From Thermoanaerobaculum sp. (GTDB taxonomy: Bacteria > Acidobacteriota > Thermoanaerobaculia > Multivoradales > UBA5704), in assembly GCA_021154885.1 (NCBI GenBank), contig JAJKHS010000094.1:1-34538 (forward strand): a stretch of 34,538 nucleotides of DNA. The letters run 5' to 3'. Below are positions 1 through 34,538 of the stretch, one piece after another (within the stretch, counting starts at the first letter, position 1; each line of letters starts with the position of its first letter). The notes under the pieces were generated by a model. The model searched no databases. It was not told where the DNA came from and saw only the letters and a program-made list of their open reading frames with translations. The position numbers and the translations under genes are program-made.

Positions 1-228
1 GAGGCGGCGCAGGGCTGAGATGGGCAAGGGGTTTTCAGGGTGGGCGTCGGGGGCTGCGGTCGGCCTACGGCCTCCCTTCGCCCCCGACGCCCACCCTGCA
101 CCCCGAGAAGTTACCGGACCGGGTCCCCCTCGGGACCCACTAACTGCCGTCCTCCAGGGGGGCGGCCCTATCCAGAGGGGGGGATTTTTAACGTCCTGAA
201 GGGGGGGAAATTTGGGGTCCTGTTGACA
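1..228 (-). mobile_element. End of an IS21-like insertion sequence (partial, runs off the window)
   Basis: On the minus strand the sequence from 228 downward begins TGTCAACAGGACCCC and carries two related subterminal units, AGGACCCCAAATTTCCCCCC and AGGACGTTAAAAATCCCCCC, about 22 bp apart. TG...CA ends with repeated subterminal blocks are typical of IS21-family elements. The boundary at 228 also coincides with the point where the neighbouring Uma2-like reading frame stops resembling its family. No transposase gene lies inside the window, so family assignment rests only on the end structure. Inferred, moderate confidence. Confidence 0.45.
36..98. terminator. Perfect 19-bp inverted repeat, terminator-like hairpin
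   Basis: Positions 36-54 and 80-98 are perfect reverse complements (arm CAGGGTGGGCGTCGGGGGC) around a 25-nt loop that itself contains a smaller palindrome (GGCCTACGGCC). No U-tract is seen on either side. It lies inside the putative insertion sequence end, so it may block transcription across the element boundary or be a structural part of the element. Confidence 0.5.
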
Positions 229-926
229 CGGTACGCCGTGCAGTTCCAGGATCTTGAGAATGTCCTCACCTCTCCACAGGGCCTTGATCACCGGATTGCC
301 CTTGGCTACCAGAGCCCTGGCCACTTCGTTGTCGGCCATGGCGTCGTCGAGCAGCGCCGCCACGGCCAGCGGCCTTATCAGGCACGGATCTTCAATTTTG
401 AAGTTTGCTTCAAGCCGGCGCCAACTCCAGCTCTCCGGCGACCATTCGCAGACGCGTGGCTCCCCCTTGACCCAAACCGCGAAGATCCGCCGCACACCCC
501 GGCGGTGCATCGGCACGGCTTTCTCGGAAACGTACGGCTCGGACTGCTCCGAGACCACCACGAATACGATCTCCTCCAGGTGGCGCCCGCCTGTCGCCGG
601 GTCCACGCCATCCTTGAACACACAGAAATCGGTGGCGAAGTCGTCCTGCGGACCGTAGCGGCTGAGCAGGTCCGTCGCTCCGGTGTAACCGGGAGCCACC
701 TGAGGGTCGAGGACGTAGGAAAGCTTGTTCTGCCGGGTGGCGTGGGACGGCAGAGCCGGCATGGCAACCACCCTTTGGCCGCCGATGACCTCGTCGCGCG
801 TCACCTCCGGCTCGACCAGATGATCGTCGACATCGGGGAAGGACCGCGGCCCGGCAGGCGCAGAGAGGAGCCCGAGCCCGAAGGACCCGTAGCTTTGAGG
901 TCATAGCCAGCGTGCTTCTCATCCAT
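229..926 (-). pseudogene. Uma2-family (restriction-endonuclease-fold) protein, frameshifted and interrupted
   Basis: The minus-strand frame from about 900 down reads FPDVDDHLVEPEVTRDEVIGG, then RYGPQDDFATDFCVFKDGVDP, HLEEIVFVVVSEQ and RGVRRIFAVWVKGEPRVCEWS. These are hallmarks of Uma2/DUF820 proteins, which have a PD-(D/E)XK-like fold and unknown function. That frame has no start codon near its beginning. The expected N terminus, MDEKHAGYDLKATG, is in another frame starting at 926, so a frameshift lies at about 840-900. At the other end the family C terminus stops near HGVP (about 229), where insertion-sequence DNA begins, and the frame stays open to the window edge. Two lesions make it a likely pseudogene; a sequencing indel could explain the first. 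Confidence 0.6.
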
Positions 927-1015
927 GGCCGGCATGTTAGCAGAGAACTGGTCGCGTGTCGACGGAAGCTGGCGGAACAGCCGGGAAGCCAGACTTGAGG
1001 TAGACTGCAAAAGTC

Positions 1016-1503
1016 ATGGCTCGGGTATACTTGGAGAGCTCGTTTATCAGCTACCTCGCGCGGCTCTTCGCGAAAGCTGGGACCCCATAGCGGCGGCACA
1101 TCAACAAATCACAATCGAGTGGTGGTCCCGGCGACGAGCCGATTTCGACCTCGTGGTCTCGCAGGTCGTTCTAGACGAGGTTCAAACGGGGGACCCAACC
1201 CTGGCAAAGAATCGGCTGGTGGCTGTCGCCTCTCTGCCGCGCCTCTTGGTTACAGATCAAGCTACGGCTCTGACCCGAGACATCCTTTCCAAAGGATTTC
1301 TACCTCAGAAGGCTTTTCCCGATGCCCTCCACATCGCGATAGCCACAGTTCACAAGGTCGACTACCTTCTCACATGGAACTGTAAGCACATCGCCAATCT
1401 TGAGGTTCTACCTCGCATCGCAGACCTCCGTGAAAACATGGGTCTCGTTCTCCCAATTATCTGCACTCCCGAAGAGCTCTTAGGAGATGCCTATGCTCAT
1501 TGA
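1016..1503 (+). pseudogene. PIN-domain (VapC-like) ribonuclease, frameshifted
   Basis: The expected PIN N terminus MARVYLESSFISYLA starts at 1016 but hits TAG at 1088. The rest of the domain continues one frame away as DPIAAAHQQITIEWWSRRR, VVSQVVLDEV and FPDALHIAIATVHKVDYLLTWN, ending at 1503. PIN domains are metal-dependent RNases with clustered acidic residues; the DEV and DALH motifs supply two of them. An uninterrupted frame does run from 925 to 1503, but its first ~55 residues do not resemble the family. The frameshift falls at about 1055-1088. It overlaps a small gene at its 3' end, as in toxin-antitoxin pairs. Function as a toxin is inferred; a sequencing error cannot be excluded. Confidence 0.6.
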
Positions 1504-1687
1504 TCCGGTTGTAGAACGACTTCACAAGCAGCGCGAAGAGTATATGGAGCGTTTTCAGTACGACTTTGACGCGATCATTCGCGACATCAAAGCCCGCGAA
1601 GCGGCCTACCCAACGCCATTGCTGGAGCCTCCGCCAGCATCGCCGTCCAACACGACGGTGCGGCGGACTCGATTCACTCGCCGCTGA
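1493..1687 (+). CDS. Small helical protein paired with the PIN gene (possible antitoxin or partner)
   Basis: This 64-residue protein begins MLIDPVVERLHKQREEYMER. Its N-terminal half is predicted helical and charged, followed by a Pro-rich and basic tail (LLEPPPASPS ... RRTRFTRR). The start at 1493 is preferred over the ATG at 1487 because AGGAG ends at 1486, giving a 6-nt spacing. It overlaps the end of the PIN gene by 11 nt, so the two are translationally coupled. Short proteins of this kind often sit next to PIN-domain genes. I cannot identify a DNA-binding fold, so an antitoxin role is only suggested by position. Confidence 0.55.
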   Translation: MLIDPVVERLHKQREEYMERFQYDFDAIIRDIKAREAAYPTPLLEPPPASPSNTTVRRTRFTRR

Positions 1688-1704
1688 CTGGCCTGGGGCT
1701 ACCC

Positions 1705-2010
1705 CTACTTCCCCGCCACGTACGGCAAAATCTGCCCGCGGCTCGCGTAGTCGGCCATCGTCAGGCCGATCAGGAGGGCCAGCCAGAAGAAGCCGGCGAC
1801 GGCGGTCAGGGCCGTCATCCGCGTGCTGTGGCGGACGTGCATGAAGAAGAGCAGCACCAGCAGGGCCTTGGTGACGGCGATGGTCAGGGCTGCCACGTCG
1901 TTGAAGACTCCGAGATCCACCTCCGCCACCAGCACGGTCGCCAGCGTCAGGGCGAGCAGGGCCGCGAAGACCAGGAAATAGACTTTGCGCGAGGTTACGT
2001 GTTCAGCCAT
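1705..2010 (-). CDS. coxD: Cytochrome c oxidase subunit IV (prokaryotic type)
   Basis: A 101-residue membrane protein and the last gene of the respiratory operon. It begins MAEHVTSRKVYFLVF and has three hydrophobic spans (about 10-30, 40-58 and 68-86). The signature NDVAALTIAVTKALLVLLFFMHVRHS matches the Cox4_pro/COX4 family, a small accessory subunit that stabilises the catalytic core of aa3/caa3 oxidases. It starts 17 nt after the coxC stop, consistent with one transcript. The reading frame extends upstream without a stop, but the ATG at 2010 gives the family length. The gene is convergent with the small gene ending at 1687, with only a weak GGGG/CCCC stem between them. Confidence 0.85.
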   Translation of the reverse strand: MAEHVTSRKVYFLVFAALLALTLATVLVAEVDLGVFNDVAALTIAVTKALLVLLFFMHVRHSTRMTALTAVAGFFWLALLIGLTMADYASRGQILPYVAGK

Positions 2011-2027
2011 GGCGGTCCTCAGCGGGG

Positions 2028-2741
2028 TCAGCGGGCGTGGGCCCCGAGCAGGTAGAGCAGAGGGAAGAGGAAGATCCAGACGATGTCGACGAAGTGCCAG
2101 TAGAGGCCCGTCATCTCCAGCGGGTTGTGGTACTCCGAATCGTATTTTCCCTTCCAGGCCAGCACGGTCAGCACGGCGAGGATGCCGATGCCGATGATCA
2201 TGTGCAGGGCGTGCAGGCCCGTCATGATGAAATAGAGGGAGAAGAAGATCGAGGCGTGCCGCTCGAGCTGGGGATCCGTGACCTTCACGTGCTCGGACTC
2301 GGGCACGAAGTGGAAGCTCGGCCCCGGCACGTGGTGGGTCTCGAATTTCTCCCGGTACTCCACCGACTTGATACCGAGGAACGTCGCCCCCAGGGCGATG
2401 GTCGCCAGCAGGAACAGCGCGATCCCCTTGCGCCAGTTCACCTGCGCGGCCCAGATCGCCAGCACCATGGTCAGGCTGCTGCCGATCAGGATGGCGGTGT
2501 TGGCGCCGCCCAGCGGCACGTTCAGAGTATGGCTCGCCAGGGCGAAAGCCTGAGGGTAGAGCGTCCGGTAGATCACATAGGCCGTGAACAGGCCGCCGAA
2601 GAACATGATCTCGGTGACCAGGAAGAGCCACATCCCCAGTGTCGAGGACTCCTTCTGCTGGTCCAGCGAGTCGAACTGATGGGCCAGCGCACGGTGGTGC
2701 GCCTGGGTGGCGTGTGGGTCCACCAGGGGGCTGCTAGCCAA
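2028..2741 (-). CDS. coxC: Cytochrome c oxidase subunit III
   Basis: A 237-residue protein with about five membrane spans. The first span region [22 protein letters not shown] and the later [13 protein letters not shown] and [20 protein letters not shown] are classic subunit III motifs. Subunit III binds lipids near subunit I and preserves activity during turnover; it carries no metal. The bacterial five-span length is typical of caa3-type enzymes that lack the first two helices of the mitochondrial form. It overlaps the end of coxA by 8 nt, so translation is coupled. Confidence 0.93.
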
Positions 2742-4407
2742 GGGTGACCTCCTGCGACATGCGGTTGTGCACCTCTTCGCGGTTGTATTCGTACGGACCG
2801 TGCGTCACCACCGGCGTGGTGTAGAAGTTCTCGGTCGGCGGCGGCGAGGTCGTGTCCCACTCCAGGCCCACGGCGCCCCAGGGGTTGTCGCCGCTGTCCT
2901 TGCCATACCGCATCGACCAGATGAAGTAGCAGAGGGGCAGGAGATACCCCACGCCCAGGATGGAGGCGCCCGCGGTCGACAGCACGTTGAGCACCTGGAA
3001 CTCCGGCGGGTAGCTCCAGTAACGGCGGGGCATGCCGAGGTAGCCGAGGATGAACTGCGGGAAGAACGTCAGGTTGAAGCCGACGAACACCAGCAGCGCC
3101 GCCAGCTTCGACAGGAACGCCGGGTAGAGCTTGCCGGAGATCTTCGGCCACCAGTAGTGGAGGCCGCCGAGGTAGCCCATGATCGTGCCGCCCACCATGA
3201 TGTAGTGGAAGTGGGCGACGACGAAGTAGGTGTCATGGACGTGGACGTCGAAGCCCAGCGTCGCCACCATGACGCCCGTCAGACCGCCCAGCGTGAACAG
3301 GCCGATGAAGCCGAGGGCGTAGAGCATCGGCGTCTGGAAGGAGATCGAGCCCTGGTAGAGGGTGGCCGTCCAGTTGAACACCTTCACCGCCGAGGGGATG
3401 GCCACCAGCATCGAGAGCACGGAGAAGATGGTCGCGGCGTAGATCGATTCGCCGGCGACGAACATGTGGTGCCCCCAGACCAGGAAGCCCAGCACGGCGA
3501 TGGCGATCGAGGCGAAGGCCACCACCTTGTAGCCGACGATCCTCTTGCGCGCGAACGCCGCGATCAGCTCGCTCTCGACCCCCATGGCCGGCAGAATCAT
3601 GATGTACACCGCCGGATGGGAGTAGAACCAGAACATGTGCTGGAAGAGGACGGGGTCGCCCCCCAGCGCGGGATCGAAGATGCCCAGGTGGAACGTCTTC
3701 TCGACCGCCACCAGCAGGAGGGTGATGGCGATGACCGGCGTGCCCAGCACGATGATCACGCTCGTCGCGTAGGTCGCCCAGATGAACAGCGGCAGCCGGA
3801 ACCAGGTCAGGCCCGGGGCCCGCATGCGGTGGATGGTGACGATGAAGTTGAGGCCGGTGAAGATGGTCGAAAAGCCGTTGATGAAGATGCCGAGCGCCGT
3901 CGCGATGACGTAGGTGTTCGAGTAGTGGGTGGAGAACGGCGTGTAGAAAGTCCAGCCGGTGTCCACGCCGCCGTGAATGATGGCCCACAGGGTGAAGATG
4001 CCGCCGAGGTTGTAGACGTACCAGCTCGCCAGGTTGAGCTTGGGGAAGGCGAGGTCCTTGGCGCCGATCATCAGCGGCACGAGGAAGTTGCCCAGCACCG
4101 CCGGAATCGCCGGGATGAGAAAGAAGAAGACCATCACCACGCCGTGCATGGTGAAGAGGCGGTTGTAGGTGTCCGGCTGGAACAGGTCCCCCTCGGGGGT
4201 CAGCAGCTCGAGGCGGATGAGCAGGGCGAAGAGGCTGCCGATGGCGAAGAACGTCGTCACCGAGATGAGATAGAGGATGGCGATCCGCTTGTGGTCCCGC
4301 GTGAGGAGCCACGACCTAACGCCATAGGCGGCGTTCAGGTAGTTCGGCCGCCGGAAGGCGGTCTCCGCGGTGGTCGTGACGGGGGGGGCGGCGGCAGTCG
4401 TATTCAT
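2734..4407 (-). CDS. coxA: Cytochrome c oxidase subunit I, A2-type heme-copper oxygen reductase
   Basis: A 557-residue catalytic subunit with 12 expected spans that reduces O2 to water and pumps protons. Visible ligands: H88 and H401 for the low-spin heme; H264, H313 and H314 for CuB; H399 for the high-spin heme; and Y268 in HPAVY, the tyrosine cross-linked to H264. The motif is FYSHPAVY, so the helix-VI glutamate of the A1 class (HPEVY) is replaced by Y262-S263 before the histidine and A266 after it. This is the signature of the A2 subfamily, as in the caa3 oxidase of Rhodothermus marinus and in Thermus. The gene follows coxB after 24 nt and overlaps coxC. Confidence 0.97.
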
Positions 4408-4431
4408 GGCTTCCTTCTCATTCCTCTCATC

Positions 4432-5481
4432 TCACTGCGGAGCACCGGGACCTGCGGTCTGCGGGGTAGTGGCTGCGGACGGCGAGTCGGCCGTAGTGGT
4501 TCCAGCCGGCGTGCCGCCCGTGCCTCCCGCCGGCGCGCTGCCGATGGGGCCGAGGGAACGGACGTAGGCGATGAGCTGGCTGAGCTGCTCCTCGGTCACC
4601 TGCCCCTGGAAGGTGGGCATGACCGGGTCCCAGCCCGCCACGACCTTCGCCGTGGGATTCAGGATCGACTCCCGGACGTAGTTGTCGTCGGCGATCACGG
4701 TGCGGCCGTCGACGAGTTTCACCGGGCTGCCAAAGACGCCCTCGAGCGCCGGCCCGCGGGCGAGGCGCCCCGTGGCCCCCGCCCGGTGGCAGGTGACGCA
4801 GGCGAGCGACTGGAAGAGGTCGCCGCCCGACGCCACCATCGACTTGCCGGCGGAGCCACCCGCCAGCCAGTTCTGGTAGTCCCTGGGCTCCATGACGATG
4901 ACGCTGCCGATCATCCGCGAGTGCTCGGCGCCGCAGTACTCGGCGCAGAACAGGTGGTAGACGCCGGGCTTGGAGGCGCGGAACCAGATCGAGGTGTAGC
5001 GCCCGGGGACCGCGTCCTGCTTGATGCGGAAGGCCGGGATGTAGAAGCTGTGGATCACGTCCTCGGAGGCCAGCTTCATCTTGATCGACTGGCCCACCGG
5101 CACGTGCAGGGTGTCGATCTCCCGCTGTCCCTCGGGATGCTGGATCTTCCACATCCACTGCCGGCCGATGGCCGTGTACTCGACGGCGTCCGCCGGCGGC
5201 CGGTAGAGGTCGAAGAAGGACCGCGTCCCCCAGACGAACATCGCCAGGCAGATCGCCAGCGGGATGACCGACCATGCGATCTCCAGCCAGACGGACACCT
5301 CCTCGTTCGCGCCCACCTCTTCGGAATGGCGGCGGCGGTAGCGGGCCATGAAGTAGACGATCAGGCCGGCGATCAGGGCGGTGAAGAAGATGCTGACCAA
5401 CGACCAGATGATGAAGATGGCGTCGACAGTCCCGGCGTGCGTGGATGCCGAGTCGGGAAAGAGCGGGAACGACGATCTCAT
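4432..5481 (-). CDS. coxB: Cytochrome c oxidase subunit II with fused cytochrome c domain (caa3 type)
   Basis: A 349-residue protein. Two N-terminal spans (about 20-46 and 64-84) are followed by a periplasmic cupredoxin domain with CuA ligands H144, C179, E181, C183, H187 and M190 (CAEYCGAEHSRM). A C-terminal cytochrome c domain has CVTCH at 228-232 and a probable axial Met in VMPTF (M288). The fused heme makes this a caa3 enzyme, which can take electrons directly from the neighbouring alternative complex III. The last ~35 residues are a Pro/Ala/Thr/Gly-rich tail of low complexity. It lies 1 nt after the sco stop. Confidence 0.96.
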   Translation of the reverse strand: MRSSFPLFPDSASTHAGTVDAIFIIWSLVSIFFTALIAGLIVYFMARYRRRHSEEVGANEEVSVWLEIAWSVIPLAICLAMFVWGTRSFFDLYRPPADAVEYTAIGRQWMWKIQHPEGQREIDTLHVPVGQSIKMKLASEDVIHSFYIPAFRIKQDAVPGRYTSIWFRASKPGVYHLFCAEYCGAEHSRMIGSVIVMEPRDYQNWLAGGSAGKSMVASGGDLFQSLACVTCHRAGATGRLARGPALEGVFGSPVKLVDGRTVIADDNYVRESILNPTAKVVAGWDPVMPTFQGQVTEEQLSQLIAYVRSLGPIGSAPAGGTGGTPAGTTTADSPSAATTPQTAGPGAPQ

Positions 5482-5482
5482 G

Positions 5483-6337
5483 TCAGGCGGCTCCCAAAGG
5501 ACCGGGCCCGGCGGTCTCCCGCCGCCGTAAGAGAACGATCAGCAGGGCGAGGGCGAGGACGGTGGCCACCGCCGACAGGCGCAGGATGCGCAGGGTGACG
5601 GCGCTGTAGCGGCCGACCAGTGGATCGTAGTGGAAGCAGTAGAGGAGGATCTGATCGACCACCGTGCCGAGCTTGCCGTCCCCCGACTCAACCAGGCCGA
5701 GCCGGATGTCGCGCGCCGGGAACTCGACTCCCAGCAGGTAGCGCGAGACGCGCCCCTCGGGAGTGAGGATCACCATGCCGGCGGCGTGGGCGAACTGGTT
5801 GCGCGCGGGATCGTAGACGTAGCGGAAGCCGACCGCCTGGGTCAGCCGGGCGATGGAGTCCCGGGGGCCGGTCAGGAAGTGCCAGCCGGCCTCGGTGCCT
5901 GGCCGGGCGTAGCGCGCCAGGATCTCCCGCTTCTTCTTCGCCGCCATCGCCGGCGTCTCCGCCGGATCGATGCTCGCCACGAGGACGTCGAACTGGCGGC
6001 CTGGATCGAGCGAGAGGGGCTTGAGGCCGGTCTCCACCCCCTGCAGCACCAGGTCGCAGAGCATGGGGCAGTGATAGTAGGCGAGGACCAGCACCGCGGG
6101 CCGGTGGCCGGGGGTGCCGAGATAGTCACCCAGCTTCACCGGCCGGCCGGCCTCGTCCTGCCACGGCACGTCGAGCGGCACCCGCTCGCCGATCCGCTGG
6201 TCGTAGCCCACGGCCTTGAGGACGCCCGGCATCTCGGTGCTCGGCACGGTCGATGAGGTCGACGAGGCGAATGCGGCGCCCGTCGCCAGGAGCAGGGCCG
6301 GCCACGTCAGAGCGGTGAGGCGGCGCAAACCGTTCAA
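5483..6337 (-). CDS. SCO1/SenC-family copper chaperone for CuA assembly
   Basis: A 284-residue thioredoxin-fold protein with a cleavable-looking N-terminal hydrophobic segment (about 8-25) and a C-terminal membrane span (about 256-276). The copper-binding motif is YYHCPMLC (C90 and C94), with the distal histidine in FAHAAGMVI (H184). SCO proteins deliver copper to the CuA site of subunit II, which fits its position immediately before coxB. A C-terminal anchor is common in the variants encoded with ACIII-caa3 clusters. The start overlaps the end of the preceding gene by 4 nt (ATGA). Confidence 0.92.
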   Translation of the reverse strand: MNGLRRLTALTWPALLLATGAAFASSTSSTVPSTEMPGVLKAVGYDQRIGERVPLDVPWQDEAGRPVKLGDYLGTPGHRPAVLVLAYYHCPMLCDLVLQGVETGLKPLSLDPGRQFDVLVASIDPAETPAMAAKKKREILARYARPGTEAGWHFLTGPRDSIARLTQAVGFRYVYDPARNQFAHAAGMVILTPEGRVSRYLLGVEFPARDIRLGLVESGDGKLGTVVDQILLYCFHYDPLVGRYSAVTLRILRLSAVATVLALALLIVLLRRRETAGPGPLGAA

Positions 6338-6948
6338 GGTACCTTTTTTCCTCCCTGTCCCTGCTGTCCCTGCTGTCCTTGGCGTCCTTGAGGTCCTTGG
6401 GGAGCTCCGGCCGCCGGTTTTGCCGGCAATGCGTTCTGGACCGTGGCGCCGGGCTTCGTCGCCGTGGTGCCGGCCGCGTCCGCCGTCACCGGCGCACCGG
6501 TCCTGCCGCCCACGACTTCAGGCGCGACGCCGCGGGCGGCGACGATGTCGATGGCGTCCGCCACCGGCAGCCGCAGCACGTCCTGCCGGCGGTCGATCCA
6601 GGCGGCGTGGTTGAGCTCCTGGTCCTCGTGCGCCCGCATCTCCGTCATGTCCTTCACCGGATTTTCCTGCAGCACGGGCGCCGGCGGCGGCTGCTGCGGA
6701 TTGGCGGCCTCGACGGGCGACAGGCGCACGTCGCGCTTCTCGTCGTAGCGCTCGAACCCCTTGAGCAGCCACCACACCACCAGATGCGCCAGGAGGATCA
6801 CCACGGCGAGGACGGCGCCGGTCAGGACGATGCCGCGGACGTTGATCTCGCGGTCGAACTGCTCCGTCTCCGGAGCGTGGGCCGGCTGGCCATGGCCGGT
6901 CGCCGGACCGGACCCGAGGGGGTCGCGCGAGGGACCGTCACTACTCAT
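6334..6948 (-). CDS. Single-span membrane protein of the ACIII/caa3 operon, collagen-like tail
   Basis: A 204-residue protein of unknown function. A short cytosolic-looking N terminus is followed by one membrane span (about 39-62), then a soluble part with ENPVKDMTEMRAHEDQELNHAAWID and LPVADAIDIVAARGV. Proteins of this shape are found between act genes and sco in similar operons, so a role in assembly or in coupling ACIII to the oxidase is plausible but unproven. The C-terminal 25 residues are a Gly-X-Y collagen-like run (GPQGRQGQQGQQGQ) encoded by five copies of a 9-bp unit at 6357-6401. The same unit recurs in intergenic DNA elsewhere in the window. It overlaps actF by 8 nt and sco by 4 nt. 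Confidence 0.75.
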   Translation of the reverse strand: MSSDGPSRDPLGSGPATGHGQPAHAPETEQFDREINVRGIVLTGAVLAVVILLAHLVVWWLLKGFERYDEKRDVRLSPVEAANPQQPPPAPVLQENPVKDMTEMRAHEDQELNHAAWIDRRQDVLRLPVADAIDIVAARGVAPEVVGGRTGAPVTADAAGTTATKPGATVQNALPAKPAAGAPQGPQGRQGQQGQQGQGGKKVP

Positions 6949-8149
6949 GGTGAGCTATCGCCTCCGGCAGGTACGGATCGTTGATGGGCAACAACGGCCG
7001 CTTCTTGAGTTCCCGCAGAAACCAGGCGAGCCAGAAGCCGCCGAGGGTGAGCGGCGTCACGAGGTAGAGCCAGTAGAAGCCGCGGTGGTGGTCCGCGAAC
7101 GCCGGCTCCACCTGCCAGACCAGCTCCACCCAGCGCATGACCAGCATCAGCACGGCGACGATGACGAGCCGCCGGGCGTTGCGCTTGAGGTCCCGGGACA
7201 GCAGCAGCAGGAACGGCAGCAGGAAGTGGAACAGGGCGATGGCCAGGAAGACGAGGCCCCAGCGGCCCTGCATGCGCACCCAGTAGAACGAGATCTCCTC
7301 CGGCAGGTTGCCCGCCCAGATGATGAGGAACTGCGAGAAGGAGAAGTAGGCCCACAGCATGACGAAGGCGAAGAACAGCTTGCCCCAGTCGTGGAAGTGG
7401 CGCGGCTGGAGCACCTGTGACATCGGCTCGCGCCGCGACAGCCAGAGCGCGAAGGTGATGAGGAAGGCGAGCGCCGCGAGCCCCTGGCTGCCCATCAGGT
7501 AGACGCCGTAGATGGTGGAGAACCACCGCGGCTGAAGCGACATCAGCCAGTCCACCGAGGCGAAGGTCACCGCCAAGCAGTAGGCGGCGAGACCGGGGCC
7601 GGCGATGAGCTGCATCTTGCGGGTCAGCCCGGGGTCCGGCTGGCGGTCCTGGCGCAGCGACAGGCGGCCGACAGCGTAGGCGAAGCCGCCCCAGATCAGG
7701 AAGTAGATCACCAGCCGGAGGAAGAAGAAGGGGACGTTCAGGTACGGGGCCTTGGCTTGCAGCAGGACGTCGGCCCGCACCGCCTCCGGCCGCGCCCACT
7801 CGTAGAGGTCTTTCATGCCGAAGGCGAGCGGCAGGGCGAGCACCAGCAGCAGAGGCAGGGTGCGCGACGCCGCCTCCAGCACGCGGCGGATGACCAGGCC
7901 CCAGGCGCCCCGCGTCATGTGGTGCAGCAGCGAGATGGCGAGACAGCCCAGCGTCACGCCCATCCAGAAGACCCAGCCGACGAGGTAGGCGCGGAAGAAG
8001 TAGTGCGGCGACAGCAGGAGGCCGGCGAGGCAGACGACGGCGCCCGCTCCCCCGGCGATCAGGGCGAGGCGCTGGAGCCGGTCGATGCCGGCGACATCGG
8101 CCGGGGCGGCGAAGGCGGCGGCGTCGGAGCCCATGGTTTCTCTGTTCAT
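6941..8149 (-). CDS. actF: Alternative complex III subunit ActF (NrfD/PsrC-like quinol-binding membrane protein)
   Basis: A 402-residue polytopic protein with about ten predicted spans, paralogous to ActC. Typical segments are HYFFRAYLVGWVFWMGVTLGCLA, VTFASVDWLMSLQPRWFSTIYG and FFAFVMLWAYFSFSQFLIIWAGNLPEE. ActF and ActC form the membrane core of alternative complex III, which oxidises menaquinol in organisms without cytochrome bc1. The frame runs further upstream without a stop, but the ATG at 8149 gives the normal family N terminus and a 4-nt overlap with actE. Confidence 0.93.
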   Translation of the reverse strand: MNRETMGSDAAAFAAPADVAGIDRLQRLALIAGGAGAVVCLAGLLLSPHYFFRAYLVGWVFWMGVTLGCLAISLLHHMTRGAWGLVIRRVLEAASRTLPLLLVLALPLAFGMKDLYEWARPEAVRADVLLQAKAPYLNVPFFFLRLVIYFLIWGGFAYAVGRLSLRQDRQPDPGLTRKMQLIAGPGLAAYCLAVTFASVDWLMSLQPRWFSTIYGVYLMGSQGLAALAFLITFALWLSRREPMSQVLQPRHFHDWGKLFFAFVMLWAYFSFSQFLIIWAGNLPEEISFYWVRMQGRWGLVFLAIALFHFLLPFLLLLSRDLKRNARRLVIVAVLMLVMRWVELVWQVEPAFADHHRGFYWLYLVTPLTLGGFWLAWFLRELKKRPLLPINDPYLPEAIAHHE

Positions 8150-8790
8150 GGCGTATGGCTCGGAGCGGGGCCCGGAGTGGCGGCGGCCTGGTCGAGCTCC
8201 GCCTGGATCGCCCGGCGCCGCTCGGGCGGCAGGACGGAGAGGTCCGCCAGCTTCGCGGTCTGCCGGTATTGCAGCACGCGGATGTAGGCGGCGATGGCCC
8301 AGCGATCCGCCACCGGCACCTGCGGCGCATAGCTCGGCATGACGCCGAAGCCCTCGGTGATGACGTTGTAGAAGTAGCCGACCGGAGCGTTGCGCAGCCG
8401 CTCGACGTGGTACGAGGTGGGCTGCTTGTAGCCGCGCTGCACGATCATCCCGTGGCCCGTCCCCTGCCGGTCGTGGCAGGGCGAGCAGTAGATGTTGAAA
8501 CGTTGCTCTCCCCTCAGCAGCACCTCGCGGGTGAGGGGGAACGGCAGTTGCGCCACCGGTTTGTTGGCGGTGTCGAGGCCGCTGTAGGCCCACCCCTCGC
8601 GCAGGTCGCCGCGCGCCACGGTGTGGGCCGGGATCGGCCGCGCGCCCTGGCCGTCGGGGAAGAAGTCGCTGGCCGCGAGCGTCTTGACCTTGTGCTGGTT
8701 GTGCATGTTCTGCCGGCAGCCGGCGGCGGCCAGCAGGACGGCCACCGCCAGAAGGAGAGCGGGACGGGTCCTGCGGGTCTCAGCGCTCAA
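8146..8790 (-). CDS. actE: Alternative complex III subunit ActE, monoheme cytochrome c lipoprotein
   Basis: A 214-residue exported cytochrome. The N terminus has a hydrophobic stretch ending in the lipobox LAAAGC, so C25 is the likely acylation site. One heme-binding CSPCH lies at 102-106, and a candidate axial Met sits in GVMPSYA. ActE passes electrons from the multiheme ActA toward the oxidase; a lipid anchor on this subunit is known from characterised ACIII. It overlaps actD by 11 nt and actF by 4 nt. Confidence 0.92.
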   Translation of the reverse strand: MSAETRRTRPALLLAVAVLLAAAGCRQNMHNQHKVKTLAASDFFPDGQGARPIPAHTVARGDLREGWAYSGLDTANKPVAQLPFPLTREVLLRGEQRFNIYCSPCHDRQGTGHGMIVQRGYKQPTSYHVERLRNAPVGYFYNVITEGFGVMPSYAPQVPVADRWAIAAYIRVLQYRQTAKLADLSVLPPERRRAIQAELDQAAATPGPAPSHTP

Positions 8791-9345
8791 CTTCGAACAC
8801 CTCGCTCGCTTTGAGGCCGGTCAGGAAGCGCTCGGTGTCTTGGCGGTCGAACTTCGGGTCCCGCGCCTCGATCACCAGGAAGTAGCGGTCGCGCGAGGCG
8901 AGGGCGAAGCGCGGCACGTTGAACACCGGGTGATAGGGGTGCGGCAGGCCGTTGAGCGCGAACATGCCGAGCACGGCGAAGAGCGCCGCCGCCAGGATCG
9001 TGCACTCGAAGGTCGGCACGATGAACGCCGGCCAGCTATGGAAAGGCCGGCCGCCGATGTTCATCGGGTAGGCGATCGTCGCCGCCCAGAACTGGAGGCC
9101 GTAGCCGCCGAGGGCGCCCAGGATGCCGCCGGTGAGGACGATGGCCGGCAGCTTCGAGCGGTGGTGGCCCAGCGCCTCGGACAGCTCCTCGATGGGGTAG
9201 GGTGTGTAGGCGTCCACCCGCTTGAAGCCGGCGTCGTGAATCTGGTGCGCCGCCGCGATCAGGTCATCCGCCGAGTTGAACTCGGCCATCAGCCCATGGA
9301 TCAGCGGCTGACTATGAGGGTGAGATGGGGGGTGCGCCTGCGCGC

Positions 9346-9349
<4 letters not shown>
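8780..9349 (-). CDS. actD: Alternative complex III subunit ActD (DUF3341)
   Basis: A 189-residue protein. The N-terminal soluble part has the ActD signature [28 protein letters not shown]. It is followed by two membrane spans (about 73-93 and 118-138) and a C-terminal ferredoxin-like segment ending [21 protein letters not shown]. ActD carries no cofactor and packs against ActC and the Fe-S/cytochrome side of the complex. It overlaps actC by 4 nt (ATGA). Confidence 0.92.
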
Positions 9350-10720
<1,371 letters not shown>

Positions 10721-10734
<14 letters not shown>

Positions 10735-13700
10735 GCTCAGCTCCTTGTTCTAGCCCTGCGAGCGCCGGGTTGGGATTGCGCAGCTTCGCCAGGTAGGTGG
10801 TGCGCGGCCGGGTGTTCAGCTCTTCGAGCAGGCCGTAGTTGAGCGGCTCGGCTTTCAGCTTCGTCACCTCCCACGCCGGGTCGTTGACGTCGCCGAAGAC
10901 GATGGCCTGTGTCGGGCACGCCTGCTGGCAGGCCGTCTTCAACCAGTTGGCGGGGATGGGCCGCCCCTCGACCTTGGACTCGATCTTCGCCTCCTCGATG
11001 CGCTGCACGCAGTAGGTGCACTTCTCCATCACGCCGCGCATGCGCACCGTCACGTCGGGGTTCTCCAGCAGGGCGAGCACCGGCGTCGTGCGGTCGCTGT
11101 AGCGCAGGAAGTTGAACCGCCGTACCTTGTAGGGACAGTTGTTCGAGCAGTAGCGGGTGCCGACGCAGCGGTTGTAGACCATGTCGTTCAGCCCCTCGTC
11201 GCTGTGCACGGTCGCCGCCACCGGGCAGACGATCTCGCAGGGGGCGTTCTCGCAGTGCATGCAGGGCACCGGCTGGTGGTGGATCGTGGGCTCGTCGATG
11301 TCGCCGGAGAAGTAGCGGTCGATGCGCAGCCAGTGCATGGCGCGGTGCTTGAGCACCTGCTCCTTGCCCACCACCGGGACGTTGTTCTCCGCCTGGCAGG
11401 CCACGACGCAGGAGCTGCAGCCGGTGCAGACGCCGAGGTCGATGGACATTCCCCAGGCGTGCCCCGGATAAGGGTACTTGGGGTAGAGGGTCTCGTCCGC
11501 GGCCGGCTTCTCCCGCGCCTCCTGGATGAAATTCGGGTTCTTGCGGAATTGATCGAGGGTGCCGTGGCGGATCACCTCGCGGCGCTCGGCCTCCTCGCTC
11601 GCCAGCTTCATCTCATCCCAGCCCGGCTCGAGCAGGTGATGGTTCTGGGTGCTGGCGAGCGGATAGCGACCCCCCAGGCTCCGCAGCTCGACCCCCGGGA
11701 TTGACCACTGCGTCTGGGAGGTGCGCAACGGGTAGGCGTTGAAGCCCGCCCCCGTGGCCTTGCCAGCGTTCTGCCGGCCATAGCCCAGGTGGAGCAGGGC
11801 GGTATCGTCCGCCAGGCCGGGCTGGATCCATACCGCCGCCCGGATCTTGCGGCCGGAGGCGTTGACCTCCGCCATCTCCTCCATCTCCAGCTTCAGCCGC
11901 TGGGCAGTCTTCGGCGACAACATCAGGGCGTTGTCCCAGGTCAGCTTGGAGATCGGCTTGGGCAGCTCCTGGAGCCAGGCGTTGCTGGCGAACCGGCCGT
12001 CGTAAATCGTGGGATCGGGCCGGAAGAGCAGCGTGACACCTGGGGCCGCCGCCGCGATCTCACCCGCTGCCTGCTGCACCGCGGCGCCCTGGATGACGGC
12101 CGACACCGGCGGTGCCTGGGTGTTGGGGACGAGCCCGGTATGGAGGACCCGCCGGAACGCCGCTTCAAAAGCGGCTGTCCCGGCACCCGTGGCCGTGGCC
12201 GCAACCGGCTGCGTCATCGTGCCCGGCAGGGTGCCGAAGCCGAGCGCGGTGGTGACGCCTCCGGGATCGGTCGTCTTGTCCAGGTTGCCGCCGGCGTTGA
12301 GGCGGGTGGACCAGTACCCGCGCACCAGGTCGTAGCTCGTGGCGTCCGGCTGGTCGGAGAGCGCCGCCAGCACCTCGATGGCCGTCCTGCCGCCGTAGAG
12401 TGGCTCGATCAGCGGCTGGAGGATGGAGACCGTGCCGTCGAAGGCGCGGGCGTCGCCCCAGCTCTCGAGCTCGTGGGCGGCGTTCAGGTGCCACCGGCAG
12501 TAGCCGGAGGTCTCGTCCTCGAAGAGGCCGTGATGGATCGCCACCCGCACCTTTTTCAACCCTGCGGCGAACGGCAGGTCGGCCGGCGCGGAGTAGACCG
12601 GGTTGACGCCGTCGAGCATCAGCAGCACGTCCACCCGGCCGGCGTTCATGTCGTTCACCAATTCGGCGAGCGACTGCACGGGATCGACCGGGTCCACCGC
12701 CACCGGCTCGGTGTAGACGACCGTCCTGCCGGCATTGCCCAGCGCCTGGTTGATGGCATGGACGAGGACCTGCACGGCCGGCGAGCCGTACTCGTCGGCC
12801 ACCACCAGCGAGGCGCCCGGGTTGGCCTTGAGGTCGGTGGCCACCGCCTGCAACCACTTTTCGGCTTTAGGGTCGGCGAGTGTAGCGCCGGTTCCGCCTG
12901 CGGCGCCCACGGCCTGCGCCAGGGCAAGCGCGAAGGCCTCCAACTGCGGCGGCGAGAGCTGGAGCCGGTGGTCGGCGATCGAGCCGGTGGGCGTCGGGAA
13001 GCTCTCCACGGCGTAGAGGCGGTTCATCTCCGCATGGTCCCTGCGCACCCGCCGGCCGTCCGTGAAGTCGCGGGCATAGCGCACGGCGCCCGGACCCTCG
13101 GCGAGCATGTCGGAGCCCAGCGTCACCACCACCTTCGCCCGGGTGAAGTCGTAGCGCGCCGCGAGCGGCCGGCCGAAGGCGCGCACCGCGGCGGCGTGGG
13201 CGTTGCCGGCGGCCGGCTCCCAGCGATGCCAGCGGGCCTTCGGATACTTCTGCAGCAGGCCCTGGATCTGCGCCGCGAGGGTCGGCGAGGTGACGGTGCC
13301 GGTGAGCAGGCGCAGGCCGTCGCCGCCCAGGGCCTGGAGGGCGCGCAGGGCGCCGTTCGCCTCGCTGACGAAGCCGCCCCAGGTGGCGGGGCGTCCCGAC
13401 TGGAGGACGGTCTGCGAGCGCTCGGGATCGTAGAGGGTGAGCACCGCCGCCTGGGCGAAGACGTCCGTCGCTCCCAGGCTCGCCGGATGGTCCGGGTTGC
13501 CCTCGATCTTCGTCGGCCGTCCCTGGTGGCTCTCGGCGAGCACGCCCAGGCCCAAGCCGCTCACGGTGAGGGCGGTGGCGAAGAACAGCGGCCTGCCCGG
13601 CACGAGCTGCTCCGGCTGCTTGACGTAGGGGACGATCACCTCGGTCGGCTGGCGGGTGCAGGCGGTCAGCCCGGCGAGGGCCAGCGAGGCGCTCGCGAGC

Positions 13701-13909
13701 TGCAGGAAGCCCCGCCGCGACACGCCGTCCGTCCACTCCGAAGCGTGACGGGGGAACTCGCGATGCAGCATCTCCTGGAACCCGGGCGCCGCTGCCAGCT
13801 CATCCAGGCTGCGCCAGAACTCCGGCCCCTTCTTCGTCCGCAGCCGCTCCCGCACCGCCTCGAGGTCGACGGACGGCTCGGCGCCGCATTTTCCTTGGTG
13901 GTTGTCCAT
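10721..13909 (-). CDS. actB: Alternative complex III subunit ActB, fused molybdopterin-like and Fe-S protein
   Basis: A 1062-residue periplasmic protein. A Tat motif SRRGFLQ (R65, R66) precedes a hydrophobic stretch ending LTAC, so C84 is a possible lipid-modified cysteine. The middle (about 90-780) resembles molybdopterin oxidoreductases but is known in ACIII to lack the cofactor. The C-terminal ferredoxin domain (about 815-1010) has 15 cysteines in four groups: 828/831/834/838, 883/886/891/895, 915/921/925 and 964/967/994/998. This count fits three [4Fe-4S] clusters and one [3Fe-4S] cluster, as in characterised ActB. It relays electrons from the quinol site toward the hemes. It starts 22 nt after actA. 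Confidence 0.96.
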
Positions 13910-13931
13910 CAGGTTCGCTCGCTCCTGGTCT

Positions 13932-14588
13932 TCAGCGGTGGCAGGTGGAGCAGCTCGTCAGGGATCTGACGTTGTATTCCTTGACCAGCCGCGCCTGGAG
14001 AGCCCGCGCCTGCCGCGGGTCCGCCGGCGGCTGCCAGTCGAGGTTGAACACCTCTTCACGTGGCCGTACGTTCTGAGCGGGGTCGCGGTGGCAGCTCAGG
14101 CACCACTCCATCTGCAGCGAGGCGTGCTGGAAGGTGAGCTGCATCTGGTTCACCGGCCCATGGCAGGTGACGCAGCCCATCCCCTTGGCGATGTGTACGG
14201 AGTGATTGAAGTAGACGAAGTCCGGCAGGTCGTTAAGCCGGGTCCACTGGAGCGGGACGTTGTCGCGGTAGCTGGCCCGGACCGGCTCCAGCAGCTCGGC
14301 GTTCGTCCAGATCTGGCGGTGGCAGTTCATGCACGTCTCCGTCGGCGGGATGCCGGCGAAGGCGGAGCGCTCGACCGAGGTATGGCAGTAGCGGCAGTCG
14401 ATCCCGAGGCCCGCCACGTGGTGCTGATGGCTGAACGGCACCGGCTGCTTCTTGACCACCCCCTGGCCCGTCACGTACGAGGAGCGCAGCAGGGTCGAGT
14501 AAACCCAGGCGAAGAACGCCAGGAAGAAGATCGAGCCGAAGATGCTGACCTTGGCGATCGTGTTCGTGCTGCGGTGGAAGATCTGCAT
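13932..14588 (-). CDS. actA: Alternative complex III subunit ActA, pentaheme cytochrome c
   Basis: The first gene of the operon encodes 218 residues. An uncleaved N-terminal span (about 11-33) anchors it. Five CXXCH motifs are present: CRYCH 65-69, CMNCH 86-90, CVTCH 139-143, CLSCH 163-167 and CSTCH 213-217, the last one residue from the C terminus. Extra histidines (HQHH, HSVHIAKG) are likely distal ligands. The heme chain carries electrons from the ActB Fe-S clusters outward. A Shine-Dalgarno-like GGGAGG lies about 8 nt before the ATG. Confidence 0.96.
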   Translation of the reverse strand: MQIFHRSTNTIAKVSIFGSIFFLAFFAWVYSTLLRSSYVTGQGVVKKQPVPFSHQHHVAGLGIDCRYCHTSVERSAFAGIPPTETCMNCHRQIWTNAELLEPVRASYRDNVPLQWTRLNDLPDFVYFNHSVHIAKGMGCVTCHGPVNQMQLTFQHASLQMEWCLSCHRDPAQNVRPREEVFNLDWQPPADPRQARALQARLVKEYNVRSLTSCSTCHR

Positions 14589-14621
14589 GGGAACCGCCCT
14601 CCCCTAGCCTCCCAGCAAGCG

Positions 14622-14650
14622 AACATATCCGAGCGGAGCCCGCTGTTCAA
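14622..14650 (-). promoter_or_regulatory. Candidate sigma70-type promoter for the act-cox operon
   Basis: On the minus strand TTGAAC (14650-14645) is followed after exactly 17 nt by TATGTT (14627-14622). This would start transcription near 14615, about 27 nt before the actA ATG. It is the only good -35/-10 pair I see in this leader. A sequence match only. Confidence 0.45.
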
Positions 14651-14656
14651 GGGACT

Positions 14657-14674
14657 TTGTGAAAGTCGTCACAA
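14657..14674. promoter_or_regulatory. CRP/FNR-family operator upstream of actA
   Basis: The sequence TTGTGA-AAGTCG-TCACAA is a perfect palindrome and matches the CRP consensus TGTGA-N6-TCACA exactly. Its centre (14665.5) lies about 15 nt upstream of the predicted -35 box, or about 50 nt upstream of the predicted start site. A CRP/FNR-type regulator responding to carbon, redox or NO would be a sensible control of a respiratory operon. The regulator itself is not in the window. Confidence 0.5.
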
Positions 14675-15036
14675 GCGACACTCTACTCCAAGCCCGCGAA
14701 GGGGTGCAAGATGAGTGCCCCTGTTTCAGCCGATGGAAGGTCACCCTCTTGGGCGTTCCGGCCTCCTGGCGCGTAGACCAGATATGAGCGGAAGGTTCGC
14801 ACGCCGGAACGAACCTCAGGGTCGGACGGTAGATCTTACAGCCCAAGGGTGATTTCGAGGTGTCATATTTTGTCAGTGGGGCCGGCAGCGAAGACGGCAG
14901 CCGTCGTTCCTCGCAACAGCGTTCGCAGACGAGTTGGCCCGCTTATTGCTAGGAACGAATGGCGTACACGGTAGGGGCTGATTCGAGCCTTAGCGCACAA
15001 CGGGCGTAGCCGCTACCATCCAAAGGAGATACAGCC
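14675..15036. other. Intergenic region between the act operon and the peptide/TPR operon
   Basis: About 360 nt without a convincing gene. It holds an inverted repeat, AGGTTCG (14793-14799) and CGAACCT (14810-14816) separated by 10 nt, which could be an operator or a small hairpin. A strong ribosome-binding site (AAAGGAGA at 15023-15030) serves the next gene. I see no clear promoter for that gene, although one must lie here. Codon use of the short frames here does not look like a real gene. Confidence 0.4.
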
Positions 15037-15354
15037 ATGCGCTCCGCCTTCCGTCGCGCCACGATCGCCGCTCTTATCGCCGCGTTTCTGGCTCCCGGGT
15101 TGATCCACGCCCGCCCCTTCGACCGCTCCGCGGGGAAGGTCAACGCCGCGAGCGAGGTCTCTCGCGGCGGAGTGTCTTTCAGTGCGGTATGGAATTTGCT
15201 TGCAAAACTTTGGTCCGGGAGTGGTGGTGCTAGCCTAGCCGGTTCGCTGAGTGTGTTGTCTGACGTGATGTCTCCACCACCACCGCCGTCGACGGCGACC
15301 ACGCCGCCGCCCCCGGATGGCGACAACGGGAATCATCTCGATCCGAACGGCTAG
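15037..15354 (+). CDS. Small secreted Pro-rich protein, possible signal-peptide precursor
   Basis: A 105-residue protein with a basic N terminus and hydrophobic stretch (MRSAFRRATIAALIAAFLAPGLIHA) that reads as a Sec signal peptide cleaved near residue 25. The middle is Ser/Gly/Ala-rich, then a Pro-rich run (SPPPPPSTATTPPPP) leads to a short acidic/polar end, DGDNGNHLDPNG. No cysteine is present. AAAGGAGA 6 nt before the ATG is an excellent ribosome-binding site. The stop is 53 nt before the TPR gene on the same strand, so the two are probably cotranscribed. I recognise no domain. The shape fits an exported pro-peptide, but a structural or surface role is equally possible. Confidence 0.7.
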   Translation: MRSAFRRATIAALIAAFLAPGLIHARPFDRSAGKVNAASEVSRGGVSFSAVWNLLAKLWSGSGGASLAGSLSVLSDVMSPPPPPSTATTPPPPDGDNGNHLDPNG

Positions 15355-15407
15355 GCAGAGCAGGCAGCGATGAGACAGAATTGACTTCAAGCCCGAGAGG
15401 ACGATTC

Positions 15408-16565
15408 ATGGTCGATTCTTTAAACGCTCTGGCGAGATCCCGAGCCGAAGCCCGCGAGCTCTGGAGCGAGCTTGAGCCTTATCGTTTTGAGGATCAGTAT
15501 TATCTGATCCGCACCCATCAGCGCTTTCTGGCCTGGGGGTTCTGTGAGCTCCTCTGTCAGGAGAGCCTGCGCTTGGCGGCTGTCGACGCCGGGCGGGCCG
15601 TGGAGCGGGCGGAGCTCGCGGTGCTCATCTCGGACCTCATGAAGGACGACGAGCCGGTCACCGATCGCCGGCTCTATCAACTCCGCGGTTACGCCTGGGC
15701 GCACGACGGCAACGCCCGCCGCGTGCTCGGGGACCTGCGGGGCGCCGACGAGTCGTTCGCCATCGCCGAGGCCTGGTGGGAGGCGGGAGAGGCGGAACTC
15801 GGCGACTGCCTCGGCTACGAGCCGGTGATCCTCGAGCTCAAGGCCTCGCTGCGCATCGCCCAGCGGCGCTTCCCGGAGGCCTTCGCACTGCTCGATCGCA
15901 TCTATGCGATTCACACCCAAAGCGACCGCCCGGAGCACCGGGACGCGCACCTCGCCGGCCGGGCTCTGGTGACCAAGGCCTTGGCGCTGGCGGAGATGAA
16001 CGAGCCCGAGAAGGCGATCGAGCTGCTCGAGCAGGCCGAGGGGATGGTGGATATGAAGCGCGACCCGCGCCTCGTCCTCTGCCTGCGGCACAACCTCCTC
16101 TCGGACCTGACGACCGTCGAGCGCTATGCCGACGCCGAGTCCCGGCTTCCGGGCGCCGAGATCCTCTGCCGCGAGCTGGACAACCCCCTCGACCTGATCC
16201 GCCTGCGCTGGACGGAGGGGCGGATCGCCGCCGGCCTGGGCCACACGAACGAGGCGATCGAGCTCCTCCGCGAGTTGCGGCAGGAGTTCGTCGAGCGCAA
16301 GATGGCCTTCGACGCCGCCCTGGTCACCCTCGAGCTGACGGAGTTGTACGCCCGCAAGGGCTGCACCGAAGAGGTCAAGGCGTTGTCGCTGGAGATGGCG
16401 GGCATCTTCCAGGCCCAGGACGTACCCCGGGAGGCCCTGGCCGCCCTGCTCTTTTTCCAGCGGGCCGCCCAGCGCGAGAGGGCTACCGCCAAGCTCGCCC
16501 GCGAGATCGCGACCTTCCTGCAGCAGCTCCGTGCCAATCCCGAGCTGCGCTTCGAACGGCGGTAG
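15408..16565 (+). CDS. Cytosolic TPR-repeat protein
   Basis: A 385-residue all-helical protein with no signal peptide or membrane span. Tetratricopeptide-like units are visible, for example YAWAHDGNARRVLGDLRGADESFAIAEAWW (about 105-135), AHLAGRALVTKALALAEMNEPEKAIELLEQAE (about 180-215) and a repeat near RIAAGLGHTNEAIELLRELRQEF (about 275-300). The N-terminal helical part (to ~95) has no helix-turn-helix. I recall related acidobacterial proteins with an XRE HTH fused in front of the same repeat region, which would make this a stand-alone sensor or adaptor. The ATG at 15408 has GAGAGG 7 nt upstream; a TTG at 15381 is possible but less likely. The length is close to that of Rap proteins. Confidence 0.75.
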   Translation: MVDSLNALARSRAEARELWSELEPYRFEDQYYLIRTHQRFLAWGFCELLCQESLRLAAVDAGRAVERAELAVLISDLMKDDEPVTDRRLYQLRGYAWAHDGNARRVLGDLRGADESFAIAEAWWEAGEAELGDCLGYEPVILELKASLRIAQRRFPEAFALLDRIYAIHTQSDRPEHRDAHLAGRALVTKALALAEMNEPEKAIELLEQAEGMVDMKRDPRLVLCLRHNLLSDLTTVERYADAESRLPGAEILCRELDNPLDLIRLRWTEGRIAAGLGHTNEAIELLRELRQEFVERKMAFDAALVTLELTELYARKGCTEEVKALSLEMAGIFQAQDVPREALAALLFFQRAAQRERATAKLAREIATFLQQLRANPELRFERR

Positions 16566-16660
16566 AGCCCTCCTCTCCCCCCTTCCCTCCTCTCCGCAGA
16601 GAGAGTCGGGAAGAGGCATATTGAAAAACCTCTAGCCTTTCTCCCACCCAACCTGTAGAA

Positions 16661-16682
16661 TCCTGCCACTTTCTGGGCAGGA
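16661..16682 (+). promoter_or_regulatory. Hairpin covering the dipeptidase ribosome-binding site
   Basis: TCCTGCC (16661-16667) pairs perfectly with GGCAGGA (16676-16682) around an 8-nt loop. The second arm contains the only Shine-Dalgarno-like AGGA, 5 nt before the GTG start at 16688. Folding would hide the ribosome-binding site, suggesting translational control, or it may simply be a chance stem in GC-rich DNA. Confidence 0.35.
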
Positions 16683-16687
16683 CGAAT

Positions 16688-17809
16688 GTGAATCGCAGGG
16701 AATTTTTACGCGCGGGCTTGCTCGCCGGGACCGGAGTCCTCGCCGGTCCGATGATCAACCGGGGACGCTACGATCTCTTCGCCGACGGACGGAGCGAGCA
16801 CTCCTCTCGCACCGTCGAGCTGGTCGGGCGGTCGATGGTCATCGACATGCTCGGCCTGCTGACCCTCGACTGGTCCAGGCTGTACGCCTGGCAGCGCGAT
16901 CCGAGCCTCTTCGGCGGCTCCGACCTCCAGAAGCTCCGGGCCTCCGGCGTGCGGGTGTTCCACCCCGCGGTGGATCCCGACGATCCGAACCCGTACCAGG
17001 CGGCCCTCGGCTGGATGGAGGGGTGGAACCGCCTCCTGGACCGGCGCGCCGACTCCTTCCTGCGCATCGCCAGCGCCCGCGACCTGGAGCAGGTCCGCAA
17101 GGAAGGCAGGCTGGGGATCGTGGTGGGCTTCCAGAGCTCCGATCATTTTCGGTCGGTGGACGACGTGGCGCGCTTCTACGCCCTGGGGCAGCGGGTTTCG
17201 CAGCTCACCTACAACTCCCGCGACCGCCTCGGCTGCGGCTGCTTCGAGGAGCGGGACACGGGGCTCACGGAATTCGGCGCCCAGGTGGTCGCGGCCATGA
17301 ACCGGGCAGGCATGGCGGTGGACGTCTCCCACTGCTCCGAGCGCACCAGCCTGGACGCCATCGCCCTCTCCGCCCGGCCGGTGCTCGTCACCCACTCCAA
17401 CTGCCGCGCCCTGGTGGCCCACCCGCGCTGCAAGTCGGACGCGGTGCTGCGGGCCCTGGCCGCCCGTGGCGGCGTGATGGGCATCACCGCCGTGGCCGCC
17501 TTCGTCAGTCCCCGGCGGACGGCGACAGTGGAGGATCTGCTCAACCACTTCGACCACGTCGCCCGCACAGTGGGCGTCGAGCACGTGGGAATCGGCAGCG
17601 ACGTGGATCTCGACGCCGCCGATCCCGCCACCGGCCAGCCCCTGGCCCGCTATGCCGTGCAGGGGCTCGCGCCCGCCCGCCGCGTCTTCGACCTCGCCGA
17701 GGGGCTGGTCCGCCGCGGCTACAGCGATCACGCCATCGAGCTGATCCTGGGCGGAAATTTTCAGCGGGTGCTGGGGGAGATCTGGGGGGCTGCCGAAGCA
17801 AAGACCTAA
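16688..17809 (+). CDS. Tat-exported membrane-dipeptidase-like protein (peptidase M19 family)
   Basis: A 373-residue protein starting with GTG. The N terminus MNRREFLRAGLLAGTGVLAG is a Tat-type signal. The body follows the renal-dipeptidase/M19 TIM-barrel fold: LGIVVGFQSSDHF (about 138-152), QLTYNSRDRLGCGC, MAVDVSHCSERTSLDAI, PVLVTHSNCRALVAHPRCKSD and VEHVGIGSDVDLD. M19 enzymes hydrolyse dipeptides with a two-zinc site. The usual first metal motif HxD (as in DGHNDLP) reads DMLGLLTLDW here, so that histidine is absent, while the histidines in THSN and VSHC remain. The enzyme may have altered metal content or substrate. It faces the aminotransferase gene convergently. Confidence 0.85.
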   Translation: MNRREFLRAGLLAGTGVLAGPMINRGRYDLFADGRSEHSSRTVELVGRSMVIDMLGLLTLDWSRLYAWQRDPSLFGGSDLQKLRASGVRVFHPAVDPDDPNPYQAALGWMEGWNRLLDRRADSFLRIASARDLEQVRKEGRLGIVVGFQSSDHFRSVDDVARFYALGQRVSQLTYNSRDRLGCGCFEERDTGLTEFGAQVVAAMNRAGMAVDVSHCSERTSLDAIALSARPVLVTHSNCRALVAHPRCKSDAVLRALAARGGVMGITAVAAFVSPRRTATVEDLLNHFDHVARTVGVEHVGIGSDVDLDAADPATGQPLARYAVQGLAPARRVFDLAEGLVRRGYSDHAIELILGGNFQRVLGEIWGAAEAKT

Positions 17810-17900
17810 GGGACAGCAGGGACAACAAGGACATCAGGGACGAGGAAGCCTCGGCGGCATCCTTCGTGTCCCTGAAGTCCCTGTTGTCCCTTGTGTCGCT
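17809..17900. terminator. Large imperfect inverted repeat of 9-bp units, likely bidirectional terminator
   Basis: AGGGACAGC-AGGGACAAC-AAGGACATC-AGGGACGAG (17809-17844) is mirrored by GTCCCTGAA-GTCCCTGTT-GTCCCTTGT-GTCGCT (17867-17900). Arms of about 35 nt pair with few mismatches and both show a 9-bp period. It fills the whole gap between two convergent genes, so bidirectional termination is the simplest role. The same unit occurs at 6357-6401 and 23253-23279. Confidence 0.6.
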
Positions 17901-17910
17901 TCGCGGTCTC

Positions 17911-19038
17911 CTACGCCATCACCCCCCTGAACGCCCCGAGGAACGCCTCCATCTGCGGCCGTGTGCCGATCGTCACCCGCAGGCACTCGGGCAGGGCGGC
18001 GAAGCGGCGGCCGACTTCGACCCCTCGCCCCTTGAGAGCCTCGATCACCGGGGCCACGTCCTTTTTCAGGTCGATCATCAGGAAGTTGGTCTCGGAGGGC
18101 AGGAGCTTGTAGCCCAGCCCGCCGACCGACGAGCGCAGCCAGTCCCGGGTCTCGCGGTTGAGCCGCCGGCTCTTCTCCAGGTGCCCGGTGTCCTGGAGGC
18201 TCGCCCGGGCGGCGACGACCACCAGGATGTTGAGGCTGTCCCAGGCCTGCTGGTCCCGCAGCCGCGCGAGCGTCTCGGGTTGAGCCACGGCGTAGCCCAG
18301 GCGCAGGCCGGCCATGCCGTGAATCTTGGAGAAGGTGCGGGCCACGATCAGGTTCGGGTGGTCGTGGACGAGGGGGATGACCGTCTCGTAGTCGCCGCTG
18401 TCCGCGTAGTGGTGATAGGCCTCGTCCACCAGCACGGTGGCGCCGGCCGGGGCCTGGGCGATGAGCTCGCGGACCTGCGCCTTCGGGGTGATGGTGGCCG
18501 TCGGGTTGTTGGGATTACAAACGTAGACGAGGCCGCCGCCGGCCGCGGCCTTCAGCAGGGCCGGCACGTCGTGGCGGTAGTCGGCGGTGAGAGGCACCTT
18601 CACCACCGGCGCGCCGCCCTTGCTGGCATAGCGGGCGAGGGCCTCGAAGGTCGGGTCCGCGGTCACCGCCGGCTTGCCGGGGCCGGTGAAGGCCGCGGCG
18701 GCGATCTTGAGGATCTCGCTCGAGCCGGCCCCGGCCAGGATGTGGTCGGTGCCCACGCCATGGAGCTTCGCCAGGTCCGCCACGAGGGCGTCCACGTGCT
18801 CGTCCGGATAGCGCCAGGCCAGCCGGAAGGCGTCGCGCATGGCGTCGAAGGCGGCGGGGGAGGGGCCGTACGGGTTCTCGTTGGAGCTCAGCCGCACCAC
18901 CTTGTCAACTGCGGGCGCGGTCGCCGCTGCGGCCGTCGCGGTTTTGAAATCGGGGAGCCGCAGAGCCGCGGCCGCCGCGCCGGTGCCGAGGATCTGAACG
19001 AACCCGCGCCGGGAAAGAGTCTTCGCCGTCATCGGCAT
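17911..19038 (-). CDS. Tat-exported histidinol-phosphate-aminotransferase-like enzyme (PLP fold type I)
   Basis: A 375-residue class I/II aminotransferase related to HisC. Motifs: SSNENPYGPSP (51-61), AGAGSSEIL (102-110), VCNPNNPT with N178, VDEAYHHY with D205 and Y208, and FSKIHGMAGLRLGYA with the PLP lysine K238 and R246. The N terminus KTLSRRGFVQILGTGAAAAALRL is a Tat signal, so the folded enzyme with its cofactor is probably exported. That is unusual for histidine biosynthesis and argues for another amine or amino-acid substrate. AAGGAGG lies about 7 nt before the ATG. No other his gene is nearby. Confidence 0.88.
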   Translation of the reverse strand: MPMTAKTLSRRGFVQILGTGAAAAALRLPDFKTATAAAATAPAVDKVVRLSSNENPYGPSPAAFDAMRDAFRLAWRYPDEHVDALVADLAKLHGVGTDHILAGAGSSEILKIAAAAFTGPGKPAVTADPTFEALARYASKGGAPVVKVPLTADYRHDVPALLKAAAGGGLVYVCNPNNPTATITPKAQVRELIAQAPAGATVLVDEAYHHYADSGDYETVIPLVHDHPNLIVARTFSKIHGMAGLRLGYAVAQPETLARLRDQQAWDSLNILVVVAARASLQDTGHLEKSRRLNRETRDWLRSSVGGLGYKLLPSETNFLMIDLKKDVAPVIEALKGRGVEVGRRFAALPECLRVTIGTRPQMEAFLGAFRGVMA

Positions 19039-19081
19039 GGCATGCCTCCTTGAAAGGACCGATTATGACTCGTTCCCGGCT

Positions 19082-20590
19082 TCACCGCACCTGAATCGAC
19101 CCGTCCGCCGTGCGCTCCATCGCCGGCGCGTAGAGGCCGATCTCCCTGCGCCACCACCAGAGGCCCGTCCGCCGCTTCTCGGCCGGGGTGGTGAAGCCGT
19201 ACTGCCAGAGGATGGCCCGCACCTGCGGCGGCGGCGCGCCGGTGAAGGGATCGCGGCGGAAGAGAGCCAGTACGTCCCGGCTGCCTTCGAGGAGGCGGAC
19301 CTCCGTGGACTCGACCCAGGGGTTCTGGCTCAACTGGCCGAGGGAGGCGAACCAGAGGTTCCAGTCGAAGCGCGGCTGATAGGGGGCGAAGACGCCGGGC
19401 GGCTCGCGCGGGTCCTGGGGTTTGTAGCGGAAGGGGTAGGCGATCCAGGTCGTGCCGTCCCGGCTGCCCTGGAACTCGATCTCGTAGCGCTCGCGGGTCA
19501 TCACCGCGAAGAGGCCGTACTGGTTGGCGATGCGGAACGGCTCCAGGGCGCGGGCCGGCGCCGCCAGGGCCGGGCTCCCCGCCGCGATCCAGGGGACGAG
19601 CGTGGCGTAGAAGATCCAGACCAGGACCAGGGCGACGAGCGCCAGCCGCCAGCGCGGCACCGGCCGGACGGTCCCGGGTTCGGGGATACGGAGGCGCAGC
19701 CGCGCGAACACTCCGTCGTCCAGCAAAAGGAATCCCAAGGCCAGGACGAGATAATTGAGAAAAGCGTAGTTGGCCGTGACGATGATCCCAACCTGGAGCA
19801 GCGTGCAGACGGCGAAACAGGCGAGGCGGAACGGCCGCGGCAGCCAGGCGAGCCACACCAGGCCGAGCTCGATGATCAGCGTCGCGAGCGCCGTGCCGGC
19901 GTGGAAGGCGTGGGGGAGGCGCATCTGGACGTACCAGCCGATCCAGGAGGGGAGAGGGCCGTTCTCATAGTAGTGGTCCATGGCGGTCAGGTCCCGCCAC
20001 TGCGGATCGCCGCTCGCGAGCTTCACCACGCCGGACTCGAAGTAGATCCGGAACCACTCCCAGCGCAGCATGAACAGGCTGGCCCGCGACGGCGGCCGGT
20101 CCGCTCCCAATCCCGGCCTGAAGCCCCGGGGAGCGAAAAAGAGACAGAGGAACGCCGCCTCCAGCAGCATGCCGTCCGACTGGTAGGAGGAAAAGTCCTG
20201 GGCCGCGCCGATGAAAGAGAGGAAGAGGACGAGGCAGACGGCGATCATCCCCCGCGGCCAGACGTTGAGCGTCAGGAGGACCGAGGCGATCAGCCCGCCC
20301 CACACCAGGGCCATCAACGCTTCGTTGCCGGAGCCCAGCCAGAGGACGGTCGGCGCGTACCAGAACCGCAGCAGGCCCGGAGCTGCGTGGGCCACCATCT
20401 CCAGGTACGCCCCGGCCGGCAGCAGGCCGTTCAGCCCGACGAGCCCCTTGATCTGAAAGGCGAGGGAGTAGAACGCCGAAAAGAAGATCAGCCCCAGGGC
20501 CCGCAGGAAGACCCACCGCGGCCAGAGGGCGCCGCCCTTGCCGGTGGGGCCGGGGCCGAAGAGGAAGGCGAGGGGGGATTTGTCGTCCAC
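19082..20590 (-). CDS. Lipase-maturation-factor-like polytopic membrane protein
   Basis: A 502-residue protein with about eight spans in the first 350 residues and a soluble C-terminal third. Family motifs include FYSLAFQIKGLVGLNGLLPA, FSSYQSDGMLLEAAFLCLFFAP, LRWEWFRIYFESGVVKLASGDPQWRDLTAMDHYYENGPLP (in two parts) and, in the soluble part, RYEIEFQGSRDG and FRYKPQDPREPP. These match vertebrate LMF1/2 and their bacterial relatives (DUF1222). In animals LMF1 helps lipases fold; the bacterial role is not established. It lies 43 nt upstream of the aminotransferase on the same strand, so cotranscription is likely. Confidence 0.85.
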   Translation of the reverse strand: MDDKSPLAFLFGPGPTGKGGALWPRWVFLRALGLIFFSAFYSLAFQIKGLVGLNGLLPAGAYLEMVAHAAPGLLRFWYAPTVLWLGSGNEALMALVWGGLIASVLLTLNVWPRGMIAVCLVLFLSFIGAAQDFSSYQSDGMLLEAAFLCLFFAPRGFRPGLGADRPPSRASLFMLRWEWFRIYFESGVVKLASGDPQWRDLTAMDHYYENGPLPSWIGWYVQMRLPHAFHAGTALATLIIELGLVWLAWLPRPFRLACFAVCTLLQVGIIVTANYAFLNYLVLALGFLLLDDGVFARLRLRIPEPGTVRPVPRWRLALVALVLVWIFYATLVPWIAAGSPALAAPARALEPFRIANQYGLFAVMTRERYEIEFQGSRDGTTWIAYPFRYKPQDPREPPGVFAPYQPRFDWNLWFASLGQLSQNPWVESTEVRLLEGSRDVLALFRRDPFTGAPPPQVRAILWQYGFTTPAEKRRTGLWWWRREIGLYAPAMERTADGSIQVR

Positions 20591-20667
20591 CAGGATTCCT
20601 GGAGCTTAGGGTAGGGGCGGGTCTGGACGGCAGGTTGGGGGCTCGACCCGCCCTGGCATGCTGCGAT

Positions 20668-21111
20668 TCAAGACCCGTGCCCTGGGATCGCCCGCGCAAA
20701 CACCTGCTGCCTCTTCACCCGCCCGAATCCCAGGCGCTCATAGAAGGCGTGGGCCCGGTCGCGCACGACGTTGCTGCGCACCCGCAGCTCCCGGTATCCC
20801 TTTTCCGCCGCCCAGGCCTCCAGGGCTGCGACCAGGGCCGCGCCCGTCCCGCGGCTGCGGCGGCTCTCGTCGACGACCAGCGCGCCGATCTCGGCGAAGG
20901 GATCGGCGTCCACCCGGTGAGCCCCGAAGACATGGCCGTAGCCGATCACCGCGCCGTCCTCGTCCTCTGCCACCAGCACCGCGGCGTCCGGCCGGGCGAG
21001 GACGTCCCGCAGCCGCGCCTCGGCCTCCTCGGAACGGCTGGGATAGCCGAGCTGGGTCGCCAGGGCGGCGATGGCGGCAGCGTCTTCAGGACGGGCCGAG
21101 CGGATGATCAT
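20668..21111 (-). CDS. GNAT-family N-acetyltransferase
   Basis: A 147-residue single-domain protein. It begins MIIRSARPEDAAAIAALATQLGYP, the usual first strand and helix. The acetyl-CoA binding loop is ESRRSRGTGAALVAALEAWA (about 86-105), followed by LRVRSNVVRDRAHAFYERLGF, the conserved C-terminal part of the fold. It transfers an acetyl group from acetyl-CoA to an amine; the substrate is unknown. It precedes the LMF-like gene by 77 nt on the same strand and follows the small 82-residue gene by 13 nt. Confidence 0.9.
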   Translation of the reverse strand: MIIRSARPEDAAAIAALATQLGYPSRSEEAEARLRDVLARPDAAVLVAEDEDGAVIGYGHVFGAHRVDADPFAEIGALVVDESRRSRGTGAALVAALEAWAAEKGYRELRVRSNVVRDRAHAFYERLGFGRVKRQQVFARAIPGHGS

Positions 21112-21124
21112 GCCGGCGACCGGA

Positions 21125-21373
21125 TCAATCAGGCACGGCCAACTGCCAGTTTCCTGCCGCCACGCCTACTCCGTATTGCACCGCGGTACCTTTGGGGATG
21201 GAGAAAACGGCGGAATTGCCGGCATTGATGAAGAATGTTAAAGCTCCTATCTGGAGGCTCATCCCGCCCGGCCCGAAATTGAAAACCGTCATGGTGCCGT
21301 CGACAGCCAACGGATAGACCACGGTTATAGGCGAAAACATGGTCCCATCCACTGATCCCGTTAGAAGCGCCAT
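21125..21373 (-). CDS. Small protein of unknown function
   Basis: An 82-residue protein, MALLTGSVDGTMFSPITVVYPLAVDG at the start, rich in Gly, Val and hydrophobic residues in an alternating pattern that suggests an all-beta sandwich. There is no signal peptide, membrane span or cysteine. It is supported as a real gene by an excellent AGGAGGG ribosome-binding site about 6 nt before the ATG and by its tight spacing to the GNAT gene (13 nt). I do not recognise a family. Confidence 0.55.
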   Translation of the reverse strand: MALLTGSVDGTMFSPITVVYPLAVDGTMTVFNFGPGGMSLQIGALTFFINAGNSAVFSIPKGTAVQYGVGVAAGNWQLAVPD

Positions 21374-21467
21374 TGCACCCTCCTTTTCTGCTCTCTTCCG
21401 CAGGGAGGCATCATGCCAGCCGCGGCTCCTACCGCACCAAACAGGCCCACAGGAATTCGGCTCGGGC

Positions 21468-22853
21468 CTACGCCGCCTCCTCCTTCACTCCGGCGATGAA
21501 TTCGCGCAGCGTCTTCTTGGCATCGCCCAGCACCATCATCGTATTCGGCTGCACGAAGAGGTCGTTCTCGATGCCCGCGAAACCCGTGGCCACGCTCCGC
21601 TTGAGGACGATGACGGCCCGGCTCTGGTCGACGTTGAAGACCGGCATACCGTAGATCGGGCTGCCGGGATTGTTCTTCGCCGCCGGGTTGACCACGTCGT
21701 TGGCGCCCACCACGAGGGCCACGTCGGTGCGGGCGAACTCGTCGTTGATATCTTCCAGGTCGTAGAGCTGATCGTAGGGGACGTTGGCCTCGGCGAGCAG
21801 CACGTTCATGTGCCCGGGCATGCGGCCGGCCACCGGATGGATGGCATATTTTACCGTCGCCCCGTTGGCCTCCAGACTCTGGGCCAGCTCGCGCACCGCG
21901 TGCTGCGCCTGGGAGACCGCCATGCCATAGCCCGGGACCACGATCACCGTCTGCGCCGCGGTCAGCACGCCCACCGCGTCCTCGACCGTCGCGAGGTTGT
22001 AGTTGGCGGCCGGTCCGCCCGCGCCGCCGGCGGCCGTGTCCGGCTGGGCGCCGAAAGCGCCGAACAGCACGTTGGCGAACGAGCGGTTCATCGCCTGGCT
22101 CATCTTCATCGAGAGCAGGAAGCCCGAGGTGCCGTCCAGGGCGCCGGCGATGATCAGCACGTAGTTGCCGAGGGCGAAGCCGGTCGCGGCCGAGGCCATG
22201 CCGGCGTAGGAGTTGAGCAGCGAGATCACCACCGGCATGTCGGCGCCGCCGATGGGGAGCACCGCCAGGACGCCCACCGCGAGCCCCAGCGCCCCCATGA
22301 GATAGAAGAGGAAGCTGCGGCTGGGGTCCAGCACCAGCAGCACCAGCAGCACGAGAGCGGCAAAGAACATCGTGACGTTCGTCGCGTTCTGCCCCTTGTA
22401 GGTCATCGGCGCGCCGGAGATCAGCCCCTGGAGCTTGCCGAAGGCCATCAGGGAGCCCGTGAAGGTGAGGAAGCCGAGGAACACCTCCAGCCCCAGGGCG
22501 CCCATGGTGAACTTGTCGATCCCCTCGAAGGCCATGCGGTGGTGGTACTCCGAGACGCCCACCAGGGCCGCGGCCAGGCCGCCGAAGCAGTGCGAGAGCG
22601 CGATCCGCTCCGGCATCTTGGTCATCGGGATCCAGATCGACATGGCGGCGCCGATGGCCGAGCCGATCATCAGGCCGATCCCGATCCACAGGAAGGTCAG
22701 GATGTGGGCGTAGAGCAGCGTGCCCACCACCGCGACCAGCATGCCGAAGGCGCCGACGAGATTGCCCCGCCGCGCGTGGGTGGGCGACGACAGCCCCTGG
22801 AGCGCCAGGATGAAACAGACCGACGCGATGAGATAGGGGAGGGAGGCGCTCAT
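21468..22853 (-). CDS. pntB: NAD(P) transhydrogenase subunit beta
   Basis: A 461-residue protein. The N-terminal two thirds carry about nine membrane spans (LPYLIASVCFILALQGLSSPTHARRGNLVGAFGM onward in pieces). The C-terminal dIII domain binds NADP(H): VVPGYGMAVSQAQHAV, HPVAGRMPGHMNVLLAEA, VVGANDVVNPAAKNNP and IVLKRSVATGFAGIENDLF. With the alpha subunits it couples proton entry to NADPH formation from NADH. The start at 22853 overlaps the upstream pntA fragment by 4 nt (ATGA); the frame is open further upstream but has no family sequence there. Confidence 0.95.
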   Translation of the reverse strand: MSASLPYLIASVCFILALQGLSSPTHARRGNLVGAFGMLVAVVGTLLYAHILTFLWIGIGLMIGSAIGAAMSIWIPMTKMPERIALSHCFGGLAAALVGVSEYHHRMAFEGIDKFTMGALGLEVFLGFLTFTGSLMAFGKLQGLISGAPMTYKGQNATNVTMFFAALVLLVLLVLDPSRSFLFYLMGALGLAVGVLAVLPIGGADMPVVISLLNSYAGMASAATGFALGNYVLIIAGALDGTSGFLLSMKMSQAMNRSFANVLFGAFGAQPDTAAGGAGGPAANYNLATVEDAVGVLTAAQTVIVVPGYGMAVSQAQHAVRELAQSLEANGATVKYAIHPVAGRMPGHMNVLLAEANVPYDQLYDLEDINDEFARTDVALVVGANDVVNPAAKNNPGSPIYGMPVFNVDQSRAVIVLKRSVATGFAGIENDLFVQPNTMMVLGDAKKTLREFIAGVKEEAA

Positions 22854-23155
22854 GCCTTCGGCCCCCGGGCGGGCGTTTTCTTCTTGAACATCCGCAGCAT
22901 GCGGTCGGTGATCAGGAAGCCGCCCACCGTGTTGATGGTGGCGCAGATGACGGCGACGAAGCCGAGCACCATGCTCAGCTTGCCGTAGCCGCCGCCCGCG
23001 GACACCAGCGAGCCCACGAGCGAGATGCCGGAGATGGCGTTGGTGCCCGCCATCAGCGGCGTGTGCAGCAGGGGCGGCACCTTCTCGATGACGTAGTGGC
23101 CGAGGAAGCCGGCCAGCACGAAGATGTACAACCCGAAGAGCAGCTCGTTCGTCAT
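22850..23155 (-). CDS. pntA2: NAD(P) transhydrogenase subunit alpha, membrane part (PntA2/PntAB)
   Basis: A 101-residue protein with three spans. It begins MTNELLFGLYIFVLAGFLGHYVI and carries VPPLLHTPLMAGTNAISGI, the conserved helix-loop of the membrane part of the alpha subunit. In many bacteria alpha is split in two genes, pntA1 (NAD-binding dI) and pntA2. Here the region upstream has no dI gene, so pntA1 must be elsewhere or absent. It overlaps pntB by 4 nt. A weak GGAG lies about 10 nt before the ATG. Confidence 0.93.
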   Translation of the reverse strand: MTNELLFGLYIFVLAGFLGHYVIEKVPPLLHTPLMAGTNAISGISLVGSLVSAGGGYGKLSMVLGFVAVICATINTVGGFLITDRMLRMFKKKTPARGPKA

Positions 23156-23527
23156 AGACCGTCGTCTCCAGAGAGTTGATCCAGCGCGCGAATGCTAGCA
23201 CGACCCCGCCCGGGAGTCTGCGCGGCAAGGATACCGGTCTTCTCTCCTTGACGTCCCTGTTGTCCCGGATGTCCTTTCTTCGAGTCTCCAAGCCGGACAG
23301 AGAAACACCCGGAGGACAGCCCGCCTCTGCCCCCCGGGCAGGAAACCTCCGGCCCGCCCCGCGTCCGGACCGGAGATTCAGTTTGCGTCAACGCTAGCGC
23401 TTCACAAGGACACCATAAGATGTGGCAACTGCCAAAACCAAAACGGTTGCGAAACATTAACATGCTATTAACGCTGCAGTACAACTGTGCTGCGGAGTAA
23501 CGCTGAAGCGCGTTCTACACTCCCGCC
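23156..23527. other. Non-coding leader upstream of pntA2
   Basis: About 370 nt with no convincing gene, although a 110-codon frame crosses it. It contains three 9-bp units GTCCCTGTT-GTCCCGGAT-GTCCTTTCT (23253-23279) of the dispersed repeat, and a candidate promoter with palindrome (23412-23441). The stretch 23400-23480 is clearly less GC-rich than its surroundings, as expected for a regulatory region. Confidence 0.45.
23412..23441 (-). promoter_or_regulatory. Candidate pnt promoter with palindromic operator in the spacer
   Basis: On the minus strand TTGGTT (23441-23436) and TATGGT (23417-23412) are separated by 18 nt. The palindrome TGGCAACTGCCA (23423-23434) fits wholly in the spacer, where a bound repressor or a MerR-type activator could act. 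It would give a leader of about 250 nt before pntA2. A sequence match only. Confidence 0.3.
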
Positions 23528-24265
23528 CTATCGACCCCAACAGGTACGCACACCATAAACGAGGACCAGCACCGCGAACGCGCCGCAGACGAAGCCCCAG
23601 AACCAGTACGGCAGGAAGAGAGCCCGCTGCATCTGCATGACGTCGGACGGGTAGACGCCGGACGGATTGCCGGCCGACCGCGTGAAGAGGTAGTCGGCGC
23701 GGGAGAAGACGCTCAGCGCGAGCTGGACCCCCAGGAAGACGACCATCCATTGCGCGCGCTCCGGCGAGCACCGGGTGCCGGCGAACAGGCAAACCGCGGC
23801 GAGCAGGCCGGCAAAGAGGAAGCCGAAGAGATTGCGCACTACCAGGAGCTCGGCGGCGAGAAGCAGAATCCCCAGTCCCACCAGGCACCCGCGGGCCCCA
23901 CGGCCGGTCTTCCCCAGAGTGAAACAGAGGGCCGCCGCGACGGCGGGTCCCACCAACCCTCCGGCCAGGGTCAGACCTTCGCGGACCCTGCCGAAACCGG
24001 CGAGGTCGAGGTCGGAGACCCCGGCTCCACTGGCCCACATCTCGAGGCGCTGGAACCTGCCGCCCAGCAACAGGGCGGTGAGCCCGTGACCCATCTCATG
24101 AGCCAGAGTCGAGAGCAGGAGAAGCGGCCGCGCGAGGAGCCGGCCGTACGGCACCATGTACAGCGCCAGGGTGACGGCGGCGCTTATCAGGAGCAGCTTC
24201 CGCGTTGGCTGCGCCGTGGCTGGCTCGACGGACAGAGCGGGTGAAGAGCTTGCGTGCGGGATCAT
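23528..24265 (-). CDS. M50-like membrane metalloprotease
   Basis: A 245-residue protein with about six spans. The zinc motif HEMGH (H56, E57, H60) sits in a hydrophobic helix, TLAHEMGHGLTALLLGG, typical of site-2-protease-like M50 peptidases that cut within or next to the membrane. A second conserved block is LVGPAVAAALCFTLGK. The usual C-terminal third zinc ligand (an Asp in a membrane helix) is not obvious. The start at 24265 avoids overlap with the divergent CHAT gene; a longer frame reaches 24475 but lacks family sequence. It faces away from the CHAT protease gene with a 124-nt gap, suggesting shared control. Confidence 0.7.
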   Translation of the reverse strand: MIPHASSSPALSVEPATAQPTRKLLLISAAVTLALYMVPYGRLLARPLLLLSTLAHEMGHGLTALLLGGRFQRLEMWASGAGVSDLDLAGFGRVREGLTLAGGLVGPAVAAALCFTLGKTGRGARGCLVGLGILLLAAELLVVRNLFGFLFAGLLAAVCLFAGTRCSPERAQWMVVFLGVQLALSVFSRADYLFTRSAGNPSGVYPSDVMQMQRALFLPYWFWGFVCGAFAVLVLVYGVRTCWGR

Positions 24266-24389
24266 CGGGTGCTCATAGGTGGCCGGCGGTCCTGGCAATC
24301 CTAGCAGGAGCTCGCCTGTGGAGAGCCCTCCACTGGAATATCGCGAGCTCACAGGCATCGTAGTCTGACTCAACAAAGCTGGCCGGCAG

Positions 24390-26315
24390 GTGTCTGAGGG
24401 ACAAGTGCGATTCGAAGACTTCGTCCTCCAGCTCGACACCAGCTCCCGTGGAGGGTTCCGCGCCCGGGTGCTCAAATCCCCCTGCGGCGAGGGGAGCGTC
24501 GGATTCTCCCTCGCTTCGGTCGCCGGCGCCGGGTCGGCGGCCCTCGACGTTTCCGGAATCTCCCGCGGCTCTCGTGAGCTCGACGACTCGCCGGGCGGTG
24601 CCCTGGTCCTCGTGGCTCAACCGCCGCTCGAGATCGGCACCGAGCTCTACCGCTCGGTCTTCCAGGGGCAGGTCCGCACGCTGCTCGACAAGACTCGCGG
24701 CCAGCTCGATATCTCGCCCGACGTGGGGTTGCGCCTCAAGATCAAGATCGATCCCACCGACGCGGAGACGGGAGCGCTCGCCGATCTACCCTGGGAGCTG
24801 CTCTGCGACGGCGAGACCGAGGACTTCTTCGCCCTGTCCCGCCGGACGTCGCTGGTGCGCTATCTCGACGTACCGCGTTCCTCCCAGCCGATCCCGTTCA
24901 CGCCGCCGCTGCGCATCCTCGCCGTTGGCGCCAGTCCACACAGCCTGCAGCCGCTCGATCTCGAGGAGGAGGTGCGACGCCTCGAAGAGCTGAATCAAAG
25001 CTCTACGGGAGTCGAAGTGCGGTTCCTCGCCCACGCCTCGGCCGGCGCCGTGCGGGAGGCCCTGTCGGGGGACACCTACAACGTCCTCCACTTCATGGGG
25101 CACGGCGCCTTCGACCGCGCGAGCGGCGAAGGGATGCTCGCCTTCGAAAGGCCGGACGGCTCTGCGGACCTGGTGAGCGGCAAGGCCTTCGCCACCAAGC
25201 TCAAGGACCTGCGCTCTCTGGGCGTCGTGGTGCTCAACGCCTGCAACACGGCGCGGGCCGGTCACCAGGGAGGCGCGAGCCCGTTCCGCGGCGTCGCCAC
25301 CGCGCTCGTGCTCGGCGGCGTCCCCGCCGTGGTCGCCATGCAGCGGCCGATCTCCGACCGCGCCGCCATCGGCTTCAGCACCGCCTTTTACCGGCATCTG
25401 GCGCGCGGCGATTCGATCGACGAGGCGCTCACCGAGGGGCGGCAGGCCATCCACTCCGCGAAACCTGAAGGGTTCGAATGGGCGACGCCCGTGCTTTTCC
25501 TCCGCATGCCCGACGGCAACGTCTTCGTGGCCAGGCCGGCGGAACCGCAAGAGGCGGTGAAGCCCGCGGTAGAAGCTCCCGTAGCGCCGCCGCCTCCTCT
25601 TCCGGTGCAGATCGCCCCAGCCTCTCCCAAGCGTGGGCCGGGGATCAAAGTCGTGGCCGGCGCGGCCGCCGGTGCGGTGCTGGTGGGCGTCCTCTACGTC
25701 GCGATCCCGAAATCCGGTACTCAACCGCCGAAACTTGAGGATGGGAAAACCGCGGGTGGCAGCACGCAGTTGACGACCGAAACCCCGATCGACCCCAACG
25801 CAGGGAAGAGCAAGCGCCCGGCCAAAGTGACCGGTAAGGACCATCCGGCAGGAAACAGCTCCGCCGAGAAAAAGGATTCGACCCTGACCGGAGGAGCCGA
25901 GCCGAAGGCCCCCTTGCCGTCAACACCTCCTCCTGTCGCCTCCACGCCCGCCGTGGAAGCCGCCTTAAAGGCCCCGGCTCCGACCGCCGATCTCTCCAGC
26001 CTTTCGGCGCAGGTGGTCGCGATCGAGCCTCAGGCTGCATCGATCCATGTGACGGTGGCCTTCAAGAACACCAGCAGCCAGAAAAGACTTTCGGTGACCT
26101 TCGACGGGGAGGGATCGTTCCTCTCGGACGGGGGACAGCGCTATTCGATTCTGGGATTCAGTCTGCCGTCGCCGGACTCCAACCCGCGTCTCGATCTCGC
26201 CCCCAACGAATCCTCCCGTAGCACCTTCGATTTCCAGGCGCCGAAGTTGGGGAGCAAGCAGTTCAGCCTCAAACTTGTGACACTGGACGGGCGCCCCGTC
26301 CCCGTCTCCCCATAA
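24390..26315 (+). CDS. Membrane-anchored CHAT-domain (caspase-like) protease
   Basis: A 641-residue protein from a GTG start. The N-terminal part (about 75-375) is a CHAT domain: LPWELLCD (133-140), the catalytic histidine in HFMGHG (H238), the catalytic cysteine in VVLNACNTAR (C285), and FRGVATALVLGGVPAVVAMQ. A Pro/Ala linker leads to one membrane span (about 419-440), then a long Lys/Pro/Thr-rich low-complexity region (about 441-530). A C-terminal beta-rich domain follows (about 535-641, SIHVTVAFKNTSSQKRLSVTF), resembling DUF4352-type extracytoplasmic domains. The protease would be cytosolic and the sensor-like domain outside. CHAT proteases act in programmed death and phage defence in other systems. 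No gasdermin or CRISPR gene is adjacent. Confidence 0.88.
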   Translation: MSEGQVRFEDFVLQLDTSSRGGFRARVLKSPCGEGSVGFSLASVAGAGSAALDVSGISRGSRELDDSPGGALVLVAQPPLEIGTELYRSVFQGQVRTLLDKTRGQLDISPDVGLRLKIKIDPTDAETGALADLPWELLCDGETEDFFALSRRTSLVRYLDVPRSSQPIPFTPPLRILAVGASPHSLQPLDLEEEVRRLEELNQSSTGVEVRFLAHASAGAVREALSGDTYNVLHFMGHGAFDRASGEGMLAFERPDGSADLVSGKAFATKLKDLRSLGVVVLNACNTARAGHQGGASPFRGVATALVLGGVPAVVAMQRPISDRAAIGFSTAFYRHLARGDSIDEALTEGRQAIHSAKPEGFEWATPVLFLRMPDGNVFVARPAEPQEAVKPAVEAPVAPPPPLPVQIAPASPKRGPGIKVVAGAAAGAVLVGVLYVAIPKSGTQPPKLEDGKTAGGSTQLTTETPIDPNAGKSKRPAKVTGKDHPAGNSSAEKKDSTLTGGAEPKAPLPSTPPPVASTPAVEAALKAPAPTADLSSLSAQVVAIEPQAASIHVTVAFKNTSSQKRLSVTFDGEGSFLSDGGQRYSILGFSLPSPDSNPRLDLAPNESSRSTFDFQAPKLGSKQFSLKLVTLDGRPVPVSP

Positions 26316-26318
26316 AGC

Positions 26319-26348
26319 AGGAGGGCTCGTCGCAGGACGAGCCCTCCT
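26319..26348. terminator. Perfect hairpin terminator between convergent genes
   Basis: AGGAGGGCTCGTC (26319-26331) and GACGAGCCCTCCT (26336-26348) pair perfectly over 13 bp with a GCAG loop. It lies 3 nt after the CHAT stop and 24 nt after the csgG-like stop on the other strand, so it probably ends both transcripts. No U-tract follows. Confidence 0.75.
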
Positions 26349-26371
26349 CCGGCGAACGAAAGCGCGAAGTT

Positions 26372-27580
26372 TCAGGGCGCCAGGGACTGATCCATTTCCC
26401 TGCAGCCCTGGGGAGGCGGCGGCAGAACCGGCTTGGTGGCGAGCTCGACGCGGTCGCCCTTCTTGATTCCCTTGCATCCGATCTCAATATGCCCGATGGA
26501 GAAGCCCGGCTGGACGGTGTCGACCTTGATCGTGCCGATCCCCTTCAGGTCCTCGCCCAGGATCATGCGCCCTTCGGTGTCTCTGACGATCCCTTTGACG
26601 GTGAAAACCGACAGCAGCGTGTCTGGCGCCATTCCCTGTTGACTCCCTGCGTTGATGTAAATCGCAGATTTCTTGACGTCCACCACGCTGCCGATCCATT
26701 TACGGTCGCGAAGGAAGGCCGCGATCTTGAGCGCCGCCTTGTTGGCGCAGGCGCGGACGGCGTAGCTGACGGGCGTCTTCTCCTCTGTTCCTCCAGTCTC
26801 AGCACCGACGACCTTGAGGCTCCACTCTCCCATGCGTGCTCTCTCGGTCGTCGTAAAGAGATTCTGGCCGTTGGCGACGTCGGTGAGGACGAAGGTGATC
26901 GCCACCTCGGCCTCCTGCTTGGTGCCACCCACGCCTCCAACGCCGGTGAGGTCGGCAAGGTGTTTCTTCAGGCCACCAAGGGCGCCGCCGCCGCCGGTGG
27001 TCGTCGCCATGCTCTTCTTGCCACGGTTCGGAGTCCACTCGTTGACCGTGCCGTAGACCAGGTACTGTGCGTCCAGCAATTTACCCTCGTGCATAATTGT
27101 GTTTGGGCTCGGCGCCATCACGTCTTTGCGGGTCTGCTCCTTTTTGATCTCGGCCGCCCGCTTCTCCTCGACGACGTCGAATCGCTTGGTGTTGAACAGA
27201 GAGACGGTGAGCATCTCCTGAATTCCCGCCACGTTGACTGCGATTCGCCCGCTGTCTCCGTTTTCCTCCGTCTCGGCCGACTTGTTGATCACCTTCAGCA
27301 CACCCAGCCGAATGCGGGGGCCGTCATAGTCGGTGAAACGAAGGCCCAGCCAGTCGTCGTCGTGGTCTGTATTCATCGTGTCCCGAGTCGGAGAGATTAC
27401 GTCATTTGCATTCTTGAAATAGGCCAACCAGGCCTTCTGCTGGATGCAAGAAAGCATCACCTCCTTGTTCTCCTGCTTTTTCTTCGGGTGAAACAGGTTC
27501 TTGACCCCCGCCTGAGAAGGCAGGGCCAGCCCGAGAACGGCCATCGTGGTCAGAGCCGCAATCCACCAGCGATATCTCAT
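26372..27580 (-). CDS. CsgG-family secreted protein with FlgT-like C-terminal domain
   Basis: A 402-residue protein with signal peptide (MRYRWWIAALTTMAVLGLALPSQA). The CsgG-like part (about 85-290) has RIRLGVLKVINKSAE, IQEMLTVSLFNTKRFDVVEE, LDAQYLVYGTVNEWTP and VAITFVLTDVANGQNLFTTTERARMGEWSLKV. CsgG forms outer-membrane export pores in curli systems, but relatives occur in unrelated settings. The C-terminal ~90 residues (WIGSVVDVKKSAIYINAGSQQGMAPDTLL) look like the FlgT C-terminal domain. There is no lipobox cysteine and no curli genes nearby. AAAGGAGGG about 6 nt before the ATG fixes the start; the frame is open further upstream. Confidence 0.8.
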   Translation of the reverse strand: MRYRWWIAALTTMAVLGLALPSQAGVKNLFHPKKKQENKEVMLSCIQQKAWLAYFKNANDVISPTRDTMNTDHDDDWLGLRFTDYDGPRIRLGVLKVINKSAETEENGDSGRIAVNVAGIQEMLTVSLFNTKRFDVVEEKRAAEIKKEQTRKDVMAPSPNTIMHEGKLLDAQYLVYGTVNEWTPNRGKKSMATTTGGGGALGGLKKHLADLTGVGGVGGTKQEAEVAITFVLTDVANGQNLFTTTERARMGEWSLKVVGAETGGTEEKTPVSYAVRACANKAALKIAAFLRDRKWIGSVVDVKKSAIYINAGSQQGMAPDTLLSVFTVKGIVRDTEGRMILGEDLKGIGTIKVDTVQPGFSIGHIEIGCKGIKKGDRVELATKPVLPPPPQGCREMDQSLAP

Positions 27581-27607
27581 CAATCCCTCCTTTTTGAGAG
27601 CTGCCGG

Positions 27608-27649
27608 CGGCGCGCCCACTCCCAGCCTCCCGCCGGAGGGGGCGCGCCG
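27608..27649. terminator. GC-rich 10-bp hairpin between the FG-GAP gene and the CsgG gene
   Basis: CGGCGCGCCC (27608-27617) and GGGCGCGCCG (27640-27649) are perfect complements around a 22-nt loop. No U-tract follows on either strand. It probably terminates the upstream minus-strand gene or attenuates transcription into the csgG-like gene. Confidence 0.45.
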
Positions 27650-27713
27650 TGGCGAAGCTTTCGTGTTCTCTGCAAGAGACACGACGAAAGGAGGTTTGTT
27701 GAGCCTTGCCCGC

Positions 27714-28673
27714 TCAGCAATGGCCGGTCGTGACCGAGCTCTTGATCCGCAGCTTCTTGCCGCAGGCGTAGGACCCACCCGCCGGCGTCAGGGAGCAGCA
27801 GCTCCACTCTTCCCAGGTGGCGATGACGATCCACATGCAGGCGCCACCGATGTTCACCACGTGCACCGACTCGCCGTAGTTCTTCGTGGTCGTGTAGCAG
27901 CCGCCGTTGATCACCACGTCGAGAGAGATTGGATCGGGTCTCATGGCGGACTTGAGTGCCACCTTGTCCGCGACCACCAGCTCACCCGTGGTGGCCGAGA
28001 CGGCGCCGAGGGTGTCGATGCCGGAGCCGTTCCAGTCGCCCACCACCTGCACCCACTCTGCGCCGGCCGCGTCCTTCTCGTCCAGGCGCCAACGGGCGAC
28101 CGTGTCCACACCGCGACCGTCGAAGTTCCCCACCTGCGGGCGCCACGGACTCGGATCGGGGTCCCAGCGGACGACCCCGAGGCGTTCGGCGAGGTTGTGG
28201 AGGGAGCCGTCCCGAAGATCGAAGACGCGGAGGGTGGCAATCCCCTTGCCGTCCCAGTTTCCGGCCACCGGCACCCACGGCGTGGGCTGCGGGTCGACGG
28301 TGACGGTGAGCGGGCCCTTGGACGCCGGCACCACCTCCCAGGTCTGCCGGTTGAACATCATCACCTCGTCGACGCCGTCGCCATCGAAGTCGCCGGCCAC
28401 CGGGTACCAGGGACTCGGGTCCGGATCGAGGATCGCCCGCGGCACCGGGCCGTCGAACCTGGTGACGAGACGCCAGCCGGCGAGGTCGAACCACGCCGGG
28501 GTATCCGCCGCCCCCTTGCTCCACCTGCCGGCAAGGATCATCCAGCCGGCCTCGGAGGTCTGGGCGAGGGCGGGGGCCACGCCGAGGAACAGGGCGACGA
28601 CGGCTCCCAGACTCCAGGCGCCCAGCCGGGCCAGACGCCGTGCTCTACTCTGATCGATCTGTTTGGGCTGCAT
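27714..28673 (-). CDS. Secreted FG-GAP/VCBS-repeat protein with six-cysteine C-terminal domain
   Basis: A 319-residue protein from the ATG at 28673, chosen because GAGGAG lies 9 nt upstream; an ATG at 28697 is less likely. A signal-peptide-like stretch (LGAWSLGAVVALFLGVAPALA) is followed by four Asp/Gly-rich repeats with calcium-binding loops: VAGDFDGDGVDE, VAGNWDGKGIAT, QVGNFDGRGVDT and VVGDWNGSGIDT, spaced about 40-50 residues apart. These form a partial beta-propeller in integrin-like proteins. The last ~65 residues contain six cysteines (GGC, GAC, SCC, YAC, GHC), ending at the C terminus, likely three disulfides. Probably an extracellular binding protein; the ligand is unknown. Confidence 0.75.
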   Translation of the reverse strand: MQPKQIDQSRARRLARLGAWSLGAVVALFLGVAPALAQTSEAGWMILAGRWSKGAADTPAWFDLAGWRLVTRFDGPVPRAILDPDPSPWYPVAGDFDGDGVDEVMMFNRQTWEVVPASKGPLTVTVDPQPTPWVPVAGNWDGKGIATLRVFDLRDGSLHNLAERLGVVRWDPDPSPWRPQVGNFDGRGVDTVARWRLDEKDAAGAEWVQVVGDWNGSGIDTLGAVSATTGELVVADKVALKSAMRPDPISLDVVINGGCYTTTKNYGESVHVVNIGGACMWIVIATWEEWSCCSLTPAGGSYACGKKLRIKSSVTTGHC

Positions 28674-28774
28674 ACCAACGCTCTCCTCGTCATCCATCCG
28701 GGATCAGCCCCTGATGGGTCACTCAACGACAAGGACGACGGAGAACGTCGAGAGGTTTAGAGGGCCACGTCGTT

Positions 28775-29191
28775 TCAGTTGAGCACGAGGCTCGCCTTGC
28801 CGCGGAGGTTCTTGACGGAATAGGTCTCGACCGGGCCGGGTTGGGGCGGACGCGCGACCTGGCCGCCGTTTTCGAAGACCACGAAGGTCGAGAGCTTCTC
28901 CGCCTTGCCCAGCGCCACGAGGACCTTCGGCAGCACCAGGGTGAAACGTTGAGTGACGAAGTCGACCGCCACGTCGGCGACGCTCAAAAGCTGGCCGAGG
29001 GCCGTCTCCTCCTGGCGGATCTGATCTCCGGTGTAGGTTCGCGTCTGTTTGCCGTCCTGGTAGCTGAGGTGCGGCCTGCCGAGAAGGTCGCTGGCCGTGT
29101 AGGTGATGTTGAGGGAGCCGTTGCTGAGCTCGAAGTGGTTGGCTTCGGTGAGCTGCGCGGTGGCCGGTTGCGCCTGGGCTGATGTGGGCAT
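28775..29191 (-). CDS. Protein of unknown function
   Basis: A 138-residue protein beginning MPTSAQAQPATAQLTEANHFE. It has no signal peptide or membrane span. The central part reads as beta strands (LNITYTASDLLGRPHLSYQDG), followed by FVTQRFTLVLPKVLVAL and a Pro-rich turn. AAAGGAGAG about 6 nt before the ATG is a strong ribosome-binding site. It lies 101 nt before the FG-GAP gene and about 100 nt after the GH44 stop on the same strand. I recognise no family. Confidence 0.6.
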   Translation of the reverse strand: MPTSAQAQPATAQLTEANHFELSNGSLNITYTASDLLGRPHLSYQDGKQTRTYTGDQIRQEETALGQLLSVADVAVDFVTQRFTLVLPKVLVALGKAEKLSTFVVFENGGQVARPPQPGPVETYSVKNLRGKASLVLN

Positions 29192-29293
29192 GATGCTCTC
29201 CTTTCGCAGTTGCGACTCTAGGGTTCATCCTCCCTGTGTCGATCCCAGGCAAAAGATTTCGCGGCCCTCGCGGAGCGGGAGGAGCCGGGCTCG

Positions 29294-31198
29294 TCACGGC
29301 GTCCACTTCGACGTGTTGCCGGTTTCGAAGCCGTCCGCAAAGATCAGGCTCAGGTTCGCCGCGAGTTGGACGCGGGCCAGCGTGGCGCTGCGGGCTGGCA
29401 GCGTGGTGGCGAAGCTCGTCGACGTGCTCGGGAGTGAACCGGCGCCGGTGAGGCCCGCGCCGTCGAGGCGCCAGAGGTCGACGGTGCCGGTGACGTCACC
29501 GTTCACGGTCACCGTGACGTCGCGGGTCACGGTATCTTTATTGAAGAGCAGGACGAACAGTTTGCCGTTCACGGCGCGGACGGCGTAGCTGCCCACGCCG
29601 TCGACGTCGCTCGACGTCGCCCGCACGGTGTCGCCGCTCACCTGCCCGCCCGCGCCGTCGTAGTCACGGTAGAGGCGGAAGGCGTCCTCCGCCAGGCTGC
29701 CGGCCGGCGGCGCCACCCAGCGCAGGGCCATGTCGAGCCCTTCGCGGCCGAAGATGGCCAGCGCCTCGGCCTGCGCCAGCGCACCGGAAAGGGTGTTGTC
29801 TTTCCCCCACCGGTACTCGGTGACGGCGAGCTTCATCTCCGGGCAGTAGGTATCCCGCCAGGCGCGCATCTGCGGAATGAGCTGAACCACTTTGACGGCG
29901 CCGTCGGCGATCCAGGATTCCGAGATCCAGGCTGGATCGTAAAGCTCCTTGAGGGAACGCAGGCGCGCGGCCACGGTCGCCGCGTCGTCTTCCACGGATG
30001 GATCGCCGGACAGGCCGGCGACGCCGTTGCCCTGCGGATAAAAGTGGATGTCGAGCCAGTCGACCGGCAGGTGGCCGGCCGCCGGATGGCCCGTGGGGAG
30101 CCGGTGGGCGCACGACTGCTGCATGTACCAGGCGGGCCACGGCAGGTTGCCGTGGGCGACGCGGTCCGGTCCGTTGAGGCAGTCGCCGGCGGCGGCGTCC
30201 TTGGCCGAAGTCCAGAAATCGCACCATCCCCAGGTATCGGGTCCCAGGATCTGAGCGCCGGCGTCGCGGCTCTTGATCTCCGTTGCCGCCGCCAGTCCTT
30301 TCGTCCACACCTCGTCGTAGCCGGGCGGCGCGGGGTGGACGTCGCGGTGCGTGCTGTTCCAGAGCATGGGCTCGTTGTCGAGGTTGTAATACCGCACGCC
30401 AGTGGTCGCGGCGGGGCCGAACAGGCTGACCAGGTGGCTTGCGAAGGCGCCCACATGGGTCGCGAGGTCGACCGGCACTGAGGTGTCCGCCGGGCTGTTG
30501 CCGGCGATGTAGCGCAAATTCGTCGCGCCGGGCACGGGCGACCCGGCGGGGTTGCAGCAACGCACCGGCCCCGGGCAGTTGGTGAAGTTCACGTTGGGAT
30601 CGCACACGCCGTTGCCGTTGTTCGCGCAGCCCGGCAGGCCGGGGTTGAAGCTGCATTCGGTATCGGTCTGCAGGCCATACTTGGTGGTCGAGAAACCCGG
30701 GAGGCGCGCCGCCGACTTCGCCACCTGATCGATCGGCAGGGTCATCACCACCGCGGCGCCGGCGGCGAGCGTGGGAGCGACGAAATTGTCGGCCGCGGCG
30801 CCGTTCGCGCCGCCCTCGTTGATGTTGAGGAAATAGTAGTCGAAGGCCCGGTTCGACGTATCGAAAATCCAGTTGTAGCGCGTCGTGCCGTTGCCGCCGC
30901 GCCGGTTGGCGGTATAGGCACCGCTGGCGAGCTCCGTCTGCCCTGCCCAGTTCACGCCATAGATCAACGGATTGATCGGCCGCCGGTCGAGGTTGGGATC
31001 GACGGTCACCGTGACCGGACCGCCGGGTGGCGGGCCGCCCGTGGCCTGGACCAGCTCGAGGTCGTCGACGTAGGCGGTCGCCTGGTTCGCGGCCCCGGGC
31101 GTGTTGGTCTGGACCGCCGCGCCTGCCGGCGCGCCGGCCAGCACAAAGAGAGCGACCGCGAGGGTCGCCGGGATCGAGCGCTGACGGGGCTCACGCAT
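29294..31198 (-). CDS. Secreted GH44-family glycoside hydrolase with a truncated N-terminal module
   Basis: A 634-residue exported enzyme; GGAGGAGG about 7 nt before the ATG at 31198 fixes the start. A signal peptide (to about residue 28) is followed almost at once by NQATAYVDDLELVQ, which is the last strand of a carbohydrate-binding module, so most of that module is missing. The GH44 domain begins near PINPLIYGVNWAG (75-86). The acid/base is in YNLDNEPMLW (E276) and the nucleophile in AVTEYRWG (E461). An insert at 182-215 carries six cysteines. A beta-sandwich tail ends in IFADGFETGNTSKW, a short C-terminal motif I have seen on exported proteins. GH44 enzymes cut cellulose or xyloglucan chains. 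Confidence 0.88.
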   Translation of the reverse strand: MREPRQRSIPATLAVALFVLAGAPAGAAVQTNTPGAANQATAYVDDLELVQATGGPPPGGPVTVTVDPNLDRRPINPLIYGVNWAGQTELASGAYTANRRGGNGTTRYNWIFDTSNRAFDYYFLNINEGGANGAAADNFVAPTLAAGAAVVMTLPIDQVAKSAARLPGFSTTKYGLQTDTECSFNPGLPGCANNGNGVCDPNVNFTNCPGPVRCCNPAGSPVPGATNLRYIAGNSPADTSVPVDLATHVGAFASHLVSLFGPAATTGVRYYNLDNEPMLWNSTHRDVHPAPPGYDEVWTKGLAAATEIKSRDAGAQILGPDTWGWCDFWTSAKDAAAGDCLNGPDRVAHGNLPWPAWYMQQSCAHRLPTGHPAAGHLPVDWLDIHFYPQGNGVAGLSGDPSVEDDAATVAARLRSLKELYDPAWISESWIADGAVKVVQLIPQMRAWRDTYCPEMKLAVTEYRWGKDNTLSGALAQAEALAIFGREGLDMALRWVAPPAGSLAEDAFRLYRDYDGAGGQVSGDTVRATSSDVDGVGSYAVRAVNGKLFVLLFNKDTVTRDVTVTVNGDVTGTVDLWRLDGAGLTGAGSLPSTSTSFATTLPARSATLARVQLAANLSLIFADGFETGNTSKWTP

Positions 31199-31377
31199 GG
31201 CCGGACCTCCTCCCAAGGGCAACGGGCCGATTGTGGCACACCCCCTGTCTTTTCCTCGCCGAGCGGAGTAGCATTCCACCATCCGACTCAGAGCCCGGAG
31301 CAGGTGTGCATACAGATAGACAGCGAAGGCGAAAGGCGGCACCCGGTCCAGCTTTTATTTTTTTAAGGAGGATGAAG

Positions 31378-32616
31378 ATGATGAAGCGAACGATCTGCCC
31401 CTCATGTCTCAAGGCGCTCCCCCTTGCCGCCCTTCTCGCGCTCCCGGCCTCGCCCTCCTCGGGCGTCCCCCTGCCGCTGCCTATCCAGCGCCCGGTTTGG
31501 GAAACCTCGATCGAGAAGGCGACCCCCCCGACTCCTTTCCAGGCGGTGGGCCTCTTCGGCGACCTCGTCGTCACGAATCCCAGGAAACTCCTCTCCGTCG
31601 CGACCTTCCTCAACCCTGATGCCACCTTCTCTGCGGTGGGCTTCGTGAACGGTATCGCCCGCCAGCCGGGGAGCGGCGCGATCTTCGTCACGGGGACGGA
31701 CTTCGCCAGCTCCTACCTGGGGACGGTGAACTTCGTGACCGGCCAGGAGACCACGATCGGCAAGATCACCGGCGAGATCGTCGTCGACATCGCATTCGAC
31801 GACGCAGGAACTCTCTACGCTCTCACGGACGACTTCAGAGGGGCCCACCTTCACTCGCTCCTGACGCTCAATACGACGACGGCCGCTCCCACGGTGGTCA
31901 AGGCCCTCGACGCTCACGGCGGAACCTTCGACAGCGCTCAATTCGGGGCGATTGCCTGGAATTCGGCCGACTCCAGCCTCTACTACTCGGACCTGAATGG
32001 TGACACTCCCCGGCAGCACTTCTTCCTGGACAAGATCACTCCCGGCACCTTCGCCCAGACCCCGGTCTTTACCGCGAGCTTGGGAGTCTCGCCGTACGCG
32101 ATGTCGTTCGCGGCCGGGAGGCTGTGGATCTCGACCGATGTGGGCTTCTATTCCGCGGACGCGGCGAACCTCGGGGGAGGATTGACGTCCGAAGGATTCG
32201 CGCTTTTCCCGACCCCCGACGGACAGTTTGAGTACTTCGCCTCGGGTCTCGTGCCGGCCGTGCTCCCCTGTGTGCCGACCACCACCGCGGCCTGCCTCGC
32301 GAACCGGTTCAAGGTGGAAGTCACCTATGACGCGACACCGGGCAACGGCACGGGCCCCGGGAGCGTCGTCCTGGAGAGCTCGCAGAGCGTGAAATTCACT
32401 TTCTTCAATCCCGGCAATATCGAGATCATCCTGAAAGTCCTCAACGCCTGCGTGCCCCCCTTCAACAAGTGGTGGGTCTTCGCCGGCGGCCTCACGGACG
32501 TGGGCGTCGCGATCAAGGTCACCGATACCACGACGGGCGCCGTGAAGAACTACACGAGCACGAAGGGCACCCTCTTCCAGACCTTCGCCGATACCAGCGC
32601 CTTCGCGTGCCCCTGA
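31378..32616 (+). CDS. Secreted beta-rich protein with a conserved acidobacterial-type C-terminal domain
   Basis: A 412-residue exported protein. AAGGAGG (31365-31371) lies 6 nt before the chosen ATG; ATGs at 31372 and 31381 are alternatives. After a signal peptide, residues ~50-290 form repeated beta motifs (GFVNGIARQPGSGAIFVTG, VDIAFDDAGTLYALT, GAIAWNSADSSLYYSD, MSFAAGRLWISTD) consistent with a propeller. The C-terminal ~107 residues (306-412, CLANRFKVEVTYD ... FFNPGNIEIILKVLNAC ... WWVFAGGLTDVGVAIKVTDT ... FADTSAFACP) form a separate domain that I recall as widespread on secreted proteins of this lineage. Its function is unknown. It is divergent from the GH44 gene. Confidence 0.75.
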   Translation: MMKRTICPSCLKALPLAALLALPASPSSGVPLPLPIQRPVWETSIEKATPPTPFQAVGLFGDLVVTNPRKLLSVATFLNPDATFSAVGFVNGIARQPGSGAIFVTGTDFASSYLGTVNFVTGQETTIGKITGEIVVDIAFDDAGTLYALTDDFRGAHLHSLLTLNTTTAAPTVVKALDAHGGTFDSAQFGAIAWNSADSSLYYSDLNGDTPRQHFFLDKITPGTFAQTPVFTASLGVSPYAMSFAAGRLWISTDVGFYSADAANLGGGLTSEGFALFPTPDGQFEYFASGLVPAVLPCVPTTTAACLANRFKVEVTYDATPGNGTGPGSVVLESSQSVKFTFFNPGNIEIILKVLNACVPPFNKWWVFAGGLTDVGVAIKVTDTTTGAVKNYTSTKGTLFQTFADTSAFACP

Positions 32617-32633
32617 GAAGATCCTGAAGGCCT

Positions 32634-32672
32634 GCGGCCGAGAGCGGGCTCCTGCATCCCGCTCCCGGCCGC
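32634..32672. terminator. Hairpin terminator between convergent genes
   Basis: GCGGCCGAGAGCGGG (32634-32648) pairs with CCCGCTCCCGGCCGC (32658-32672) with a single wobble position and a 9-nt loop. It sits 18 nt after the plus-strand stop and 16 nt from the minus-strand stop, and can serve both. No U-tract. Confidence 0.65.
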
Positions 32673-32687
32673 CAGGAGGATTGAGGG

Positions 32688-33518
32688 CTACCGCACCGGC
32701 ACGAAGCAGCTTCGCAGCCGCCGGAGGAGGTCGAGGTCATGGCCGAGGCGCTGGCCATCCTCGTAGCCGCGTTTCCACTCCGAGCTCTTGCCGCCGCCGC
32801 CGGAAGAGGGGCTGAAGTAGCCGTTCAAGAGGCTTCCACAATCGCCGGAGGTGCGGTCGCGCACCTTGTCCATGCCGGCGGCGAAGCCATCGAGGTAGTC
32901 ATGGTCGGAGTGCACCCGTTCACCGATGCGGGAGGCCTCCTCGATCGCTTCGTCCATCTTCGTCTGGATCGCGGCGTTGGTCTGCTCGGCCTTCCAGGCC
33001 TCGTGGGCGGCCAGAGTCTTTTCGTAATCCTTGGGGAACGGCTCGCGCCGCCGGCGGTTCCACGATGGCGAGGACTCGGCCTCGCGAGCGTCGGCGTGGA
33101 GCTCCAGGAGCTGGGAGAGAAGGTTGTTGACGAGGGTGGTTCCCCGCGGGTCCGGGGTGGGAACCTTGAGCTGCACCTTGCAGGTCCGCGGCTCGTAGAG
33201 GGTGAAGGGCCCGTCGTGGCTCTCCTCGAGCACCCCTTCGGCGAGGTCGAGGAAGACGTCGACACGGTCACGCTTGACGCCGATGCGCTCGACGCGCGCG
33301 AGCTCGCCCGCCCCGAAGCGGCGCCTGGCGCTGGAGTCCACCCGCGAGCCCACCAGGTCGTTGTCGTTGTAGAAGGAGTCGCAGTTGGAAGCGAGGGCGA
33401 GCTTCACCACGACGAAACCGCCCCGCCAGCGGGCATTGAGATCGTCCTCGAGCCCCGCCGCCGCGGGCAGGGCGGCCAGCAGCAGGATGAGGCCCGCAAG
33501 CCTCAGAGCGCGGTTCAT
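32688..33518 (-). CDS. Secreted protein of unknown function
   Basis: A 276-residue protein with a signal peptide (MNRALRLAGLILLLAALPAAAG, cleavage near 22). The N-terminal half reads as beta strands (GGFVVVKLALASNCDSFYNDND, RVDVFLDLAEGVLEE, TCKVQLKVPTPD). The second half is charged and helical (EKTLAAHEAWKAEQTNAAIQTKMDEAIEEA) and contains Gly-aromatic motifs LDGFAAGMDK and WKRGYEDGQRLGHDL. Three cysteines other than in the signal region are spread along it, with one near the C terminus. I do not recognise a family. Confidence 0.6.
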   Translation of the reverse strand: MNRALRLAGLILLLAALPAAAGLEDDLNARWRGGFVVVKLALASNCDSFYNDNDLVGSRVDSSARRRFGAGELARVERIGVKRDRVDVFLDLAEGVLEESHDGPFTLYEPRTCKVQLKVPTPDPRGTTLVNNLLSQLLELHADAREAESSPSWNRRRREPFPKDYEKTLAAHEAWKAEQTNAAIQTKMDEAIEEASRIGERVHSDHDYLDGFAAGMDKVRDRTSGDCGSLLNGYFSPSSGGGGKSSEWKRGYEDGQRLGHDLDLLRRLRSCFVPVR

Positions 33519-33700
33519 GACCCGTAAGTCTATCCCATGGCATCCGCCGCCGGCGAAAACCTCTCCAAAACTCCGAAAACCACTCCACCATCGTCTTTTG
33601 GCCGTTGTATACTCCTCTCACAGCCTGCGGAGAGCTGAAGCAGAACGGATCGGGCTCGAACGGCCTCCGGCGAGCTTTTCCGGGTTTTCCCGGCTTTTTT
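33519..33700. other. Non-coding stretch upstream of the secreted unknown
   Basis: No gene is supported here. It should contain the promoter of the minus-strand gene ending at 32688, but I see no convincing -35/-10 pair. The 3' part becomes T-rich (TTTTCC and CGGCTTTTTT) as it enters the repeat cluster. Confidence 0.35.
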
Positions 33701-33848
33701 CAATGTTCTACGGCTTTTTTCATTGTTTGGCGCCGGGAAAAGGTGGAAAAAGCCGTGAAACATTGTTCGACGGCGAAAGCGGGTGAAAAACGCCGTAGAA
33801 CATTGTTCAAAGCCGTCTGAAGCTGGTACAGGCCGTGAAACATTGTTT
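33701..33848. repeat. Cluster of palindromic GCCGTRRAACATTGTTC elements, three at exact 40-bp spacing
   Basis: The 17-bp core occurs at 33752-33768, 33792-33808 and 33832-33848, exactly 40 bp apart, differing at only a few positions. An inverted copy of its first 14 bases (CAATGTTCTACGGC) is at 33701-33714. Copies at 33752 and 33832 extend into near-perfect palindromes (GCCGTGAA...TTCGACGGC and GCCGTGAAACA/TTGTTTCAGCGGC). The 23 bp between cores are not conserved. Could be an operator array or a remnant of a small palindromic mobile repeat. Confidence 0.65.
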
Positions 33849-34007
33849 CAGCGGCTTTTTCGCCGTTTCAGCCGGGCCTGGAACGTTGCAGGAGGATTTG
33901 GCGCCGGCGTGCCGGCGGGAAGCCGGTTCGCGGCCGCGAGAGGAGCTCAAGGTCTTCGCGGTCAGAGTATACACGATTCCCCGCGGCCGAGCGGGAGGCG
34001 ATCCGCT

Positions 34008-34221
34008 TTGCAGCGCTTCCTCAAGCGCCGGCTTGGCGGTAAACTCCACCCTGTGCCGAACGACAGCGAGGCTCTGCGGCATCTGCTGCAGGCCGAGACT
34101 CGTGGGGACAGCGGAGGCGCGGCTCCCGTCGCCTCTCTGCTGGTCCCGGGCCTGACGGTCCTCGCCCATCCCGACGTCCAGCGCGTGGGTGAGCGGGCCC
34201 TCCTGGCGAACCTGCCGGCCG
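34008..34221 (+). pseudogene. Remnant resembling a sigma-54/FHA-type regulator
   Basis: In the frame through 34008 the sequence reads LQRFLKRRLGGKLHPVPND, then LLVPGLTVLAHPDVQRVGERALLANLPA. The second part resembles the segment near the N terminus of FHA/sigma-54-interacting regulators in this type of genome (GLTVLxHPDxxRVGER). No complete domain follows: at about 34221 the similarity jumps to a kinase in another frame. There is no ATG with a ribosome-binding site. Treated as a decayed fragment; the family call is tentative. Confidence 0.3.
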
Positions 34222-34470
34222 AAGCCCGAAAACGTGATGATCACGGCCGAGGGGAAGGCCAAGATCCTCGACTTCGGCCTCGCCAAGCGGCTCGAAGGCG
34301 AAGCCGCCCTGACCACGGATCACCGGGTGATGGGAACGTTTCGTTCCATGTCGCCCGAGCAGGCCAAGGGCGTACCTCTCGATGCTCGCTCCGACCTTTT
34401 CTCCTTCGGTCTCCTGCTCTACGAAATGCTGAGCGGAAGGTATCTGTTTACCGGCCTACTCCGCAGGTAG
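34222..34470 (+). pseudogene. Serine/threonine protein kinase fragment (C-terminal part of catalytic domain)
   Basis: The frame reads KPENVMITAEGKAKILDFGLAK (subdomains VIb-VII, with the DFG metal-binding motif), VMGTFRSMSPEQAKG (activation segment and APE-like SPEQ), and DARSDLFSFGLLLYEMLSGRYLF (subdomain IX). The whole N-lobe, including the P-loop, lysine and HRD, is missing, and the frame ends a few residues after GRYLF with LLRR and a stop, before the C-lobe is complete. It is therefore a non-functional piece of a Hanks-type kinase joined to an unrelated fragment upstream. Confidence 0.75.
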
Positions 34471-34538
34471 TGGGAGCCTCTGGTAGGCCGGAGCGCTCAG
34501 TAGGGGCGGCCTCGGGCTTTCGCGGGTAACGGCTTGGA

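Follow-up and report, generated by a model that had tools for sequence, protein, structure and literature searches.

Does a gene for a small exported protein, lying directly upstream of a gene for a TPR protein in Thermoanaerobaculum sp. (Acidobacteriota), form a Rap-Phr-like signalling pair with it? The question arose from the window, i.e., the whole stretch of 34,538 nucleotides that was analyzed (contig JAJKHS010000094.1). Its initial annotation described an exported protein of 105 aa ending in DNGNHLDPNG, followed after 53 nt by an all-helical TPR protein of 385 aa without HTH, and read the two genes as a possible pair of this kind. Both proteins turned out to be as described: the small one (P0001) is encoded by an ORF at the coordinates given below and starts with a charged hydrophobic leader, and for the TPR protein (P0002) coordinates, Pfam matches and the AlphaFold2 model agree. 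The locus comprises the following features.

15022..15028, + strand: Shine-Dalgarno-like AAAGGAG of the precursor gene (read from the sequence)
15037..15354, + strand: precursor gene P0001, 105 aa, ATG start (ORF and translation)
15037..15111, + strand: leader of P0001, residues 1-25 (hydropathy and charge)
15175..15216, + strand: L/W segment SFSAVWNLLAKLWS, residues 47-60 of P0001, common to many precursors (alignment A1)
15271..15321, + strand: Pro/Thr-rich linker, residues 79-95 of P0001 (translation)
15322..15351, + strand: DNGNHLDPNG, the lone C-terminal motif copy of P0001 (alignment A1 and copy analysis)
15395..15401, + strand: Shine-Dalgarno-like GAGAGGA of the TPR gene (read from the sequence)
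15408..16565, + strand: TPR receptor candidate P0002, 385 aa from ATG (ORF, Pfam, predicted structure)

The leader of P0001 has a best 11-residue mean hydropathy of 2.5 and a charge of +3, and is probably cleaved after IHA, a site picked by eye. The protein ends in DGDNGNHLDPNG; the segment DNGNHLDPNG is proposed as its mature peptide region. P0001 matched nothing in Pfam, NCBIfam or PADLOC, and scored E 2.7e-14 against a profile of its own family, of which it is one of the 41 training rows. For P0002, Pfam returned generic TPR-type models and one weak DUF match, with no HTH among the matches; neither a leader nor an H-C-C motif at the N-terminus was found, and no PADLOC model matched. The window held no tRNA and no Rfam family at gathering score.

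Orthologues of P0002 were found in two related genomes (G001 and G002), at 68-69% identity to P0002 and 92% to each other, and they likewise carry neither HTH nor H-C-C motif. The precursors paired with them hold two copies of TGGQMDPVG each. P0001 retains one changed motif, and the position of the first copy reads SGSGGASLAGS. A CxxCH-rich protein is encoded upstream of the pair in all three cases (window, G001 and G002). Downstream of the window pair lies a gene for a Peptidase_M19 dipeptidase (16688-17809, + strand), a homologue of which is found downstream of the orthologous pair in L105.

Within its own genome (8.2 Mb in 161 contigs) the pair is one of many. At E<=0.001, 69 places matched P0002, some of them parts of one ORF, and around these TPR places 50 distinct small leader-bearing ORFs with [DN]PxG near the end were found, at least one of them spurious. 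A precursor profile built from 41 of these 50 matched 51 places in the genome at E<=0.001 (ORF C71 counted twice). Of these, 48 are found at most 1 kb from a TPR place, a zone that makes up 2.4% of the genome, which exceeds chance; as the training rows had come from the neighborhood of TPR genes, other genomes are the fairer test of pairing. The 49th match belongs to a tandem array 1.3 kb from a TPR place, and two lie elsewhere. Seen from the other side, the profile detected a precursor less than 1 kb away for 50 of 70 TPR places and none for the other 20, although some of these 20 have precursors outside the profile matches (e.g., C55). Similar precursor genes can also stand in tandem near one receptor place, with three at L031:2507-3643 (+) and two at L004:3175-3986 (-).

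In other genomes the association recurred; its absence there would have spoken against the initial reading. The precursor profile matched in 15 of 40 genomes, own genome included, and a TPR-family gene (E<=1e-8) was present in 91 of 100 stretches taken around precursor matches in relatives; these stretches came from among the matches listed, without the two rows G022 and G028. Four of the nine stretches lacking a TPR gene reach the contig end at most 260 nt from the precursor. A receptor-side scan of named genomes with the TPR alignment yielded 28 loci, labelled Acidobacteria, Thermoanaerobaculia or Holophagales (22), Deltaproteobacteria (4, all from one MAG that is the same as G007 in the window's order) or uncultured bacterium only (2); they overlap the precursor-side genome set, as G001, G002, G003 and G007 are in both. 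Nineteen of the 28 loci hold a profile-detected precursor with a leader-like start, two of these precursors (L107 and L108) having an atypical C-terminus, and the profile found none at the other nine. Further precursors at receptor-side loci are those of L102, cut by the stretch end, and of L113 and L118, recognized by motif scan.

The precursors center on the window's order and family. At E<=1e-4 matches were obtained in 16 of 72 genomes of the order (one of them, G436, probably false) and in 12 of 119 genomes of the class, where the three outside the order are weak. Across the phylum, 3 of 396 genomes matched at 1e-5, all in the window's order; with 13 candidates scored per genome, absence elsewhere in the phylum carries little weight. 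The largest sets belong to four genomes of the window's family, with 51, 40, 27, and 16 matches.

Some DPNG proteins stand apart from TPR genes. In another order of the same class, L238:2573-2935 (-) encodes a leader-bearing DPNG protein with three copies that looks real, and L237:2639-2899 (+) a weaker candidate, a leader-bearing DPNG/DPDG repeat protein; no TPR-family match was found in the stretch around either. Many motif copies are present in the DPNG protein encoded at L083:1444-1812 (-), in whose stretch no TPR-family gene was found, and the same applies to L206. Two further candidate precursors, L239 (outside the order) and L241 (within it), are probably false.

The 160 distinct precursors fall mainly into two gene layouts: 93 are codirectional and upstream of the receptor and 44 are tail-to-tail with it (median gap 22 nt), next to 6 divergent, 1 downstream and 16 unpaired precursors. 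A leader-like N-terminus was present in 157 of 160 precursors, whose starts were chosen to favor one; with the threshold unchanged, 4 of 101 receptors had one as well. Among the codirectional receptors (77 of 78 distinct), no HTH appeared in the best 25 of the 30 matched families, so that at most five of these receptors could have one. Within the first 160 residues, 58 of the 77 carry H-x3/4-C-x2-C, although zf-HC2 matched only five of the 77. The tail-to-tail receptors matched HTH_3 in 14 of 24 and HTH_31 in 12 of 24 cases, while the H-C-C motif occurred in two. HTH-fused relatives, which the initial annotation had mentioned, thus exist. We had considered that the HTH class lacked a small exported ORF or had a divergent precursor; the coordinates show a tail-to-tail arrangement. 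The layouts also differ in motif type, as GCxxDPxGxC was present in 30 of 44 tail-to-tail precursors and in 1 of 93 codirectional ones. The Cys-flanked turn of this motif could be closed by a disulfide.

Two observations concern the surroundings of receptors. At L011, a TPR paralogue without profile-detected precursor has upstream a 109-aa ORF which, judged by eye, looks like a sigma factor; sigma factors may thus be partners of some H-C-C TPR proteins. Upstream of HTH-class receptors, in divergent orientation, one repeatedly finds a gene for a protein of about 90 aa that bears the motif E(V/I)RRxxECVLxDxxxPAxxDL and is a candidate for a regulated target; no Pfam match was obtained for the three members tested. 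Its members are located as follows.

L146:4983-5396, + strand: member of the ~90-aa E(V/I)RRxxECVL family
L009:3181-3438, + strand: member of the same family
L145:518-784, - strand: member of the same family
L003:3088-3459, + strand: member of the same family

The secreted peptides might be bacteriocin-like or otherwise bioactive, with the TPR protein as their transcriptional regulator or immunity protein and not as a receptor. Diverse short peptides with Cys-flanked turns, as in the HTH class, could indeed be effectors, and HTH-bearing regulators adjoin these Cys-flanked precursors. We nevertheless consider this quite improbable: clustering of the neighboring ORFs revealed no modification, transport or immunity gene common to the codirectional pairs, and the PADLOC models match neither protein of the window pair. 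The largest neighbor cluster (20 loci) came up in the search for a shared third gene and looks, by eye, like a chain of antisense ORFs.

The same clustering showed no adjoining gene of any kind, importers included, that the codirectional pairs have in common. Two SBP_bac_5 genes are present in the own genome; they permit re-import, and nothing more. The missing link to an importer would suit an intracellular export sensor, in which the TPR protein binds the motif of a precursor not yet exported and reports Sec load or the state of the envelope, with neither peptide return nor cell-cell signalling. Adjacency, leader and TPR fold fit this reading equally well. It leaves unexplained why a precursor should hold several copies of the motif, and why there should be dozens of paralogues with different motifs that agree between copies; we give it a small chance.

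The copies themselves were also compared. Precursors usually carry 1-9 copies of [DKE]xGxxxDPxG, the commonest residues being D/K/E at -6, G at -4, I/M/L/V at -1 and N/D/S after DP. Among the 160 precursors, DPxG occurred once in 56, twice in 54, three times in 37, more often (up to nine times) in 9 and not at all in 4. A conserved C-terminal segment, whose absence would likewise have counted against the initial reading, is present in the form of the frame xGxxxDPxG. Its variable residues differ between paralogues about as much as the leader: identity at the variable motif positions and in the leader was 0.35 vs. 0.46 at 62% receptor identity (83 pairs) and 0.63 vs. 0.74 at 84% receptor identity (15 pairs). 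The plain argument that the peptide is conserved was dropped, as relatives diverge at these positions no less than in the leader.

Agreement was found within precursors. In the 100 precursors with at least two copies (262 copy pairs), copies of one precursor have 1.80 of the 3 residues that precede DP in common, compared to 0.54 of 3 (sd 0.04, maximum 0.74) when copies were dealt among precursors 2000 times, a shuffle that ignores subfamilies. Measured more strictly, against the precursor that belongs to the nearest receptor, copies were closer within their own precursor in 52 of 77 cases and less close in 23 (Wilcoxon p 8e-6). In close pairs of precursors the copies also change together, e.g., KQGSGVDPNG and NQGSGVDPNG in L171 vs. 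KQGSALDPNG and DQGSALDPNG in L192, or four xAGSGMDPDG in L069 vs. four xGGAGMDPDG in L233. Recent gene conversion as the origin of identical copies is not supported: wherever two copies have the same ten residues (16 pairs), their DNA differs synonymously. As these pairs stem from six precursors, they do not count as 16 independent cases. For the full set of 262 copy pairs, synonymous differences amounted to 0.46 per site and nonsynonymous ones to 0.22. As P0001 has a single motif copy, the copy-agreement argument rests on its relatives. A frame that stays the same, residues that change and copies that agree inside each precursor form, in our reading, the trace that would be expected of separate signals.

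These data also bear on a structural or envelope role of the small exported protein, with its repeats as turn or metal-binding elements and a TPR protein that does no more than regulate or accompany it. A turn could arise from the frame xGxxxDPxG, and spacing and copy number of the motif vary, as such a role would allow. In a generic repeat, however, one would not expect variable residues that agree within a precursor and change between paralogues, nor a motif type tied to the layout of the receptor, and of all readings we hold this one to be the least probable.

The fold of the receptor was examined on predicted structures. AlphaFold2 models P0002 as a solenoid made up entirely of helices, 18 in number (mean pLDDT 92.8, pTM 0.88). 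Foldseek matched this model to 41 PDB chains at E<=0.001; LGN/Pins came first, and 12 of the chains were Rap proteins, the best of them in a Rap-CSF complex (E 2.5e-5). VIA-align gave Z 23.6 for LGN (309 aligned, 3.3 Å), Z 20.5 for RapI (304 aligned, 3.9 Å) and Z 20.0 for NprR (322 aligned, 4.8 Å). The model of an HTH-class receptor (L102; pLDDT 84.1, pTM 0.70) behaved similarly, with Z 22.5 for LGN, Z 21.8 for Rap-CSF (289 aligned, 3.7 Å) and Z 21.1 for NprR (304 aligned, 4.3 Å), and PlcR reached a Foldseek E of 1.3e-3 with it. A sequence search found RapH and NprR as well, behind kinesin light chains and designed TPRs. Judged by the models, Rap and NprR are the nearest solved bacterial quorum-sensing folds, behind the eukaryotic LGN/Pins; as LGN/Pins score higher, the Rap/NprR-like fold is shared and not exclusive, and a TPR fold by itself shows no function. 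In P0002, N102 and R105 are invariant and N229 nearly so; they are located in helices 83-107 and 220-236, which we take, from TPR geometry, to be A-helices lining the concave face.

Taken together, the locus probably belongs to an RRNPP-like intracellular peptide-pheromone network that expanded in one family of the Acidobacteriota and in which precursors would be processed and their peptides re-imported and bound. After export the precursor would be cut and its motif peptides released; a peptide would then reach the cytosol via an oligopeptide permease and bind the concave face of the partner TPR protein. Where a receptor has an XRE-type HTH, it would change transcription directly, and HTH-less receptors such as P0002 would act via a protein partner, as Rap does. 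Fast-changing variable residues that agree within each precursor could keep dozens of channels in one cell apart. The phylum has an outer membrane, an extra barrier to both release and re-entry of a peptide.

In its layout, its fold and the design of its precursor the window pair resembles an RRNPP pair, and we infer binding. Because the subfamily models do not match and the phylum differs, membership in RRNPP is not established: no named RRNPP subfamily model was among the listed Pfam and NCBIfam matches of P0002, and the 24 HTH-class receptors, which hit 19 NCBIfam families, matched none either. There is a chance that the RRNPP-type design was invented independently. We lean, with less assurance than for the network as such, towards a second home of intracellular peptide-pheromone signalling outside Gram-positives, situated in one Acidobacteriota family with outer-membraned cells. 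It would have its own multi-copy DPxG pheromone lineage, dozens of private channels per cell and two kinds of TPR receptors (HTH-bearing, tail-to-tail and with a Cys-flanked peptide; H-C-C or bare and codirectional), perhaps convergent on the RRNPP design.

If so, re-imported pheromones are not tied to one type of envelope, as they would also serve a poorly cultured, outer-membraned phylum. About a hundred natural peptide-receptor pairs would become available for learning the specificity code, and cell-cell communication of these soil bacteria would be directly testable with synthetic peptides. In the literature covered, which leaves aside preprints and many subscription journals, no description of such a peptide-TPR network in Acidobacteriota was found, and since 2018 no RRNPP paper naming acidobacteria (preprints again aside). 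RRNPP signalling is treated as a Firmicutes trait in the available text of two papers (PMC10075063, PMC9765709), the former analysis covering Firmicutes and viruses, and the accessible portion of PMC12700828 contains nothing on phyla beyond. PMC9601222, considered as a precedent, is unrelated as far as its available text goes.

Among known systems, the NsdA family of TPR-like regulators (NCBIfam NF053720) resembles the HTH-class receptors in matching 3 of the 24 (best E 2.1e-10), but these are only a minority, and we know of no exported DPxG partner of NsdA. NprR-NprX and PlcR-PapR share with the HTH class the N-terminal HTH, the TPR solenoid and the adjoining exported propeptide; here, in contrast, the precursor is tail-to-tail with the receptor and usually carries a Cys-flanked motif. 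Rap-Phr is like the window pair in that a leader-bearing propeptide gene adjoins that of an HTH-less TPR receptor of about 380 residues, and the solved folds closest to P0002 include Rap structures. Rap has no N-terminal HTH, and its gene precedes that of Phr, whereas here the precursor is upstream of the receptor; the precursor contains a DPxG motif and an L/W segment, and the phylum is not the Bacillota. The Rap-Phr-like pair that was initially proposed holds for layout and for fold, with Rap and NprR nearest among bacterial quorum-sensing proteins, but not as one pair, as it belongs to a large multi-copy family with two layouts. Multiplicity has parallels in the available text of several papers: RRNPPA propeptides contain up to six peptide copies and some Rap genes have two neighboring propeptide genes (PMC9765709), and tandem pheromones of two phage Rap systems have been tested (PMC11343458). 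The Alo systems of Paenibacillus polymyxa, which are RRNPP-like, likewise comprise many peptide-receptor pairs per genome, with more than 25 pairs in some Paenibacillus species according to the accessible part of PMC7425212. While Alo belongs to the Bacillota, the acidobacterial family combines dozens of pairs with two receptor layouts and repeated DPxG motifs.
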